Assembly (NCBI RefSeq): GCF_021021555.1
Contig: NZ_JAINWA010000001.1
Location: 930,001 to 994,000 of the forward strand
Direction: 5' to 3'
DNA: 64,000 bases
Origin: Teretinema zuelzerae
Lineage (GTDB): Bacteria; Spirochaetota; Spirochaetia; Treponematales; Treponemataceae
In this document: one piece after another, positions 1 through 64,000 of the stretch
How the letters are laid out: every line of letters begins with the position of its first letter
Position numbering within the stretch: position 1 is the stretch's first letter
The notes under the pieces: model-generated
What the model saw: the letters and a program-made list of their open reading frames with translations, nothing else
Databases searched by the model: none
What the model was told of the DNA's origin: nothing
Program-made: the position numbers and the translations under genes

Positions 1-60
1 CTATCAAAACCGGCTTCTTTCTTTTCCGAACCTGCATTTCACTCGTCCGGGTCAGATCAA

Positions 61-134
61 TGGGCCTGATTAGAGTTGAACTAATGACCCCTTCCTTATC
101 AGAGAAGTGCTCTAACCGACTGAGCTACAGGCCC
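61..134 (-). tRNA. tRNA-Ile (GAU)
   Basis: The minus strand folds as a complete cloverleaf. The 7-bp acceptor stem is GGGCCTG with CAGGCCC, the D arm contains AGCTCAGTCGGTTAGAGC, the anticodon stem-loop is CTTCT-CTGATAA-GGAAG with anticodon GAU, and the T arm contains GTTCAACTC. The discriminator base is A at 61 and no CCA is encoded. It lies 351 bases downstream of the 16S 3' end, in the usual internal-spacer position of a bacterial rRNA operon, so it should be co-transcribed and processed from the rrn precursor. Confidence 0.96.
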
Positions 135-485
135 GTCAGAAACAGAAGTCTTAAACCCCTCTTTTCTTTCGCTTCGCTCCCCGTTCGTACCGGAGACGTC
201 TGCGAAATATGGAGGAAAAAACTCGTCTTTCTGTATAAAAAAAGGTAAAAGGAAAGAAGGATTTTCAAGATTCGTTTTGATTCGATTCGAATATGCCCTG
301 TTGTACACGCGCATTGCAGCGCCAGGGACTTTTTTTCGTAACAATCGGTTATCGCTAACCGTTTGTCGAAGCTTCTGCCGTTAGACAGAAAGCTTCTATT
401 GAAACGCTCGCTCTTTGCCCATGGATGTTTTCGGTCGAAGACCGGAAACTCCAGGGCGAAATGCGAAGCATTTCGCCTTTCTCTC
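135..485 (-). other. 16S to tRNA-Ile internal transcribed spacer
   Basis: No gene is seen here. Just after the 16S 3' end the transcript can form a perfect 10-bp hairpin, GGCGAAATGC with GCATTTCGCC at 455-477, and a second shorter one, CGGTC-TTC-GACCG at about 432-444. These are likely precursor-processing structures. The 60 bases left of the tRNA hold nothing recognisable and should lead to the 23S gene outside the window. Confidence 0.7.
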
Positions 486-2028
<1,543 letters not shown>

Positions 2029-2522
2029 TATATTCTCTAAATCCCTTGCGGGATCAAGATATCATTTTCAAGTCCTCTCCCTTTAATCTATTTAAAGGAA
2101 TTGCTTTCTTCTTTTTTTCGCCCTTTGCAGAGCTACTCTTGTTCAGAAAGCGTCAAGACCGCTTCTTCGTTTCCGATTTCAGCAATCTATCGAGGTTTGT
2201 TATTCTCTTCTCTTTTTCGCGAACCTCACCGTTTGGTTGTCTGCACACTATCAAAAGAATGCTTTGTTACAAGCGTTCTTCTCTTCGTATACTGACGCTT
2301 CAAACAGCGTCCTTCTTTCCCTTCCCTTTATTTTCAAAGACCATTTTCGCTGCCATCCCCTGTTCGGGTTTAGCGGCAAGTGAATCGACTGTATCACAGC
2401 TTCACGCTTCCAGTCAATCCCTTTCATCTTGATTCCCTGCATTTTTATTTAGAGCAGAAAAAAAAACTTTGTTGCAAACTTTATTGAAAACCGGATTCAC
2501 GGCTATTCGTCTCAGCGCAACG
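2029..2522 (-). other. Long transcribed leader of the rrn operon
   Basis: About 490 bases separate the rrn promoter from the 16S 5' end and hold no convincing gene. The minus-strand transcript can form several hairpins, including GACGCT-GTTTGA-AGCGTC near 2291-2308 and ATCCC-GCAA-GGGAT near 2040-2052, just before the mature 5' end. These probably serve rRNA processing or antitermination. I could not find a clear boxA. Confidence 0.55.
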
Positions 2523-2528
2523 AGGCAA

Positions 2529-2558
2529 TTTATAACACTTATCACACTTGAAGGTCAA
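2529..2558 (-). promoter_or_regulatory. Sigma-70-type promoter of the rrn operon
   Basis: On the minus strand TTGACC (2558-2553) is followed after 18 bases by TATAAA (2534-2529), a near-consensus vegetative promoter firing toward the 16S gene. It is the only strong match between pgsA and the rRNA. The predicted start is near 2522. Confidence 0.7.
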
Positions 2559-2584
2559 GCGTAATTGACTATAAATTTCATCAT

Positions 2585-3181
2585 TTAGACATCATTCTCG
2601 GTCTTTTTCCAAACATTGCTAAAATGCGTCAGATAATCAATGAAGGATGCAACAGATGCGATTACTGCAAACGTGTATAACGCATAATTTACATAAGCAA
2701 GCCAGGCAAAATGGTCTACCGGCGAATATCCCAAGCGAACACCGGATTCGAGGAGCAAAGAAAACCCTGCAGCAACGATATATAAAACGGTTTTCATTTT
2801 ACCGCCTTTTCTTGCTCCGATAGCGATTCCTTTCCTGCTTGCAAGCATGCGGATAAACATTATCCCCATTTCCCGATACAGAATTATCAAAAAGAAAACC
2901 ACCGGCATATAACCGTCTAATACAAAAATTAAAAGAACGGTCAAATTTGCAAGCACATCCGCAAAGGGATCGAAGAGCTTCCCAAAATCGCTGACGGTTT
3001 TCTCTTTTCTCGCATAATAGCCATCAAGAAAATCGGTGAATTCCATAAAAACAAAATACGGAAACAACATCCAAACCAATACATCAAGTTCAAAACCAGT
3101 CCACTTTGAAAAAAAATAGAGAATAAAAAAAACAGGAGCCATTACGATTCGCAGGGCAGTATAGAAATTAGCTTTACTCAT
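2585..3181 (-). CDS. pgsA: CDP-diacylglycerol-glycerol-3-phosphate phosphatidyltransferase family protein
   Basis: This is an integral-membrane CDP-alcohol phosphatidyltransferase of 198 residues. The family signature is intact: D50, D53-G54, A57-R58, G67, D71 and D75 fit D-x2-DG-x2-AR-x8-G-x3-D-x3-D. These Asp residues bind the metal and the CDP-alcohol. Several hydrophobic helices surround it. The most likely role is synthesis of phosphatidylglycerol phosphate, the first committed step to phosphatidylglycerol, but other alcohol acceptors in the family cannot be excluded from sequence alone. The ATG has no good Shine-Dalgarno sequence and lies 6 bases after a -10 box, so the mRNA may be leaderless. 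It is the last gene before the divergently placed rrn leader and follows a cytidylate-kinase-like gene, a plausible CTP/CDP-lipid link that is only inference. Confidence 0.88.
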   Translation of the reverse strand: MSKANFYTALRIVMAPVFFILYFFSKWTGFELDVLVWMLFPYFVFMEFTDFLDGYYARKEKTVSDFGKLFDPFADVLANLTVLLIFVLDGYMPVVFFLIILYREMGIMFIRMLASRKGIAIGARKGGKMKTVLYIVAAGFSLLLESGVRLGYSPVDHFAWLAYVNYALYTFAVIASVASFIDYLTHFSNVWKKTENDV

Positions 3182-3187
3182 TCTTCA

Positions 3188-3216
3188 ATAATCCATATTG
3201 GCCAAAAAAGTGTCAA
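3188..3216 (-). promoter_or_regulatory. pgsA promoter, predicted leaderless
   Basis: On the minus strand TTGACA (3216-3211) is followed after 17 bases by GATTAT (3193-3188). Only 6 bases separate the -10 box from the pgsA ATG at 3181. Transcription should therefore start at or within a base or two of the start codon. Confidence 0.6.
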
Positions 3217-3262
3217 GGCAAGAATATCTGAGTACACCCGCGCAAACAACCGAGAGCGCATC

Positions 3263-4084
3263 TCAAGGGTATGATTTATAATCCTGAACAATGCTGATAC
3301 CGGAAGAGATCTTTTTTCCCGGAGCCATGGTTCTGGCAACGGAAAGCACTTTCTCTATCACCGCAGATGAATCAGCTACGCCATGGAGAATGATCTCGGA
3401 AGCCGAGGCAGTCGCCTCAAGGAAGTGAACAGGCACCTTCAAATCAAACACAATATGGTTAACGATTTTTTGGGCAAGCAGCAAATCTCCAATTCTCTGA
3501 ATTCCTTGAGCGTCGACGTTTGTCGATACGGTTAATGCACAGGCATCGGCAATGATCTTCGCGGCCGTTTCCGGAGTCAGCTGATCGGTGTTAAGAACCA
3601 GGTTGTAGCTAGAAGCATCGTCTTGATCAATATTGAAGAAACATTTATGAAAACCCTGCCGATTATTATCGCTTTCCATCATGAGAGCCTGGGCTTTTTT
3701 TTCGTTCCAGGAAAATTCTTCCATTAACCGAGCAATTCTGACTTGATCGGATGCGATCAATCGTACGGAGTAGCATCCGGGAACATCCTTCAAAATAGCG
3801 AAACCGCCTCTTCCTATAAAGACGCAATTTCCCGCTTTCGCCCGCTCGTAAACAGCTTCACGTAGATAATCAAAATATTCATCCCTATCACGCGCCAGTG
3901 AAGCCCAAAAACCCGGTTTTCTTTCATCGTATTTTTTAAGGCTTTCCGCGGTTATCCCGTGTTTCAGCAAATCGTCTTCAAGCATTTTTCTATTTACAAA
4001 CGAATATCCGAGCTGGCGGGAGAGTTCAGCCGCGACCTCGTCTCCGAAAGATGCAATCTGTCTGGAAATGGTAATAATTGCCAT
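3263..4084 (-). CDS. Cytidylate-kinase-like protein with C-terminal BON-like region
   Basis: The 273-residue protein belongs to the cytidylate-kinase-like (AAA-type nucleotide kinase) family. It opens with TISRQIASFGDEVAAELSRQLG, the family's version of a nucleotide-binding loop, and has IGRGGFAIL near residue 93 and an Arg-rich stretch at 115-120. The loop lacks the GxGK[ST] lysine of true kinases, which is common in this family, so nucleotide phosphorylation is not assured. Residues from about 200 (IVNHIVFDLKVPVHFLEA) resemble a BON or secondary-structure-alike module that could bind a ligand or membrane surface. The start is supported by AGGAGG 7 bases upstream. A Nudix gene is divergent, with 78 bases between the two starts. 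Substrate unknown. Confidence 0.78.
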   Translation of the reverse strand: MAIITISRQIASFGDEVAAELSRQLGYSFVNRKMLEDDLLKHGITAESLKKYDERKPGFWASLARDRDEYFDYLREAVYERAKAGNCVFIGRGGFAILKDVPGCYSVRLIASDQVRIARLMEEFSWNEKKAQALMMESDNNRQGFHKCFFNIDQDDASSYNLVLNTDQLTPETAAKIIADACALTVSTNVDAQGIQRIGDLLLAQKIVNHIVFDLKVPVHFLEATASASEIILHGVADSSAVIEKVLSVARTMAPGKKISSGISIVQDYKSYP

Positions 4085-4162
4085 ATCGAACCTCCTGCAA
4101 ATAGTATATTATCCACTATTAGAATAAGCCGTAGACCTTCATATGTCAAAGGAGAGATCGAT

Positions 4163-4720
4163 ATGGACCTTTCATGGAAACCCGTATCAACAGCTAAAGC
4201 CTTCAGTACAAGAGTATTTGAAGTACATGAAATAGAAAGCCTGTCGCCGGACAATCAGAAAGGCACCTATTATACTCTCCATGCTTCTGATTGGGTTATT
4301 GTTGTTCCCAGCCTGTCGATAAAAGGCACAGAAGCGTCGTTTATAATGGTCGAACAATGGCGACACGGAACCAGCGCAAGAAGCATCGAGTTCCCCGGGG
4401 GAGTCATAGATCCGGGGGAAACGCCGGAACAGGCGGCGCACAGAGAGCTCGCAGAAGAAACCGGCTACATTGCCCGTTCAATGACGCATTTAGCATCCAT
4501 ATCTCCAAATCCGGCCATAATGGACAATTATTGTCACATATTTTTGGCTGAAGATCTTCAAGATACCAAAGAAAGAGATCTGGACGAGGATGAGTATGTC
4601 GCATGTACGGTAATGACGGAAAGCGAAGTATTGAAAAAAATGGGAAAGAATCCATTCAATCACGGACTTATGCTTGCGGCCTTATTCCTGTATACGCAAA
4701 AAAAAGCCGAAAAGGAATAA
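4163..4720 (+). CDS. Nudix hydrolase, ADP-ribose pyrophosphatase-like
   Basis: The 185-residue protein carries a complete Nudix box, GVIDPGETPEQAAHRELAEETGY, matching GX5EX7REUXEEXGU; the Glu residues bind the catalytic Mg. The beta-strand FIMVEQWRHG before it and the FPGG turn resemble NudF/ADP-ribose diphosphatase proteins that hydrolyse ADP-sugars to AMP and sugar phosphate. I chose ATG 4163 because AAAGGAGAG lies 6-8 bases upstream; longer in-frame starts would run into the divergent kinase-like gene. The exact nucleotide substrate cannot be read from the sequence. The 3' end overlaps the transcription terminator of the convergent LysM gene. Confidence 0.86.
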   Translation: MDLSWKPVSTAKAFSTRVFEVHEIESLSPDNQKGTYYTLHASDWVIVVPSLSIKGTEASFIMVEQWRHGTSARSIEFPGGVIDPGETPEQAAHRELAEETGYIARSMTHLASISPNPAIMDNYCHIFLAEDLQDTKERDLDEDEYVACTVMTESEVLKKMGKNPFNHGLMLAALFLYTQKKAEKE

Positions 4721-4738
4721 TTGCATTCCCTTCCGGCT
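4698..4738 (-). terminator. Rho-independent terminator of the LysM operon
   Basis: On the minus strand a hairpin pairs AGCCGGAAGGGAAT with ATTCCTTTTCGGCT and is followed by eight T residues. It lies partly inside the last codons and stop of the convergent Nudix gene. Confidence 0.75.
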
Positions 4739-4773
4739 GTTTATTGACACTGTGAAGCTTTTTACAAAACCCG

Positions 4774-5481
4774 TTATTTTACCTGTCTGGAAAACGGCTC
4801 ATATTCGATTGCCGGATCATACCGGCCTTCGCGAAATTCGCCTTTGATGCTGGGGATGCTCACAACCTGGCCGGGCATCAGCAAGTTGGGATTCGACGGC
4901 TGTTTCAAGGCTTTTCTATTAGCTTCATAGAGCTTCTCCCACAACAGAGGATTCCCGTAGATTGCGGGATTCGCCGCAATATTCCAAAGGCAATCCTTAG
5001 AGTCTGCCCATAGGTCAACTTTGTATTCAGCCGGCAGAGGCACAATCTCTCGGACTACTGACAACTCAGACAGGGCGATTTCAGCGTATTTTCGGGTTGC
5101 GGCCCAATCTTCCGAAGCAAACTGAGCGTCGGCGCTGGATACCGCTTCGCCGGCCGCAGAAAATGCGGACGGGAAAAAACGCTCGGCATTAATGCTTTTC
5201 GCCCAATTCAGCCGGGTATGGGCGGTAAACAACAGTTTTTCCGCTTCCGAGCGAGCGATCATGCCGGAAATATATTGGGCCGAAAGCAAGGCATTTTCTT
5301 CGGCGAGCCGGGAATACTCAACGGAACCGTCATAATTTCCTTCATCGTAAGCAGATACCGCCATTCTGGAGTACATGCGGCTTTTCCGCTGATATTCATT
5401 GTTATCCCATGAAGCCGCAGCCGCGGAAACCAGAGCGAGAAGCAAAAACGAAAGCGCAAATAGTGATATCTTTTTCATCAT
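4774..5481 (-). CDS. Exported LysM-domain protein
   Basis: The 235-residue protein has an N-terminal signal peptide (MMKKISLFALSFLLLALVSAAAAS). A helical central part with repeated Ala-rich, TPR-like segments (residues about 30-135) follows. The C-terminal region at about 155-212 looks like a LysM module: DLWADSKDCLWNIA, then NPLLWEKLYEANR and LLMPGQVVSIP. LysM modules bind peptidoglycan or chitin-type glycans, so the protein probably sits in the periplasm against the murein. It overlaps the upstream lipoprotein gene by 4 bases (ATGA), so the two are likely translationally coupled and functionally linked. No enzymatic motif is seen. A hairpin terminator follows. Confidence 0.8.
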   Translation of the reverse strand: MMKKISLFALSFLLLALVSAAAASWDNNEYQRKSRMYSRMAVSAYDEGNYDGSVEYSRLAEENALLSAQYISGMIARSEAEKLLFTAHTRLNWAKSINAERFFPSAFSAAGEAVSSADAQFASEDWAATRKYAEIALSELSVVREIVPLPAEYKVDLWADSKDCLWNIAANPAIYGNPLLWEKLYEANRKALKQPSNPNLLMPGQVVSIPSIKGEFREGRYDPAIEYEPFSRQVK

Positions 5482-6818
5482 TTTGTTTCCTCCAGGACGG
5501 TTTCTTCAATTTCCGCGGATTCCGTCTCTTCTACTTCGACCGACACAGATTCGGGATCATGAGAGACAATCGATTCCGGTTCTTCGGAGGCCGGTTCTTC
5601 GGCAACTGATTCGACTTCATCTGCGGCAGGCGCCTCGGTTGCATACGATTCAAGGGGCGCGGCTTCATCGGCGGCAGGCGCCTCGATTTCGGTCCCGGGT
5701 TCTACGGTTTCATCGTCGGAGAAACCTTCGGCGTCGGGAGGAAGAGGCAAAAGTTCGTCTGCCTGCTGGGCGAGAGCCGAGCTTTCATCCTGACGGGCGC
5801 GAGCGTTGGCGATTGCCAAATCAGCGGCGTTTTTCTTCAGCAGAACAGCTTGGTGCACTACAGTAAAGGCATGCGAAGCGTCGGTCCATGATTGGTACGC
5901 GGCATGCCAGGAATTTGCCTCCGCGGAAGACTGCGCCGCCTTGAAATAACCGAGAGCCTCGTCGTATTCGGCTTTCATGCTGCGGGAAGCCTTGATCGAG
6001 TCGCAGAGATCCCTGATTTCGACAGCCTGTGCCCGCGCTTTCTCCGCCCACACTTTGTATCCGGCGTTCAACACCTTTTCGCTGAGAAGAAGGGCTTGAT
6101 CAACAGCTTCAAGACAGGCGGCGTCGGACACGCCGTACAATGAAACAGCTTCATCGTACTTGCCGTGCGCCGCTTCATAGTCTTCGGGAGCATACTGGGC
6201 GAAATCGTTCTGGTCGACGGCCTGTTTGTTGGCCAAAACCTGCATCGCTTTATCGAGAACAAGATATCGCATCAGTGCGATCTGTCCGGCGTCGTAGGCC
6301 GCCGCAAGATCGCCGGATTCCTTTTTCGCTCGCGCATCGTCGGCGACTGCATCGGCCATGGAGAATTGTTCAGGATAATAGCTGTCCGCTCCAGCTCCGA
6401 CGGCCGACGCGCGAGCTTCGCGAATCTGGCGCTCGAGATCGTCGACGATAGCGGCGAAGGATTCATCGATGATTTTTTCGTACAGAGCGATAGCCCGGGT
6501 AAATGAATCGACCGATGCATCGTAGTCGGATCCGTATGCTTTCAAACCTGCATCCCGGAGAGAGGAAGCCTCGCCCCAGCTCTCGGGCTTTACCCGGTCG
6601 ATGCCGTAGGCAACGCCTGTCTTGTGCAGCTCTTCAGCCCGATCGCGAAGCGCAGTAAGCTGATCATCCACGGGTTTTGATTCAACGGCCGGCGCTTCCT
6701 GCGTTTCTTCCGGAACGGGAACAACCTCCGGTTCAGCGGGAGGAGCGGACTTACAACCGGCCGACGCCATGACGAGAGATATCAGAATCGCAAAAATCGG
6801 GATATGCAATTTTTTCAT
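5478..6818 (-). CDS. Large lipoprotein with helical body and acidic tail
   Basis: The 446-residue protein starts with a lipoprotein signal peptide ending in the lipobox S19-A20-G21-C22. A Pro/Glu/Val-rich linker (about 25-50) is followed by a long helical region (50-340) with TPR-like repeats such as YDASVDSFTRAIALYEKII. The C-terminal 100 residues are an extreme Glu/Ala/Pro/Ser-rich low-complexity tail. The ATG at 6818 is preferred because AGGTGGAGG is 5-9 bases upstream; an in-frame GTG four codons earlier is the ribosome-binding site itself. It is the first gene of a two-gene operon with the LysM protein and probably anchors that pair at a membrane. No family name with known function is recognised. 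Confidence 0.8.
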   Translation of the reverse strand: MKKLHIPIFAILISLVMASAGCKSAPPAEPEVVPVPEETQEAPAVESKPVDDQLTALRDRAEELHKTGVAYGIDRVKPESWGEASSLRDAGLKAYGSDYDASVDSFTRAIALYEKIIDESFAAIVDDLERQIREARASAVGAGADSYYPEQFSMADAVADDARAKKESGDLAAAYDAGQIALMRYLVLDKAMQVLANKQAVDQNDFAQYAPEDYEAAHGKYDEAVSLYGVSDAACLEAVDQALLLSEKVLNAGYKVWAEKARAQAVEIRDLCDSIKASRSMKAEYDEALGYFKAAQSSAEANSWHAAYQSWTDASHAFTVVHQAVLLKKNAADLAIANARARQDESSALAQQADELLPLPPDAEGFSDDETVEPGTEIEAPAADEAAPLESYATEAPAADEVESVAEEPASEEPESIVSHDPESVSVEVEETESAEIEETVLEETK

Positions 6819-6865
6819 AAAAACCTCCACCTAATCAGGCTTAGGGTACAATGAATGATGTTTTA

Positions 6866-6895
6866 TTACAAGTTTTTTTTCAATCATGATATAAT
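6866..6895 (+). promoter_or_regulatory. Promoter of the YdbC-type gene
   Basis: TTACAA at 6866-6871 is followed after 18 bases by a perfect TATAAT at 6890-6895, with an extended TG-A just before the -10 box. The gene's ATG lies 28 bases downstream with GGGGAGG as ribosome-binding site. Confidence 0.65.
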
Positions 6896-6922
6896 TATGA
6901 AAATTTCCGGGGAGGTTTTTCC

Positions 6923-7138
6923 ATGGCGGATGATTTTAGCTTTGAGATTATAGAGAAATTAGGCATTTTATCCGAAAACAAGACTGGATGGACAATGGAA
7001 TTGAACACCGTGTCCTGGGGAGGAAGACCTCCGAAGTATGACATCAGAAGCTGGTCCCCCGACCATCAGAAGATGGGCAAGGGAGTAACGTTAACCGACG
7101 AAGAGCTGAACGCGTTGAAAAAACTGCTGCAAGACTGA
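6923..7138 (+). CDS. YdbC-family (PC4-like) single-stranded DNA-binding protein
   Basis: This 71-residue protein matches the small YdbC/PC4-like family: GWTMELNTVSWGGRPPKYDIRSW, then SPDHQKMGKGVTLTDEEL, as in the Lactococcus protein of that name. The fold is a beta-sheet plus one helix that dimerises and binds single-stranded DNA and, by analogy, may act in transcription or DNA metabolism. Its length equals that of the family. A strong ribosome-binding site (GGGGAGG) fixes the start. It is a single gene between divergent and convergent minus-strand neighbours and nearly touches the 3' end of rnhA (4 bases apart). The specific cellular role is unknown. Confidence 0.85.
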   Translation: MADDFSFEIIEKLGILSENKTGWTMELNTVSWGGRPPKYDIRSWSPDHQKMGKGVTLTDEELNALKKLLQD

Positions 7139-7142
7139 TGAA

Positions 7143-7643
7143 TCAGCGGTGTTTAGCGATTTCTTCCTGCGTCAGCCGGTCGCACACTTCGTTGTAATGA
7201 ATCCCCGCGTGGCCCTTGACCCATATCCAGCGGGGACGAATCCGATTTGAAAGTTCGTCCAGAACCGCCCACAAATCCTGGTTTTTAACAGGCTCCTTCG
7301 AGGCAGTCCGCCATCCGTTCCGCTTCCAGCCGGCGATCCACTGAGTCATGCCTTTTTGAACATACTGAGAGTCGGTATGGATTGAAACGGGTTTGCCGCT
7401 CCATACGGAAGTCGATTCGATGAGCTTGAGGGATTCGATGACCGCAGTGAGCTCCATTCGATTATTCGTGGTGGTCTTTTCGCCGCCGGAGCGGATGAGT
7501 TCCGATCCCGAGCCGGCGCGCGATGAGCCGTTCACAATAACGAAGCCCCAACCGCCGGGGCCCGGATTTCCGGAACAACCGCCGTCGGTATACACGATGA
7601 GAACATCTTCCGGGGAATCCTGAAATACAGACGGATTGCTCAT
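7143..7643 (-). CDS. rnhA: Ribonuclease HI
   Basis: RNase HI cleaves the RNA strand of RNA-DNA hybrids and so helps remove Okazaki primers and R-loops. All catalytic residues are visible: D20 in VYTDGGCSGNPGPGGW, E64 in NNRMELTAV, D91 in HTDSQYV, H145 in KGHAG and D155 in NEVCDRL. At 166 residues it is near the usual 150-165, with a short N-terminal extension. It overlaps the upstream DAHP synthase gene by 4 bases (ATGA), so it is translated from the same message even though the two functions are unrelated. Confidence 0.95.
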   Translation of the reverse strand: MSNPSVFQDSPEDVLIVYTDGGCSGNPGPGGWGFVIVNGSSRAGSGSELIRSGGEKTTTNNRMELTAVIESLKLIESTSVWSGKPVSIHTDSQYVQKGMTQWIAGWKRNGWRTASKEPVKNQDLWAVLDELSNRIRPRWIWVKGHAGIHYNEVCDRLTQEEIAKHR

Positions 7644-8788
7644 GGTTTCACCGCGCGATCTGAATGGCGGGGCACAGGAACCGGCGAACCAGACGCATCG
7701 ACCGGCGTTTCAAGCGCGGAACGGTGTTTTTCGCCGAGAAGTTTGTATGCCTCTGCGAGCGCGCTCGCCGTCATGTCCCAACCAAGACAGGGGTCGGTTA
7801 TCGATAATCCATATTTTAAATCTTCTGGATCCGCGGTTATCGGTTGAGAACCGGTCTGGAGATAACTTTCGATCATGCAGCCGGACAGCGGAAGCAGAGG
7901 ATTGTCGGCATCTGTCCTGAGCCGGATGGTCTCGAGAAGGACGCCGATCTGATTCTCGGGCATTTTCTGGGAATTTCCATGGGAGCAGTCCACCATGATC
8001 GAGGGACGGATGCCGGCTTTTTTAAGAAGCTCTATCGCGCTCGCGACCGAAACGCGGTCGTAGTTGGTGCCGTGGCGGCCGCCGCGGAGGATGAGATGGC
8101 TGTCGGGGTTTCCGAGCGTCTGCATGATGCAGGAGGTGCCTTCCCTGTTGATTCCGATGAAGGAATGAGACTGGCGGGATGAAACGATTGCGTTAACGGC
8201 AATTTGAACATCTCCGTCGGTGGCGTTCTTGAAGCCGACCGGCATTGAAAGACCGGAGGCCATCTCGCGGTGGGTCTGGCTTTCAGTCGTTCTGGCGCCG
8301 ATGGACGCCCAGCTCACCAAATCAGAGGTGTATTGGGGAACGATGGGGTCGAGCATCTCGGAGCCGACAGGAAGACCGAGTTCGTTGACCTGTACGAGAA
8401 GCTCGCGCGCCATGCGGAGGCCGCGAGGGATGTCCGAGGTGCCGTCGAGGCCGGGATCGACGATCAACCCGCGCCAGCCGACGGTTGTGCGGGGCTTTTC
8501 AAAGTACACGCGCATGACGATGCACATGCGGTCCTTATATTTTTCGCGGAGTTCCGCGAGACGGCCGGCATACTCCAGAGCCGACTTAGGCTCATGAATA
8601 GAGCAGGGGCCGACGATGACGAGAAACCGGTCGTCTTCCCTGCGGAGAATCCGTTGAATCTCCGAACGGCCGCGGATAACCATTTCAGCGGCTTTCTCCG
8701 TCGTGGGGTACGCTTCGGACATCGCCTCGGGAGAAAGGAGAGTTCGAGCTTCAAGGATGCGGACATCCTGTATTCTGTTGTCATTCAT
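7640..8788 (-). CDS. aroG: 3-deoxy-7-phosphoheptulonate (DAHP) synthase, class I
   Basis: The enzyme condenses phosphoenolpyruvate and erythrose 4-phosphate, the entry step of the shikimate pathway. Class I AroG/AroF/AroH landmarks are present in order: VIVGPCSIHEPKSALEYA, FEKPRTTVGWRG, VGFKNATDGD, ILRGGRHG and VDCSHGNSQK, plus the C-terminal MIESYLQTGSQ. The protein has 382 residues, about 30 more than E. coli AroG, with the extra part a Pro/Ser-rich C-terminus. Which amino acid inhibits it cannot be told, so the symbol is given at family level. It should feed the aroA and trp genes elsewhere in this window. It overlaps both neighbours: 8 bases with the upstream oxidoreductase and 4 with rnhA. 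Confidence 0.93.
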   Translation of the reverse strand: MNDNRIQDVRILEARTLLSPEAMSEAYPTTEKAAEMVIRGRSEIQRILRREDDRFLVIVGPCSIHEPKSALEYAGRLAELREKYKDRMCIVMRVYFEKPRTTVGWRGLIVDPGLDGTSDIPRGLRMARELLVQVNELGLPVGSEMLDPIVPQYTSDLVSWASIGARTTESQTHREMASGLSMPVGFKNATDGDVQIAVNAIVSSRQSHSFIGINREGTSCIMQTLGNPDSHLILRGGRHGTNYDRVSVASAIELLKKAGIRPSIMVDCSHGNSQKMPENQIGVLLETIRLRTDADNPLLPLSGCMIESYLQTGSQPITADPEDLKYGLSITDPCLGWDMTASALAEAYKLLGEKHRSALETPVDASGSPVPVPRHSDRAVKP

Positions 8789-9776
8789 ATGCTGCTACCG
8801 TCCGGATTTGATCTAATATTTCCATCACCATAATGGAATCTGCCCATGTTTGTACAGGGCTTTCGGTCGCTCCGGATTCAATGCAGAGGGAAGCTTCGCG
8901 GATTTCGTATTCATATCCGTTGCACTCGAAAGGCTTTTTTGCATGTTCGAGAACAGCGCCGTCGGAGCCCGTGAGAATAGCCTCTTCCGCCATCCAGAAA
9001 TAGGGAAGAACGATGGATCCCGATTCTCCGATTATAAAAGCTGAGCGCGATTCCTTGATTCCCTGCAGATTGATCGAACTGGAAAGATCTGCCGTAAAAC
9101 CTGATTTCCAGACGAGATGGCTCGAGTTGTACGAGTCAACCCCGGTCGGGGCGTTTTTAATAATAGAAGAAACTGCATCCGGCTTGATTTTTCCCGCGGC
9201 CGCATGGGCGCAGGTAACAGGATAGATTCCCAGATCGAGGAGGGCGCCCCCGCCGAGAACCGGATTGTAGAGACGGGACTCAGGATTAAAAGGCGAGTCC
9301 AGAAAAAAATCCGCGCGAAGATAGCGGGGCGCGCCTATTTTTCCTTCCTGTATCCAGGACATCGCTTTTTGGAACGACGGATTGCATTTCATCCACATTG
9401 CTTCCATATAGAAGCGTTTTTCCTGACGGGCAGTCTCTATCACGGGCAAAAGAGACGAGGCATCCAAACTGACGGGCTTTTCGCAGAGAACCGCTTTACC
9501 TGATTTTAAAGCCGCAATTGAAAGTTCTACATGAAGATTGTTCGGGGTCGCGATGTATACTGCGTCGACTTCGGGATCGGCGAATAGTTCCGCGTAGGAT
9601 CCGTAGCTCCGAGCACATCCCCACTGCTCGGCGAAACGGGCGGATTTGGCCGCGTCACGCGAAGCCACCGCCGCAAGCCGGACGGAATTCGATCGCGATG
9701 CCTCGTAATTCAGGGCGAGGGCGAATTTGGAAGCGATATTCCCGGTGGCGATGATGCCCCAGCGAATTGTTTTCAT
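8781..9776 (-). CDS. Gfo/Idh/MocA family oxidoreductase
   Basis: The 331-residue protein has an N-terminal Rossmann fold ([14 protein letters not shown]), the [10 protein letters not shown] strand and the family's [11 protein letters not shown] motif, whose Lys is catalytic. A C-terminal alpha/beta substrate domain follows. Members reduce or oxidise sugars, inositols and related compounds with NAD(P); the substrate here is not evident. The closest general resemblance is to trans-dihydrodiol or glucose-fructose oxidoreductase-like members. I chose the ATG at 9776, preceded by AAGGAGGAT, over an upstream in-frame start 27 codons earlier. It is first in an operon with the DAHP synthase and rnhA. 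Confidence 0.87.
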
Positions 9777-9816
9777 AGTTGCCGATCCTCCTTGTTTTTT
9801 GTATTTTATAAGGTAA

Positions 9817-11533
<1,717 letters not shown>

Positions 11534-11637
11534 AAAGATACCGCGTGCTGCAGCGTAGTACGCAATTTCGAGCAAGGCGGGGACTGATAGAAGGCCATGC
11601 CTTGCAAGAAGATGTAATGCTCTGTTGCAGATGCAAA

Positions 11638-11670
11638 GGCCGCACGGCAAAAGCTGTGCGGCCTTTTTTT
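11638..11670 (+). terminator. Rho-independent terminator after groEL
   Basis: GGCCGCACGGC and GCTGTGCGGCC form a GC-rich stem around an AAAA loop, followed by seven T residues. It closes the groEL unit and separates it from hup. Confidence 0.9.
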
Positions 11671-11725
11671 ACGCAGGAACCGTTATTCGGCGTTCTTTTC
11701 CATCGATTATTTCCCGGAAGAATGC

Positions 11726-11731
11726 TATAGT
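11726..11731 (+). promoter_or_regulatory. Probable -10 box of the hup gene
   Basis: TATAGT lies 45 bases upstream of the HU start codon, immediately after the groEL terminator. No consensus -35 box is visible at the right spacing, so only the -10 element is proposed. Confidence 0.4.
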
Positions 11732-11775
11732 AAGGGGCATTACATCATAAAACTTTAATCAGGAGTGTTTTTATC

Positions 11776-12054
11776 ATGAACAAAGCAGAATTAGTCGAAG
11801 CAATGGCGGCCGAAACAGGACTTACCAAGAAGGATTCCGAGGCTGCGCTGAAAGCGTTCATCGCCGTTGTTGGAACAGAACTGAAGAAGGGGAATCCTGT
11901 TCAGCTTATCGGATTCGGAACGTTCGAAGTAGGAAAGAGGGCAGCCCGAACCGGACGCAATCCCCAGACCGGAGAAGAAATCAAGATCAAAGCGGCAAAG
12001 ACCCCTAAGTTCAAGGCGGGAAAAGCGCTGAAGGACCTGGTAAACAAGAAATAA
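11776..12054 (+). CDS. hup: HU-type DNA-binding protein
   Basis: The 92-residue nucleoid protein has the standard HU/IHF layout: an N-terminal helical dimerisation part ([19 protein letters not shown]), the beta strand [21 protein letters not shown], whose Pro intercalates in DNA, and the C-terminal [11 protein letters not shown] helix. It bends and compacts DNA and would act in replication, recombination and gene regulation. The length is typical of HU; features that separate HU from IHF are not decisive, but a single homodimeric HU is the simplest reading. AGGAGTG supports the start. A bidirectional terminator follows. Confidence 0.95.
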
Positions 12055-12129
12055 GAACTCCTGAAGGAGTTTGAAATAGCCAAGGTTCGAGTGCTTGAAA
12101 AGAAAGCACTTCGGGCCCGGCAAAAAAAG

Positions 12130-12165
12130 AGCGCTGTATTCCGCAAGGACTACAGCGCTTTTTTT
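12130..12165. terminator. Bidirectional terminator between hup and the CheA-like kinase gene
   Basis: AGCGCTGTA (12130-12138) and TACAGCGCT (12151-12159) form a perfect 9-bp stem. It is flanked by seven A residues to the left and six T residues to the right, so it can terminate both converging transcripts. Confidence 0.85.
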
Positions 12166-12166
12166 A

Positions 12167-14170
12167 TCAGGCGGTACGCACCCCGGAGGAAGCGGCCGCT
12201 TCCGCCGGAAGTACGATTTTGAAGGTAGTGCCCTTCCCAGGCTCGGTAAGAAGCTTTACAGCTCCCTTCAATTCTTTAAGCCTATCCCGAACCAGACTCA
12301 AGCCGACTCCCCTGCCCGCATGCATGTCCGCTTCGCCGGCTGTACTGAAGCCGGGGGAGAACAATACTCGAGTCAGGACGTTTTTATCCTTCAGTTGTTC
12401 CGGATCGTCGATCAGCTTCATGCTCTGGGCCTTTTCCCGGATCGCGTCGAAATCAAGTCCCTTCCCGTCGTCGGAAAGATTTATTCCGATCGTATCATTC
12501 TTCATGGTAATTGACAGCTCGATGGAACCGCTCGATTCCTTGCCGTATTGTTCGCGCAATTCAGGGGTCTCGATGCCGTGATACACCGCATTGCGAATAA
12601 GCTGAGTCAGGATTTCCTTCATCGCCCGGCGAGGTCCCTGAGAAAGAGCCCGGGGATCGATGGCAGAGACGGTAAGATGCGCTTTTTTACCCAAATCCTC
12701 TGCGGCCTTTGAAACAACCCTCTCCAGGGTTTGCACAAGAACCTGTTCTTCCTGCATACGATCAGAGCCGAAATTAAACGCCTTGATGCGGTCGATAAGG
12801 TTGCGATATCCGTCTTTTATCTTCATCAATTTATCGAGTTCGACCGTAATATGGAGGATCTCTTCGAAGGAAACCGCTTCCTGCTCTCGGAGATCGCGAA
12901 TGACGTCTTCAAGAAGATGAAGTTTCGCAGCGAAACGCTTTAACCCGAGAATAACGGCATTCGACTTAATCGCATGAACGCACTGATAGATTTGAACCAT
13001 TATCTTCGAGGAATCCAGAGACTGGTCTTTCAGAATCGCGTTTATACGGTCGAATTCGTATTCTGCGTCTTCGATAAAATCGTTCAAAACGCGCGGTTCA
13101 ACGTGTATAACCTCGAACAAGGAGTGCATTTCCTCCTGACGCTTCGATTCTTCCTCGGACAGCTGGGCCTGAAGCTCGACTTCAACAGTGCTGTCATGGA
13201 TGGTTCCCAGAATAAGCACCTGGCCCTTGTCACGATCGACGGAAGCAAAGGAACAGCGAAGATTCTTTCGCTCCCCCGTAGCCGGGTGGACATACAAAAA
13301 CTGATGCAGGGGATTAATGTCCTCGAGCATTTGCGCATCGTACGATCGGTTTATCACCATCTGGAAGTAGTCGTGGAGGGTCTCTCGCTCCTTTTGCTGG
13401 ACCGAGCTCGAAAGAAGTTCAAGAAAACTGCGTCCGGCAAGGGATTCTTCGCTTAAGATGCCGCCAAGAGCGCGCGAATACCGGGGCTGAATAATGAAAT
13501 CGGCGTCCATCATGAATACGCCGTCTTTCAGATTGTCCTTCATCGCCGTGACCTCGTCGCGTTCGGCCTTCAGGGCCGAAGTAAGACGGGCGACCCAGCG
13601 GTCTTTTACGATTTTCGTCTGTTCATAGACGATGGTACAGGCCAAAACAAGGGCGTACACCGCTACGGTTCTAAACGCGAAGGAGGTTTCGAACGTCATC
13701 ATGGAAAAACCGGGGAGAAAGACCGACAACCCGATGAAAACGAACAACATCGAAGACAGAATGATTCCGGCCTTCATTCCGAGCAGAAATATCGCCATCA
13801 TCGGAAAGGAATAGCTCCACAAAACGCCTGATCCCTGGGCGCCGCCGCTTTGCGCGAAAAAAGCGCAGAGAAACATGAAGGGAACAACGGTCAACAAGCC
13901 CGACACGATGAAAGGAGCGTTCGTTCGCAGAACGACAAAACCGAGGAGCGTCGTACAGCCCATCAGAATATCGAAAAAAGCCGCCGCATACAGCCCGGTC
14001 GAGAGATTTTCGAATCCGAAGATGAACAACAGGCTGCCGCCCATAAATATGAGCGAATTTAACAGGATGTATCGAACCAGCGAATCCATTCGGGCTTCGT
14101 CCATTCCGTCGAAGGATTTGCCGCTGGTCATCACATTGAAAAAGAACTTTTTTAATGGATTGTCGTTCAT
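12167..14170 (-). CDS. Membrane CheA-like histidine kinase with internal HPt domain
   Basis: The 667-residue protein starts with about six membrane helices (roughly 30-185) without a clear external sensor domain. A PAS-like region follows (about 205-330). An HPt segment with QCVHAIKSNAVILGLKRF comes next, where H399 is the expected phosphorylation site. The last part is a CheA-type ATPase: LIRNAVYHGIETPELREQYGK (N box), DDGKGLDFDAIREKA (G1) and GRGVGLSLVRDRL (G2). The CheW-like P5 domain of true CheA is absent, so it should not couple to chemoreceptor arrays in the usual way. It overlaps cheX by 4 bases, and a CheY-type regulator lies upstream in the same operon, suggesting a phosphorelay of kinase, CheY and CheX phosphatase. 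Signal and output are unknown. Confidence 0.85.
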   Translation of the reverse strand: MNDNPLKKFFFNVMTSGKSFDGMDEARMDSLVRYILLNSLIFMGGSLLFIFGFENLSTGLYAAAFFDILMGCTTLLGFVVLRTNAPFIVSGLLTVVPFMFLCAFFAQSGGAQGSGVLWSYSFPMMAIFLLGMKAGIILSSMLFVFIGLSVFLPGFSMMTFETSFAFRTVAVYALVLACTIVYEQTKIVKDRWVARLTSALKAERDEVTAMKDNLKDGVFMMDADFIIQPRYSRALGGILSEESLAGRSFLELLSSSVQQKERETLHDYFQMVINRSYDAQMLEDINPLHQFLYVHPATGERKNLRCSFASVDRDKGQVLILGTIHDSTVEVELQAQLSEEESKRQEEMHSLFEVIHVEPRVLNDFIEDAEYEFDRINAILKDQSLDSSKIMVQIYQCVHAIKSNAVILGLKRFAAKLHLLEDVIRDLREQEAVSFEEILHITVELDKLMKIKDGYRNLIDRIKAFNFGSDRMQEEQVLVQTLERVVSKAAEDLGKKAHLTVSAIDPRALSQGPRRAMKEILTQLIRNAVYHGIETPELREQYGKESSGSIELSITMKNDTIGINLSDDGKGLDFDAIREKAQSMKLIDDPEQLKDKNVLTRVLFSPGFSTAGEADMHAGRGVGLSLVRDRLKELKGAVKLLTEPGKGTTFKIVLPAEAAASSGVRTA

Positions 14171-14643
14171 GACGCTCCTCCCGTATCAATCGCTACTGAT
14201 AGGCAGAATGATTCAGTTTCGAAAATTTTGAAGGGAATGCAAATGATGCGGGCCTGTTCGTTCGGCCACATAATCGTATGGCCGGGCCCCCGGACTATTG
14301 TCGGAAGAGAGATGACCAGGCGGAAGGATTCCTCCAGTCCGCGCTTTGCGTTGCCGGCGATGATGTTGATTATCTCGCCGATGGCGTCTACCACCTCGTC
14401 GTCGAGCTCCTTATGCTCGGAACCGGTGAGGATCCCGGTCAGCTTCAAGGCGAGAGAAGTCTTCATAGAAATGACCACCGCTCCGCGGGCTTCGCCTGTT
14501 AGTCCGATTATCGTAGAAACATCCCAGTCGTGCGGTTCGTTTTTGTCGACGAAAAAAGGGCGGCCCGTCTCCAATTCCGTTCCGAGAAAATCCCGGAACA
14601 CATTTACGCACACATCGACGAAGGGTTGAATGTATTTTTCCAT
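14167..14643 (-). CDS. cheX: Chemotaxis phosphatase CheX-type protein
   Basis: The 158-residue protein fits the CheX/CheC/FliY phosphatase family. The helix DDEVVDAIGEIINIIAGNAK contains the catalytic pair E90 and N93 (E-x2-N) that inserts into the CheY active site to hydrolyse CheY-phosphate. Only one such motif is present, as in CheX, while CheC has two. It lies between the CheY-type gene (9 bases upstream) and the CheA-like kinase (4-base overlap), so it most likely resets the regulator of this operon. AGGAGA precedes the ATG. Whether it also acts on the flagellar CheY of the cell cannot be told. Confidence 0.9.
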   Translation of the reverse strand: MEKYIQPFVDVCVNVFRDFLGTELETGRPFFVDKNEPHDWDVSTIIGLTGEARGAVVISMKTSLALKLTGILTGSEHKELDDEVVDAIGEIINIIAGNAKRGLEESFRLVISLPTIVRGPGHTIMWPNEQARIICIPFKIFETESFCLSVAIDTGGAS

Positions 14644-14652
14644 GGTTTTCTC

Positions 14653-15027
14653 CTAGAGGGTGATTTTCGACAGTTTTTCGCGAAAGTTCTTTTCGTTGAT
14701 GGGCTTGATGATGTAATCGGTAGCGCCATTCTTGAGCGCCTCGATCACGTTATACCGGGCGGCTTCGCTGGTTACCATTATGACCGGAAGCGTCTTGAAC
14801 TTATCCATGGCGCGGATTTTTTTCAGGAAATCCAAACCGGACAACTCCGGCATATTCCAGTCCAGCAGCACCAGATGCACAACGTTTTTTTCAAGCTGTC
14901 CCAGTGCTTCCCTCCCGTTGCTCGCTTCGATGAAAACGCAGGGAATGTTCATGCTGGAAAAGGTGTTTTTGACGATATTCCGCATGATCCGGGAATCGTC
15001 CACGACAAGAACTGTTTTTTCGCTCAT
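14653..15027 (-). CDS. Single-domain response regulator (CheY-like)
   Basis: This 124-residue receiver domain has all switch residues: D10-D11 for Mg, phospho-acceptor D56 in LLDWNMPELSG, T86-S87 in MVTSEAA and K108 in IIKPI. There is no output domain, so it works by protein contact as CheY does. It is the first gene of a three-gene operon with cheX and the CheA-like kinase. The target could be the flagellar switch or another partner. The ribosome-binding site is GTGGAG about 7 bases before the ATG. Confidence 0.92.
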   Translation of the reverse strand: MSEKTVLVVDDSRIMRNIVKNTFSSMNIPCVFIEASNGREALGQLEKNVVHLVLLDWNMPELSGLDFLKKIRAMDKFKTLPVIMVTSEAARYNVIEALKNGATDYIIKPINEKNFREKLSKITL

Positions 15028-15146
15028 CTTAACTCCACACTTTTTTCCGGGACTTCAAGCGCCCGGGACTTTCATCAACGAGTATAATACAGCATTACCG
15101 GTAAAACCAGGTTTTGCCGCATCCATTTTCTCCATAATGTGTAAAA

Positions 15147-15884
15147 TCATAAGCGGAACAACTTCCTCAAAGACGCCCGATTCATGATGCGGTAATGCAG
15201 ATAAAAGAAGAATCCCGAAACGGGAACAATTGATAACAGAACGACCAGCGACCATGAAATGCCGGGAGAACCCGAGAAAAAGAGGCTTACAAAAAAATCT
15301 ATGCCGGTGCACAGAACGGCCAGAGCGCACAAAATAACAGCGATGGAATTGAGGCCCCGATGCTTCTGCAAACCGACGAGAGGAACGGCGGCAGCCACCA
15401 ACCCTTCTACAAGAAGGGTGAGCGGCAATCCCAACGGAAGGAACCATGAAAGAGAACCGGTAAACACGCCCCAGAGGAACACTGCAAGAACAGTAGATGG
15501 GGACAAAACAGCGAATAAAATCCACAGTTTTTTAACAAGAATAAAGGGCAGCGCCGAATACAGCCATAAAAGGATGACGCACACGCTGGTGAACCGCGAC
15601 CAGGTGACGGCCCGGTGATACACGAGGTCGACCCCGAAGGTAACCACGAAGATGATCGCGTAGACGACGGTAAGCAGCTCGAACACCAGCAGACGCTTTT
15701 CAACCGGAGTCAGCCGTTCGCGCTCCTCGGCGTCGCGGACATCCGCGGCGAAAGACACGGGAGTATAAGCGGATTCCGAGGAAGGCGCAGTGGAATCGGG
15801 CGAAAGCACGCTCCGCTCTCTGCATAAAGGGCACCATAACGCGTCGGGAGCCAGCGAAACCTTGCAGCGGGGACAAAACGACAT
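15147..15884 (-). CDS. DUF6320-type zinc-ribbon membrane protein
   Basis: The 245-residue protein begins with a zinc ribbon (C4-x2-C7 and C18-x2-C21). After a Ser-rich linker it continues with about six membrane helices between residues 80 and 235. This layout matches the DUF6320 family, whose function is unknown and which is often next to a condensation-domain acyltransferase, as here (30 bases between the genes). AAGGAGACAC supports the ATG. The pair may modify or export a lipid or alcohol ester, but that is inference from neighbourhood only. The 119 bases between this gene's stop and the cheY-type start hold no gene. Confidence 0.7.
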   Translation of the reverse strand: MSFCPRCKVSLAPDALWCPLCRERSVLSPDSTAPSSESAYTPVSFAADVRDAEERERLTPVEKRLLVFELLTVVYAIIFVVTFGVDLVYHRAVTWSRFTSVCVILLWLYSALPFILVKKLWILFAVLSPSTVLAVFLWGVFTGSLSWFLPLGLPLTLLVEGLVAAAVPLVGLQKHRGLNSIAVILCALAVLCTGIDFFVSLFFSGSPGISWSLVVLLSIVPVSGFFFYLHYRIMNRASLRKLFRL

Positions 15885-15913
15885 TGTGTCTCCTTACCGG
15901 ATTTTTCCGGAAA

Positions 15914-17203
15914 TCAAATATTGGATTCCACCATGACGGGAATTCCGAGTTCAACTAATTTCGTAAAAAAGAAACGCTCGAACGAGCGGTCCACCTGGCG
16001 GCTGCCGATCGTGAGACTGAGGGTATCCTGCCAGGTGATGATTCCGACGCAGGAGCCGAAGCTGTCGTTTCGCGGAGGGATGAAGTCGAAGCGCTTTATG
16101 CGGGAAGAGAACTCCGGCGGCATGGATACAGCCTGAAGATTCGACAGGGAGCCGGATGCGTAGCGGATGGCGACGAACCGGGCAACAAGGCGAAGCACGG
16201 GATTTTTAATCGCCAGGGGAACGGCTCGCGCCAACGGATGAGCCTCGCCTGCGACATTGCGCTTGATCTGCCGGTCGAGCTCCTTGCGTTGAAGCCCGAG
16301 TTTTATGGAGTACTGGACACGTTCAAGAATTTCCTCGAAGCTGAAGTGCCCCAGACGCCGGTCGATCAATACGGGAATAATAAGGAAAAAGTTTCGAAGA
16401 GTCGCAGAGGTGTGAATTTTCCTCATGTTGACCGGAACTTCCAGCGAAAAGGCTTTAAAAGAAGAAGGGTTTTCAGCCTCGCAAACAGCCTGAAGCGTCC
16501 AGAGGTGCACAGCGGCGAATAGCGCGGTAAGAGACACGCTCTTTTCGCGAGCTATTTTCAAAGAAGCAGCCACCGAAACGGTGCCGGTCGTTATCCGGTA
16601 CACTGGGCCTGGATACCGGGGGCCGGAAATTCTCCAGGCTTGCGGATGAGGATCGGGAAGCGGAATATCCTTGCGAATAAGGCCAGCGTACGCGTCTTCG
16701 TATTCGGCGGGAGAGGCGGTTTGATCCGGCCTTCGGATATCCTGCCAGTCGGGGCAGGATGCGCCGCGCCGGGAAAGATAGGCTGCCACGAGGGAGCGCA
16801 GGAACTCGACGGCGCCGGTGCCGTCCGTGAGAATATGATGAAATTCGCAGGCTATCCGCGGACCGTAGACGCGTACCCGAAACAAATAGCGGCGCCATTT
16901 TTTCAGCCGATGGTATTCAACCGGATAACGGGTATCGGCCTGAACCTGGAGAGGCTTTTTCAAGGCGTCGAGATAATACCAGAACAAGCCCGGACACAGC
17001 TGGGTCATGAACGCCGGATAGCGCGGAGCCGTCTCGGCCAAGGCAGCCTGAAGATCGGGCAGATGCACGGGCTCGTCCAGTTCGCAGGAGATGCGGAACA
17101 TATACGGAGTGCGCTTTCCCGTCGTGGCGGCCATGAACACAGCGCTGTTGTCAAGGGGAAGAAAAAAGTCGTTTTTACCAAGGGGATGCAAAAGGTTTCC
17201 CAT
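15914..17203 (-). CDS. Condensation-domain acyltransferase (alcohol acetyltransferase-like)
   Basis: The 429-residue protein carries the HHxxxDG motif of the chloramphenicol-acetyltransferase/condensation superfamily at H122-H123-ILT-D127-G128; the second His is the general base for acyl transfer from CoA or a carrier protein. A second half from about residue 210 to 400 completes the pseudo-dimeric fold, with NMRKIH and LRNFFL elements like those of alcohol acetyltransferase-type proteins. No adenylation or carrier domain is attached, so it is a free-standing transferase. The acceptor is not known. It is translated ahead of the DUF6320 gene. The ATG lies 7 bases after a -10 box, and the AGAGGA in between abuts the ATG too closely to be a normal ribosome-binding site. 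Confidence 0.75.
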   Translation of the reverse strand: MGNLLHPLGKNDFFLPLDNSAVFMAATTGKRTPYMFRISCELDEPVHLPDLQAALAETAPRYPAFMTQLCPGLFWYYLDALKKPLQVQADTRYPVEYHRLKKWRRYLFRVRVYGPRIACEFHHILTDGTGAVEFLRSLVAAYLSRRGASCPDWQDIRRPDQTASPAEYEDAYAGLIRKDIPLPDPHPQAWRISGPRYPGPVYRITTGTVSVAASLKIAREKSVSLTALFAAVHLWTLQAVCEAENPSSFKAFSLEVPVNMRKIHTSATLRNFFLIIPVLIDRRLGHFSFEEILERVQYSIKLGLQRKELDRQIKRNVAGEAHPLARAVPLAIKNPVLRLVARFVAIRYASGSLSNLQAVSMPPEFSSRIKRFDFIPPRNDSFGSCVGIITWQDTLSLTIGSRQVDRSFERFFFTKLVELGIPVMVESNI

Positions 17204-17210
17204 TCCTCTA

Positions 17211-17261
17211 AGAATACCCTACCAATCATCCCGGCACAATGGGCAAATGATGTGATACTAT
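17211..17261. promoter_or_regulatory. Divergent promoters of the acyltransferase and srkA genes
   Basis: Minus strand: TTGTGC (17239-17234), 17 bases, TATTCT (17216-17211), 7 bases before the acyltransferase ATG. Plus strand: extended -10 box TG-A-TACTAT (TACTAT at 17256-17261), 6 bases before the srkA ATG, with no clear -35 box. Both arrangements predict transcripts with almost no leader. Confidence 0.5.
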
Positions 17262-17267
17262 GCAAAC

Positions 17268-18239
17268 ATGACTGAACATCCCGGAGATTTTTCTTTGCTT
17301 GAACCCGACACTATTTTCGAAGCCGCAGAAGAACATAGCGGACTTTTTTTCGACGGCGTTTTGACTCATTACAACAGCTACGTAAACCGGGTCTATGGTT
17401 TGAAAGACGAGGACGACCGCGAGTATGTCGCCAAGTTTTACCGCCCCGGACGATGGTCCGAAAAAGCTATTCTGGAAGAGCATGAATTTCTCGCCGATGC
17501 GGCGGCCGCCGAGCTTCCGGTAGTCAGCCCGATTCAGGGAAAAAGCGGCTCAACGCTGGGGAGCCACGAAGGATACCGTTTCGCGCTCTTTCCCCGGCTC
17601 AGAGCGAGAACCTTCGACATCTATCAGGAAGAAGATTGGATCCGGGTCGGCGCGCTGATCGGCAGGCTCCACGAAGCGGGATGCAAAAAGAAGTCTGTTC
17701 ATAGAGTCGTCTGCGCTCCCGACGGAGTCGCCGCGATAACCATCGGAATTCTGAGAGAAAACTCGCTGGTGCATCCCGACTGCGAAGCAGAATTTTTCGC
17801 CGTCTGCGATCACGCGATGAAAACCTTTCCTGCGCGCTTCGAAGGAATCCCCTTCCAGCGCATACACGGCGATTGCCATCGGGGCAACATGCTTGAAACC
17901 GCGTCGCGCGAACTCTCCCTCATCGACTTCGACGACATGATGACAGGACCCGCCGTACAGGATCTCTGGCTGCTTCTCCCCGGACACCTCAAGCATTCTC
18001 GCCGGGAAATGAACCTTATTATAGAAGGATATGAGCAGTTCAGGCCCTTCGACCGCGCCTGGCTCGATCTTGTCGAGCCCTTGCGCTTTATGCGCCAGCT
18101 GTACTTTCTGGGATGGCAGGCTGCCCAGCGCGGAGACGCGGGATTCCAGGAGCGCTACCCCGGATGGGGTAGCCGCGCGTTCTGGATAACCGAAACCGAA
18201 GATCTCGCGCTCCAGCTCGCGGAAGCCGAAAAAACTTGA
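17268..18239 (+). CDS. srkA: Stress response kinase A (YihE/RdoA-type Ser/Thr kinase)
   Basis: The 323-residue protein belongs to the SrkA/RdoA branch of the aminoglycoside-phosphotransferase kinase fold. Key parts are the N-lobe EYVAKFYRPGRW with the ATP-binding Lys, IHGDCHRGNML with the catalytic Asp, and LIDFDDMMTGPAVQDLWLLLPG, which binds metal and is the SrkA hallmark. In E. coli this kinase protects cells during envelope and oxidative stress; the physiological substrates are poorly known. Length equals the usual 320-330. There is no Shine-Dalgarno sequence, and the ATG sits 6 bases after an extended -10 box. The HD-domain gene follows 31 bases later with its own promoter. Confidence 0.88.
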   Translation: MTEHPGDFSLLEPDTIFEAAEEHSGLFFDGVLTHYNSYVNRVYGLKDEDDREYVAKFYRPGRWSEKAILEEHEFLADAAAAELPVVSPIQGKSGSTLGSHEGYRFALFPRLRARTFDIYQEEDWIRVGALIGRLHEAGCKKKSVHRVVCAPDGVAAITIGILRENSLVHPDCEAEFFAVCDHAMKTFPARFEGIPFQRIHGDCHRGNMLETASRELSLIDFDDMMTGPAVQDLWLLLPGHLKHSRREMNLIIEGYEQFRPFDRAWLDLVEPLRFMRQLYFLGWQAAQRGDAGFQERYPGWGSRAFWITETEDLALQLAEAEKT

Positions 18240-18264
18240 ACAGAAAAAACGTTGTGCGTATATT
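18236..18264 (+). promoter_or_regulatory. Promoter of the HD-domain gene, predicted leaderless
   Basis: TTGAAC at 18236-18241 overlaps the srkA stop codon and is followed after 17 bases by TATATT at 18259-18264. The HD-gene ATG starts 6 bases later, with no usable ribosome-binding site. Confidence 0.65.
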
Positions 18265-18270
18265 GAGGCT

Positions 18271-19077
18271 ATGAGATCACCGAAAGAAATATCTATTGAG
18301 AAAAAAATTTTTGAACAGCTCAACCCGGAAAGCTCGGCTTTCAAAACAGCGGAACTGTTAAGCTCCGACTCTGAAATTCAACTCATGCAGGAATACGCGA
18401 ATACCGTTTCCATTGTGCGTCTCGGCTACAACGACCACGGACCCGTTCATATGCGCACGGTGACCCGCAACGCGGTGTTGATGCTCAACATCCTCCACGA
18501 AGCAGGCATCAAAACAAACCTGGAAAACGAAAACGCGGGAACGCTCGACGACAGCATGACGGCCGTAATACTCGCGTCTTTTCTCCATGACCTGGGCATG
18601 ACGATCGGAAGGCAAGATCACGAATTGTACAGCATGACGCTGGCGACTCCGATAATCGACCGGATTCTGGAAAAAGTGTATCCCGACGAGCTGGGCAAGC
18701 GGGTGATAATACGATCGCTTGCGATGGAAGGAATTATCGGCCACATGGCGGCCCGCAGGATTCATTCGCTGGAGGCAGGCCTCATCCTCATAGCAGACGG
18801 ATGCGACATGGAAAAGGGGCGCGCCAGAATACCGATGGTCCTGAACACCGAACCGAAGGTGGGGGACATCCATAAATATTCAGCAAACTCCATCGAGAAA
18901 GTGAAAATCACCGCAGGAGACCCCAAGCCGGTGCGCATTTCAATCGATATGTCCTCAGACGTGGGATTCTTTCAAATTGAAGAAGTCCTGCTCCCGAAGG
19001 TGAACATGAGTCCCGTAAAGCCGTACATAGAAATCATGGCCAGCGTTCAGGGCGGAGAAAGCAAAAAGTATCTGTAG
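18271..19077 (+). CDS. HD-domain metal-dependent phosphohydrolase
   Basis: The 268-residue protein has the HD metal-binding set: H56 and H60 in YNDHGPVHMRTV, H106-D107 in FLHDLGM and H117 in RQDHELY. A later Asp in LILIADGCDMEKGR completes the usual pattern. HD proteins of this type hydrolyse phosphate esters of nucleotides or signalling molecules; the substrate is not apparent. The C-terminal third (from about residue 205) has no recognised domain and looks like a small beta-rich module. It is probably transcribed from its own promoter whose -35 box overlaps the srkA stop. The downstream 300 bases hold a riboswitch-like RNA and no gene. Confidence 0.8.
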   Translation: MRSPKEISIEKKIFEQLNPESSAFKTAELLSSDSEIQLMQEYANTVSIVRLGYNDHGPVHMRTVTRNAVLMLNILHEAGIKTNLENENAGTLDDSMTAVILASFLHDLGMTIGRQDHELYSMTLATPIIDRILEKVYPDELGKRVIIRSLAMEGIIGHMAARRIHSLEAGLILIADGCDMEKGRARIPMVLNTEPKVGDIHKYSANSIEKVKITAGDPKPVRISIDMSSDVGFFQIEEVLLPKVNMSPVKPYIEIMASVQGGESKKYL

Positions 19078-19089
19078 GAATTTTTATCT

Positions 19090-19310
19090 GGCTGAGGGAA
19101 TAAAAAAAAATCGGGATAGGCATCAGAAAACCAGCGCGCCCTGAAAAAAGAGGGCTCACGCAAAAGCGGTTTCACTGATCCTTCCCGAATCGTCCGTTAC
19201 TGAAGCGCATTTACGGAACTCAAAGTTCCGCTGTCGGGGATGGCCCCGCACAACTGTAACCCGGGCAGAGAACAGAACCGATAGCGGTTCCAAGACCCTG
19301 CGTAACATCT
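19090..19310 (+). ncRNA. Cobalamin-riboswitch-like RNA without a sense-strand gene
   Basis: The plus strand has two segments typical of cobalamin riboswitches. One is the core GGAACTCAAAGTTCC, then GGGGATGGCCCCGC and ACAACTGTAACCCGG (19215-19263). The other is a B12-box-like GTTCCAAGACCCTGCG (19287-19302). Spacing between core and B12 box fits the family. The 5' boundary is uncertain. The HD gene lies upstream, and the next genes downstream (ChrA-type) are on the opposite strand, so no open reading frame follows in sense for over 2 kb. It may control a non-coding or antisense RNA, or be a leftover. A covariance search would decide the assignment. Confidence 0.55.
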
Positions 19311-19320
19311 ATTATTATAC

Positions 19321-19371
19321 CCCTGTTTCAGGATTTTGCAAATTTTCTGTGTGTTTTTAGATTAAACAGGG
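19321..19371. repeat. Inverted repeat between the riboswitch-like RNA and the ChrA genes
   Basis: CCCTGTTT (19321-19328) and AAACAGGG (19364-19371) are a perfect 8-bp inverted repeat with a 35-base AT-rich interior. Inside it, the minus strand reads TTTGCA-17-TATAAT (19342-19314), a good promoter pointing left, antisense to the riboswitch-like RNA. No T run follows on either side, so it is not a clear terminator. Confidence 0.35.
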
Positions 19372-19385
19372 CAAGAATCAGGTTA

Positions 19386-19946
19386 TTACAAAAAGATAAT
19401 GCCGAAAACTGCGCCTAAAATTATGAAAAAAACCGGATGCCAATCTATTTTCACCTGTAAAACAAAGATAATACAGAAAAACGCGAAAGCCCGCCAGTCG
19501 GCGATATCCTGCCATCGGCCTGTGCGGCTGAACGAGTCCAAACTCAGCACCGCGACGAGAATCACCTGAAAAGCGGCAACGGCAATCATTCCGGTAGTAC
19601 CGGCGCGGAGGCCGAAAAAGGCGGCTTTCACCAGCGGCTTATCCTGGAATTTACCGAAATACCGCGCGATCACGATGATAACGACGAGAGAGGGGAGCAC
19701 GGTGCCGAAGGTGGCGATTATCCCGCCGGGAATGCCGTACATTTCATAGCCGATGTAGGTCGCCATGTTGATGCCGATGGGTCCGGGAGTTGATTCGGAA
19801 ATGGCAACCATGTTGTAAAAGCGTTCCGCCGTGATGAGACCGCGGCCGACCAGCTCCTGCTGCATGAGGGTGATCGCGACGAGGCCGCCCCCGATAGTGA
19901 ACATCCCCACATATACGAACACCAAAAAAAGCTGAAAGAGGCTCAT
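19386..19946 (-). CDS. ChrA-type transporter, C-terminal half (second subunit)
   Basis: This 186-residue membrane protein is one half of a chromate-transporter (CHR) family pump. It has the family start VYVGMFTIGGGLVAITLMQQEL, the ISESTPGPIGINMATYIGYEM loop and about five membrane helices. Short-chain CHR proteins work as pairs of homologous half-size subunits with opposite membrane orientation, and its partner overlaps it by 4 bases upstream (ATGA). The family exports chromate, but many members sit in genomes with no chromate resistance and may move other oxyanions. The substrate is therefore left open. No terminator with a T run is evident after the stop. Confidence 0.85.
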   Translation of the reverse strand: MSLFQLFLVFVYVGMFTIGGGLVAITLMQQELVGRGLITAERFYNMVAISESTPGPIGINMATYIGYEMYGIPGGIIATFGTVLPSLVVIIVIARYFGKFQDKPLVKAAFFGLRAGTTGMIAVAAFQVILVAVLSLDSFSRTGRWQDIADWRAFAFFCIIFVLQVKIDWHPVFFIILGAVFGIIFL

Positions 19947-20494
19947 GCTTCGGTTCCCCGCTGATATTTGAGAGCAATGCCGTATAGAGCCGAAAGAACG
20001 ACCACGGCGACTCCCGGAACGTTGAATACGGCGATCAGAATGAATGATGCGGCGCCCATGAAAAAGGAGGCAGGAACGGCGAGCGTTTTTTTTCCCAAAC
20101 CGATCACAGCCTTGATGAGAAGGGCCGCGACGACGACGTTGATGCCCCGAAGCGCGCTCTGCACCTGAGGAATGTCGGCGAAGCCTTCGAGAAAGGCGGC
20201 GAGAGCCATGATGATAACGAGAGAGGGAAACACGATTCCGGTTGTCGCGACGACGGCGCCCGGAACGCCTTTTTTGTTGTATCCGACGAAGGTCGCGACG
20301 TTCACCGCGATGATTCCGGGAGTAGATTGGCCGATCGCGAAATAATCCACGAGCTGTTCCGCGGTAAGCCACTTTTTCGCCTGCACAAGGTCGCGGTCCA
20401 GCACCGGGAGCATCGCAAGCCCTCCGCCGAAGGTCACCGCCCCGATCTTAAAAAACGCCCAGAAGAGCTCCCCAAATAGCCTGATGTCATTCAT
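19943..20494 (-). CDS. ChrA-type transporter, N-terminal half (first subunit)
   Basis: The 183-residue protein is the first half-size CHR subunit: FFKIGAVTFGGGLAMLPVLDRDLV, then FAIGQSTPGIIAVNVATFVGY and several membrane helices to the C-terminus. Together with the overlapping second gene it equals one full-length ChrA. It likely exports an anion such as chromate or sulphate-like oxyanions; specificity cannot be read. There is no Shine-Dalgarno sequence, and the ATG lies 9 bases after a -10 box in a TTGAGC-17-TATACT promoter, so the message is predicted leaderless or nearly so. Confidence 0.85.
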   Translation of the reverse strand: MNDIRLFGELFWAFFKIGAVTFGGGLAMLPVLDRDLVQAKKWLTAEQLVDYFAIGQSTPGIIAVNVATFVGYNKKGVPGAVVATTGIVFPSLVIIMALAAFLEGFADIPQVQSALRGINVVVAALLIKAVIGLGKKTLAVPASFFMGAASFILIAVFNVPGVAVVVLSALYGIALKYQRGTEA

Positions 20495-20503
20495 ACTGCG
20501 CCA

Positions 20504-20532
20504 AGTATACCAGCGGCCCTCCCCCTGCTCAA
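20504..20532 (-). promoter_or_regulatory. Promoter of the ChrA-type operon
   Basis: On the minus strand TTGAGC (20532-20527) is followed after 17 bases by TATACT (20509-20504), 9 bases before the first ATG of the operon. Confidence 0.6.
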
Positions 20533-20546
20533 TAACCCGTCAATAA

Positions 20547-20577
20547 TAAAAAAGCCGGAACACCAATGTCCCGGCTT
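20547..20577 (-). terminator. Rho-independent terminator of the small lipoprotein gene
   Basis: On the minus strand AGCCGGGA and TTCCGGCT form a GC-rich stem with a short loop, followed by a run of T residues. It lies 20 bases after the lipoprotein stop codon. Confidence 0.85.
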
Positions 20578-20597
20578 TCGCGTTAAGCATAAAAGAA

Positions 20598-20957
20598 CTA
20601 TTGCTTAGTTAAAACAGTGTCTTCACCCTCTTCATCTGTCAGCGTTAACGTACTACCACTAAACTCATACGTATATGTCATAGTTCCCATATCAATATAG
20701 CTAATCGTCAGAGTCTTTGCTTCAGAATCATAAGTATAGGTTCCGGACATTTCAAGCACAACTGATCCAAAGTTTACTTTCTGATTAATATTTGTGGATG
20801 TGAATACCCACTCAGTTCCACCAAGAGGAAGCATACCATCAGTCCAAGTACCAGCAAAAGGACTCTTATCAGCATCAGAAGCCTGTTCGCAGGCGGCGAG
20901 GGTGAATACGAGGGCGGCGGCGGCGAGAAAGGCGAGGAACGATTTCAGTTTCTTCAT
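20598..20957 (-). CDS. Small lipoprotein of unknown function
   Basis: The 119-residue protein starts with a lipoprotein signal peptide (MKKLKSFLAFLAAAALVFTLAACEQ; the Cys is the lipid anchor). The mature part is a small beta-rich domain with GTWTDG, WVFTST, GTYTYDSEAKTLTISY and SGSTLTLTDEEG. This resembles the lipocalin-like strand pattern of short treponemal lipoproteins, though I cannot assign a family. AGGAGG supports the ATG at 20957. The base composition of the mature region is clearly more AT-rich than in the neighbouring genes, which may mean recent acquisition or a surface protein under different selection. Monocistronic, with its own terminator. Confidence 0.75.
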   Translation of the reverse strand: MKKLKSFLAFLAAAALVFTLAACEQASDADKSPFAGTWTDGMLPLGGTEWVFTSTNINQKVNFGSVVLEMSGTYTYDSEAKTLTISYIDMGTMTYTYEFSGSTLTLTDEEGEDTVLTKQ

Positions 20958-21056
20958 TTTATTGACCTCCTGATAGTCAACGCACAAAAAGATTGTAAAG
21001 ATAGTGTAACATGCAACCTTCCCGGAGTCAAAAAAACAGAAGCGAATTCGGCTCGT

Positions 21057-21449
21057 TTAGTGTAAAAAGGAAGAGACGTCGGTTTGAGAGAAGTTGTTTC
21101 CTTTGTATAAAAGAGGCTGATGAAGAACCTTCGAAAGAGCATACGAGACGCAGTCTCCCATATTCAGAGCGGCTGAAGAGCGCCCTTTTCCCCACCGCCG
21201 CCAGGCATCAAAGGCAACCTCTGCCAGGGATGAATCGAAGGGAAGTTCTTCGATTTCGGCAACAGCGAACAGCTCGGACAAAGCGGCAGTGCCGGCAAGC
21301 CCCTTGCGCGCTTCTACGACAATGGAAATTTCAAGACGGCTCACGGAAGACATGAACTTCCGGCACGGAGATGCAAGAGCCTCCAGATAGCGGGCGGAAT
21401 CGCTCTCGCCGAAAAGCACCGCGGCCAACGCAGACGAATCGACGATCAT
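21057..21449 (-). CDS. vapC: VapC-type PIN-domain toxin
   Basis: The 130-residue PIN-domain protein is the toxin of a type II toxin-antitoxin pair. Metal-binding acids D4 (MIVDSSAL), E40 (SRLEISIV) and D99 (MGDCVSYALS) are present. At the fourth site, where the family usually has LLFKGNDF, the protein has LLYKGNNFSQTD, so one acid is replaced by Asn. VapC enzymes are Mg-dependent RNases that cut tRNA or rRNA; the target here is unknown. It overlaps vapB by 4 bases, the usual coupling that lets antitoxin be made first. Confidence 0.93.
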   Translation of the reverse strand: MIVDSSALAAVLFGESDSARYLEALASPCRKFMSSVSRLEISIVVEARKGLAGTAALSELFAVAEIEELPFDSSLAEVAFDAWRRWGKGRSSAALNMGDCVSYALSKVLHQPLLYKGNNFSQTDVSSFLH

Positions 21450-21697
21450 AGAGAAAACGCTCCGTCGTCTCCGTAGCCGAGAATCTCGTCGAAAGAACGC
21501 GCATCGACATCCGGAAGAGAAGAACAGGAAGCCGCGATTGAAGCCAACCTGCTAAACCGCGACTGTGTTTCCGCTGACAAAGACGCATCGAACGTTTCCA
21601 ATGCTTTCTCCAGAGTCTCCGTCAGGGAATAGCCGGTGCGGGACGAAATATCGCGAACCTGTTTTTCGACTCCGCTGTTTCTGATGCTCATCGCCAT
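21446..21697 (-). CDS. vapB: VapB-type antitoxin
   Basis: The 83-residue protein starts MAMSIRNSGVEKQVRDISSRTGYSLTETLEKALE, the pattern of the Rv0623-like/PSK VapB antitoxin family. This N-terminal part is the DNA-binding and dimerising domain. The acidic C-terminal tail (DVDARSFDEILGYGDDG) should wrap the toxin. AAGGAGA precedes the ATG by 6 bases, which favours this start over one 17 codons upstream. It overlaps vapC by 4 bases and is preceded by tandem palindromic sites that are probably its operators for autorepression. Confidence 0.92.
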   Translation of the reverse strand: MAMSIRNSGVEKQVRDISSRTGYSLTETLEKALETFDASLSAETQSRFSRLASIAASCSSLPDVDARSFDEILGYGDDGAFSL

Positions 21698-21707
21698 GAC
21701 AGTCTCC

Positions 21708-21757
21708 TTGTATATACAAAATATCGAACGTATATACAAAAAAGTCAACCGTTGACT
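21708..21757 (-). promoter_or_regulatory. vapBC promoter with tandem operator-like repeats
   Basis: TTGTATATACAA (21708-21719) is a perfect 12-bp palindrome, and ACGTATATACAA repeats it exactly 20 bases upstream (21728-21739), about two helical turns apart. A minus-strand promoter TTGACT-18-GATATT overlaps the distal copy. Its -35 box lies in another palindrome, AGTCAACCGTTGACT (21743-21757). The layout fits autorepression by VapB or VapBC. Confidence 0.6.
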
Positions 21758-21926
21758 GATCAGTTACGCCCCTGCAGGGACCGGCATAGGCGGGGGCTCC
21801 GCCGATCGCGAGGCCGCCCCGAATGGCCCGTTCTGCCTCGATCCTGAAAATGCTTTGTTCTTGTATAAACAGCGCGCTTTTAATAGAATGAAACCACTAT
21901 TTTCCGCTCAGGAGCGACGCACAACC

Positions 21927-24506
21927 ATGGCAAAATACCCTTTTGAAACGATAGAACCGAAATGGCAGCAGTTTTGGGAGACGAAAAAGACCTTCAAGGC
22001 GGTCGAGGATCCGGCGAAACCCAAGGATAAACGGGCGTACGTGCTCGACATGTTCCCCTATCCTTCTGCGGCGGGCCTCCACGTGGGACATCCGGAAGGC
22101 TATACCGCCACGGATATCTGGTGCCGCTATCTCAGGATGAAGGGTTTTTCCGTCCTGCACCCGATGGGATTCGATTCGTTCGGCCTGCCAGCGGAAAACT
22201 ACGCTATCAAAACAGGGACGCATCCGAGAACGACGACGGTGGCGAACATCGATAAATTCCGCCAGCAGATCAAGGCCTTCGGTTTCAGCTACGACTGGGA
22301 CCGCGAGATTTCCACCTGCGACGACGATTACTACCACTGGACCCAGTGGATCTTCCTCCAGCTGTTCAAGCGCGGACTCGCCTACGAATCCGAGACCCCG
22401 ATCAACTGGTGCCCCTCGTGCAAAACGGGGCTCGCGAACGAAGAGGTGAAGGAAGGCCGTTGCGACCGATGCGGTACGCAGACTACCCGGAAAAACATCC
22501 GCCAGTGGATTTTAAGGATCACGCAATACGCCGAGCGCCTACTCGAGGATCTCGACGGACTGGAATGGCCGGAATCGGTGAAGGCGATGCAGAAGAACTG
22601 GATCGGGAAGAGCGAAGGAGCCGAGGTGGTGTTCAAGGTCGCCGCGAACGGAGACCCCGCCGACGCTTCCGTTTCCGGCGATGAAATACTGATCTACACT
22701 ACCCGCGCGGACACCCTGTTCGGCGCGACCTACATGGTTCTCTCACCCGAGCATCCCCTGGTCGGGAAGATTTCTTCCGCGGCGCAGAAAGGGGCGGTCG
22801 AGTCCTACGTAGAAGAAGCGGCGAAGAAGAGCGATCTTGAGCGGACCGACCTCGCCAAGGATAAAACCGGCGTGTTCACCGGCGCGTACGCGATCAATCC
22901 GGTGAACGGCAAAAAAATACCGATCTGGATTTCAGACTATGTCCTGATTTCCTACGGGACCGGCGCGATCATGGCGGTTCCCGCCCACGACGAGAGGGAC
23001 TGGGACTTCGCCAAGCAATTCGGACTGCCGATAATCCAGGTGGTCGCGGGCGAGGCAGAGTGGGCGGCGAAGGGCGCGGACGGGGATTATTCGGCCGAAC
23101 CCGCGGAATGCACGCCGGCGGACGGAAAGTCCGTCAACTCGCCCGGATTCAACGGCCTGGGAACGCAGGAATGCATCGACCGGATGATCGCATGGCTCGG
23201 CGAGAAAGGAATCGGCAAGAAGGCGGTGAATTTCAAGCTGCGAGACTGGGTGTTCAGCCGCCAGCGGTATTGGGGTGAGCCCATTCCGCTCGTGCATTGC
23301 CCCTCGTGCGGGATTGTCCCCCTGAAGGAAGAAGACCTCCCCTTGAGGCTGCCGCAGGTTGAAACCTATCAGCCCACCGGAACAGGAGAGAGCCCGCTGG
23401 CCGGCATCGACGAGTGGGTGAACTGCTCCTGCCCGGTCTGCGGAGGAAAAGCAAAGCGCGAAACGAACACGATGCCCCAGTGGGCCGGCTCCTGCTGGTA
23501 CTATCTCCGGTATCTCGATCCCAAAAACCCGAAGGCTTTCGCTTCGAAAGAAGCTCTCGACTACTGGATGCCGGTCGACCTCTACGTCGGCGGCGCCGAG
23601 CACGCGGTGCTCCACCTCCTGTATTCCCGCTTCTGGCACAAGGTCCTCTTCGACCTTGGCCTGGTGAACACGAAGGAGCCCTTCCAGCGGCTGATAAACC
23701 AGGGAATGATCACCAGCTTCGCATTCCAACGGAAGAATAAAACCCTTGTTCCGACCGACGAAGTGCGGGAAGTTCCCGGAAAGGCCGACGAGTTCGAGGA
23801 AATCGCGACCGGGGAGCGGCTCGAGCGGGTAATCGCGAAGATGTCGAAGTCCCTGAAGAACGTCATCAATCCGGACGACGTGATCCGCGATTTCGGCGCC
23901 GACAGCTGCCGCCTCTACGAGATGTTCATGGGCCCGCTCGAGGTGTCGAAGCCCTGGAGCACGCAGGGGTTGATCGGCGTGAGCCGCTTTCTCGAGCGGG
24001 TGTGGGCCCTCTCTGAAAAACCGATGACTGACGACGCGGCTTCTGCCGAGGTTACGAAGCTCCTGCATCAGACCATCAGGAAGGTGTCTTCCGATACCGA
24101 AACCCTTAACTTCAATACCGCGATCAGCCAGATGATGATATTCACGAACGAGCTTTCCAAATGCGAGAGCTTCCCCAAATCCGTATGGGCGGAATTCGTC
24201 AAGCTGCTGGCGCCCTACGCTCCCCATCTTGGCGAAGAGCTGTGGCAGCGGCTCGGAAACGCGGACACAATAGCCTACGAATCGTGGCCCACATACGACG
24301 AGGCCCTCTGCGCCGAAAACTCGTGCACCGTGGTGGTGCAGGTGAACGGCAAAATCAGGGACAAGTTCGAGGCAGCTATGGATTCGGCCAAGAGCGAGCT
24401 TGAAAAAACGGCGCTTGAATGCCCCGGCGCGGTCCGCTTCATGGAAGGCAAGCCGCCCAAAAAAGTGATCGTCGTGCCGAACAAGCTGGTCAACATCGTA
24501 GTGTAA
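21927..24506 (+). CDS. leuS: Leucine-tRNA ligase
   Basis: This 859-residue class I synthetase charges tRNA-Leu. In order it shows the HIGH-type motif in [16 protein letters not shown], zinc-ribbon-like cysteines in [11 protein letters not shown] and [10 protein letters not shown], and the CP1 editing domain with the Thr-rich [22 protein letters not shown] and the Asp in AVPAHDERD. The KMSKS loop is [16 protein letters not shown], and the C-terminal anticodon part ends [13 protein letters not shown]. Editing domain and catalytic core both look intact. ATG 21927 is chosen because CAGGAGCG lies 8-10 bases upstream and the protein starts [14 protein letters not shown] as in its family. aroA follows after about 20 bases and may be co-transcribed. 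Confidence 0.98.
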
Positions 24507-24529
24507 TTTTTTTATCGAGAGGGATGAGG

Positions 24530-25795
24530 ATGATGAAAATCGAAACGATACGCAACAAGAACGTGTCCGTACGGATACCGCCTTCAAAGGCGCATACCCT
24601 GCGATCGCTCATCCTCGCCTCGCTTTCCGGGGGCGTTTCGCATATACGCAATCCGCTGCTGGGAGAAGACCAGCTCCACCTGATCGAGTCGCTTAAGCGG
24701 CTCGGCGTTTCCATTACCCGAGACGATCAGACGATCACGGTCGAAGGTTCAGGAGGACGCTTCCATCCTGTTGAAACGACCCTCGATTGCGGCGAATCCG
24801 GGGTGGCGATGAACTTTCTGACGGCTCTCGCCTGTCTTTCCGACCGGGACGTGACGCTGACCGGGAAACCCGGCCTCTTGAAGCGGCCTGTGGGAGAGAT
24901 CGTCTCCGGCGTCAGGCAGATGGGAGGAGCGGTCGAGTATGCGGAAACAGAGGGCTACCCTCCCCTTCTCGCGCGCGTTTCCGGCCTATCCGGCGGAGAA
25001 GCCGCGATGAACGGCGAAAAGACCTCGCAGTATTTCAGTTCTCTTGCGATCGCCTCTCCCTGCGCGGCTTCCGATGTTACAATCGTCTGCCGGGACGATA
25101 TGGCGGAAAAACCCTATTTCGACATAACGCTGGATATGATGCGGAGATTCGGAGTAAAAGCCGTAAATCGCGATTACAAACGCATCGAAATCAAGGCGGG
25201 ACAGCGATACACAGCCTGCGACATAGACGTGGAATCCGATTACTCAAGCGCTTCCTACTTTTTCGCGGCCGCGGCGATCGCCGGAGCGACGGTGCGCATG
25301 GAAGGCCTTGCCGCCGATTCGGTCCAGGGAGACAGGGAGATACTGGCCTATGCCGAAGCGATGGGCTGCGCGGTAGTCCGGGACGGCGCCTTTCTGACGG
25401 TTTCAGGCGGTGAGCTCACGGCTATAGACGCGAGCTTCCGCGATACGCCGGATCTGGTTCCGACGGTAGCGGTCATGGCCGCCTTCGCCCGGGGAACGAG
25501 CCGGCTGCGGGACGTAGCACACCTCCAGTTCAAGGAATGCGACCGCATCGCGGCAGTCCGCGACGGACTCGGCCGCCTCGGCGTCGAAACATCTGTAGAC
25601 GGCAAGGACCTTATCGTTGCAGGGAATCCCGGCGGCATCCGCGGAGCGGCAGTCTCGTCCTGGGACGACCACCGGATCGCAATGAGCTTCGCCTGCGCAG
25701 GCCTCGCCGTCGAGGGAATCTCGATCGATAATCCCGACTGCGTCAAAAAATCCTTCCCGGATTTCTGGCAGCGGTTCTCAGTCTTCCACGCCTGA
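24530..25795 (+). CDS. aroA: 3-phosphoshikimate 1-carboxyvinyltransferase (EPSP synthase)
   Basis: The enzyme joins phosphoenolpyruvate to shikimate 3-phosphate, the sixth shikimate step. Family sites are seen: PPSKAHTLRSLILASL (Lys that binds both substrates), LDCGESGVAMNFLTAL, GEKTSQYFSSLAIA, IDVESDYSSASYFFAAAAIAG, FRDTPDLVPTVAVMAAFA and the C-terminal DDHRIAMSFA. About 421 residues is the normal length. The first motif reads PPSKAH instead of the more common PGSKSIS, a divergent form. Several ATGs are in frame at 24524-24533; 24530 best fits GAGAGGG upstream. The gene lies 20 bases after leuS. Confidence 0.95.
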   Translation: MMKIETIRNKNVSVRIPPSKAHTLRSLILASLSGGVSHIRNPLLGEDQLHLIESLKRLGVSITRDDQTITVEGSGGRFHPVETTLDCGESGVAMNFLTALACLSDRDVTLTGKPGLLKRPVGEIVSGVRQMGGAVEYAETEGYPPLLARVSGLSGGEAAMNGEKTSQYFSSLAIASPCAASDVTIVCRDDMAEKPYFDITLDMMRRFGVKAVNRDYKRIEIKAGQRYTACDIDVESDYSSASYFFAAAAIAGATVRMEGLAADSVQGDREILAYAEAMGCAVVRDGAFLTVSGGELTAIDASFRDTPDLVPTVAVMAAFARGTSRLRDVAHLQFKECDRIAAVRDGLGRLGVETSVDGKDLIVAGNPGGIRGAAVSSWDDHRIAMSFACAGLAVEGISIDNPDCVKKSFPDFWQRFSVFHA

Positions 25796-25845
25796 CAGTT
25801 TTCACAGATTTTACACGTTACCCCCTTTTCCCGAAGGCATCAATG

Positions 25846-25882
25846 TTGACCTTGCGCCGATAAATAGTTAGATTTCTAACTA
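25846..25882 (+). promoter_or_regulatory. marR promoter with a perfect palindromic operator
   Basis: TTGACC (25846-25851) is followed after 17 bases by TAGATT (25869-25874). The -10 box lies within the perfect palindrome TAGTTAGA-TT-TCTAACTA (25865-25882), which ends on the base before the marR ATG. This is a typical place for a MarR-family autorepressor to block RNA polymerase. There is no ribosome-binding site, so the transcript is predicted leaderless. Confidence 0.7.
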
Positions 25883-26320
25883 ATGGATTATCGCGCGTTC
25901 GCACAATCGATCAGAAAACTATTCATGCTAAAACACACCCTTTTCAGCGGCTTCGACTCGTCTCCCGAGAACCGGGGGTTGAACAAGACGCAGGAACGGG
26001 TGCTGATGATGGCCTGGCATCACGAAGGCGTTCCGATGCGCTTCTTAAGCCGCCAGGCGGGCATGGAGAAGGGTTCGCTGACGACGGTGATCGACTCGCT
26101 CGAGGCAAAGAATCTGGTCAGGCGGATACAGGATTCCGAGGACAAACGATCATTCATCATTCATGCCACGGATGAAGGGGCCCTGCTTGCGCAAGATATA
26201 GAGCGGCGGTTCCTGAAGCATCTTGAACAGCTGCTTTCCCCTCTCACCGAAACCCAGCAGGAAGAATTCAAGACGGCTGCGGACGCGATCGGAAAATACC
26301 TGTCCATTCTCGGCGAATAA
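25883..26320 (+). CDS. MarR-family transcriptional regulator
   Basis: The 145-residue protein is a MarR winged-helix dimer: GLNKTQERVLMMAWHHEGVPMRFLSRQAGMEKGSLTTVIDSLEAKNLVRRIQDSEDKR spans the recognition helix and the wing. It is the gene just before a MATE efflux pump (12 bases), the same pairing as MepR-MepA in Staphylococcus, so it probably represses the pump and itself and is released by a toxic ligand. The palindrome abutting its start codon is the likely binding site. The ATG lacks a Shine-Dalgarno sequence. Confidence 0.9.
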   Translation: MDYRAFAQSIRKLFMLKHTLFSGFDSSPENRGLNKTQERVLMMAWHHEGVPMRFLSRQAGMEKGSLTTVIDSLEAKNLVRRIQDSEDKRSFIIHATDEGALLAQDIERRFLKHLEQLLSPLTETQQEEFKTAADAIGKYLSILGE

Positions 26321-26332
26321 ACTGGAGATTAT

Positions 26333-27682
26333 ATGACTGAACACGACTCACGGATACGGGTACTGGCCGAGGAGCCGGTACTGAAGGCGATTATGACCAT
26401 GGCGATACCCGTCATGCTCGGAATGTTCGTACAGGTTTTCTACAACATGGTAGACACCTTTTTCATAGGAAAATTGAACGATGTCGATCAGCTCGCGGCC
26501 GCGAGCATCGGTTTTCCCTTTTTCATGCTTATGATGGCGATAGGAGGCGTTCTCGGAGTGGGAACCTCCTCAGTGGTGTCGCGCTATCTCGGCATGAAAA
26601 AAATGAAGGAAGCCGGCGAGGCAGTATCTCTTTCATTGATACTGATTCTCGCGGCGGGAATCATCGTTACAGCAATCACGGCGTCCGCTATCGATCCGGT
26701 CGTCGCGATGATCGGAGCGAAAGGATCGGTCGCCGGGCCGACAAAGGACTATCTGCTTCCACTGATGATTTCCTCGATCGTCATCATCGGCAATTTCGCG
26801 GTCGGAATCATACTCCGCTCGGAAGGAGCCGCGATGCAGGCGATGACCGGCATGATGGTCGGAACGGTCGTAAACATAGTCCTCGATCCGGTGATGATCT
26901 TCGTTTTTGATATGAAGATAGCGGGCGCCGCATGGGCCACGGTCATCGGAAACCTCGCAGGACTGATCTACTATCTTTCCTGCTACTTCGGGAAATCAAT
27001 CATCAAAATCAAATTCACGCGGAACATATTCCGCCTGGACTATTTCAGGGAGATTTTGTCTATCGGCATACCGTCCGGACTGAACCAGGCTCTCATGTCG
27101 GTTGCGGGTATATTTCTGAATAACCTCGCGGCGGGCTACGGACCCGTGATTCTCGCGGCAATGGGCGTTTCGCAGCGCTTATCAAGCCTCATCATCCTTC
27201 TATTGATAGGTTTGGCGACCGGATGCCAGCCTCTGTACGGGTATAATTACGGCGCAAAAAACAAGAAACGTCTGATTTCGATACTGAAAACCAGCATGAC
27301 GCTCGGAGTCGGCATAGGATCGGTACTTTTGGCGGTTTTCACGATATTCGGAAAGCCTGCTATCGCTGTTTTCACCTCGATTCCGGAGGTCGTCGCCGAG
27401 GGAGTGTTCATTCTGCGCGCCATGACCATCGCGGCGCCGATCATCGGCATCAACATGATCTGCATGAACAGCCTCCAGGCGTTCGGAAAGGCGATGCCGT
27501 CGCTCATCATCTCGGCCGGACGGCAGGGTCTTTTCTACATCCCCCTGTTGTTCACCCTGAACGCCCTCTTCGGCTACCACGGACTCGTTTTCACCCAGGC
27601 GATCGTGGAAGTACTCACGGCGATAGCCGCGAGCCTGATGCTTCGGCATGTATTGCGCACTGACGAACACCTGAGAGCTTAG
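26333..27682 (+). CDS. MATE-family multidrug efflux transporter
   Basis: The 449-residue protein has 12 predicted membrane helices in two homologous halves, as in the MepA/DinF-like MATE group: MAIPVMLGMFVQVFYNMVDTFFIGKL in the first and SIGIPSGLNQALMSVAGIFLNNLA in the second. MATE pumps export cationic drugs and dyes with Na or H. TGGAGATT supports the start. It follows marR by 12 bases and should be its main target. A 9-bp inverted repeat lies right after the stop. Confidence 0.92.
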   Translation: MTEHDSRIRVLAEEPVLKAIMTMAIPVMLGMFVQVFYNMVDTFFIGKLNDVDQLAAASIGFPFFMLMMAIGGVLGVGTSSVVSRYLGMKKMKEAGEAVSLSLILILAAGIIVTAITASAIDPVVAMIGAKGSVAGPTKDYLLPLMISSIVIIGNFAVGIILRSEGAAMQAMTGMMVGTVVNIVLDPVMIFVFDMKIAGAAWATVIGNLAGLIYYLSCYFGKSIIKIKFTRNIFRLDYFREILSIGIPSGLNQALMSVAGIFLNNLAAGYGPVILAAMGVSQRLSSLIILLLIGLATGCQPLYGYNYGAKNKKRLISILKTSMTLGVGIGSVLLAVFTIFGKPAIAVFTSIPEVVAEGVFILRAMTIAAPIIGINMICMNSLQAFGKAMPSLIISAGRQGLFYIPLLFTLNALFGYHGLVFTQAIVEVLTAIAASLMLRHVLRTDEHLRA

Positions 27683-27683
27683 A

Positions 27684-27720
27684 AATTGGAGATAATCCCC
27701 TTGCCGAGACTTCTCCAATT
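27684..27720 (+). repeat. Inverted repeat after the MATE gene
   Basis: AATTGGAGA (27684-27692) and TCTCCAATT (27712-27720) pair perfectly with a 19-base loop. No T run follows (GTATTACATTT), so it is either a weak terminator or part of the promoter region of the next gene: TTGCCG (27701-27706), 17 bases, TTACAT (27724-27729). Confidence 0.4.
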
Positions 27721-27739
27721 GTATTACATTTAGCGGATT

Positions 27740-28780
27740 ATGAAGCACATAGATCTTAGAAGCGATACAGTCACCTGGCCAACGCCCGAAATGAGAACAG
27801 CAATGGCGGCCGCGGAGGTAGGCGACGATGTATACGGAGACGATCCGGTAACAGTCGAGCTTGAAAAATACGCGGCGAGTTTGGCCGGGAAAGAAGCGGC
27901 CCTTTTTGTGCCGTCCGGAACTTTCGGCAACCAGCTTGCCCTCTTCACCCACTGTCCGAGAGGCAGCGAAGCGATATTGGACGAGGACTGCCATATAGTA
28001 CAGCATGAAGCCGGCGGAGCGGCGGTCATTGCCGGAGTACAGCTCCGCGCGATCGCCTGCGGAGGGGAATCCCTGAAAGCGGCTGAAGTGCAAAAAAGAA
28101 TCCGGGTCGGAGACGACATTCACGAGCCGAAAACCTCGCTCATCTGCATAGAAAACGCCCACTCGAACGGAAAGGCGATGAAGATGGAGGAGCTCCAGGA
28201 TCTTCGCCGCTGCGCCGACCGCTTTCATATTCCCGTGCATATGGACGGAGCCCGTCTCTTCAACGCCGCGAGCGCTCTAGGCGTTCAGGCGAGAGAAATC
28301 ACCCAATATGCCGACTCGGTCATGTTCTGCCTTTCCAAGGGCCTGTGCGCGCCGGCGGGATCGATACTCGCCGGCTCGCGGAAATTCATCGAGGAAGCGC
28401 GGCGCAAGCGCAAAATCATGGGAGGCGGAATGCGCCAGACCGGCATTCTGGCGGCCGCCGGACTTGTGGCGCTCAAGGAAATGAGAACCCGGCTCGACGA
28501 AGACCATGAAAACGCCCGGCGATTGGCCGAACTTCTCGCGAAAATTCCGGGGATCATGATAGCCGGGGACCGGCTCCAGATTAACATGGTGTTCTTCCGC
28601 CACGAAAAAGCCGATTCCTACGACGGAGAAGCCTTCGTGGAACACATGAAGGAACGCAACATTCTGATCAATCCGGCCGGTCCGGACGGAAGCTATCGCT
28701 TCGTCACCCATTACTGGATTAAACGGGAACACCTTCAGATAATCGCCGACGCGGTGAAAGACTTCTACACTCAGGACTGA
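27740..28780 (+). CDS. ltaE: Low-specificity L-threonine aldolase (PLP-dependent)
   Basis: The 346-residue fold-type I PLP enzyme cleaves L-threonine or L-allo-threonine to glycine and acetaldehyde. It has [15 protein letters not shown] at the N-terminus, [38 protein letters not shown] and [17 protein letters not shown], where the Lys binds PLP. Length and order match bacterial LtaE/GntG-type aldolases, so a related beta-hydroxy-amino-acid substrate is possible. The ATG has no clear Shine-Dalgarno sequence and lies 10 bases after a weak -10 box. The CDF transporter gene follows 3 bases later. Confidence 0.92.
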
Positions 28781-28783
28781 CCG

Positions 28784-29728
28784 GTGGAACAAAACGAATC
28801 GATGGACCGGATGAAAACTCTCAGAACCGCCGCGATCATCGCGATTGCGGGGAATCTCGTTCTGGCGCTCGCAAAGCTTGCGGCGGGAACGATTACCGGA
28901 AGCCTCGCGGTTTTGGGAGACGGCATCGATTCATCCACCGACGTCTGCATCTCCGTGCTTACCCTCATGGTGGGCTTCTACATCAACCAGCCCTCCGACA
29001 AGGAACACCCCTGGGGCCACCGGAGAGCTGAAACGCTCGCGACGCTGACAGTCGCCTTCATCATCATGTACGCCGGCATCCAGCTCTTTCTTTCGTCCTT
29101 GGGCCAGCTCTTCGATCCTTCTCCCCGACAGGCGCCCGGCTTTCTCGCTCTTTCGGTCACGCTTTTTTCGGCCGCGGGAAAGCTCTTGCTGGCGTTCAGC
29201 CAATACTCCCTGGGCAAAAAAGCGCAAAGCGCGATCATTCTCGCGAACGCGAAAAACATGACTAACGATATCCTCATTTCAGCGTCCATCTTCATAGGAC
29301 TCGGCGCCTCGAAGCTTTTTCACCTTCCGTTTCTCGACCCGCTCACCGCGCTCCTGGTGAGCGTATGGGTCATTCGCTCCGCGTTCATTATCCTCAAGGA
29401 ACAGAACCTGGAGCTCATGGACGGAACAGGCGACGATGAAACGTACCGAAGCCTCTTCAGCGCGGTTACGGCAGTCGAGGGAGCGGGAAATCCGCATCGC
29501 GCGAGAATCAGAAAAATCGGGGGAGCCTGGGACATCGACCTCGACATAGAGGTCGAGGCTTCGCTGACCGTCAGAGAAGCGCACGACATCGCGCAAAAGG
29601 TTGAAGAAGAAATCAGACGCAGAATTCAGGACGTCTACGATATCATGGTCCACGTAGAACCCGCCGGCTGCGGCGAACACGACGAACAATACGGATTGAC
29701 GGAAAAAGACCTCGGCGCCGGCTGCTGA
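28784..29728 (+). CDS. Cation diffusion facilitator (divalent metal efflux)
   Basis: The 314-residue protein is a CDF transporter with six membrane helices and a C-terminal ferredoxin-like cytosolic domain (about 205-300). The metal sites are visible in LGDGIDSSTDVCIS (TM2) and in the HPWGHRRAETLATL loop, with another in TM5 (ILISASIFIGLGASKLFHLPFLDP). It should export Zn, Fe, Mn or Co by proton antiport; the metal is not identifiable here. I chose the GTG at 28784, 7 bases after AGGA and 3 bases after the aldolase stop; an ATG six codons on is the alternative. The C-terminal end has a His/Cys-bearing tail (CGEHDEQYG, GAGC). Confidence 0.9.
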   Translation: MEQNESMDRMKTLRTAAIIAIAGNLVLALAKLAAGTITGSLAVLGDGIDSSTDVCISVLTLMVGFYINQPSDKEHPWGHRRAETLATLTVAFIIMYAGIQLFLSSLGQLFDPSPRQAPGFLALSVTLFSAAGKLLLAFSQYSLGKKAQSAIILANAKNMTNDILISASIFIGLGASKLFHLPFLDPLTALLVSVWVIRSAFIILKEQNLELMDGTGDDETYRSLFSAVTAVEGAGNPHRARIRKIGGAWDIDLDIEVEASLTVREAHDIAQKVEEEIRRRIQDVYDIMVHVEPAGCGEHDEQYGLTEKDLGAGC

Positions 29729-29745
29729 CCGGTTATCGCCGCGCG

Positions 29746-30549
29746 TCAGTCCGCGGAAGGAGCTCCCGACTTTTTCCACCCATCGATGAACTCGATCATA
29801 TACTGCTGAATATCTAAAAACCATTTCCGTTGAAAAGCGGCGGCTTGCTCGCCGATATACCGATAATGCCAGGATTCCCACCGATACCCGGTCGTCTGCT
29901 CGTAGCCGTTCGGAAACGAAAGACTCCACCCGTACTCGTGCGCGTGGGAAGCAAGCCATTTACCGGCCTGTGTCTCCGCGAAGGCGTCGGTTATGGAGCC
30001 GAAATCAGCCGCGGTTCCGAGCTGGTGCTGGCTCGTCCCCGGCCTCGCAGATTCTCTGTCCGCCTCGGCCTGTCCGATCTCGCGCACAATTCTTTCGTAC
30101 ACGGTTTTTTGATAGTCGAAGGAGCGGTAGGTTGAACTGACGAGAAGTGTGATCCCGTCCCGCTTAGCCGTCTGCGCCATCCGCTCGAGTGCCGATTCAG
30201 CTGATGCGGTAAGCGAAAATCCTCCGCGCGAAACCTGATACGATCTTCCTGCTCCCAGAGGCACAAGAGCATCCGGCACGAAATCCGCGGGAAGCGCGTG
30301 ATTCTTGTCTACGAGAACGAGAAGATTCTCCGTGTCTGCGGCGAGAACCGCCTCCAGATCGCGCAAGAAGGCGGCTTGATCGGAATTAATCGCGTCGACG
30401 ATACCGCTCGGCAAAGAAGCCGGAGCGGCGAACACCCGTCTTTCCGCGGCAGGTTGGGCGACCGGCTGAACGCCGGATGATTCGGCGAAGCAGGAGGAAA
30501 ACAACAGCGGAAAAGCAAAAACTGATAACATGCGCGAACAGGGTCTCAT
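29746..30549 (-). CDS. VanY/D-alanyl-D-alanine carboxypeptidase-type lipoprotein
   Basis: The 267-residue protein begins with a signal peptide ending in the lipobox LFSSC, so it is probably a lipoprotein facing the periplasm. The C-terminal half is a VanY/LAS metallopeptidase: STYRSFDYQKTVYE, the zinc motif SQHQLGTAADFG (SxHxxGxAxD) and WESWHYRY, with the last zinc His. Such enzymes trim D-Ala from peptidoglycan stem peptides. It overlaps the HAD gene by 4 bases (ATGA) and is the last gene of a run that begins with two SpoIIE-type phosphatases, suggesting that the partner-switch module affects the cell wall. AAGGA lies 10 bases before the ATG. Confidence 0.87.
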   Translation of the reverse strand: MRPCSRMLSVFAFPLLFSSCFAESSGVQPVAQPAAERRVFAAPASLPSGIVDAINSDQAAFLRDLEAVLAADTENLLVLVDKNHALPADFVPDALVPLGAGRSYQVSRGGFSLTASAESALERMAQTAKRDGITLLVSSTYRSFDYQKTVYERIVREIGQAEADRESARPGTSQHQLGTAADFGSITDAFAETQAGKWLASHAHEYGWSLSFPNGYEQTTGYRWESWHYRYIGEQAAAFQRKWFLDIQQYMIEFIDGWKKSGAPSAD

Positions 30550-31214
30550 TTTGAAAAATCCTTGACTGCCCATCCTCTGCGGCGGGCGATTTTTTTTAAG
30601 CGGCTGTCGGGATTCGCGGCCACCGGACGGCCTACTTTTTCCAAAAGAGGCAGATCGTGGACGCTGTCCGAATAGAAAGAGCAATAATGAAGGTCGGTTC
30701 CGCCCATCCGGGCGAAAGAGGTGATTATTTCCGATTTGAATTTCGAATACACCGGAACGCCGACAAGCTTGCCGTCGAAAACTCCGTTCGTATAGGAAAA
30801 CTGCGTGGAGATGAGATCAGCCGAACTGACTCCGCACTCCTGCGCCACAGGGTACACAGCCTCGAAGGGGCTGGAGGTCGCGAGAATGACGCGGACTCCG
30901 TTTTTCCTCAATTCTGCGATTTCCCGAAGCGCGCCTGGATGCATGTGTTTTTTCAGATACGCTGAATAGGCGGTCCGCCCGACTTCCTCGAACTGTTTGC
31001 GGGTGATGCCGGTCAGTTTCGGAAGGCTCAGCTTGAACAGGCTTTCTACTTCCAGGCTGAAAAAACGGTACGCGATCAGCAGAAACGGGGCCGCAAGCAG
31101 ATACCAGAAACGTATATAGCCGCGAATGATGCAGACGACGATAAAAGCAAGAGTCGCGTTTCTTCGGCAAATGGTTTGATCCACGTCGAAAAAGGCAATG
31201 GTTTCGCGGTGCAT
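30546..31214 (-). CDS. HAD-IB family phosphatase
   Basis: The 222-residue protein is a HAD-superfamily IB hydrolase. Motif I is FFDVDQTICRRN with the nucleophile and acid/base Asp residues, motif II is ILATSSPFEAV, and motif III/IV is YSDSVHDLPLLEKVG. A hydrophobic stretch at 24-50 (FIVVCIIRGYIRFWYLLAAPFLLIAYRFF) may lie along or in the membrane. Relatives act on phosphoserine, phosphoethanolamine or lipid-linked phosphates; the membrane-like segment favours a lipid or envelope substrate, which is inference. It sits between the RsbW-like gene (5 bases) and the VanY-type gene (4-base overlap). Confidence 0.85.
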   Translation of the reverse strand: MHRETIAFFDVDQTICRRNATLAFIVVCIIRGYIRFWYLLAAPFLLIAYRFFSLEVESLFKLSLPKLTGITRKQFEEVGRTAYSAYLKKHMHPGALREIAELRKNGVRVILATSSPFEAVYPVAQECGVSSADLISTQFSYTNGVFDGKLVGVPVYSKFKSEIITSFARMGGTDLHYCSFYSDSVHDLPLLEKVGRPVAANPDSRLKKIARRRGWAVKDFSK

Positions 31215-31219
31215 GATTA

Positions 31220-31621
31220 TTATAAAGTAATGATTATGGCGCTTTTAAACAAGCCCTGCCGGTACTCGATCGACGAGGCGAGATTCCTGCACATTCGGAG
31301 GCCCAAACCGCGATACCGCCGCGAGAGAAAGTCGTAATGCGGCTCGGTGTGCCGGTCGGCGCGGCGCATCTGACGAAAATTGAGAGTGTAATAGCGGATA
31401 ACGATGCGAGGCGGCTCGGCCGGACGTACCGCCACCGATACCTTGCAGGACGCAGACCCGCGGCTATGGGCTACGATATTGTCGAAATACTCGGTCGCGA
31501 TCAGCAAAGCACGCGACCGCACAGAATCCGGAAGGCAACAAGTGCTGGAGATGAATTCTTCTAATTCCACAAGACTGGCATAATCCGCGGAGAGGTCGAT
31601 TCTGCACTGTTGCCGGTTCAA
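31220..31621 (-). CDS. RsbW-like GHKL ATPase (anti-sigma-type), degenerate G1 box
   Basis: The 133-residue protein aligns with the RsbW/SpoIIAB serine-kinase fold: CRIDLSADYASLVELEEFI at the start, the N box in RALLIATEYFDNIVAHSRG and a G2-like RYRGLGLRMCRNL. The usual Asp-containing G1 box (DxGxG or DDGxPFDP) is missing; IVIRYYTLNF stands in its place. Nucleotide binding may therefore be altered. Its neighbours are a STAS antagonist and two SpoIIE phosphatases, so the function should be partner switching, but no sigma factor is nearby. The frame has no suitable ATG; TTG 31621, 4 bases after the STAS stop, is my choice. Confidence 0.72.
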   Translation of the reverse strand: MNRQQCRIDLSADYASLVELEEFISSTCCLPDSVRSRALLIATEYFDNIVAHSRGSASCKVSVAVRPAEPPRIVIRYYTLNFRQMRRADRHTEPHYDFLSRRYRGLGLRMCRNLASSIEYRQGLFKSAIIITL

Positions 31622-31625
31622 GATC

Positions 31626-31952
31626 TCACATAACCTCGGTGAGGGAATAAATAACCGTGAACATTTCGCTGAAGCCGGTGGATTCGATCGCAAGGCGCAC
31701 TACTTCCGAGGGTTTCATCACATACAATTTATTGCCCACCTCGTTCCCGTCCTCCAGCGCGGCCATCAAAACGCCGAGGCCGGAAGAGGACAGATTCGTA
31801 ACGCGGGAAAGGTCGAGCACCAGATTCGTTTTCTTTACGAGGTCGTACACCTTGTTCTGAAACTCGGTGTACGTATATGAATTGATGGTTCCCGCTACTT
31901 CCAACAGATTATAGTTCGAACCGCTTTTCTCGATAATGCTTATATTTTCCAC
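31626..31952 (-). CDS. STAS-domain anti-sigma antagonist (RsbV/SpoIIAA-type)
   Basis: The 108-residue STAS protein carries the phosphorylation loop LDLSRVTNLSSSGLGVLMAAL; S56 is the expected phospho-Ser by alignment with D-S-S-G-L-G of SpoIIAA, the family Asp being Ser here. In a partner switch the unphosphorylated form binds the anti-sigma kinase and frees its target. The two SpoIIE-type phosphatases immediately upstream can dephosphorylate it, and the RsbW-like ATPase downstream is the presumed kinase. It starts 11 bases after the phosphatase stop. AAGGAGAG supports the ATG. Confidence 0.9.
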   Translation of the reverse strand: MENISIIEKSGSNYNLLEVAGTINSYTYTEFQNKVYDLVKKTNLVLDLSRVTNLSSSGLGVLMAALEDGNEVGNKLYVMKPSEVVRLAIESTGFSEMFTVIYSLTEVM

Positions 31953-31963
31953 GACAACTCTCC

Positions 31964-34093
31964 TTATTTACTCAGATACTTGAAAACCAGCACGGTGATA
32001 TCGTCTTCAAGCTCGCGCGAGACGAATTCGCCGAGGCTGTCGCACAGGAACTGGGCCATGCGTCCGGCAGGATACGAACGGTTGTCCATAAGCATGCGCT
32101 GGACGCGATCTTTTCCGAAGCGCTCTCCGCGAAGGTTCGTCGAATCCACGAGGCCGTCGGTGGTGAGAAGGATAATGTCCTGCGGATTCATGACTATCTT
32201 CTTTACCTTGATGTACTTGGCGATATCCTTCACGAAGCCGAGAACCTTTCCGTCGCCCTGTATTTCGATCGCGTTATTGTAGGCGGCGGTATAGAGGAAC
32301 ATGGCGGGCACGCCGCAGTTTATGTAGAACATGGTGTTCGTGGAAAAATCGATGATTCCGAACACGCCGGCGAAAAAGGTTCCCTTGGGAAGATTGTTCT
32401 TGATGAAAAGATTGACCTTCACGACGAGCTGTTTGAAGTCAGAGGTTTCCGCGAGGAAGGTGCGCAGAACCGACTTCAGAATAACCATGGACATGCTGGC
32501 GTTCAAGCCCTTTCCCGAGACGTCGCCCATGACGTAGAGGTACTTGTCTTCCCCGAGCTTGATGAAGTCGATGAAGTCTCCGCCCAGTTTGCGAGCGGAT
32601 CGCGTTATAAAATCGACGTCTACCTTGGGATGATCGATGCGGTCGATATTGTCCTGGATCGATGAAATAATCTGGCCGGAAAATTCGATTTCCCGGTCGA
32701 CGGTAAGAACGACCGATTCGTTCGCGATGTTCTTCAGATAATACAGAACGAGGAAGAAGTTGGAATACAGCTTTGAAAGAACCGTGTAGTCGTAATCGGT
32801 GTATTCGGCACCGCGCTTTTTCTGGCCGAGCAGGATGAGACCGATGACGCGATGCCCTTCGCGCAGAAGAATGAAGGCGTCGGATCGGGTCGGCTCGAAT
32901 ATTTTCAGAAGATCGTTTTTCACGTCAGCGTACGAGTGGTGGCTGATCGCCTGAGTTTTGAGAATTATCGATTCATTGTGATTGAGCAGGAAATCGATTC
33001 CCTTGCTGTCTATCGGAACCTCGGTTTTAATTCCCGTTGTAGAATAAACGGAAGTCAAACTTCCCTTGTCGTTCGAAACCAGGATGTCCACCGACGAGCA
33101 TTCGACATAGGTGGAAAGAAGAGATACGGTGCGCTCTACGACGTTTTCATCCCGGGAGGAGAAATCGATCGAGTCGAGCCCCTTTTCCAGATCGGCTTCG
33201 TAATCGGAACCGATGCGGATATACCGGCGGAGAATCGACGATGCCTTATCCCGCAGAAGCAGGATGACAACGGTGAGCGCGGTTAACAGAACCAGTATGG
33301 CCGACACGAACGGAACGACGCGAATGACGAGGGCGGAGGTCAATCCCGACAAGAAGCTGAAAATAACGCTCAAGAGCAGAAAGTTCGTCAGCGTCGCGAT
33401 AACGAGAGAACGATCGAAGAGGGTTGTGACTGTAACCGAACGGTACAGCAGCACAATCAACACCGCAAGGCCGAAGGGAATAAGCGGAAAGGCCCAGCCG
33501 TACACGGATGAAAGCTGAAAAAGGAACCAGGAGACGGCGAAAGAGGCAAGAATGGAGAGGGCAACCAGCAGCAACCGTTGCTGATAAATGCGGCTGCGAA
33601 TCCCCAACGCCCTCGCGACGAGGCTGAATACCGTCAAGCCGGGGATGCCGTAGACGAATATGACGGCGTACAGGCGGATTCCGGACAAGGTTCCCATAAC
33701 AAGGCCGGACCAAAGCGTGAATTTTTTATCGGAACCGATAGTCACGGATATGCCGTGGATGAAAACCAGATACAATGCCGCGATGACAAACACCCAATAC
33801 AGGAAGTTCAAAAAGATATTCCGTGTTTGATACGGAATCGCGGCGCAGAATTTCATAAGCGAAAGGCTTAAAATGGCGAAACACAAGAGGGCTACGCGGA
33901 CGGCAAGCACGCCGATGGTCACGTTGCCCGTATACAGGAGATTGGCGCCGAGACCGGAAAACAACGACACGAAGGCGGCGGTCATGGAGATGCTTGTGAA
34001 CAGGCTTGTCGTCTTTTCGGAACGCGCATCGAGATAATACGAAAAGGAAAAGAGGAATAGGGCCAACAGATAACTGAAAATGAGCAGATTCAT
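31964..34093 (-). CDS. Membrane SpoIIE/RsbU-type phosphatase with GAF-like sensor
   Basis: The 709-residue protein has about seven to eight membrane helices in the first 280 residues, then a GAF-like sensor region (about 300-450, with VECSSVDILVSNDKGSLTSVYSTTG). A C-terminal PP2C/SpoIIE phosphatase domain follows. Its metal-binding Asp residues are seen in GGDFIDFIKL, VMGDVSGKGLNASM, TTDGLVDSTN and EDDITVLVFKY. It should dephosphorylate the STAS protein encoded 11 bases downstream when its membrane or GAF part senses a signal. The preceding gene encodes another phosphatase of this class, 2 bases away, so the two inputs converge on one switch. The same type of gene stands near dnaK in T. pallidum, from memory. 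Confidence 0.88.
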   Translation of the reverse strand: MNLLIFSYLLALFLFSFSYYLDARSEKTTSLFTSISMTAAFVSLFSGLGANLLYTGNVTIGVLAVRVALLCFAILSLSLMKFCAAIPYQTRNIFLNFLYWVFVIAALYLVFIHGISVTIGSDKKFTLWSGLVMGTLSGIRLYAVIFVYGIPGLTVFSLVARALGIRSRIYQQRLLLVALSILASFAVSWFLFQLSSVYGWAFPLIPFGLAVLIVLLYRSVTVTTLFDRSLVIATLTNFLLLSVIFSFLSGLTSALVIRVVPFVSAILVLLTALTVVILLLRDKASSILRRYIRIGSDYEADLEKGLDSIDFSSRDENVVERTVSLLSTYVECSSVDILVSNDKGSLTSVYSTTGIKTEVPIDSKGIDFLLNHNESIILKTQAISHHSYADVKNDLLKIFEPTRSDAFILLREGHRVIGLILLGQKKRGAEYTDYDYTVLSKLYSNFFLVLYYLKNIANESVVLTVDREIEFSGQIISSIQDNIDRIDHPKVDVDFITRSARKLGGDFIDFIKLGEDKYLYVMGDVSGKGLNASMSMVILKSVLRTFLAETSDFKQLVVKVNLFIKNNLPKGTFFAGVFGIIDFSTNTMFYINCGVPAMFLYTAAYNNAIEIQGDGKVLGFVKDIAKYIKVKKIVMNPQDIILLTTDGLVDSTNLRGERFGKDRVQRMLMDNRSYPAGRMAQFLCDSLGEFVSRELEDDITVLVFKYLSK

Positions 34094-34095
34094 GA

Positions 34096-35478
34096 TTACT
34101 CCTCGATCTTTGCGACCAGCATCGTAACGTCGTCGCGAAGCTTTTTATCGCCGTTGTAGGACAGAACGAGATCGGCAATATCGTTCACAAAATGCCGCGC
34201 GGCCTTATGGGCGCTGTTTCTTACCGTGTTAAGGTAGAGGTCCGTATCGCCGAGCTCTACGCCGGAGTCGTCCATAACCTCGGAAACGCCGTCGGAAGCC
34301 ATGAGAATAACGTCGCCGCGGTACAGGGACATCTCCTCCTGGACTATTTCGTCCAGATCGATGATGCCGACAAGGCTGCAGGTCGACTGAAGCGGCTTGA
34401 TCTTGTATCCGTCGGGAGCCTTGGTGATAATCAGGGGATCGGCCATTGAGGCGTTCACATAGCGTATCTTCATCTTTTTGGTGTCGACGATTCCGATGAA
34501 CAGAACCGCGTATTTATCCTGAAGGCGCATAGACTTGATCGCGGTATCGATTGCCCTGATGACGCCGGGGAGATCTTCCTTGTTGTCGATGATTTTGACC
34601 GTGTTCATGATGACGCCCATTATGAGCGCGGAAGCGAGACCCTTGCCCGAAACGTCACCTAAAAGGAAGAAGGTCCGGTCTTCGTCTATCGGAATGATGT
34701 CGTAAAAGTCGCCGGAAACGTTTACCAGGGGGCGGAAGTACGCGGCTATGTCGAGCTTGGGCAGCTCGGGCATCTTCTGCGGAAGGAAGGACATCTGGGT
34801 TTGGGCGACCATATCCCATTCCTTTGCCAATTCTGAAATAGCCGTCAGCTGGGTAATGGTGCGGGTACGCTTTTGGAAATTCGCGAATTCGTATAAGAGA
34901 GTATCGAAGATGCTTTGTTCAAAAACCTTCATGTACCGGCACAGAACGTAAAAATGCAGTTTCCCGTACACAAGGAAGAAGCCACGGGCGTGTTCGAAAT
35001 CGGAGACCAGGCCGAGCTTCTCGTCGATCAGATAAAAGCCTTCCGACCAGGTTTCCGGGAAATTCCTGCTGAGAACTTCCAGGGTTTCAGGATCGGTGGC
35101 GATTCTGGTCGGGCTGTTGTAAATGACGTACGAATTCTCGGAGTTGACGTAAAGGACGGAAGAGTCGGCTTCATGCTCGAGCACGGACTGGATGGAATCG
35201 ATGAGATCTTCGACGGTGTAGGAGAATCGCAGGCGATCGATGAATTGGACGATGAGCCTGCTGTCCTGTACGCGGAAAACCTTGAATTCCATTCGCTGCC
35301 ACAGAAGATGAGTCGCCACTGAAGCGGCTATCGCGCAGACGAAAAAGACGAATCCGGCGGCGATAAAATGCCCGGTAAAGGAAAACTCGGGCAATACAAT
35401 GTACATGAAAAAGGAAAAGACCAGACCGATAACAAGATCGATCGACAGCTTGACCAGCTGTTTGCGGGTTTGAAGCAT
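34096..35478 (-). CDS. SpoIIE/RsbU-type PP2C phosphatase with N-terminal membrane helices
   Basis: The 460-residue protein starts with two membrane helices (about 10-65). A middle sensor-like region (about 80-200) is followed by the SpoIIE/PP2C domain (about 235-460) with the metal-binding sites SGDFYDIIPI, LLGDVSGKGLASALIM, ASDGVSEVMD and RDDVTMLVAKI. It is a second phosphatase for the downstream STAS protein. ATG 35478 is preferred because AAGAGGTG lies 8 bases upstream; a start 21 codons earlier lies in a region with TATAAAAT and a hairpin that look like promoter DNA. It is the first gene of the six-gene partner-switch and envelope run ending at 29746. Confidence 0.88.
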   Translation of the reverse strand: MLQTRKQLVKLSIDLVIGLVFSFFMYIVLPEFSFTGHFIAAGFVFFVCAIAASVATHLLWQRMEFKVFRVQDSRLIVQFIDRLRFSYTVEDLIDSIQSVLEHEADSSVLYVNSENSYVIYNSPTRIATDPETLEVLSRNFPETWSEGFYLIDEKLGLVSDFEHARGFFLVYGKLHFYVLCRYMKVFEQSIFDTLLYEFANFQKRTRTITQLTAISELAKEWDMVAQTQMSFLPQKMPELPKLDIAAYFRPLVNVSGDFYDIIPIDEDRTFFLLGDVSGKGLASALIMGVIMNTVKIIDNKEDLPGVIRAIDTAIKSMRLQDKYAVLFIGIVDTKKMKIRYVNASMADPLIITKAPDGYKIKPLQSTCSLVGIIDLDEIVQEEMSLYRGDVILMASDGVSEVMDDSGVELGDTDLYLNTVRNSAHKAARHFVNDIADLVLSYNGDKKLRDDVTMLVAKIEE

Positions 35479-35568
35479 CCTGAAGCACCTCTTGAGAAAG
35501 AGCGTTATTTTATACCCAGGCTTAAAAAAAGCCTGCCACATTGTACCACAGGTTCCGGGCTTTGAGAA

Positions 35569-35599
35569 TAAAAAAAGGAATCCCCGAAGAGATTCCTTT
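35569..35599 (-). terminator. Rho-independent terminator of the grpE-dnaK-dnaJ operon
   Basis: On the minus strand AAGGAATC and GGGATTCCTT form a stem around TCTTCG, followed by seven T residues, 21 bases after the dnaJ stop. It separates the chaperone operon from the phosphatase gene. Confidence 0.9.
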
Positions 35600-35619
35600 C
35601 TGCGTAAAACCGCGCTAAA

Positions 35620-36750
35620 TCAGGACCGAAGCTCGGAAAGAGCTATCGGGGTCGGATTTGAGTTCTCCCCTTCAAGGCTCGAAACCTCGGCTAAAAGAGC
35701 CTTCGCCTTCGATGAAAGCTTGGTCGGCACCTGCACGATTATTTTAATGTACAGATCTCCCTTTCTGCCGCCCTGGACGGGAACGCCTTCCTCCTTGATG
35801 CGAAGCAGCTTTCCGTTCTGCGTACCGGCAGGAATCTTCAGCTTGAGCTGTTTATCGTCCAAAGCCGCTATGGTGACTTCCGCGCCGAGAGCCGCCTGGG
35901 TGATCGAAATAGGAACCGCGCAGTAGAGGTCTGACTCGTTTCTCTCGAAATACGGATGAGGCTTGATCCTGATGAAAACGAACAGATCTCCGTAGGGACC
36001 GCCGTTAGGGCCTGCGTCTCCCTGGCGGGGAATGTTTATCCGCTTCCCGTCCTCGACGCCTGCCGGTATGGTGACCAGAATTTTCTGGCGTTTTTTCTGC
36101 GTTCCGCTTCCGCTGCATTCGCGGCAGGGATTTTCAATTATCGTGCCTTCGCCGTTGCAGGAAGGACAGGGAGACGCGATCGAGAAAAAGCCCGAACTTC
36201 TGCGCACCTGGCCCGCGCCCTGGCAGGTTGAACACATCTTGCGTCCGGATCCGCCGGCCGCTCCCGTGCCTTTGCAGGCCGCGCAGCTTTCGCTCCTGGA
36301 ATACTGAACTTCGGCCTTTGTTCCGTAGACGGCATCCTTAAAGGAAATCTGCAAATCGTAGCGGAGGCTCGCGCCCTGATTGCTGGACTGTCCGCCGGAA
36401 CGCCGGCGTCCGCCGCCGCCTCCCCCGAAAAGGTTTTCGAAAATGCCGGAAAAATCTCCGAAGATGTCTTCAAAACCCTGGAAGGCGTTCGGATCGAAGC
36501 CTCCCGGACCGCCGGCGCCCATTCCTTCCAATCCGGCATGGCCGTATTGGTCGTAAATCTGGCGTTTCTGGTCGTCTGAAAGAACTTCATACGCTTCGGT
36601 AGCTTCTTTGAATTTATCTTCAGCGGTTTTATCGCCGGGATTTTTATCCGGATGGTACTGGATCGCCAGTTTCCGGTATCCTTTTTTTATCTCATCCTTG
36701 GAGGCTCCCTTTTGGACGCCTAGGACTTCATAATAATCACGTTTAGCCAC
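35620..36750 (-). CDS. dnaJ: Chaperone DnaJ (Hsp40)
   Basis: The 376-residue co-chaperone delivers clients to DnaK and triggers its ATPase. All three parts are present: the J domain with HPD in [11 protein letters not shown], a Gly/Phe-rich segment (about 75-115) and the zinc-binding repeats [24 protein letters not shown] and CRECSGSG, followed by the C-terminal substrate domain. The end is slightly divergent ([19 protein letters not shown]). It lies 76 bases downstream of dnaK, with a non-terminator hairpin between, and a strong terminator after. Confidence 0.97.
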
Positions 36751-36786
36751 AAGGGGACTCCAGCATCAAGAGTTAAGCAGGAAACG

Positions 36787-36812
36787 CCCTGAAAGGCTCG
36801 CGCCTCTCAGGG
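36787..36812 (-). other. Stem-loop between dnaK and dnaJ
   Basis: CCCTGAGAGGC and GCCTTTCAGGG pair around a GCGA loop in the minus-strand transcript, with one mismatch and no T run. It could stabilise the dnaK message or partly stop transcription so that less DnaJ than DnaK is made. Confidence 0.55.
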
Positions 36813-36826
36813 AAATAACCTGGAAA

Positions 36827-38767
36827 TTACTTATTATCGTCGTTCACCACTTCGTAGTCAACGTCGTCGGCTGAACCCTTGTTCGGTCCGGATGAAGAAG
36901 CTCCGGCGAATCCGCCTGCTCCGTCAGCCGCGCCGCCCATGTCGGGTCCGGGCTGGCCGGAAGCGGCCTGCTGTTTATACATTTCCTCGGCGATCTTGTA
37001 GGACGCCTGTTTAAGCTCCTCGGTTTTCGCCTTGATGGTCTCGGTGTCTCCGCTTTCAAGCTCTTTTTTGAGAGCCGCTACGGCATCCGCGATCTTCGCC
37101 TTCTCTGCCGCGTCGACCTTGTCGCCCATGTCCTTTACGGCTTTTTCGGTGGAATAAATCATCGAATCGGCCTCGTTGCGGGCGTCTATCTTTTCGCGTT
37201 CCTTCTTGTCGGCTTCGGCGTTCGCTTCCGCTTCCTTCACCATGCGGTCGATTTCGCTTTCCGAAAGGCCGGACGAGCTTTCAATGCGGATCTTCTGTTC
37301 CTTGCCGGTTCCCAGATCCTTGGCGGCGACGTGGACGATGCCGTTCGCGTCGATATCAAAGGTGACTTCGATCTGAGGCACGCCGCGGGGCGCGGGAGGA
37401 ATGCCGACGAGGTCGAACTTGCCGAGCGTGCGGTTCTGTCCGGCCATTTCGCGCTCTCCCTGGAGAACATGGATGGAAACGGCAGTCTGTCCGTCGGCGG
37501 CGGTGGAGAACACCTGGCTCTTCCTGGTCGGAATTGTGGTGTTTCTATTGATGAGGCGGGTGAAAACGCCGCCCATTGTCTCGATTCCGAGCGAAAGCGG
37601 GGTAACGTCGAGGAGGAGAACGTCTTTCACGTCCCCGCCGAGGATTCCGCCCTGGATCGCGGCGCCCACGGCTACGGCTTCATCGGGATTGACGCCCTTC
37701 GAGCCTTCCTTGCCGAAGATTTCCTTGACAATCTGCATAACCTTGGGCATGCGGGTCGAACCGCCGACAAGCAAGACCTCGTCGATCTGGTCGATGGAAA
37801 CTCCCGCGTCCTTGATAGCCTTTCTGCAGGGGTCTTTGGTTCTTTCAAACAGATCGTCCGTCATCTGCTCGAATTTCGAGCGGGACAGAGTTTTCTGGAG
37901 GTGCTTGGGGCCGGTCGCATCCGCGGTAATGAAGGGAAGATTGATTTCCGTGCTCGCTACTGCGGAAAGTTCGATCTTGGCCTTTTCCGCGGCTTCGCGA
38001 AGGCGCTGCAGGGCCATGCGGTCCTGGGACAGGTCGATGCCGGTATCTGCCTTGAATTCGTCTACGAGCCAGTTCATAACCTTGCGGTCCCAGTCGTCTC
38101 CGCCGAGGTGGGTGTCGCCGTTCGTCGATTTTACTTCGAAAACGCCGTCGCCGAGCTCAAGTATCGAAATATCGAAGGTTCCGCCGCCGAGGTCGTATAC
38201 GGCGATGGTTTTTTCTTTCTTGGAATCCTTATTGAAACCGAAAGCGAGAGACGCCGCGGTCGGCTCGTTGATAATGCGCTTTACCTCGAGGCCGGCGATC
38301 TTGCCGGCGTCCTTGGTTGCCTGTCGCTGGGCGTCGTTGAAATACGCGGGTACAGTGATGACGGCTTCAGTGACTTCCTCTCCGAGGTAGTCCTCAGCGG
38401 TTTTCTTCATTTTCTGAAGTATGAAGGCGCTGATTTCCTGGGGAGAATAGAGTTTTCCGTCTACATCCACGCGGATATCGTCGCCGTTCGGCACAACCTT
38501 ATACGGCACATGCTTGGCTTCTCCGGTGAGCTCGTTAAAACGGTGGCCGATAAAGCGCTTGATCGAATATATCGTTTTGTCGGGATTGGTGATCATCTGG
38601 TTTTTCGCAGGCTGGCCCACAACCCGTTCGCCCTTGGCCGTGAAACCGACTATGGAGGGAGTCGTTCGTCCGCCCTCGGCGTTTTGAATTACTACAGGCT
38701 CTCCGCCTTCCATTACGGCCACGCAGGAGTTGGTCGTTCCCAAGTCAATTCCAATAATCTTTCCCAT
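36827..38767 (-). CDS. dnaK: Chaperone DnaK (Hsp70)
   Basis: The 646-residue Hsp70 has the ATPase signatures [32 protein letters not shown] and [15 protein letters not shown]. The substrate domain carries [15 protein letters not shown], and a C-terminal helical lid ends in a Gly/Ala-rich tail and [13 protein letters not shown]. It binds unfolded peptides in an ATP cycle controlled by GrpE and DnaJ, whose genes flank it. AAGGAGACGA is a strong ribosome-binding site. There is no hrcA gene in the operon and no CIRCE upstream of grpE, so heat-shock control here, if any, must be different. Confidence 0.98.
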
Positions 38768-38806
38768 ATTAATCGTCTCCTTGTATTTCCACTCTAAAAA
38801 AATTCA

Positions 38807-39463
38807 TCAGTTTTCCGCAGGCGCCGGCATCTTGACTATCACCTTGGCGAGGCGAACCACTTTATCTTTCAGCTTGTAGCCTTTCACATACTCTTCCTGA
38901 ACAACCGGCTCGGTTGCTTCGGGAGATTGAACGGTTCCGATCGCCTCGTGGATATTGGGGTCGAAGGCAGTGCCGACGGAAGGGTAATACGCCAATCCGT
39001 ATTTCGACTCCAGTTTTCCCGCCAGCTGGGTTCTGATCATCCCCACCCCGTCGGCGAAAGAGGCCGCGGGGGTTCCGGGTTCGTGGGAACCGGCAGCGTC
39101 TATCGCGCGGTCGAAGTTATCCAGAGTTTCAATCAGATCCAGCAGGAGGTTCGTATTCGCGTAATCGATGGCTTCCTGCTTTTCGCGGATCATCCGCTTG
39201 CGGTAATTGTCGAAATCCGCCGCCTTTCGCAGATACTGATCCTGAAGATCGCTGTTGAGCTTCTGCAGCTCGGCGATTCTCGCTTCGGAGTCGGGAACCT
39301 GTCCCGCGGAAGGGGTCTCTTCGGAGGCGCTTTCCGTGGAAGGCCCGGCGCTTTCTGCCGCAGGAGGCGCCGCGTCGGCCTTGACAGCATCCGTTTTCTC
39401 TTCGGCCCTGGTTTGTTCGACGGGCCTGGTCGGCTCAAAATCATGTTCAGAAGTCTTCTTCAT
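38807..39463 (-). CDS. grpE: Nucleotide exchange factor GrpE
   Basis: The 218-residue protein has an unusually long Ala/Glu/Pro-rich N-terminus (about 1-65). Then come the coiled-coil RIAELQKLNSDLQDQYLRKAADFDNYRKRMIREKQEAIDYAN and the C-terminal beta domain with GLAYYPSVGTAFDPNIHEAIGTV and GYKLKDKVVRLAKVIV, which binds DnaK and releases ADP. It leads the grpE-dnaK-dnaJ operon. The gap to dnaK is 39 bases. The ribosome-binding site is CGAGGAACG, with GAGGA 5-6 bases before the ATG. Confidence 0.95.
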   Translation of the reverse strand: MKKTSEHDFEPTRPVEQTRAEEKTDAVKADAAPPAAESAGPSTESASEETPSAGQVPDSEARIAELQKLNSDLQDQYLRKAADFDNYRKRMIREKQEAIDYANTNLLLDLIETLDNFDRAIDAAGSHEPGTPAASFADGVGMIRTQLAGKLESKYGLAYYPSVGTAFDPNIHEAIGTVQSPEATEPVVQEEYVKGYKLKDKVVRLAKVIVKMPAPAEN

Positions 39464-39480
39464 CTCGTTCCTCGAAAAAA

Positions 39481-39509
39481 AGATACTAATTCAGCCTGCG
39501 GGGGGTCAA
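39481..39509 (-). promoter_or_regulatory. Promoter of the grpE-dnaK-dnaJ operon
   Basis: On the minus strand TTGACC (39509-39504) is followed after 17 bases by GTATCT (39486-39481), 17 bases before the grpE start. The -35 box is good and the -10 box weak. No CIRCE-like TTAGCACTC/GAGTGCTAA repeat is found in the region. Confidence 0.5.
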
Positions 39510-39519
39510 CTGAAACCGT

Positions 39520-40341
39520 TCATTTTTTGAACTGTTGGGGGAAAATACCGTGAATCAGATTCCAGGCGACGGTGCCCTGCTGAGGATGGGCCGGCAGATC
39601 GTTCCAGGGAAACCAGCGGGCTTCGCTTATCTCGGCGGGATCGACCCGGATTTCTCCTGAATCCCACTCCGCATGAAATGCGACCATGTGCTGATCCGGA
39701 TAGGGCCAGCTCTGGCTTCCCGCGTATCGAGCGTTGCGTATCCGCACCCCGGTTTCTTCGTATACTTCTCGAGCGACGCATTCCTCCAGAGTTTCTCCGT
39801 GCTCCAGAAATCCGGCGAGGCAGGCCCACACGTCCTGATTCCGGTTCGCGTGCCGCGCGAGAAGTACATCGTTGCCCTTGTGCACCAGAACGATTATCGC
39901 CGGCGATATGCGCGGGAAATAAACGGAGGAACAGGACTCGCAGCGAAGAGCGATTTCGGATGGGTGAGCAGACAGCGGAGTTCCGCATCTGGAACAAAAA
40001 CGGGTGGAATGATGCCAGTTGAGCAAACCCAGAGCCCGGGAGGCGGGAGACACGAGAGCCCGGCAGGCGGGATCGTCCGAAGCGAGCACAGCTCTGAGCC
40101 GCATCCAGACGCCGTCTTCGTCGGCTTGATGCGGCGGTCCTGATACCGATGAGGAGACAACCGCGGACTTGGGCTGCGTTTCCTGCAAGAGAACAGCCCG
40201 CGCGGGACGGCCGGCCAAAACCATATCGAGAGAATCGATAACGCTATCCCTGAATTTTGCGGGAATTTCCGCAGGCACCGTGTTATTATGTGTGAGAAAG
40301 ATTTCTGACGAGCGGAAAATATACTGATCGATTGGTTCCAT
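39520..40341 (-). CDS. nudC: NAD(+) diphosphatase / NADH pyrophosphatase
   Basis: The 273-residue enzyme splits NAD(H) into NMN(H) and AMP and, in E. coli, removes NAD caps from RNA. It has the four-Cys zinc ribbon (RFCSRCGTPL and LRCESCSSVYFPR), the Nudix box GFLEHGETLEECVAREVYEETGV and the family-specific SQSWPYPDQHM (SQPWPFPxS). The first 90 residues are variable, as usual. I start at ATG 40341 (MEPIDQY), with AGGA 11 bases upstream. A promoter TTGTTA-18-TATACT lies upstream. The gene is divergent from the DUF2147 gene and its stop is just upstream of the grpE promoter. Confidence 0.93.
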   Translation of the reverse strand: MEPIDQYIFRSSEIFLTHNNTVPAEIPAKFRDSVIDSLDMVLAGRPARAVLLQETQPKSAVVSSSVSGPPHQADEDGVWMRLRAVLASDDPACRALVSPASRALGLLNWHHSTRFCSRCGTPLSAHPSEIALRCESCSSVYFPRISPAIIVLVHKGNDVLLARHANRNQDVWACLAGFLEHGETLEECVAREVYEETGVRIRNARYAGSQSWPYPDQHMVAFHAEWDSGEIRVDPAEISEARWFPWNDLPAHPQQGTVAWNLIHGIFPQQFKK

Positions 40342-40401
40342 GAATTTGATGATCCTGGCGTCAGTATATAGAAAAAAACGCAGGGATAACAAGGAGGAGA
40401 G

Positions 40402-40902
40402 ATGATGAAACGGTTAATAGCATGTTGTCTGATCATGGCGGCGGCGCTCGGCGCGGTCTCGGCGGCGGACAAGGTAGAAGGATTCTGGAAAAGCGTCGAC
40501 GAAGAAGGAAAGGTCACTGCGGCATGGCGGATTTATGAAAAGGGCGGAAAGCTCTTCGGCGAAATAATCTCCGTTCCGAATCAGGATCCGAAAGAGATCG
40601 CGACCGCATGCACGGGAACCTACAAAAACTTCCCGGTTCCCGGCGACGTGAGCAAAATGACGGTGAGAAATACGCCGTTTATTTTCAATCTGGCCAAAAA
40701 GGGCGAGGGACAATGGGAAGGCGGCAACATCATCGATCCGAAAGACGGAAAGATGTATAAATGTAAAATCGCATTCCGCGCTAAGGACGGAAAGAAATTC
40801 ACGACCGATGTTCTGGAGATGCGCGGAGAAATCGGAATGGGAATCGGCCGCAGCCAGTTCTGGGTAAGAACGACGGAAGATGAAATCGCCGCTCTGAATT
40901 GA
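40402..40902 (+). CDS. Exported DUF2147 protein
   Basis: The 166-residue protein has a signal peptide (MMKRLIACCLIMAAALGAVSAA) and a mature domain of the DUF2147 family. Visible elements are VEGFWKSVDEEGKVTAAWRIYEKGGKLFGEII, then GGNIIDPKDGKMYKCKIAF and a late beta segment LEMRGEIGMGIGRSQFWVR. The family forms a lipocalin-like beta barrel in the periplasm; the ligand and role are unknown. AAGGAGGAG gives a strong ribosome-binding site for ATG 40402 (an ATG directly follows). Monocistronic, with a strong terminator after the stop. Confidence 0.88.
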   Translation: MMKRLIACCLIMAAALGAVSAADKVEGFWKSVDEEGKVTAAWRIYEKGGKLFGEIISVPNQDPKEIATACTGTYKNFPVPGDVSKMTVRNTPFIFNLAKKGEGQWEGGNIIDPKDGKMYKCKIAFRAKDGKKFTTDVLEMRGEIGMGIGRSQFWVRTTEDEIAALN

Positions 40903-40933
40903 GAAGAACTCGGGAGTTTCCGCAATTTCACCG

Positions 40934-40966
40934 AAAGCCGGCCTTCTTGAAGGGCCGGCTTTTTTT
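40934..40966 (+). terminator. Rho-independent terminator after the DUF2147 gene
   Basis: AAGCCGGCCTT and AAGGGCCGGCTT form a long GC-rich stem with a very short loop, followed by seven T residues. Confidence 0.92.
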
Positions 40967-41041
40967 CTTCCGCAGAACAGACTGACGGTCGACTAACCGT
41001 GGTAAACCGCTTAAACCGCGCACAAGAGACTTGAGTACGGC

Positions 41042-41071
41042 TTGAAACCGCGACGGCACTTGTGATAGATT
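41042..41071 (+). promoter_or_regulatory. purE operon promoter, predicted leaderless
   Basis: TTGAAA (41042-41047) and TAGATT (41066-41071) are 18 bases apart, and the purE ATG starts 5 bases later. No ribosome-binding site is present. Three AAACCGC repeats (41004, 41013 and 41045) and an ACGGT/ACCGT inverted repeat (40985-41000) lie upstream or overlap the -35 box and may be regulator sites. Confidence 0.55.
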
Positions 41072-41076
41072 CGGTT

Positions 41077-41559
41077 ATGAAAGTAACCATTTTTTTCGGA
41101 TCAAAATCAGACACAGACACCATGAAGAAGGCCGCAGCCGTGCTCAGGGAGTTCGGCGTCGACTATTCTTCATATATCATTTCAGCGCACCGCGCGGGCG
41201 AACTCCTGGCTGAAACCGTAGCCGCGGCCGAAGCCGACGGAACGGAAGTCATCATCGCCGGCGCAGGCCTGGCCGCGCATCTTCCCGGAGTCATCGCCTC
41301 GATGACGGTTCTCCCGGTCATCGGAGTTCCCCTCGACGGGGGAAAGGTCGGCGGACTCGACGCCCTTCTATCCATTGTTCAAATGCCCAAGCAAATCCCG
41401 GTCGCAACCGTCGGACTCGACAACGCGGCGAACGCCGCGTACCTCGCCTGCGAAATTCTCGCCATTAAATATCCCGAACTCAAGGCGAAGCTCAAGGCTT
41501 TCAGGGCCGCATTAAAACAGGAAATAGCCGCTGAAGGCGGTAAGGGAGTATCAATATGA
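41077..41559 (+). CDS. purE: 5-(carboxyamino)imidazole ribonucleotide mutase, class I PurE type
   Basis: The 160-residue enzyme acts in de novo purine synthesis at the carboxylation of AIR. Motifs [43 protein letters not shown] and [12 protein letters not shown] match class I PurE, which rearranges N5-CAIR made by PurK; the usual SAHRTP reads SAHRAG here. From memory, Treponema denticola has the other class (class II, direct CO2 use), so this would be a different type in the same group. No purK lies in the window. ATG 41077 fits the family start [12 protein letters not shown]; the message appears leaderless. purC overlaps by 4 bases. Confidence 0.93.
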
Positions 41560-42296
41560 ACAAGAACGCGCAGAAACTGATTTCGGGGCTCGTGAAGGGC
41601 GAACAGCTGTACGAAGGCAAGGCGAAAAAAATCTTTGCAACGAACAATCCGGACCTCGTCATAATTGATTACAAGGACGACGCGACCGCCTTCAACGGAG
41701 AGAAAAAAGGACAGATCGAGTCGAAGGGAGTGCTGAACAACAGCATCGCGACCGGCCTTTTCGAGCTCCTCGAGAAAAAAGGCATCAAAACCCATTTCGT
41801 CGCAAAGCTTTCCGACCGCGAAATGCTCTGCCGCAAAGTATCGATCGTTCCCCTGGAAGTGATCACCCGCAACGTCGCCGCCGGCAGCTTTTCCAAACGC
41901 CTGGCAGTCGCCGAGGGAACAGCGCTCAAAACAACGGTATTCGAGATTTCCTATAAGGACGACGCTCTGGGCGACCCGCTCATCAACGACTACCACGCGG
42001 TAGCTATCGGCGCCGCGACCTGGAAAGAGCTTAAAACCATCTATAAGATGACGGACAAGATCAACCAAATCCTTTCGGCTTTTTTCTGGGACCGCGGAAT
42101 CAAGCTCATCGACTTCAAGCTCGAATTCGGCAAAACCGCAGACGGCGCAATTCTGCTCGCGGATGAAATTTCGCCGGACACCTGCCGTTTCTGGGATGCC
42201 AAAACCAATGAAAAACTCGACAAGGACAGATTCCGCAGAGATCTCGGAAACGTCCAGGAAGCGTACGTAGAAATTTTCAATAGAATATCCAAATGA
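41556..42296 (+). CDS. purC: Phosphoribosylaminoimidazole-succinocarboxamide synthase
   Basis: This 246-residue SAICAR synthase ligates aspartate to CAIR using ATP. The N-terminal ATP-grasp-like part [54 protein letters not shown] and the C-terminal [29 protein letters not shown] are characteristic. Length is the normal bacterial one. The start overlaps purE by 4 bases and the stop region overlaps a possible purF start, so the operon is tightly coupled. Confidence 0.97.
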
Positions 42297-42313
42297 ACCA
42301 ATCCGGAGCGACC

Positions 42314-43810
42314 ATGGAAACGATTTACGCTGAGGAAGAAGAAGGAAAGTTGAAGGATCACTGCGGCGTCATCGGAGTGTATCTTTCAAACCATGATCAA
42401 AACGCGTCGCGAATGGCGTACTACGGACTCCAGTCCCTGCAGCACCGGGGGCAGGAAAGCACCGGCCTCGCGGTGGCGGACGGCGAGAAAGTGGAGCACT
42501 TCCGCGCGATGGGACTTGTCGCGGACGTCTACAGCCGGGAGAAGCTTGCGGAATTATCGGGGCACATAGCCATCGGCCATGTACTGTATTCCACCTCCGG
42601 CAAGGCGACCATCGAAAACGCCCAGCCCTTCGTCTCGAAAGCCAAACTCGGAACCATCGCGGTCGCTCACAACGGAAGCCTCGTTAACACGGAGCCCATG
42701 AAGGAATTCCTTGAGGAGACTGGGTCGACCTTCACATCCTCGAGCGATTCTGAAGTGATCATCAAGCTTATCGCGAAGAACTATAAAAAAGGTCTTGAAA
42801 AAGCCCTCACCGATACGATCCAGCTGATAAAAGGGTCCTTCGCCCTCTGCGTGATGACGGAAAAAACCCTGATCGGAGCCCGCGATCCCAACGGCATCAG
42901 GCCGCTCTGCCTGGGCCAGCTCCAGAACGGCTGGGTGCTCGCGAGCGAATCCTGCGCGATTGACGCGATGGGCGGAGAGCTCGTCCGGGACATCGCGCCG
43001 GGAGAAATCGTCATCATCAACGACGACGGAGTTCTGTCCTTCAACTTCGGAGAGAAAACCTCGAAAAAAACGTGCATCTTCGAGTACGTCTATTTTGCCC
43101 GCCCCGATTCCATCATGGACGGAATCGGAGTGCAGGAAGCCCGCATAAAGATGGGGGAAGTCCTGGCCCGCGAATCGGGCGTCGCAGCGGACGTGGTCAT
43201 CGGCGTGCCTGATTCCGGAATCGGTTCGGCGATGGGTTTTTCGAAGGCTTCGGGAATTCCCTTCGCGATGGGAATTGTTAAAAACAAATATATCGGAAGA
43301 ACCTTCATCGCGCCTTCGCAGGAAGAGCGGGAAGCCATGGTGTTCGTCAAGCTGAACGCGCTGAAAAGCGATCTGTTCGGAAAACGCGTGGTCATCATCG
43401 ACGATTCGATCGTGCGGGGAACCACCAGCAGAAGGCTCATACAGATTCTGCGGAAGGCGGGAGCGAAGGAAGTGCATTTCCGCATATCGAGCCCTCCGGT
43501 CAAATTTCCCTGCTATTTCGGAATCGACACGCCCGCCCGCGCGGAGCTTATCTCCGCGACCCATGAAATAGAAGAAATCCGCCAGGCGATCGGCGCGGAT
43601 TCCCTCGCGTTCATTTCCATGGAAGGCATGATCGAAGCGCTCCAGTCCTGCGAATACGAGGACGACAAGGAAAGCGTCAGGACGAACACGAAGGCCGCAA
43701 CGCACCGGGACGGATTTTCGCCGAACGGAGCAAGCAACTGCGGCTATTGCCAGGGATGCTTTCTCGGAGAATATCCGATGCCGATGATCGGCGAAATCGG
43801 AAAGCGCTAA
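42314..43810 (+). CDS. purF: Amidophosphoribosyltransferase
   Basis: The enzyme makes phosphoribosylamine from PRPP and glutamine, the first committed purine step. The glutaminase N-terminal Cys follows a propeptide in KDHCGVIGVYLSN and must be exposed by cleavage. QSLQHRGQESTGLAVAD and the PRPP loop VVIIDDSIVRGTTSRR are intact, and GYCQGCFLGEYP near the C-terminus adds Cys residues of the type that hold a 4Fe-4S cluster in Bacillus-type PurF. I prefer ATG 42314 because CCGGAG is 5 bases upstream; an ATG at 42293 overlapping purC by 4 bases is equally in frame. The protein would be 498 residues. Confidence 0.96.
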   Translation: METIYAEEEEGKLKDHCGVIGVYLSNHDQNASRMAYYGLQSLQHRGQESTGLAVADGEKVEHFRAMGLVADVYSREKLAELSGHIAIGHVLYSTSGKATIENAQPFVSKAKLGTIAVAHNGSLVNTEPMKEFLEETGSTFTSSSDSEVIIKLIAKNYKKGLEKALTDTIQLIKGSFALCVMTEKTLIGARDPNGIRPLCLGQLQNGWVLASESCAIDAMGGELVRDIAPGEIVIINDDGVLSFNFGEKTSKKTCIFEYVYFARPDSIMDGIGVQEARIKMGEVLARESGVAADVVIGVPDSGIGSAMGFSKASGIPFAMGIVKNKYIGRTFIAPSQEEREAMVFVKLNALKSDLFGKRVVIIDDSIVRGTTSRRLIQILRKAGAKEVHFRISSPPVKFPCYFGIDTPARAELISATHEIEEIRQAIGADSLAFISMEGMIEALQSCEYEDDKESVRTNTKAATHRDGFSPNGASNCGYCQGCFLGEYPMPMIGEIGKR

Positions 43811-43835
43811 ACAGATACGACACAAGGAGCAGACG

Positions 43836-44864
43836 ATGATAGATTACCGCCAGTCCGGCGTCGACGTGGAAGAAGGATACAAGGCAGTCGACAACTATAA
43901 AACCAGCGCCAAGCGCACGATGATTCCGGGAGTATTGAACGGGCTCGGCAGCTTTGCCGGCATGTTCCAGCTTCCCCCGGGATACAAGGAGCCGGTCATC
44001 GTTTCCGGAACCGACGGCGTCGGCACGAAGCTGGACATCGCCTTCGCCATGAAAAAATACGACACGGTAGGAATCGACTGCGTCGCGATGTGCGTAAACG
44101 ACATCCTCTGCCACGGCGCGAAGCCGCTGTTCTTCCTTGACTACCTCGCCTGCGGAAAACTCGACGCGGAAGTCGCGGGAACACTGGTCAAAGGCGTCGC
44201 CGAAGGCTGTCTGCAGTCGAACGCGGCCCTGATGGGCGGAGAAACCGCGGAAATGCCCGGCTTCTACGACGCGGGGAAATACGATATCGCCGGATTCGCT
44301 GTCGGAGTCGCCGAAAAAGCCGACATAATCGACGGATCGAAAATACGGGAAGGCGACGTTCTCGTCGGGCTCGCCTCCTCCGGCGTCCACTCCAACGGAT
44401 TCTCCCTGGTAAGAAAACTGGTCACCGATTATTACGAGCCCTTCGGCGGAAAGCCGATCGGCGAAACGCTTCTCGAACCGACCCGCATCTACGTCAAACC
44501 GATACTCGCCCTCCTTGAACAGGTAGACGTTCACGGAATGGTGCATATCACCGGCGGCGGTTTTTACGAAAACATTCCGCGCATGTACACGCACGGAGGA
44601 GTGCACGGAGAAAAGAACGAAGCCCGCCTGGTGTCGATTCTAAAATCCGGCAGCTGGCCGGTTCCGCCGATTTTCGCCGAGCTTGTAAGAAGGGGCGCAA
44701 ATCCCGACAGAATGTACAATACCTATAACATGGGCATCGGCTACATCTGCGCGGTCTCGAAGGAAGACGCGGCGAAGACGATCGATTTCCTGAACGGCCA
44801 GGGCTTCCCCGCCTACGAAATAGGACGGGTGGGAACCGGCTCGACAGACGTCCTCTTTGAATAA
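43836..44864 (+). CDS. purM: Phosphoribosylformylglycinamidine cyclo-ligase
   Basis: The 342-residue AIR synthetase closes the imidazole ring with ATP. It has YRQSGVDVEEGYKAV at the N-terminus, SGTDGVGTKLDIAF, DCVAMCVNDILCHGAKPLFFLDYLA, GGETAEMPGFY and LASSGVHSNGFSLVRKL, all in the expected order for PurM. A good ribosome-binding site (AAGGAGCAG) lies before the ATG, 25 bases after purF. purN follows 4 bases after the stop. Confidence 0.97.
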   Translation: MIDYRQSGVDVEEGYKAVDNYKTSAKRTMIPGVLNGLGSFAGMFQLPPGYKEPVIVSGTDGVGTKLDIAFAMKKYDTVGIDCVAMCVNDILCHGAKPLFFLDYLACGKLDAEVAGTLVKGVAEGCLQSNAALMGGETAEMPGFYDAGKYDIAGFAVGVAEKADIIDGSKIREGDVLVGLASSGVHSNGFSLVRKLVTDYYEPFGGKPIGETLLEPTRIYVKPILALLEQVDVHGMVHITGGGFYENIPRMYTHGGVHGEKNEARLVSILKSGSWPVPPIFAELVRRGANPDRMYNTYNMGIGYICAVSKEDAAKTIDFLNGQGFPAYEIGRVGTGSTDVLFE

Positions 44865-44868
44865 GCCC

Positions 44869-45489
44869 ATGAAAATAGCAGTACTCGTTTCAGGCGGAGG
44901 CACGAACCTTCAGGCGCTGATCGACAATACCGGAAAAACATCCCCTGAAGAAGCCTACGAGATCGCATACGTCGGGGCGGACCGCGACTGCTTCGCGCTC
45001 GAACGGGCGCGAAAAGAGAGAATCCCCTGCGGAATCGAGTCCGCTCCGGCCGGAACGCCGAGGGCGGAGGCGCGCCGATTCGTATCGGACCGGATGCTGG
45101 ATAAAGCGAAAGAAGCCGGGGCAGACGCGATCGTCCTCGCGGGATTTTTGACGATACTCTCCGGAAACATTGTCGACGAGTACTCCGAACGCATACTGAA
45201 CCTCCACCCCGCCCTGCTGCCAAAGTTCGGCGGCCCGGGCATGTGGGGGCATCATGTCCATGAAGCGGTTCTCGCCGCGGGAGAACTTGAATCCGGATGC
45301 ACCGTGCATCTGGTGGATTCCGGCTGCGATACCGGGCCCATCCTGCTTCAGAAAAAAGTGCCGGTTCTGCCCGGCGACACCGCGGAGACCCTGGCGAAAA
45401 GAATAGCGTCTCACGAACACGAAGCTATTCTCGAAGGCGTCAAGCTGCTCGCGAAACGAGTGAACACGGAGAAGGCCCGCGCGCGCTGA
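44869..45489 (+). CDS. purN: Phosphoribosylglycinamide formyltransferase
   Basis: The 206-residue GAR transformylase uses 10-formyl-tetrahydrofolate. KIAVLVSGGGTNLQALID binds the phosphate of GAR, and the catalytic set Asn-His-Asp is seen in ILNLHPALLPKFGG and VHLVDSGCDTGPILLQ. Length is normal. I choose ATG 44869 over the upstream in-frame TTG inside the purM end. Purine genes purD, purL, purB and purK are not in this window. After purN the cluster is interrupted by corA before purH. Confidence 0.94.
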   Translation: MKIAVLVSGGGTNLQALIDNTGKTSPEEAYEIAYVGADRDCFALERARKERIPCGIESAPAGTPRAEARRFVSDRMLDKAKEAGADAIVLAGFLTILSGNIVDEYSERILNLHPALLPKFGGPGMWGHHVHEAVLAAGELESGCTVHLVDSGCDTGPILLQKKVPVLPGDTAETLAKRIASHEHEAILEGVKLLAKRVNTEKARAR

Positions 45490-45498
45490 CGATCAAGC

Positions 45499-45527
45499 TT
45501 GCACATCGATTGCCGGTGTGCTATTGT
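45499..45527 (+). promoter_or_regulatory. Promoter of the corA leader and gene
   Basis: TTGCAC (45499-45504), 17 bases, then TATTGT (45522-45527) with an extended -10 TG-C directly before it. Predicted transcription starts near 45534, giving corA a leader of about 170 bases that contains a short ORF. Confidence 0.6.
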
Positions 45528-45563
45528 TTACATGCAAATCTAAATTCGAGGAGGCAGTATCCC

Positions 45564-45644
45564 ATGGATACGGACCCTGGTAGTCGTAGCTACGAATATC
45601 AATCAAACACCGACAAGCCTCCCCGGAGAATCACCCTGCTCTGA
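45564..45644 (+). CDS. Putative Mg-sensing leader peptide upstream of corA
   Basis: A 26-codon ORF starts with ATG 9 bases after a strong ribosome-binding site, GAGGAGG (45548-45554), better than that of corA itself. The peptide starts MDTDPGSRSY and ends DKPPRRITLL. The acidic and Pro-containing N-terminus and the PPRR-hydrophobic end recall MgtL ([17 protein letters not shown]) of E. coli and CorL, whose translation tells the cell its Mg level. GGAGGC in its ribosome-binding site (45550-45555) can pair with GCCTCC (45617-45622) inside the ORF. The reading is inference from composition and position; there is no sequence identity good enough for homology. I suggest no gene name. Confidence 0.55.
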   Translation: MDTDPGSRSYEYQSNTDKPPRRITLL

Positions 45645-45658
45645 TTTCAGACGTCGCG

Positions 45659-45696
45659 CTCTCCCCGGTCAGGCCATAAACCCGAGACAGGGAGAG
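45659..45696 (+). promoter_or_regulatory. Inverted repeat hiding the corA ribosome-binding site
   Basis: CTCTCCC (45659-45665) pairs with GGGAGAG (45690-45696), which is the corA ribosome-binding site 7 bases before the ATG. CCTCCCC inside the leader ORF (45618-45624) could pair with the same site, giving a possible switch between two structures that depends on ribosomes on the leader ORF. Confidence 0.55.
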
Positions 45697-45703
45697 AACC
45701 CGC

Positions 45704-46702
45704 ATGATAACCCTTTGGAAACAGGAAAACCGCAAACTGGTCGAGACGGATAACCGCGAAGGCCGCATCTGGGTCGACGCGCGCAACGTCACCAGAGAAG
45801 ACATCCGCACGCTCGAAGCGGATTACGGCATCGATACGGAAATCATCATGGACATCCTCGACCAGGACGAGCTTTCCCGCATCGACCGCGAGGACGACTA
45901 CACCCTCATGATCGTCCGCCTCCCCATATTCATCTCCGCGAACGAGGTGAGCTACTTCACCATCCCCCTCGGAATCCTGCTGTTTCCCGAAATGATCGTG
46001 ACCATCTGCTGGGCCGACTGCGAGGTGCTCAACGATCTGACGAACAACCGGGTGCGCGGACTTTCGCTCGGCGATTTGCCTGCCTTCGTCGTCCGCGTGC
46101 TGACGAGAGCCGACCTCATATTCTTGCGCTACCTGAAGGAAATCAACCGACGCTCGAATTCAATCGAACTGGAGCTTCAGAAATCGGTGCGGAACAACGA
46201 ACTGATTCAGCTTCTCAATCTTGAAAAATCGCTTACCTACTTTACGACGAGCCTGAAAAGCAACCAGCTGCTTTTTGAAAAACTGATGAAGACTCGCCTC
46301 ATCCAGCTGGACGAGGAAGACCGGGACTGGCTCGAAGACGTCGCAATAGACAACCGCCAGGCCATCGAAATGGCCGACATCTACAGCAACATCCTTTCCG
46401 GAATGATGGACGCGTTCGCTTCCGTCATCTCGAACAATCTTTCGATAGTAATGAAGCGGCTCACCGTCATCAACCTGGTGCTCATGATCCCGACGATGAT
46501 CACCAGCTTCTTCGGCATGAACGTACGGCTGCCCTTCTCTGATATGGACATGTTGATATCGGTTCCCGCGATATTGGGAATCTGCCTGCTGTCGTCGTTT
46601 TTGGCCATGTTCCTGCTCAGGGATAAAAAACCCAGGCGCAAGGACGCCGACGCCGCTGAACGAAAACGGCTGAGGCGTAAAAACCGCGCCGTCCAGGTAT
46701 AA
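45704..46702 (+). CDS. corA: Magnesium/cobalt transporter CorA
   Basis: The 332-residue protein is a CorA-type channel. A long cytosolic N-terminal domain (about 1-265) with the coiled stalk helix is followed by two C-terminal membrane helices joined by the GMN signature (TSFFGMNVRLPF). CorA forms a pentamer and admits Mg and Co when cytosolic Mg is low. The end is a basic tail, RKDADAAERKRLRRKNRAVQV. It lies between purN and purH but has its own promoter and a leader with a short ORF and an inverted repeat at the ribosome-binding site, which suggests Mg-dependent expression. ACAGGGAGAG is the ribosome-binding site. Confidence 0.95.
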   Translation: MITLWKQENRKLVETDNREGRIWVDARNVTREDIRTLEADYGIDTEIIMDILDQDELSRIDREDDYTLMIVRLPIFISANEVSYFTIPLGILLFPEMIVTICWADCEVLNDLTNNRVRGLSLGDLPAFVVRVLTRADLIFLRYLKEINRRSNSIELELQKSVRNNELIQLLNLEKSLTYFTTSLKSNQLLFEKLMKTRLIQLDEEDRDWLEDVAIDNRQAIEMADIYSNILSGMMDAFASVISNNLSIVMKRLTVINLVLMIPTMITSFFGMNVRLPFSDMDMLISVPAILGICLLSSFLAMFLLRDKKPRRKDADAAERKRLRRKNRAVQV

Positions 46703-46749
46703 ATCCGCTTTTTAGTTTCTTGAAAAGCATTTCACAACCTGAAGCTGCG

Positions 46750-46778
46750 TTGAAGAATTGCCATTTTTCTGCTATATT
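46750..46778 (+). promoter_or_regulatory. purH promoter
   Basis: TTGAAG (46750-46755) is followed after 17 bases by TATATT (46773-46778). The purH ATG lies 35 bases downstream with GAAGGGG as ribosome-binding site, so purH can be expressed apart from corA. Confidence 0.65.
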
Positions 46779-46813
46779 CTGTCATCCATTACCATTTGAT
46801 GAAGGGGTCGCAG

Positions 46814-48460
46814 ATGAAAAAGCGCGCACTGATCAGCGTATTCTATAAGGACGGAGTGCTCGAGCTGGCACAGTATCTTGCCTCGAAAGGATGGGAGATA
46901 CTTTCCACCGGCGGAACGAAAAAGCATTTAGCCGACGCAGGAGTTCCCGTCACGGACGTAAGCGCCGTCACCGGATTTCCCGAATGTCTCGACGGGCGGG
47001 TAAAAACCCTCCACCCCAAGATACACGCAGGCATTCTCGGAATACGCAACAACCCCGAACACGCGAAAACAATGGAGGACCTCGGAGTAGATCCCATCGA
47101 TCTGGTGTGCGTCAACCTCTATCCTTTTTTTGAAAAAGTACAGGCGGGCCTTTCGTTTGAAGAAACGGTCGAATTCATAGACATCGGCGGACCGACGATG
47201 CTCCGTTCAGCCGCGAAAAATCACGACGACGTTCTGGTGCTCACCGAAGCGGCCGACTATGCCGAAGTCATGGCAGAACTCGACGCGGCCGGACAGGATA
47301 CGCAGAAGGTTTCGAGAGACCTCAAGCGCCGGCTCGCCGGAAAGGTATTCAACCTGACGAGCGCATACGACGCGGCGGTTGCCCGCTTTATGCTGGGCGA
47401 AGCCGCAGCTCCAGCATCCGGAAAATCGCCGTTATGGCCCGAATACTTCACCGTTCCGTACAAGAAAGCCCAGTCTCTACGCTACGGCGAAAACGGCCAT
47501 CAACAGGCGGCGCTCTACCTCAACGCAGATTCAGTCGGGGCCTTCGGCGGAATGAAGCAGCTCCAGGGTAAAGAACTTTCCTACAACAACATGAGAGATC
47601 TCGACATCGCGTGGAAGGCGGCCTGCGCCTACGGCGAGTTCATGAAATCCCTGCCCGAAGCATTCCCCGCCGCTCCCGAAACGAAGGCTCCGGTGATCTG
47701 CGTTGCGCTCAAGCACAATACGCCCTGCGGAGCGGCTCTCGGAAAAACCGTTCTCGAAGCATATCAGCGAACCTTCCTGGTCGACCCGGTGTCGATCTTC
47801 GGAGGAATAGTCGGATGCAACACGATCATCGACGCAACGGCGGCCTCGGAAATGATTAAAACCTTCCTTGAAGTCGTCGTAGCGCCCGGGTTTACCGCCG
47901 AAGCCCTCGAGATATTCTCCGCGAAAAAGAATCTCCGCCTCGTGCAGGCCGAAACAAAGCCGAACGCCATTACCGAAACGCTCAGCGTGGACGGGGGCAT
48001 CCTGGTACAGGAACGCGACAACACCCTTTTTTCAGACTGGAAGGTGGTTACCGAAAAAGCTCCCACCGCCGAACAGGCCGCCGACATGGCATTCGGAATG
48101 ACTATGGCGCTTTTCGTCAAGTCGAACGCGATAGTCGTGGTAAAAGACAGGGTCGCGGTCGGGCTCGCCGGCGGCCAGGTGAACCGCATATGGCCGACCG
48201 AGCAATCCCTTGCCCGGGCTAAAATCCTGACGGACGCGGGCCTCCCCTGCCTCGACGGAAAAACATCCACCGGAGGCGCAGAGGTTATGATCTCTGACGC
48301 CTTCTTCCCCTTTGCCGATTGCGTCGAAATGGCCGCGAAGTACGGAATCAAGGCGATCGTCCAGCCGGGAGGCTCCATGCGCGACCAGGAATCCATAGAC
48401 GCGGCGAACCGCCTGGGGATCGCGATGGTATTCACCGGAACGCGCCACTTCAAGCACTGA
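46814..48460 (+). CDS. purH: Bifunctional AICAR transformylase / IMP cyclohydrolase
   Basis: The 548-residue protein carries out the last two purine steps. The N-terminal IMP cyclohydrolase part has ALISVFYKDGVLELAQYLASKGWEILSTGGT and GFPECLDGRVKTLHPKIHAGIL. The C-terminal transformylase part has RYGENGHQQAALYLN, VALKHNTPCGAALG (Lys-His pair), GGQVNRIW, SDAFFPFAD and GGSMRDQESIDAAN. I place the start at MKKRALISVF with AGGGG upstream. It is separated from purE-purN by corA. A hairpin terminator follows. Confidence 0.97.
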   Translation: MKKRALISVFYKDGVLELAQYLASKGWEILSTGGTKKHLADAGVPVTDVSAVTGFPECLDGRVKTLHPKIHAGILGIRNNPEHAKTMEDLGVDPIDLVCVNLYPFFEKVQAGLSFEETVEFIDIGGPTMLRSAAKNHDDVLVLTEAADYAEVMAELDAAGQDTQKVSRDLKRRLAGKVFNLTSAYDAAVARFMLGEAAAPASGKSPLWPEYFTVPYKKAQSLRYGENGHQQAALYLNADSVGAFGGMKQLQGKELSYNNMRDLDIAWKAACAYGEFMKSLPEAFPAAPETKAPVICVALKHNTPCGAALGKTVLEAYQRTFLVDPVSIFGGIVGCNTIIDATAASEMIKTFLEVVVAPGFTAEALEIFSAKKNLRLVQAETKPNAITETLSVDGGILVQERDNTLFSDWKVVTEKAPTAEQAADMAFGMTMALFVKSNAIVVVKDRVAVGLAGGQVNRIWPTEQSLARAKILTDAGLPCLDGKTSTGGAEVMISDAFFPFADCVEMAAKYGIKAIVQPGGSMRDQESIDAANRLGIAMVFTGTRHFKH

Positions 48461-48491
48461 TCCGGATGAAACCGCAGCCGGCTTAAAAAAC

Positions 48492-48543
48492 AAAGCCCCG
48501 TGGTCTGTTCGAACTGGAATGAACCGACCGCGGGGCTTTTTTT
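48492..48543 (+). terminator. Rho-independent terminator after purH
   Basis: AAAGCCCCGTGGTC and GACCGCGGGGCTTT form a long stem (one mismatch) with a roughly 20-base loop, followed by seven T residues. Confidence 0.9.
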
Positions 48544-48591
48544 GTGACTTTATCACCGCGACGCCGCGCAGACTGCAGTATATTGAGTGCT

Positions 48592-49263
48592 ATGAAAACA
48601 CGAACCAGACATATAGCGAATTCGATTGCATTGGCCTTTTTCGCCCTTATTCCCCTTGCGTCCTGCGGGGCCGCCGGCAAAACGGAAAAACCGGCAAGCC
48701 CGAAGGAAAGCCCTGTTTCAGGGGCGCAAGAGACCAACGCTGCAACGGCAAAGCCGGCTGCTGATAGTCCGCTTCCGGCCGCAAATCCTTCCGAAGGCGG
48801 AGCGGAAAAAAAGCTTTCCGCGCTCGGTTTCCATGTTTTCCCCGAGCCGCCGGCTCTTCCGCCCTTCACGGTTCAGGCCCTGGACGGCCGGGAACTTTCA
48901 TCTGAAAGCCTCAAGGGAAAAGCGACGTTATTGAATTTCTGGGCGACCTGGTGTCCGCCCTGCAAGAGGGAAATGCCTTCGATTCAAAGACTGCACGACG
49001 CCATGGAGGGCGAGGATTTTCAGATAACCGCTATAAGCGTGGGCGAGAAGAAAGACACGGTAACGGCGTTTCTGAAAAGCAATCCCTATACATTCCCGAT
49101 CTATCTCGACGAAAGCGGACAGCTGGGAGCTTCTTTCGCCTCCCAGGGAATACCGACAACCTATGTTTTGAACAAACAGGGGCTCGTTGTCGCAGGAATT
49201 GTCGGATCGCGCGATTACGACGATCCTGAGCTGATAGCCGTTCTCAAGGAGCTTGCGAAATGA
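48592..49263 (+). CDS. TlpA/ResA-type thioredoxin-fold lipoprotein
   Basis: The 223-residue protein has a lipoprotein signal (lipobox LASC, Cys about residue 25), an Ala/Pro/Ser-rich linker (to about residue 75) and a TlpA-type thioredoxin domain with the active site FWATWCPPCKREMPSI. The cis-Pro is in GIPTTYVLN. It should reduce or isomerise periplasmic disulphides, receiving electrons from the CcdA protein encoded next (4-base overlap). The ATG lies 7 bases after TATATT and has no ribosome-binding site. Whether it serves cytochrome maturation or general redox repair is open; no cytochrome genes are near. Confidence 0.9.
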   Translation: MKTRTRHIANSIALAFFALIPLASCGAAGKTEKPASPKESPVSGAQETNAATAKPAADSPLPAANPSEGGAEKKLSALGFHVFPEPPALPPFTVQALDGRELSSESLKGKATLLNFWATWCPPCKREMPSIQRLHDAMEGEDFQITAISVGEKKDTVTAFLKSNPYTFPIYLDESGQLGASFASQGIPTTYVLNKQGLVVAGIVGSRDYDDPELIAVLKELAK

Positions 49264-50093
49264 ACATAGCGGCGGCCGGACCGGCTGTTCCCGGCGTTTT
49301 CGCGGCGCTCGGCGCGGGGCTCCTGTCGTTTTTGAGCCCCTGCGTTCTGCCGTTGATACCGGTGTATCTTTCCTTTATTTCCGGAGAGTCCATAGAAATA
49401 CTCAAAACCGGCACGCGGAAAAAGGGAGCCCTCATCATCAGGACCCTGTTGTTCATCGCCGGATTCACCCTGGTGTTCACGGCTTTGGGCTTGATTTTCG
49501 GCGGGGGAATGCGCTTTTTGGGCTCCTCCGCCGGAGTGATAATCAACCGCGTTGCGGGCGTACTGGTGATCGCGATGGCATTGCATCTCGTATTCGACTT
49601 CATCCCATTCCTGCGCACGGAAAAGCGGATAAGCGAACCCGGAGCCTTCGGCGGACAAGGCGGAGGAGCAGGCGTATTCAGGCCGCTGCTCATGGGAATG
49701 GCCTTTGCCGCCGGATGGACGCCCTGCATCGGCCCGATGCTTTCTTCGATTCTCATGTATGCCGGCGGTTCCGGAAATATCGCGCATGCGGGAATTCTGC
49801 TCGGCGCCTATTCGGCAGGGCTCGGAATCCCGTTTCTGCTGACCGGCGTTTTTTTCGAAAGAATGACGCCGCTGCTCGGCTGGATGAAAAAGCATTTCGC
49901 GACGATCAAGATCCTGTCCGCAGTACTGCTCGCGTCCTTCGGAATAGTCATGCTCGCCGGCGGGCTTTCAGGAATCACCGTTTTCTTTATCAAAATCGGC
50001 TATGCGCTGCAAGAGTACTCCGAATCCGGTTCTGGCGTACTGAGGCCTATCGCATCGTTTTTAGCCGGCTGGTTTCTATTTCAGGGCATTTAG
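49260..50093 (+). CDS. ccdA: CcdA-type cytochrome c biogenesis / thiol electron transporter
   Basis: The 277-residue membrane protein of the DsbD/CcdA family has six or more helices. The redox cysteines lie in LLSFLSPCVLPLIPVYLSF (helix 1) and AFAAGWTPCIGPMLSSIL (helix 4), each with the family prolines. It passes electrons from cytosolic thioredoxin to the outside, here almost surely to the TlpA-like lipoprotein whose gene it overlaps by 4 bases. It is somewhat longer than minimal CcdA because of a Gly-rich loop near residue 130 (FGGQGGGAG). No terminator with a T run is visible after the gene. Confidence 0.92.
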   Translation: MNIAAAGPAVPGVFAALGAGLLSFLSPCVLPLIPVYLSFISGESIEILKTGTRKKGALIIRTLLFIAGFTLVFTALGLIFGGGMRFLGSSAGVIINRVAGVLVIAMALHLVFDFIPFLRTEKRISEPGAFGGQGGGAGVFRPLLMGMAFAAGWTPCIGPMLSSILMYAGGSGNIAHAGILLGAYSAGLGIPFLLTGVFFERMTPLLGWMKKHFATIKILSAVLLASFGIVMLAGGLSGITVFFIKIGYALQEYSESGSGVLRPIASFLAGWFLFQGI

Positions 50094-50109
50094 AAAAAAA
50101 TCAAAGGTA

Positions 50110-50137
50110 TTGTAACAGGCGTTTTTTTAAGTATAAG
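50110..50137 (+). promoter_or_regulatory. mraY promoter, predicted near-leaderless
   Basis: TTGTAA (50110-50115), 16 bases, then TATAAG (50132-50137). The mraY ATG starts 8 bases later; the GGAAGA between them is too close to serve as a normal ribosome-binding site. Confidence 0.5.
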
Positions 50138-50145
50138 ATGGAAGA

Positions 50146-51204
50146 ATGCTGTATTACATCGCCCAGTTTCTGCAACAGTTTTTCGGCCCGTTCCGCCTGT
50201 TGCAATCATACGCCGTACTGATAATCCTCGCCCTGTACGCGGGATTTTTCTTCACTGTTTTCCTGCTCCCCCGCTTCTACAAGCGGCTGCCCAAGGACAG
50301 AGGCAGAGAATTTTCCGTAAACGCGGAAGCGGCGATGGGAAAGCCCACCGGCTCGGGCGTCGTGTTCATATCGATATTCGTCGGCCTTTCGTTTTTGTTC
50401 ACCCCGTTGAGCGTGATGCAGATAGCGATGCTCGCGTGCACCTGGCTCGCGATGCTCACCGGATATCTCGACGACAAGGCGGTGCACTCCTGGGGAGAGT
50501 ATCTGAAGGGCGCGCTGGATCTCGCGCTTTCCGTCGGAACCTCGCTCATCGTGCTGTATGTCGGGTTCAAGGGAGAGGTCCACTGGTGGCTGCCCTTCAC
50601 CAGCGCCAGGGTCGCCGTTCACCCCGCGCTCTTTGTTTTGGTTTCAAGCATCGTGTTGTGGGTTTCGATCAACACGACGAACTGCACAGACGGCGTCGAC
50701 GGACTTTCCGGAACGCTGGTACTCGTAGCGCTCATCTTTTTGGGCATCATTTTCTATTTTCTGCTGGGCCACTCGCGGATCGCGGAATACCTGCTCGTGC
50801 CGCACCTTCCGAGCGGAGCCAGCTGGGCGACGATCATATTCGGACTTTCAGGCGTGCTGATGGGTTACCTCTGGCACAACGCCTTCCCCAGCAAGGTGCT
50901 GATGGGCGACGCCGGCTCGAGGGCCCTGGGCTTTTTCATCGGAGTGTGCGTGCTCGTCTCGGGAAATCCGTTTTTGCTTCTTCTGACCAGCGGGATGATT
51001 CTGATAAACGGCGGAACCGGGCTTTTGAAGGTCGCGCTTCTCCGCTTTTTCAAGATCAGAATACTTCACAACATCAGATTTCCCCTCCACGACCACATGC
51101 GGAAAAACCTTTCTTGGTCTCCCACCCAGGTTCTGTTGAAATTCATGATCATGCAGGTTTTGATAACGCTCGCCGTATTCGGCGCCTTCTTTAAAATTCG
51201 TTAA
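50146..51204 (+). CDS. mraY: Phospho-N-acetylmuramoyl-pentapeptide-transferase
   Basis: The 352-residue enzyme with about ten membrane helices transfers phospho-MurNAc-pentapeptide to undecaprenyl phosphate, making lipid I. Family sites are TGYLDDKAVHSWGEYLKG (Asp pair), TTNCTDGVDGLSGTLV, FPSKVLMGDAGSRALGFFIG and HDHMRKNLSWSPTQVLLKF; the variant start FRLLQSYAVLI is normal for MraY. The motif order favours MraY over WecA. Unlike in many bacteria, it is not in a dcw cluster but stands alone after ccdA. The next gene is convergent. Confidence 0.93.
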   Translation: MLYYIAQFLQQFFGPFRLLQSYAVLIILALYAGFFFTVFLLPRFYKRLPKDRGREFSVNAEAAMGKPTGSGVVFISIFVGLSFLFTPLSVMQIAMLACTWLAMLTGYLDDKAVHSWGEYLKGALDLALSVGTSLIVLYVGFKGEVHWWLPFTSARVAVHPALFVLVSSIVLWVSINTTNCTDGVDGLSGTLVLVALIFLGIIFYFLLGHSRIAEYLLVPHLPSGASWATIIFGLSGVLMGYLWHNAFPSKVLMGDAGSRALGFFIGVCVLVSGNPFLLLLTSGMILINGGTGLLKVALLRFFKIRILHNIRFPLHDHMRKNLSWSPTQVLLKFMIMQVLITLAVFGAFFKIR

Positions 51205-51209
51205 CAAGC

Positions 51210-51244
51210 AAAAAAAAGCCGTCCGGCTCATTGAGCGGGACGGC
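51210..51244 (-). terminator. Rho-independent terminator of the lipoprotein operon
   Basis: On the minus strand GCCGTCC and GGACGGC form a GC-rich stem (51218-51224 with 51238-51244) followed by eight T residues, placed 20 bases after the LPP20-type stop. It also lies just after mraY on the other strand, where no T run follows. Confidence 0.8.
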
Positions 51245-51265
51245 CTTCAACTACAGTAAGACTAC

Positions 51266-52327
51266 CTACCGTTTAGCGGCAAGCTGGCTGAGATATCCGG
51301 TAAACTTTCCGCCGAATTCGCTTCGAATCTTTTTTTCCGCCGCGCGGAAGGCCCGGTTCTCGGCTTCGGGAACGCTGGTGTGACCCTCGCGACCGTTGAC
51401 GTTCCAGGGAAGAAGAACCTGAGCGGTCGCCGAATCGGTCAGCTTTGAGTCGATTACGTAGCGAACGAATTTGTTATCGTTGTTCGCCAGGGCAACCTCC
51501 GAAAGACTGAGAGAAACCTCGAGAGAGTACCGGGAAGAGCTGTTGCCGGTCTTGAATCCCGACGCGCTCAAGACATCCGCGAAGGACGAGCGGATGCGTT
51601 CGTCCCTGTCGCCGGTTACGGTTACGGCTATGGGAATGGTTTGCGCGATTCTGAGGCATTCGAGGCGGATGTCGTCGCCGGAGGAGACGGACGCGCGCTT
51701 GGCGGCCGCCATGGCTGGATTGACGATCGAAAGAACGTTCAAGAACTGCTGATTCGTGTCCGCTATCGCAGCCGCGAGGTCGTGGCGGGCGTAGGCGTCG
51801 AGCGTATCGGCTTCTTCGGCTCTTATGTTCCGCAGGGAAGCGATGGTTTCCTCGTTGGTTTCCAGCAAGCGGGAGTAGGTCGAGGACGCTTTGAGCTTGT
51901 CCATCACGGCGACTGCGTATACGGTGCCGGCGCCGTCTTCCCAGACGTCCTTGATTTCCGCTCCGACGACAGAGTTCATCGACACGGACGAGCTCATCGC
52001 GCGGTTCAGTTCAGAGTCCTCAGTCACGGTGACGGCTCCGCTCCTGACGGCCTCGGTATACCGCTCGCTGATGCGGGTTTCTCCCTTGATGTTCTGCCCG
52101 AATACGGCGATCAACGCGGATACCGCGCTTTTCTCGGCGGTTTCCCGGTCTTTGGCGTATCCGACAGCGGATACGAACTGGGCTTCAGGATAGGCCGAGC
52201 GGGGGTTTTCGACCCAGGCGGGAGCTTTTTGCTTCGAGGGGGATTTCGATCCTCCGGCGGATTGCGGAGAACTGGCGCATCCCGCCAAGAGAACGAGGGC
52301 TCCGAGTACTGAAATTATCTTATGCAT
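51266..52327 (-). CDS. LPP20-family lipoprotein
   Basis: The 353-residue lipoprotein has the signal MHKIISVLGALVLLAGCASS (lipobox LAGC), then APAWVENPRSAYPEAQFVSAVGYAKDRETAEKSAVSALIAVFGQNI. This is the LPP20 pattern, in which a WV-P segment precedes an Ala-rich helix. A second Ala-rich and Ser-rich half follows, with VAVTVTGDRDERIRSSFADVLS. Function is not known; related proteins are outer-membrane or surface lipoproteins. It overlaps the COG3014 gene by 13 bases, and LpoB-type and COG3014-type lipoproteins come before it, so it is the third member of a lipoprotein operon that probably assists peptidoglycan synthesis or outer-membrane assembly. Confidence 0.82.
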   Translation of the reverse strand: MHKIISVLGALVLLAGCASSPQSAGGSKSPSKQKAPAWVENPRSAYPEAQFVSAVGYAKDRETAEKSAVSALIAVFGQNIKGETRISERYTEAVRSGAVTVTEDSELNRAMSSSVSMNSVVGAEIKDVWEDGAGTVYAVAVMDKLKASSTYSRLLETNEETIASLRNIRAEEADTLDAYARHDLAAAIADTNQQFLNVLSIVNPAMAAAKRASVSSGDDIRLECLRIAQTIPIAVTVTGDRDERIRSSFADVLSASGFKTGNSSSRYSLEVSLSLSEVALANNDNKFVRYVIDSKLTDSATAQVLLPWNVNGREGHTSVPEAENRAFRAAEKKIRSEFGGKFTGYLSQLAAKR

Positions 52328-53637
52328 ACGGCCTCCGAAAGATTAAGAGCGTTTGAACGGATTTCCCGGTTTTCATTCCGTACAGAGTGCAACACATTGC
52401 CTCCCGCGTCCAGGTACTCTATTGTCCACGAATATACTCCGGGATCAAGAGTAACGCCGGCTACGTGAGCCTTCGATGGAAAATACCGGGACAGGCGCAG
52501 ATCAGCCTGCTCGCTCGCCTCGGCGTAAATCTGGGTTCCGATGCTCAAGACGCTCAGCAAAAGCGCGGCGTCGGCATTGGAAGTCTCGTTCGCCTGTTCT
52601 TCCATGATCATGGAAGAGGACGTCTTTGCCAATGATCGCAGCACGGTTTTAAGATAGATAAGGGCCGCTTTCTGCTTGAACGTCTCCATGGCGACCGCCC
52701 CCATATCCTCCAGCAGATCAAGCTCGACAGGATCGAATCCGTCGACGCGCAGGCGCACTGACGACACCTCGCTCTTGCGATAGGTTATGACGGGAACTGC
52801 GATTTTGAGCCAGTTCGAAGAGCCGAGTCCTATTCTGATCACAGACTCGGTTTTTACCGGCGACAATCCGCTGAAACTGATCACGTTGAGGCGCGCCTTT
52901 CCGCGGGGAACGGACAGCTCTTCATCGAGGGCCTTCGGCAGAGGAAAGCCGTAGAGCGAGGGCTGGTTGGCGAAGGCCAGCTTAACCTGATCGCGGTCTA
53001 TGCGGGCATCGTCGAATTTTCCCTCGCTGCGGTACAGCAGCATGCCGAGATATCGGCCGAGCGCGGAATTGGAAAACTTGATCGTGGCGGCTTCGGAGTC
53101 GTAGGGAATCTCCGATGATTTGTCCATTATGGCTTTCTGGGCGTTCGTAATGGCTCCGCCGTATTTGGTCGACAGATATTTTATCTTGTTGTCTATGCGG
53201 CGAACCTCGACGAGGGCCCCTTCTATCGAACCGCTGTAATAGTAGTTCAGGGAATTAAACACGTTGAGATAGATGTCTTCATAGTCCTCGCCCGGATATT
53301 CGAGCGAATTGTCGTTGACCAGATAGGAGGAAACCTCCATTGAGACGCTCTTTGTGACGGCCAGTTCGATAGCCCGCTCGGCAGTGCCGAGGCTTTGAGA
53401 GGACTCTTTGTAGTCCCCGGCATAATGGGCGAGCATGCCCTCGTCCAGATAATAGAGAACCTGGTCTTTAGGCTTATACGCCTGTTCTTTCGCACCCCGC
53501 AACTCCTCAAGCCCGGAGGAGTAATCTCCCCGGGCTACAGCCTCATCGATCGCCTGGTAATGGGAAACCGATGTGCAGGAGGCGAGGAGAAAAGCCAGGA
53601 AAGATACGCATGCAAGAGCGGATACGGAGGCTTTCAT
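52315..53637 (-). CDS. COG3014-type lipoprotein with TPR-like repeats
   Basis: The 440-residue lipoprotein has a lipobox (LLASCTS). TPR-like helices cover about residues 30-260 (YQAIDEAVARGDYSSGLEELRGAKEQ, EGMLAHYAGDYKESSQSLGTAERAIELA and SLNYYYSGSIEGALVEVRRIDNK). A beta-rich C-terminal part ends with SWTIEYLDAGGNVL. The pattern fits COG3014, often found with LpoB-like and LPP20-like genes. Function is unknown. It overlaps the LPP20-type gene and lies 28 bases after the LpoB-type gene stop, so all three should be on one message. The ribosome-binding site is AAGGGAG with an adjacent AGG. Confidence 0.8.
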   Translation of the reverse strand: MKASVSALACVSFLAFLLASCTSVSHYQAIDEAVARGDYSSGLEELRGAKEQAYKPKDQVLYYLDEGMLAHYAGDYKESSQSLGTAERAIELAVTKSVSMEVSSYLVNDNSLEYPGEDYEDIYLNVFNSLNYYYSGSIEGALVEVRRIDNKIKYLSTKYGGAITNAQKAIMDKSSEIPYDSEAATIKFSNSALGRYLGMLLYRSEGKFDDARIDRDQVKLAFANQPSLYGFPLPKALDEELSVPRGKARLNVISFSGLSPVKTESVIRIGLGSSNWLKIAVPVITYRKSEVSSVRLRVDGFDPVELDLLEDMGAVAMETFKQKAALIYLKTVLRSLAKTSSSMIMEEQANETSNADAALLLSVLSIGTQIYAEASEQADLRLSRYFPSKAHVAGVTLDPGVYSWTIEYLDAGGNVLHSVRNENREIRSNALNLSEAVCIR

Positions 53638-53665
53638 CCTGTTTTTTCTCCCTTTTCGGTTGCGA

Positions 53666-54271
53666 TCAGAACTTCGCGGACGCGGTCTTGATCACCTTCT
53701 TGATATCGCTGTTTTCACCGATCCAGATTTTGCGGTTCGACTCGATATCGGTCAGCTCGCCGTATACGAAATATGTACGCACGGCGGTTTTTCCGGCCTT
53801 GTCGACGATGGTCTTGACCGAGCCGGTCAGGATGAAGTCGGCGCCGGTTTCGTTCGCGAGAGCCTTGGCGGTGTCTTCGTTCGCCCAGCTCTGCTGTTCG
53901 GTCCGTTCGTCGCGGATTTCGCTCCGCTCCGAGCGGCTCGCCACGAAGTCGGCTTTTCCGCTGTTAAGGATGGCGGTTTCCATGCGCTTGGTGATGATCG
54001 AGGTGTCGATATGCTCGTCGCTGTCGTTGCGGAATGAACCTACGATGATGACCGGAAGGTCGCCCTTCTTCGCGGCGGCTTGCTCGACGCGGGGAGAGGC
54101 GAGACAGTCGTTGATGAGGGTCTCGCAGACGAGCTTCACGTCGGTATCGTTCCAATAACCGCTCAAATCGATCTGTTCGGAGGAATCCACGCGCGAGACA
54201 GATTGCGAAGCGCAACCGGAAAAAACCAACAAAGAGGCAACTAATGCATAGGCTGCAGAACGTACTTTCAT
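53666..54271 (-). CDS. LpoB-type penicillin-binding-protein activator lipoprotein
   Basis: The 201-residue lipoprotein (lipobox FSGC in VASLLVFSGCAS) matches the LpoB family: DLSGYWNDTDVKLVCETLINDCL, VIIVGSFRNDSDEHIDTSIITKRMETAIL, ANETGADFILTGSVKTIVDKAGKTAVRTYFVYGELTD. E. coli LpoB reaches from the outer membrane to PBP1b. Here the long disordered linker of E. coli LpoB is missing, which is typical outside enterobacteria. Its PBP partner is not in the window. Start ATG 54271 is supported by CAGGAGA. It leads the lipoprotein operon with COG3014 and LPP20. Confidence 0.87.
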   Translation of the reverse strand: MKVRSAAYALVASLLVFSGCASQSVSRVDSSEQIDLSGYWNDTDVKLVCETLINDCLASPRVEQAAAKKGDLPVIIVGSFRNDSDEHIDTSIITKRMETAILNSGKADFVASRSERSEIRDERTEQQSWANEDTAKALANETGADFILTGSVKTIVDKAGKTAVRTYFVYGELTDIESNRKIWIGENSDIKKVIKTASAKF

Positions 54272-54351
54272 CTTGAATCTCCTGAAAAAAATATATCTAC
54301 CGAGTATACTACCCGGCCTGTATAAAAACAAAGAAACAGGCGAACGGACTG

Positions 54352-54714
54352 CTATTCTTCGATAAAATCGAGTTCCACTCCGTTCGGATCAAGGGCCGTC
54401 ATGATTTTCTTGCCGCCTTTAATCGTTTTCGGCGAGGAAACGATTCTCACGTTCTTCGAGAGAAGGTATTTTTCTGTTTCCCCGATCTGATCTACTTCGA
54501 ACGTAAGCGAAAGGCCTCCCTGAGGCGTTTCCTTGCCCTGCTCGTTGTACAAAAGCTCGAGCTTTCCGCAACTCGCGGGGTCCGTCAGAAAAGCAATCTG
54601 TTTTCCCGGTGCGGCCGAGATTTGCGTATCGAAGGTGAACCCGAGAACAGTTTCATAAAAGTCTATGGACTTCTTGATGTCGCGAGTGCGGATAACCACG
54701 CTTTTCATTTTCAC
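54352..54714 (-). CDS. VOC-family (glyoxalase-like) protein
   Basis: The 120-residue protein is a single-domain VOC fold with two beta-alpha-beta3 repeats: SVVIRTRDIKKSIDFYETVLGFTFD in the first and LSLTFEVDQIGETEKYLLSKNVRI in the second. It ends in ALDPNGVELDFIEE, with a metal-ligand Glu. VOC proteins include glyoxalase I, dioxygenases and antibiotic-binding proteins; only the fold can be assigned here. GGAGGATT precedes the ATG. It is probably a single gene or the end of a short run with the thioesterase. The 155 bases upstream hold no gene, and TATAGC near 54751 is a possible -10 box. Confidence 0.85.
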   Translation of the reverse strand: MKMKSVVIRTRDIKKSIDFYETVLGFTFDTQISAAPGKQIAFLTDPASCGKLELLYNEQGKETPQGGLSLTFEVDQIGETEKYLLSKNVRIVSSPKTIKGGKKIMTALDPNGVELDFIEE

Positions 54715-54869
54715 GATAAATCCTCCAATGCCGTATCAATTGATGCTATACAAGATGATAATCGCTCTTCTTTAAAAAGAAAAGCAAACCTGACAATACT
54801 TATGCACATAAGAGAGCGAAGAGCATCCGCTAAAGGTATTACACACGCGAAAGCGGGATTTCTGTCACC

Positions 54870-55259
54870 TCAAACGAGCGGAGCGCTATCCCGGCACAGG
54901 GGATTCTTTTTCAAAGCGGTTTTTTCTCCGTCGGAGTTCACCGCGACGAAGGTTACCCGATTCGAGAATATCAGTTTTTCCTCGCGATGCCCGGGCATAT
55001 CGGCCCATACATCGACCGAATAGAGGGCGGAGGTCGTACCGACATGGCGCTGCTCGATGTGGAAGCGGAGTATCGACCCGTTCGGAACGCTGTACTTAAA
55101 TTCGCTGTTGTCCATCGCCCGGGTAACCAGCACGGAACCGCAAAAATCCCGGGCGGCGGCCAGCCAGGCGAATTCATCCACCCATTTGAGAAGCTGGCCT
55201 CCGAAAAGTTTGCCGTGATGATTCAAATGCTCGGTCCGGACAAGCGTAAATGTATCCAT
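54870..55259 (-). CDS. Acyl-CoA thioesterase (hotdog fold)
   Basis: The 129-residue protein has a single hotdog domain of the YciA/BACH acyl-CoA thioesterase type: RTEHLNHHGKLFGGQLLKWVDEFAWLAAARDFCGSVLVTRAMDNSEFKYSVPNGS. The Gly-Gly helix cap and the Asp in WVDE are the usual catalytic region. It hydrolyses acyl-CoA to free acid and CoA; the chain length is unknown. Start ATG 55259 follows AGGGAGA by 8-9 bases; a start six codons earlier is possible. It begins 29 bases after the hybrid kinase stop, so it may share its message. Confidence 0.88.
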   Translation of the reverse strand: MDTFTLVRTEHLNHHGKLFGGQLLKWVDEFAWLAAARDFCGSVLVTRAMDNSEFKYSVPNGSILRFHIEQRHVGTTSALYSVDVWADMPGHREEKLIFSNRVTFVAVNSDGEKTALKKNPLCRDSAPLV

Positions 55260-55288
55260 ATTATCGTTCTCCCTCACCTGTTCTTTGC

Positions 55289-57046
55289 TTATGTATGAAG
55301 TCCCTTCTGCGACGCGAAAAGCGACTTGAAAAGCCCCGGGCTGAAAGGCTTCAAGAGGAAGCCCGAAAAAACCTCCCGATTCGTCTCCAAGCCCTGGCTT
55401 CCGTCGCTGGTAGCCGTAACTGCGAGAATAGGACAGGAAATAGTGAGCTCGCTCCGCATGATTTTGGCGGAATCGTAGCCGTTCATCCGCGGCATGTGGA
55501 TGTCCATCAGAATAAGGTCATAATAGCCGGGATCGCGAAGACGGCACAACTCCAGAGCGTCCAATCCGTCTACCGCATGTTCCGTCACAAAGCCGCATTC
55601 GGCCAGAAGAGAGGCGGAGATCTCGCGGTTGATTTCGTTATCGTCGACGACAAGGGCTCTGCCGGTTTTTCGATGTATGAGCGGAAGCGTCTGATGGTCT
55701 TCTCCCGGGTGCAACAGCTCCGGGCGATGAAGAACGACGACGAAATGAAAAGACGAGCCGGTATTCAATGTGCTGTCTACCCAGATGACCCCGTGCATCA
55801 ATTCAACCAGGCGTTTGCAAATCGCAAGACCCAGGCCGGTTCCCTCGTGGCTTTTCTCCAAAACCTGCCCGAACTGTTCATAATCGATGAAAAGCTTGGC
55901 CATATCGTCTTCGGAAAGACCGCATCCGGTGTCCCTCACCGTGCAGCGGAGGATGATATCCTTTCCCACCGTTTCATGGTTCAAGGATACGGAGACGAAG
56001 CCTTCATCGGTAAATTTCACCGCGTTGTTCACGAGGTTCATGAAAATCTGCGTGAGCCGGAATTGATCGCCGTACACGATAAAGGGATCCTGACAGTCGA
56101 ACTCGACATTGAAATCCAGGCCTTTTTGACGGGCTTTCAGAGAAAAAAGATCGTAGAGAATCTTTTTTAGATCGAACAGATTGAAATTCTCGGGTTTTAA
56201 AGAGAATTTGTGCTCCTGCATCTTGGAAAAATCAAGGATATCGTTGACCACTCCCAAAAGGAGCTCGGAAGCGTTCTCGATTTTCTGAATATATTCCTGA
56301 GTCTTTTGATCGCCCGATCCCATCTTGGCGAAATAGGTCATTCCCAATATCGCGTTGATGGGCGTGCGGATCTCATGGCTCATATTTGCGAAGAAATTAT
56401 CTTTCGAGACGGCGTAGCGGTGGGTCTCCTCCAGCTGTTCCGAGAGCTTTTGCCGTATTTCGTCTTCCCGGGTGCGATCGCTCAGCGATATAATGTACGC
56501 CGGCTCCTGCTCGCCGACAAAACTTGTATAAAACGAACACAGATAGCAGCGGATTCCGTCGCTCATGAACACGCGGTACTCCCTGGTGAAGGAGTCGCGG
56601 TTTTCGAGAGCCGCGGTTATTTTATCGTACACGGGAACAAGAACGGGTTCTATAAGACCGGAAAAGTGGATGCCCTGAGCGAAGCGGGTTGGATCGCCGC
56701 CGAGTATCTTCATGCACAGCGGATTGATGAATTGAACTATACCTGATCGATCGAGCACGATGATGCCGGCGTCTATCGTTTTAAAAACAAGCTCGTAGAG
56801 GCGGAATTTCCGCTCATGTTCGCAGGAAACCGCCCCGATCCGGCGGACCAGATAGGAAACGGAAAGAAGAAGAGAGACGGAGAGAACGAAATAAACAAGC
56901 GCCTGGCCGAGAAAAACAGGGCAGTTGTTCAATGCGGTTTCTGAACACAGATACTGATCCTGGCGGGCCAGCTGAAAGACAACCGCTGAGATGAGAAGCG
57001 CTAAAAGAACTAATATCATGACGATTGCGGATACTGTCTTTTTCAA
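55289..57046 (-). CDS. Hybrid sensor histidine kinase
   Basis: The 585-residue protein has two membrane helices near the N-terminus (5-27 and 43-67) and a PAS domain (about 80-190, ELVFKTIDAGIIVLDRSGIVQFINPLC). HisKA follows with phospho-His in NFFANMSHEIRTPINAILG, then HATPase_c (NLVNNAVKFTDEG, DTGCGLSEDD, GTGLGLAICKRLVELM). A C-terminal receiver has D in LMDIHMPRMNG and K in FLLKPFSPG. It is an incomplete phosphorelay that needs an HPt protein elsewhere. The start is TTG 57046; the stop of a 13-codon upstream ORF overlaps it, which may couple translation. The ribosome-binding site is weak. Confidence 0.88.
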   Translation of the reverse strand: MKKTVSAIVMILVLLALLISAVVFQLARQDQYLCSETALNNCPVFLGQALVYFVLSVSLLLSVSYLVRRIGAVSCEHERKFRLYELVFKTIDAGIIVLDRSGIVQFINPLCMKILGGDPTRFAQGIHFSGLIEPVLVPVYDKITAALENRDSFTREYRVFMSDGIRCYLCSFYTSFVGEQEPAYIISLSDRTREDEIRQKLSEQLEETHRYAVSKDNFFANMSHEIRTPINAILGMTYFAKMGSGDQKTQEYIQKIENASELLLGVVNDILDFSKMQEHKFSLKPENFNLFDLKKILYDLFSLKARQKGLDFNVEFDCQDPFIVYGDQFRLTQIFMNLVNNAVKFTDEGFVSVSLNHETVGKDIILRCTVRDTGCGLSEDDMAKLFIDYEQFGQVLEKSHEGTGLGLAICKRLVELMHGVIWVDSTLNTGSSFHFVVVLHRPELLHPGEDHQTLPLIHRKTGRALVVDDNEINREISASLLAECGFVTEHAVDGLDALELCRLRDPGYYDLILMDIHMPRMNGYDSAKIMRSELTISCPILAVTATSDGSQGLETNREVFSGFLLKPFSPGLFKSLFASQKGLHT

Positions 57047-57084
57047 TCAAACACCCGTCGCGCTGAAATGCAATCGATACGCAT
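57043..57084 (-). CDS. Thirteen-codon upstream ORF before the hybrid kinase
   Basis: The peptide MRIDCISARRVFD starts 6 bases after TATACT with no ribosome-binding site, and its TGA (57045-57043) overlaps the TTG start (57046) of the kinase gene. It could serve as a leaderless entry point that hands ribosomes to the poorly initiated kinase ORF. No known leader-peptide family is recognised. Confidence 0.4.
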   Translation of the reverse strand: MRIDCISARRVFD

Positions 57085-57090
57085 AGAAAC

Positions 57091-57131
57091 AGTATACACA
57101 TCCGCAGACCGGATTTGCAAATCCGGCCTGC
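57091..57131 (-). promoter_or_regulatory. Hybrid kinase promoter overlapped by a long palindrome
   Basis: TTGCAA (57120-57115), 18 bases, TATACT (57096-57091) on the minus strand. The -35 box is the centre of the perfect 18-bp palindrome CCGGATTTGCAAATCCGG (57109-57126), extended to GCAG/CTGC at 57104-57131. It may be an operator. It also lies 16 bases after the trpA stop, but no T run follows on the minus strand, so it is not a clear terminator. Confidence 0.55.
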
Positions 57132-57146
57132 GTTTTGCGTATTTTT

Positions 57147-57911
57147 TCAGCGCTGAACAGGATTCGACAATTCAGCGGCTTTTGCTTGAACTGCGAGCCT
57201 CACCGCTTCTCCGCCCTCTCCCGATTTCTCCCGGATGATGTCTACGAACACGGAGCCGGCGACGACCGCATGGACGGCGGGAGCAAGGGCTCCGGACTGA
57301 TCGCCCGAGCGGATGCCGAATCCGCCGAGAATTCGGGATTCGGACGCTTTCAGCGACGACAGGAAGGCGAGGGTTCCGTCGTCTATCGAGGTCGAGGAGC
57401 CGGTGATTCCGGAGCGCAGGGCGGCGTATACGTAGGGCCGGCGAAGTGCCGCGAGGGATGCGATGCGGGATTCCGTCATGGAGGGAGCCGCTACCGGCAC
57501 GCAGGCTATGCCCTTTGCATCGCAGGCGGCGGCAAGGCCCTCGTCAGCGTCGAAGGGAAGATCGGGAATGATGAGGCCGGACACGCCTGAGCGGAACGAG
57601 CGTTCGACGAAGGCGGAGATGCCGATCTTGTAGGCAAGATTCGCGTAGGTCATGACGAAAACAGGAATTCCGGGGAATTCGGAGCGAAGGGTTTCGACGA
57701 AGGCGAAGCCGTCGTCCACGCGCCATCCCCCGGACAGAACCGCCGCGCAGGCCGTCTGGATCGCCTTTCCGTCTGCGCTCGGATCGCTGAAGGGAAACTG
57801 GACTTCGAAATAGGAGACTCCGCCAGCGGCAAGACCGCGCGCCGCTTCGAGAGAAATCTCGGGACTCGTATAGCCGGCCACAAGATGGGCCATAACCGGT
57901 ACCTTCGTCAT
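57147..57911 (-). CDS. trpA: Tryptophan synthase alpha chain
   Basis: The 254-residue alpha subunit cleaves indole-3-glycerol phosphate to indole and glyceraldehyde 3-phosphate inside the alpha2-beta2 complex. A YFEVQFPFSDPSADGKAIQTA segment holds the first catalytic acid, and GLIIPDLPFDAD holds the catalytic Asp. VYAALRSGITGSS and LGGFGIRSGDQ bind the substrate phosphate. It is the last gene of the trp operon and overlaps trpB by 4 bases. Confidence 0.96.
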   Translation of the reverse strand: MTKVPVMAHLVAGYTSPEISLEAARGLAAGGVSYFEVQFPFSDPSADGKAIQTACAAVLSGGWRVDDGFAFVETLRSEFPGIPVFVMTYANLAYKIGISAFVERSFRSGVSGLIIPDLPFDADEGLAAACDAKGIACVPVAAPSMTESRIASLAALRRPYVYAALRSGITGSSTSIDDGTLAFLSSLKASESRILGGFGIRSGDQSGALAPAVHAVVAGSVFVDIIREKSGEGGEAVRLAVQAKAAELSNPVQR

Positions 57912-59167
57912 TTTTTGCCTCCGAACACATGGATGTCCATCCCGGACTCGAGCCGTTCAAGCTCCGCTTTGAGAAAATCCCTCCACTGGACGGGACGGAA
58001 AACGGGGGACGTGATAAAGATGTCCTTGTCTCCCCGGCCGGACATATTCACGATAACGACGGCGTCTTTAGGGAGTTTTCCGGCTTCTGCCAGGGCAGCT
58101 GCGCCCGCATGGGCGCTTTCCAGCGCGAAAATGACCCCTTCCGTCCGGGCGAAAAACTTCACCGCATCAAGCGCGTCGGAGTCAGATATGCCGGTGAACT
58201 CGATGCGTCCGGACTCTCCCAGGGCGGCAAGCTGGGGACCGATTCCCGGATAATCAAGCCCTGCGGAAATGGAGCGGGTTTCGGCGACCTGGCCGTCGGA
58301 ATCCACGAGAAACCGGCTTTTATAGCCGTGGATGATGCCGTCGCTCGCGGCAGTTCCGGTCATGCGGACCGCGTTTTCGCCGGTCGCAGGCCCCACTCCG
58401 CCGGCCTCGGCTCCGATGAGCCGGGGAGACGCGCGGTCGATGAAGGGCGAAAAGAAGCCGATAGCGTTCGAGCCGCCGCCTACGCAGGCGACCAGGGCGT
58501 CGATTTTCAGGCCCTTTTCCGCCGCCTGGGCTTCGGTTTCAAGGCCGATGACCGATTGGAAAGTTCTGACCATGTCCGGGAAGGGGGCCGGTCCGAGAGC
58601 TGAACCGATCAGATAATGGGTGTCGGCGAAGCTTGCGGCCCAATCGCGCATTGCCTCGTTTATCGCGTCCTTGAGGGTGCGGCTCCCGGAAAGAACGGGA
58701 ACGACAGTCGCTCCGTAGAGCTCCATGGCGGCGACGTTCGGCTGCTGGCGGCGGACGTCGACTTCGCCCATGTATACGGTGCATTCAAGGCCGAGCCGGG
58801 CGCAGGCTGAGGCGGTGGCTAGTCCGTGCTGGCCGGCGCCGGTTTCCGCGATGATCCGCGTTTTTCCCATCCGCTTTGCCAGAAGGGCCTGGGCGATCGC
58901 GTTGTTGATTTTGTGGGCGCCGGTGTGGGCGAGGCCTTCCATCTTGATATAGATCTGAGCCCCGCCGTTTTCCCGGCTCGCGTTCGCGGCATGCAGAAGG
59001 GGGGTCGGACGGCCGATGAAATCGGCTCGGAGGGTGTCCAGCTCGGCTAGAAAGGCTCTGTCCGCCATCGCCGCGGCGAAGGCCTCGTCAAGCTCCTCGA
59101 GGGGGCGGCGGAGAACCTCCGCTACGTAGGCGCCGCCGAAGCGGTCGAAATATCTGTGTATGCTCAT
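57908..59167 (-). CDS. trpB: Tryptophan synthase beta chain
   Basis: The 419-residue PLP enzyme joins indole and serine. The PLP Lys is in GLAHTGAHKINNAIAQALLA, the phosphate loop is CVGGGSNAIGFFSPF, the N-terminus has YFDRFGGAYVAEVLRRPLEELDEAF and the C-terminal SGRGDKDIF is conserved. It is of the standard TrpB1 type, which works with TrpA. The start overlaps trpCF by 4 bases. It is slightly longer than the usual 390-400 because of a C-terminal extension (LKAELERLESGMDIHVFGGKK). Confidence 0.97.
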   Translation of the reverse strand: MSIHRYFDRFGGAYVAEVLRRPLEELDEAFAAAMADRAFLAELDTLRADFIGRPTPLLHAANASRENGGAQIYIKMEGLAHTGAHKINNAIAQALLAKRMGKTRIIAETGAGQHGLATASACARLGLECTVYMGEVDVRRQQPNVAAMELYGATVVPVLSGSRTLKDAINEAMRDWAASFADTHYLIGSALGPAPFPDMVRTFQSVIGLETEAQAAEKGLKIDALVACVGGGSNAIGFFSPFIDRASPRLIGAEAGGVGPATGENAVRMTGTAASDGIIHGYKSRFLVDSDGQVAETRSISAGLDYPGIGPQLAALGESGRIEFTGISDSDALDAVKFFARTEGVIFALESAHAGAAALAEAGKLPKDAVVIVNMSGRGDKDIFITSPVFRPVQWRDFLKAELERLESGMDIHVFGGKK

Positions 59168-60714
59168 CGAAAAATCTCCCTGAAATAACTTTTCATCAAT
59201 GCGTGGTCTTTTTTTCCCGGTACCGATTCAAGGCCGCTGGAAGCGTCGATCAGCGCCGGAGAAAACTCGTCTATGCAGGAGCGGACGTTTCCCGGATGAA
59301 GGCCTCCTGCAAGCCAGAGGGTTCCCGCGTCCGCGGCCAGGCGCACCAGGCGGCGGGGAATGCTGGTTCCCGTTCCCCCGGCGAGACCTTCGACGCGGGC
59401 GTCGAGAAGGACGCGCGGCTCGCCGTCCCGGCGGAGATCCTGAATCAACTCGAGATCGTCCTCCGATCCGAGCCGGACGACGGCGTAGCGGCCGATTCCG
59501 TACGAGCCGCCGGCCTCTTCTATCCGGTCGAGCCCGGCGCGGGGATCGTCCCCGTGGAACTGAATGCCGTCCAGAACGCCGTCGAGGGCGAGCGCAAGCG
59601 CGTCCCTGCCCTGATCCGAATCGAGGTCGGTTACGACGCCGATGAGAAGGGGCCGAAGGGGAGTCTTGCGGGGGCGCGAAACGGGCGAGGACAACGCGCC
59701 GACGCATTCGCTGGCCGGCAGACGGCTCCGCGCGGTGAGCCGGGCGGCGATGTCGCGCACCTTCCGGGGATCTGCGGAGCGGGGACTGGGCGCGAAAACG
59801 AAGCCCAGAAGGTCAGCGCCGAGATCGGCGGCGAGCAGGGCGTCTTCCTCGTTCGTCAATCCGCAGATTTTCACGAGCGGGCGTTTTTCCTCCCCGCACG
59901 CGGCAGATCTTCTGCCGACCTCCCTCCAGAAGTGCCCGACCCAGTCAGGGCGGGCGTCGACGAAGCCCCGGACGAGCGATGCCGCTTTTTCCGGGTTTTT
60001 CGCCGCGGCTTCCCCGATCAGAATGCCGTCGAAGCCGAGGCGCCGGGCGAACCGGCAAGCCAGAGGAGTCGAAGCGCCGGATTCGAATACGGTGCGGCAG
60101 GGGAGACGGTTCCGCAGGGCGGCGGGTATGAGGGGGTCGATATGAAAGGTGGCGAGATCGCGGGAGTTGACGCCTGCCAGCACTGTTCCTGCCTTGCTTG
60201 CGGCTTCGAGCTTTGCAAGGTCTCCGGCCTCCCGTACTTCGATGAAGGGAAGCATGCCGAAGGAACGGCATCGAGCCGCCATCTTCAATAAAAGAGGCGC
60301 GTCGAGAATCCGGGCGATCAGGAGAACCGCGTCCGCGCCCGAGCGATAGGCGACGTCGATCTCGTCCTCGTACAGGAGAAAGTCCTTCCGCAGAAAGGAA
60401 AGCGAAGAGCAGGCGGAGGACACGGCGATGAGATCGTTTAATGATCCCTTGAAAAAGCGTTGTTCGGTGAGCACCGAGACGCAGCGCGCCCCGGAGCTTT
60501 CGTAGCTGCGCGCGAGAGACACCGGGTCGAGATCCGGAGCGATGTCACCCTTGGAAGGAGACGCTCGCTTTATCTCGAGAATGGCTCCCGTTTCCTTGAG
60601 GAAGGGAACGATCGGCCGCGCGCGCTGGAGAGGCACGTCGACGCCGAAGCAGGGCCCGAGCCGCGCGTAGTCCTCGCGGCGGCGCTCGACTATTTCGTCG
60701 AGAATATCAGCCAC
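59164..60714 (-). CDS. trpCF: Fused indole-3-glycerol-phosphate synthase / phosphoribosylanthranilate isomerase
   Basis: The 516-residue protein is a TrpC-TrpF fusion. The N-terminal part (about 1-262) is IGPS: ILEIKRASPSKGDIAPDLDPV, SFLRKDFLLYEDEI and AGVNSRDLATFHIDP with the catalytic Lys and Glu/Asn sites. The C-terminal part (about 283-516) is PRAI, with the catalytic Cys in LVKICGLTNEEDALL, GIQFHGDDPRAGLDRI, and the Asp in LLDARVEGLAGGTG. The order C-F is the same as in E. coli. It overlaps trpGD by 8 bases and trpB by 4. Confidence 0.95.
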   Translation of the reverse strand: MADILDEIVERRREDYARLGPCFGVDVPLQRARPIVPFLKETGAILEIKRASPSKGDIAPDLDPVSLARSYESSGARCVSVLTEQRFFKGSLNDLIAVSSACSSLSFLRKDFLLYEDEIDVAYRSGADAVLLIARILDAPLLLKMAARCRSFGMLPFIEVREAGDLAKLEAASKAGTVLAGVNSRDLATFHIDPLIPAALRNRLPCRTVFESGASTPLACRFARRLGFDGILIGEAAAKNPEKAASLVRGFVDARPDWVGHFWREVGRRSAACGEEKRPLVKICGLTNEEDALLAADLGADLLGFVFAPSPRSADPRKVRDIAARLTARSRLPASECVGALSSPVSRPRKTPLRPLLIGVVTDLDSDQGRDALALALDGVLDGIQFHGDDPRAGLDRIEEAGGSYGIGRYAVVRLGSEDDLELIQDLRRDGEPRVLLDARVEGLAGGTGTSIPRRLVRLAADAGTLWLAGGLHPGNVRSCIDEFSPALIDASSGLESVPGKKDHALMKSYFREIFR

Positions 60715-62299
60715 GGCTCGCCTCCCGAACCTGCTCGATTTTCGCGCTCGCGGAACCGTCGGCGACGGCTGCGAGGGCGCGCTCGTATCCTTCCCGGAGC
60801 GTCTTCGCCTTCCCTGAAATATACACGGTGGCGCCGGCGTTCAGCGCGACGGCGTGGAGAAGGCCGCTTTTCCCCTTCCCTTCCAGCAGCTCCATGGCGA
60901 GGCGGACGTTTTCCTTCGCGTCTCCGCCCAAAAGATCGTCGAGTGTGCAGGCGGGAATATTGAAGTCAGAGGGATGAATCAAATATTCGCGGGACACTCC
61001 GTCTTCGCCGATTTCGATGACGGCGGTGTCGGCGCACGGAGAAATCTCGTCCATTCCGTCGCGGCTGCACACCACCATCACGCGGCGCGAACCGAGCATC
61101 CTGGAGGCTTCCGCGACCGGCTTCATCAGCTTGGGGTCGTAGACGCCGAGCATTTGGTAGACGGCTCCGGCGGGATTCGACAGCGGACCGACCAGATTCA
61201 TGATGGTTTTTACGCCGAGTAGCTTGCGCACGGGAGCGGCGAAGCGCATCGCGCTGTGATAGACGGGAGCGAAGAGAAAGCCGAAGTTTGTCTCTTCGAT
61301 GACGCGCGCAGCCTGTTCCGCCGGTATATCGATTTTGATGCCGAGGGTTTCATAAAAATCCGCCGAACCTGATTTGCTTGAGACCGCGCGGTTTCCGTGC
61401 TTCGCGATGGGAACGCCGCAGGCGGCCGCGACAAGGGCGGCCATGGAGCTGATATTGAAGCTTCCGAGGCAGTCGCCGCCGGTCCCGACGATGTCCGTCA
61501 AATCCTTTGAGATCGGGACGTTCTTCTTTTTCCGGCACAAAACGGAGGCGCAGCCGGCGATTTCCGAGGCCGCAGGACCCTTAGAGGAGATAGCGGTCAG
61601 GATAGCGCTGGTTTGCCGTTCGTCCAGGGAGCCTTCCGTCAAATCCTCCATGAAGATCTCGGCCTCTTCGCGGCTCATGTCTTTTCCTTCCATTAATGAA
61701 GAGAGGACGGCGCTGAAATTGAGGCCCTCGCGGCGGTACGAGAGGAAGGCTTTCAAAACGGCCTCTCCCTGAGTCGCGGCTATGGACTCTGGATGGAACT
61801 GCACGCCTTCGATATCGAACTCGGTATGGCGAACGCCCATGATGTCTCCGTCGGCGGCGCGAGCGGTGACTTCGAGGCAGGCAGGAAGGCTCGATTCCTC
61901 GATGACGAGGCTGTGATAGCGGGTGAAGGTTCCTTTTTTGCCGACGGTGCGGAACACGCCCTTGCCGTCGAGGGTCATTTCTTCGGCGATGCCGTGCTTG
62001 ATGAATTTTGCGCCGACGATTGTTCCGCCGAAGGCGTAGCCGATAGCCTGATGGCCGAGGCAGACGCCGAGAATCGGGATCTTGCCGGCGAAATAACGCA
62101 GGGCTTCAACGCTGATTCCTGCGTTCTCCGGGCGGCCCGGACCGGGGGAAATCACCAGGCGGCTGGGATTCAGCGCCGCAATTTCAGCGACGGTCGCCTC
62201 GTCGTTCCGGACGACGCGGATTTCCTCCGGGGAGAGGCGGGCCAGATATTGGTATACGTTATAGGTAAACGAATCGTAATTGTCGATGAGCACTATCAT
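60707..62299 (-). CDS. trpGD: Fused anthranilate synthase glutaminase / anthranilate phosphoribosyltransferase
   Basis: The 530-residue protein fuses TrpG and TrpD. The N-terminal part (about 1-190) is the glutaminase, with nucleophile C80 in LGVCLGHQAIGYAFGG, the His-Glu pair in VQFHPESIAA and MIVLIDNYDSFTYN at the start. The C-terminal part (about 200-530) is the transferase with GTGGDCLGSFNISS, KHGNRAVSSKSGSADFYETLG, MRFAAPVRKLLGVKT and NLVGPLSNPAGA. ATG 62299 is chosen for AAGGAGAG just upstream and the family start. trpE overlaps by 4 bases. Confidence 0.95.
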   Translation of the reverse strand: MIVLIDNYDSFTYNVYQYLARLSPEEIRVVRNDEATVAEIAALNPSRLVISPGPGRPENAGISVEALRYFAGKIPILGVCLGHQAIGYAFGGTIVGAKFIKHGIAEEMTLDGKGVFRTVGKKGTFTRYHSLVIEESSLPACLEVTARAADGDIMGVRHTEFDIEGVQFHPESIAATQGEAVLKAFLSYRREGLNFSAVLSSLMEGKDMSREEAEIFMEDLTEGSLDERQTSAILTAISSKGPAASEIAGCASVLCRKKKNVPISKDLTDIVGTGGDCLGSFNISSMAALVAAACGVPIAKHGNRAVSSKSGSADFYETLGIKIDIPAEQAARVIEETNFGFLFAPVYHSAMRFAAPVRKLLGVKTIMNLVGPLSNPAGAVYQMLGVYDPKLMKPVAEASRMLGSRRVMVVCSRDGMDEISPCADTAVIEIGEDGVSREYLIHPSDFNIPACTLDDLLGGDAKENVRLAMELLEGKGKSGLLHAVALNAGATVYISGKAKTLREGYERALAAVADGSASAKIEQVREASRG

Positions 62300-63726
62300 T
62301 TCTTCTCTCCTTCCAGCACAGACCGCATTGCCATCAGCTTCTCGTTTGTTTCTTCCCATTCGCGCTCGGGGTCCGAAGCGTGGACGATTCCCGCGCCGGC
62401 CTGAAGCGTCCAGAATTTACCTTTTTTCAGGGCGCAGCGGATCGCGATGCAGAAGTCGAGGTCGCCGTCCGGTTCGATGTAACCGACCGCTCCCGCATAG
62501 AAGGAACGCTTCTCGCGCTCGAGCCGGGACAGGGTTTCGATCGCCCGTATCTTGGGAGCGCCCGAAACGGTGCCGGCGGGAAAGGCCGAGCGCAGCACGT
62601 CGATTCCGCGGGCAGGCTTTCCGGACAAGCCGTTTCCGCCGTTTCCGGTTTGGCCGACCACGTCCGATACGATGTGCATCACATGGCTGAACATTTCGAC
62701 TTCCATATTGCGTGTGAGCCTGACTGTTCCGGGAAGGCAGACGCGGCCGAGATCGTTGCGGGCCAGATCCACGAGCATCAGATGCTCAGCCCGCTCCTTG
62801 GGGTCCGCGAGAAGCTCTTCGCGGAGCACCGCGTCCTCGGCCGCGTTTTTTCCGCGCCTGCGGGTGCCGGCTATCGGCCTGATCGAAGCGACGGAATCGC
62901 GCACGCGCACGAGGCTTTCCGGAGAGGCGCCGACCAGCTGGTAGCCGCCGAAATCCAGATAAAAAAGATAGGGGGACGGGCTTTTCGAGCGGAGGCGCCG
63001 GTATACCTCGAGGGCGGATTCCGCCGATTCAAGGACGAGGCGGCGGGACATGACGCATTGAAGGAGGTTCCCCGCGACGATGTCTTCTTTTATGCTGCGG
63101 ACACCCGAAACGAATTCGTCATGGCTCTTCCCGAGATCAGTCGCGACAGAGCAGGAAGAAGATTCCGCGGGCGGGGCGAGATACGAAAAATCGAGATCGC
63201 CGAGCCGAGCCTTGATCTCCGCGACGGCCGCTTCAAGATCAATCTCGTGCTGCTCGTAATTCAGGGCGAGAATATGGATGGTGTCTGTGAAATGATCGAA
63301 TACCAGGTACACGTGGCCGACGATGAACTCGGATTCGGGAATTCCGGTCGAGTCTTCCTGGGAGGAAAGCGCGATTGTGTCGCAGCGGGCGCAGAACTCG
63401 TAGCCGAGAAAACCGATTCCGGCGCCGGGAAGGGGAATTCCGTCCGGCGGCAGGACGTTCTGGGAAGCTACAGACATCTGGGCGTCGAGTATGTCTCCTT
63501 CGGTAAAGGGAACATCGACGCCTTCGATGGTGAAACGGACGCCAGAATCATCTTCCCGTATCCGGAAGGCTTCCCGGGCGAGGATGATGGAATACCGGTC
63601 CCGACCGTGCGTGAAGGACGCGGATTCGAGAATAGCCAGAGCTCCCAGTTTTTTCGCAAGGGCGAAGGGCGTATACCGTTCGCCGGGTATTGAAGTTACG
63701 ATAGCGTCGCCGCGTTTCAGATTCAT
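62296..63726 (-). CDS. trpE: Anthranilate synthase component I
   Basis: The 476-residue chorismate-binding subunit makes anthranilate with ammonia from TrpG. Seen in order are ALAILESASFTHGRDRYSII (the LLES-type Trp feedback site), YLDFGGYQLVGASPESLVRVRD, IRPIAGTRRRGK, EHLMLVDLARNDLGRVC, HIVSDVVG, AFPAGTVSGAPKIRAIE and YAGAVGYIEPDGDLDFCIAIR. These fit TrpE and not PabB because of the Trp-binding motif and the operon. AACAGGAGA precedes the ATG. It is the first structural gene of the trp operon, with a leader of about 95 bases. Confidence 0.96.
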   Translation of the reverse strand: MNLKRGDAIVTSIPGERYTPFALAKKLGALAILESASFTHGRDRYSIILAREAFRIREDDSGVRFTIEGVDVPFTEGDILDAQMSVASQNVLPPDGIPLPGAGIGFLGYEFCARCDTIALSSQEDSTGIPESEFIVGHVYLVFDHFTDTIHILALNYEQHEIDLEAAVAEIKARLGDLDFSYLAPPAESSSCSVATDLGKSHDEFVSGVRSIKEDIVAGNLLQCVMSRRLVLESAESALEVYRRLRSKSPSPYLFYLDFGGYQLVGASPESLVRVRDSVASIRPIAGTRRRGKNAAEDAVLREELLADPKERAEHLMLVDLARNDLGRVCLPGTVRLTRNMEVEMFSHVMHIVSDVVGQTGNGGNGLSGKPARGIDVLRSAFPAGTVSGAPKIRAIETLSRLEREKRSFYAGAVGYIEPDGDLDFCIAIRCALKKGKFWTLQAGAGIVHASDPEREWEETNEKLMAMRSVLEGEKK

Positions 63727-63756
63727 CCGGAGTTCTCCTGTTTCGGTTATGACTCG

Positions 63757-63779
63757 CGAGCGCTTACATTGCGCGCTCG
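63757..63779 (-). other. Second hairpin in the trp leader
   Basis: CGAGCGC (63757-63763) and GCGCTCG (63773-63779) form a perfect 7-bp stem in the trp leader, without a T run. It may shape the leader or block the start region; no Trp-codon leader peptide accompanies it. Confidence 0.4.
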
Positions 63780-63790
63780 ATACATTGCCG

Positions 63791-63869
63791 CTTTCAGGAT
63801 GTTACTACTAATAGTAACATCCTGAAAGCACTATACAAGTTTCACCGTGTTACTGTCAATAGAAACATC
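63791..63869 (-). promoter_or_regulatory. trp operon promoter with paired operator-like repeats
   Basis: On the minus strand TTGACA (63859-63854), 18 bases, TATAGT (63835-63830). A perfect 17-bp inverted repeat with a 4-base centre (arms 63791-63807 and 63812-63828) sits at the expected transcription start. A related imperfect repeat, TGTTACT-gtca-ATAGAAACA (63848-63867), covers the -35 box. Shared core: TGTTACT with TAG(T/A)AACA. This layout suggests a dimeric repressor at two sites, or a 5' mRNA hairpin, or both. Confidence 0.6.
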
Positions 63870-63884
63870 TAAAAAAAAGAGGTT

Positions 63885-63914
63885 TTGAGTTTCTCTTCTG
63901 TTCCATGCTACAAT
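63885..63914 (+). promoter_or_regulatory. Promoter of the right-edge gene, predicted leaderless
   Basis: TTGAGT (63885-63890), 18 bases, TACAAT (63909-63914) with an extended TG-C before the -10 box. The ATG at 63921 begins 6 bases later, with no ribosome-binding site. Confidence 0.6.
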
Positions 63915-63920
63915 TTGCCC

Positions 63921-64000
63921 ATGAACGCACCAAACGCACCGCGAAACATACTCGTCCGCAAAGCCTCCGGGGAAGAAGAATCGTTCGAGCCGGAAAAGCT
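63921..64000 (+). CDS. Partial gene starting with an ATP-cone domain
   Basis: The first 26 codons are in the window; the gene runs off the right edge. After MNAPNAPRN comes ILVRKASGEEESFEPEKL, the typical start of an ATP-cone domain. This domain is found at the N-terminus of anaerobic and class I/II ribonucleotide reductases and of the NrdR repressor. Which of these it is cannot be told from this fragment. It is divergent from the trp operon and may share the repeats in between. The transcript is predicted leaderless. Confidence 0.6.
   Translation, partial: MNAPNAPRNILVRKASGEEESFEPEK

Follow-up and report, generated by a model that had tools for sequence, protein, structure and literature searches.

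The short open reading frame that begins 140 nt upstream of corA in the window considered here (the whole stretch of 64,000 nucleotides, from the 3.62-Mb genome of the spirochaete Teretinema zuelzerae) is best read as a CorL-like sensor leader peptide, one of a family that would control Mg2+ transporter genes in several phyla by way of ribosomes that pause or abort translation when Mg2+ is low. I give this reading a probability of about 0.65. The frame starts MDTDPGS behind a strong Shine-Dalgarno (SD) sequence. Comparison between loci shows the leader to be a conserved coding unit, its conserved serine codon to be AGU, and the family to which it belongs to precede unrelated families of Mg2+ transporters.

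The original prediction described a promoter, a GAGGAGG placed 9 bases before the ATG (45564) of a 26-codon frame, an inverted repeat CTCTCCC/GGGAGAG, and corA, and a base-level reading bears out all of these at the positions given in Table 1. The 26 residues are also the last of a longer mechanical ORF (45297-45644). A C-rich stretch, CCTCCCC, lies inside the leader at 45618-45624, and 7 nt separate GGGAGAG from the ATG of corA (45704). A loose promoter pattern (TTGnnn-16..18-T[AG]nnnT) is found upstream of the leader uORF in 61 of 75 leaders, as compared to 17.5% of base-shuffled stretches; the promoter of the window is not among the matches of a stricter sigma-70 scan (9/12 matches). To the eye, corA with its own promoter sits amid genes of the purine type (window 42293-48460), with purF, purM, and purN upstream and purH downstream.

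Table 1. Features of the corA leader region, in positions of the 64-kb window.
Feature	Position	Strand	Detail or basis
Promoter-like TTGCAC-17-TATTGT, extended -10 (TGC)	45499-45527	+	TTGCAC 45499-45504, TATTGT 45522-45527
Leader SD GAGGAGG (45548-45554); GGAGGC (45550-45555) forms the 5' side of stem P1	45548-45555	+	Sequence; P1 pairing in 10/10 nearest sequences
Predicted hairpin P2, GTATC (45557-45561) with GATAC (45567-45571), leader start codon in loop	45557-45571	+	RNAalifold, 10 nearest sequences, 9/10 as aligned
CorL-like leader ORF MDTDPGSRSYEYQSNTDKPPRRITLL, 26 codons plus TGA	45564-45644	+	Sequence, conservation
Codons 5-8, CCT GGT AGT CGT, all four rare and ending in U; the conserved serine codon is AGT (45582-45584)	45576-45587	+	Codon usage; leader comparison
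GCCTCC within the ORF, forming the 3' side of P1 as anti-SD to the leader's own SD	45617-45622	+	10/10 nearest sequences, one compensatory change (L009)
Predicted hairpin P4, CTCTCCC (45659-45665) with GGGAGAG (45690-45696), covering the corA SD	45659-45696	+	p 0.013 against shuffled spacer; modelled
corA, Mg2+ transporter CorA	45704-46702	+	PF01544, E 6.9e-51

CorA was sought in 59 genomes (that of the window included) and then in 291 genomes of the same order, and upstream DNA was taken from 36 corA orthologues and from 80 others among the matches listed. One locus with only 5 nt upstream (L105) was dropped, leaving 115. I will refer to families and genera of genomes by arbitrary labels (f1, f3, f4, f5 and g1, g3). 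Leaders were recognized by a rule blind to codons, which takes the best SD-preceded short ORF with an acidic residue at positions 2-5 and a serine at positions 4-10. The rule finds a leader at 61 of the 115 corA loci and at 13 of 236 control ORFs (mechanical ORFs of at least 150 codons with an SD, rather than curated genes). A curated version, which accepts weaker SDs and includes five cases added by hand, finds one at 75 of the 115; here too the choice was made by peptide (acidic and serine-rich), not by codon. The expectation that an acidic leader of the MgtL or CorL kind would be conserved holds by either count, and pairings over SDs are present as well (see below). The 40 loci with no recognized leader comprise 31 from genus g3, 14 other loci of which do have a leader, five from f5, and four from elsewhere in f1. 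Among the distant CorA relatives L038-L042 and L044-L049, no ORF of the MDxDPGS type appears in the stretches seen, several gene starts being uncertain and L043 excluded.

The leaders vary in length from 11 to about 55 amino acids, and their sequences are highly variable past residue 8 or so. What persists is the beginning: MDTDPGS or MDSDPGS in family f1 (MDGGSSS and MDSGSS in its genus g3), MPDPDSC, MDPDGSC, and MPDSDGHSS in f4, and MSDSDGGSS and MSGTDGGGSS in f5/f3. The relatives had been predicted to share both an acidic, proline-bearing N-terminus and an end of the PPRR type. The first is conserved, but the second is not: the C-rich stretch beneath it is kept as nucleotides, in frames that differ and so yield KPPR from the window, SLPG from L004, and SLPV from L005. 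The manner in which the N-terminus is conserved may be seen in 18 distinct leaders of the MDxDPGS type, representing 26 loci selected for serine at codon 7 (L052, with asparagine there, was left out). Codons 2, 4, 5, and 6 change mostly at the third base (GAT/GAC, CCT/CCC/CCG, GGC/GGT/GGA), preserving Asp, Pro, and Gly, and codon 3 varies in its first base as well, while all 18 have AGT at codon 7. Since third bases vary at codons 2 and 4-6 and AGT is fixed, the frame is read as protein, with an additional constraint on the serine codon.

The beginning of the leader is also specific to its place in the genome. The pattern of the first seven codons, ATGGAYNNNGANCCNGGNAGT, has a single match in each of 17 of the 59 genomes, all 17 within a corA leader by coordinates. 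It has a second site in none of the 59, and reversed-pattern controls have no matches in them at all. With GGAGG placed before it, the motif was then sought in the GTDB collection of 84,980 species, yielding 39 stretches from spirochaetes, Clostridia, Chloroflexi, Kiritimatiellae, and others; ten genomes with such matches again have a single occurrence of the motif each. Brucepastera parasyntrophica (L151) is one of the species with the leader. Of these stretches, 34 precede a gene for CorA (26: 24 by tblastn, L158, on the contig of L015, and L163, where the start of CorA is visible), MgtE (six: L131, L137, L138, L148, L156, and L161), an NRAMP protein (L168), or an ABC permease (L132). The CorA proteins of Clostridia at L160, L164, and L165 are 44-46% identical to that of the window. 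The other five (L134, L139, L143, L146, and L152) have no Rfam match, and their downstream role is unexplained or the matches are due to chance. As judged by these matches, the system is much wider than the spirochaetes.

The permease of the actinomycete L132 (L132:7276-7998, PF00528), behind a leader that reads MDDDPGS, is 53% identical (E 1e-79) to permeases that follow M-boxes at L180 and L185. Because of that resemblance, L132 was counted with the transporter matches; an Rfam scan finds no M-box at the L132 locus itself. The permease of the three loci is a candidate for an ABC importer of Mg2+ or other metals. In Ktedonobacter racemifer (L168:6381-7998), a leader reading MDPDPGS stands before a protein of the NRAMP family (PF01566, E 6.6e-68), possibly an NRAMP of the Mg2+ type. 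At L138:1972-3531, an MgtE gene of Kiritimatiellae follows a leader beginning MDEDPGSSRLFVTVTNRVPPGK, and an Rfam scan of that locus likewise gives no M-box.

Elsewhere the leader and the M-box occur together. An M-box lies immediately upstream of the leader at four (L148, L156, L160, and L165) of the 12 loci scanned with Rfam, an order seen in some Clostridia, Halothermothrix, and Chloroflexi; L131 has too little upstream DNA to reveal one. With a leader behind an M-box, two Mg2+ sensors would therefore act in series. (A THF riboswitch lies on the opposite strand near the M-box, leader, and corA of L165, at L165:4518-4615 (+).) Around the window the situation is different: M-box model RF00380 has no match at 45400-45800 nor, under stricter filters, anywhere in the genome, and the same filters find an M-box in only one of 49 surrounding genomes, away from its corA locus (G028:C1:1766319-1766474, L169).

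Short uORFs could also be sought behind M-boxes independently of the leader motif, in 30 of the 48 Bacillota M-boxes listed and all 13 of those from Chloroflexota. An SD-preceded short uORF follows the M-box at 18 of the 30 and 12 of the 13, respectively. Among 30 TPP riboswitch loci of Bacillota (out of many more), four have such a uORF, two of them resembling thiS by eye, a control in which genes start nearer the riboswitch and so leave less room for uORFs. Codon 2 of the M-box uORFs encodes Asp or Glu in 15/18 Bacillota and 7/12 Chloroflexota, altogether 22/30 as compared to 25/255 long ORFs, mechanical ones with an SD as before (Fisher p 1e-13), with such examples as MDADPEP, MDDPDAD, METDPGR, MDSDGDSS, MDAGPSSS, MDGDGSR, and MEEGGSH. 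The exceptions are L240, L246, L250, L251, and L252 in Chloroflexota and L180, L185, and L202 in Bacillota; the first two of these three each have an acidic uORF as well, passed over by the rule. The rule finds no uORF at 12 loci of Bacillota and one of Chloroflexota (L242), although one of the 12, L204, visibly has METDPGR with a G-rich SD.

Comparison of modelled RNA structures shows that pairings covering either the leader's own SD or the SD of the transporter recur in several clades. The original prediction held that CTCTCCC after the ORF and the C-rich stretch within it could both cover the corA site. The former does pair with the SD of corA in the model, but the conserved partner of the latter is the uORF's own SD, in a stem (P1, GGAGGC/GCCTCC) present in all ten of the nearest sequences (nine from the genus of the window, plus G028). 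A test for covariation had been proposed in the region 45548-45696, and there is one compensatory change in P1 (in L009, from G028), but the stem to the leader's own SD stands out from dinucleotide-shuffled targets (p<0.05) in just one of the ten. The corresponding count for the stem to the transporter SD is four of ten. Over all leaders the counts are 30/83 for the own-SD stem and 24/81 for the transporter-SD stem, all p values ignoring shared descent among related genomes and so overstating independence. By group, the two stems are significant in 10 and 13 of 18 from f5/f3, 16 and 7 of 34 others from f1, none of 13 from f4, and 3 and 0 of the eight leaders that come from beyond the order. 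In the window the values are p 0.196 and p 0.013. (One locus in these statistics and in those on ribosome states, L161, has its transporter start set about 9 nt early.) In three loci of g3 (L035, L101, and L107), the leader SD lies in a self-complementary stretch (AAAGGAGGCTCCTTT in L035), besides its pairing with the ORF.

These structures bring up the most serious alternative, that the conserved element is an RNA that senses Mg2+, folded into a three-way junction around the start codon, and that the reading frame is secondary. The consensus of 16 sequences from f5/f3 is such a fold, P1 enclosing two hairpins, with a further hairpin over the corA SD, and 13 of its 31 pairs have changed on both sides; the same is true of 9 of 32 pairs in the consensus of 13 sequences from f4. 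The frequency of significant own-SD stems and the conservation of the C-rich anti-SD across reading frames would also fit an RNA sensor, and in E. coli the uORFs of the mgtA and corA leaders, too, lie within a three-way junction (PMC11552253; this and the other papers cited by PMC number were available in part, and statements drawn from them are limited to those parts). Set against this is the variation at third positions in the 18 MDxDPGS leaders, where Asp, Pro, and Gly stay. Moreover, taking all leaders together, structure over codons 2-16 is not above that of synonymous recodings (mean z -0.20, p 0.10; f5/f3 -0.92). The predicted folds differ from clade to clade, while the order SD, ATG, acidic residues, AGT is constant, and the only Rfam match at the leader of the window up to E 5 is to an sRNA, at chance level and on the opposite strand. 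I consider an RNA sensor unlikely as an account of the family.

How pairing might respond to a translating ribosome was modelled for 70 leaders that do not overlap the transporter gene. With no ribosome, the transporter SD is predicted to be less accessible than in shuffles (0.27 vs 0.35), and, relative to shuffles, a ribosome placed near codon 7-8 leaves it more open than does a ribosome that has reached the stop codon (+0.037 vs -0.074). Under a model of a switch like that of trp, 21 of the 70 score above +0.1 and nine below -0.1. The leader of the window does not respond in this way: its corA SD has a modelled unpaired probability of 0.03, 0.02, and 0.02 with the ribosome absent, stalled, and at the stop, that is, buried in every state, which does not bear out the original proposal that ribosomes on the ORF choose the pairing at this site. 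A different arrangement is found in ten leaders (L018 among them) that overrun the start of corA, all ten reading past its ATGA in the frame to which the TGA is no stop, a choice partly forced because that TGA must be avoided. Seven of them stop 29-86 nt inside corA and three beyond the 61 nt read.

The codon used for serine is as distinctive as the residue. AGT accounts for 110 of 164 serine codons at codons 4-10 of the 75 leaders and occurs at least once in 72 of them, whereas it makes up 7.8% of serine codons over the opening 200 codons of 41 transporter genes. In the five genes that neighbor the leader of the window, AGT is absent (0/110 Ser, 0/1943 codons), and codons 5-8 of the leader are used there 3.1, 2.6, 0.0, and 1.0 times per 1000. 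In a larger set of 83 leaders, including eight found by a pattern containing AGT (present also in the stem statistics and the comparison with synonymous recodings, but excluded from the AGT counts of leaders above), T stands in third position in 54, 49, 73, and 55% of leaders at codons 5-8, as compared to 12% for codon 4 and 18% within transporter genes. That AGT is merely the rarest codon would suffice for the window, but rarity alone does not explain AGT in general, because AT-rich leaders keep it: 35 of 52 serine codons in 24 such leaders, versus 11 of 114 within the initial 200 codons of nine corA genes from these loci. Two further candidates were rejected. AGT as the loop of a hairpin fits the f5/f3 clade but not the leaders overall, by the same test against synonymous recoding, and a stop codon created by AGT in the -1 frame is, by inspection, not universal. 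AGU may instead act through slow G-U wobble decoding at the moment the acidic chain has grown to 4-8 residues.

The AGC and AGU codons for serine are read by the same tRNA, and the predominance of AGU therefore sits poorly with attenuation in response to the supply of Ser, Gly, or Pro rather than Mg2+. Runs of AGT and the rare codons 5-8 would suit attenuation, as would the response of the Salmonella mgtP leader to charged tRNA-Pro (PMC8092293), but with metal transporter genes downstream and M-boxes in tandem, I regard it as improbable. Least probable of all is a peptide whose action follows its synthesis, such as the binding to the transporter proposed for mycobacterial Rv1805A (PMC12810186), for despite the conserved N-terminus that it would explain, the leaders range widely in length and diverge after residue 8, precede four unrelated transporter families, conserve a codon beyond the residue it encodes, and in some cases run into the transporter gene.

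The preferred reading, a sensor leader peptide, may be put as follows. I infer that the family depends on Mg2+. When the ribosome is low in Mg2+, a short acidic nascent chain containing Pro or Gly, together with slow codons 5-8, would cause it to pause or abort early, at codons 4-8, and when Mg2+ is ample, it would read the leader to the end. Completion of the leader would turn the transporter off, and failure to complete it would turn the transporter on. The output stage would be specific to lineage, akin to the expression platform of a riboswitch: stems over the transporter SD (clearest in f5/f3, and also in the window), leaders that run out of frame into the transporter gene (the ten loci noted above), or Rho termination, as published for E. 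coli and Salmonella. Precedents exist for the steps. Sensing of Mg2+ through aborted translation of a leader has been described for enterobacteria, where Asp2 and Glu5 of mgtQ destabilize ribosomes, abort translation, and free mgtB (PMC8092293), and in bacteria a run of acidic residues can cut translation short (PMC9718836). The leader of the window has an acidic N-terminus (MDTD), which may serve intrinsic ribosome destabilization. Counting against the mechanism are the 40 corA loci with no recognized leader, the corA SD of the window, modelled as buried irrespective of the ribosome, the near absence of individually significant own-SD stems in the ten nearest relatives, the lack of either stem in GC-rich f4 and of a significant transporter-SD stem in the eight leaders from outside the order, and the composition of E. 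coli CorL, whose one acidic residue and one proline are weak by published criteria for destabilization.

A bolder generalization, which I offer tentatively and at somewhat worse than even odds, is that of a pan-bacterial translational sensor of Mg2+, in which an acidic nascent peptide, combined with the serine codon AGU and its decoding through G-U wobble, would form a Mg2+-sensitive decoding trap, joined to many expression platforms and transporter families (CorA, MgtE, NRAMP, and possibly a new ABC importer), often in series with an M-box, and with CorL as one member. The findings suggest that Mg2+ sensing by the ribosome is either ancient or repeatedly evolved. They offer a reason for the uORFs behind M-boxes, provide a sequence tag by which Mg2+ transporter genes may be found, including an ABC permease with no assigned role, and single out Asp2, the Pro/Gly and Ser residues, and the AGU codon as testable in E. 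coli. The literature searched, whose coverage leaves out most subscription journals, was queried for mgtE and corA leader peptides, M-box uORFs, corL, and spirochaete uORFs; in the text available it contains no report of the family beyond enterobacteria and, as the original prediction had it, no case in spirochaetes, and queries with the leader peptide strings gave a mention of MgtL alone.

Several known systems resemble this one in part. The M-box (ykoK, RF00380) senses Mg2+ for the same target genes as the leader family, but it does so as an RNA aptamer. Rv1805A (uORF2) is a conserved small uORF between the mycobacterial M-box and its operon, as in the tandems of leader and M-box; compared by description only, it has a conserved Pro at position 7 and is described as specific to mycobacteria (PMC12810186). 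A survey of 50 bacterial genomes put forward eight uORF candidates, with ilvB and fthC among those described in the available text (PMC11109978). MgtQ, from the mgtC-mgtB intergenic region of Salmonella, shares with the family its early acidic residues (Asp2/Glu5), a strong AGGAGG, and, as would hold for the family, an abortion of translation that opens the ribosome-binding site of a transporter, but it has only 8 amino acids, lies between genes of an operon, and its relatives named in the accessible text are enterobacterial only (PMC8092293).

The kinship with MgtL and CorL proposed originally is uneven. MgtL, the leader of mgtA, has an acidic N-terminus with proline (MEPDP), a Mg2+ transporter downstream, and an SD able to form a duplex (-17.3 kcal/mol, with no shuffle control) with a part of the leader RNA past the ORF. 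It differs in preceding a P-type ATPase gene and in having no AGT serine, and its local alignment with the peptide of the window is equaled by 6.9% of shuffles (p 0.069), so I do not take it as the nearest relative. CorL is nearer. Upstream of corA in E. coli K-12 lies ysgD (b4799), taken to be corL from its TTG start and position, which begins TTG GAC ACA CCC AGT AGA TAC TGG (MDTPSRYW). A leader of this form, MD[T/S/A/I][P/H]SR, is found at 19 of 30 corA loci fetched from Pseudomonadota (drawn from 58 matching among 398 genomes), with AGT at codon 5 by eye in all 19; the other 11 are L269 and L270, whose CorA is 84-85% identical, and nine at 48-52%. Translation of corL is inverse to that of corA and regulated by Mg2+, the mechanism of sensing being stated as uncharacterized (PMC11552253).

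CorL differs from the leader of the window in its TTG start, its 18 amino acids, and its lack of DPG. Its output is known to be Rho-dependent termination in E. coli and Salmonella. Their relation would be a shared motif, by descent or convergence, in peptides too short for a tree. Among the spirochaetes, MDTYPSSYR (L024) and MPDSDGHSSQ (L032) come close to CorL. The window itself has what characterizes CorL-like leaders, a short ORF with an SD between promoter and corA and, within MDTDPGS, an N-terminal Asp, the sequence P/H-(G)-S, and an AGT serine. CorL and the leader of the window have in common a short ORF upstream of corA, Asp at codon 2, the pattern M-D-T-x-P-x-S with its serine encoded by AGT and followed by R-Y, and a leader stem able to cover the SD of the uORF (for CorL, PMC11552253).
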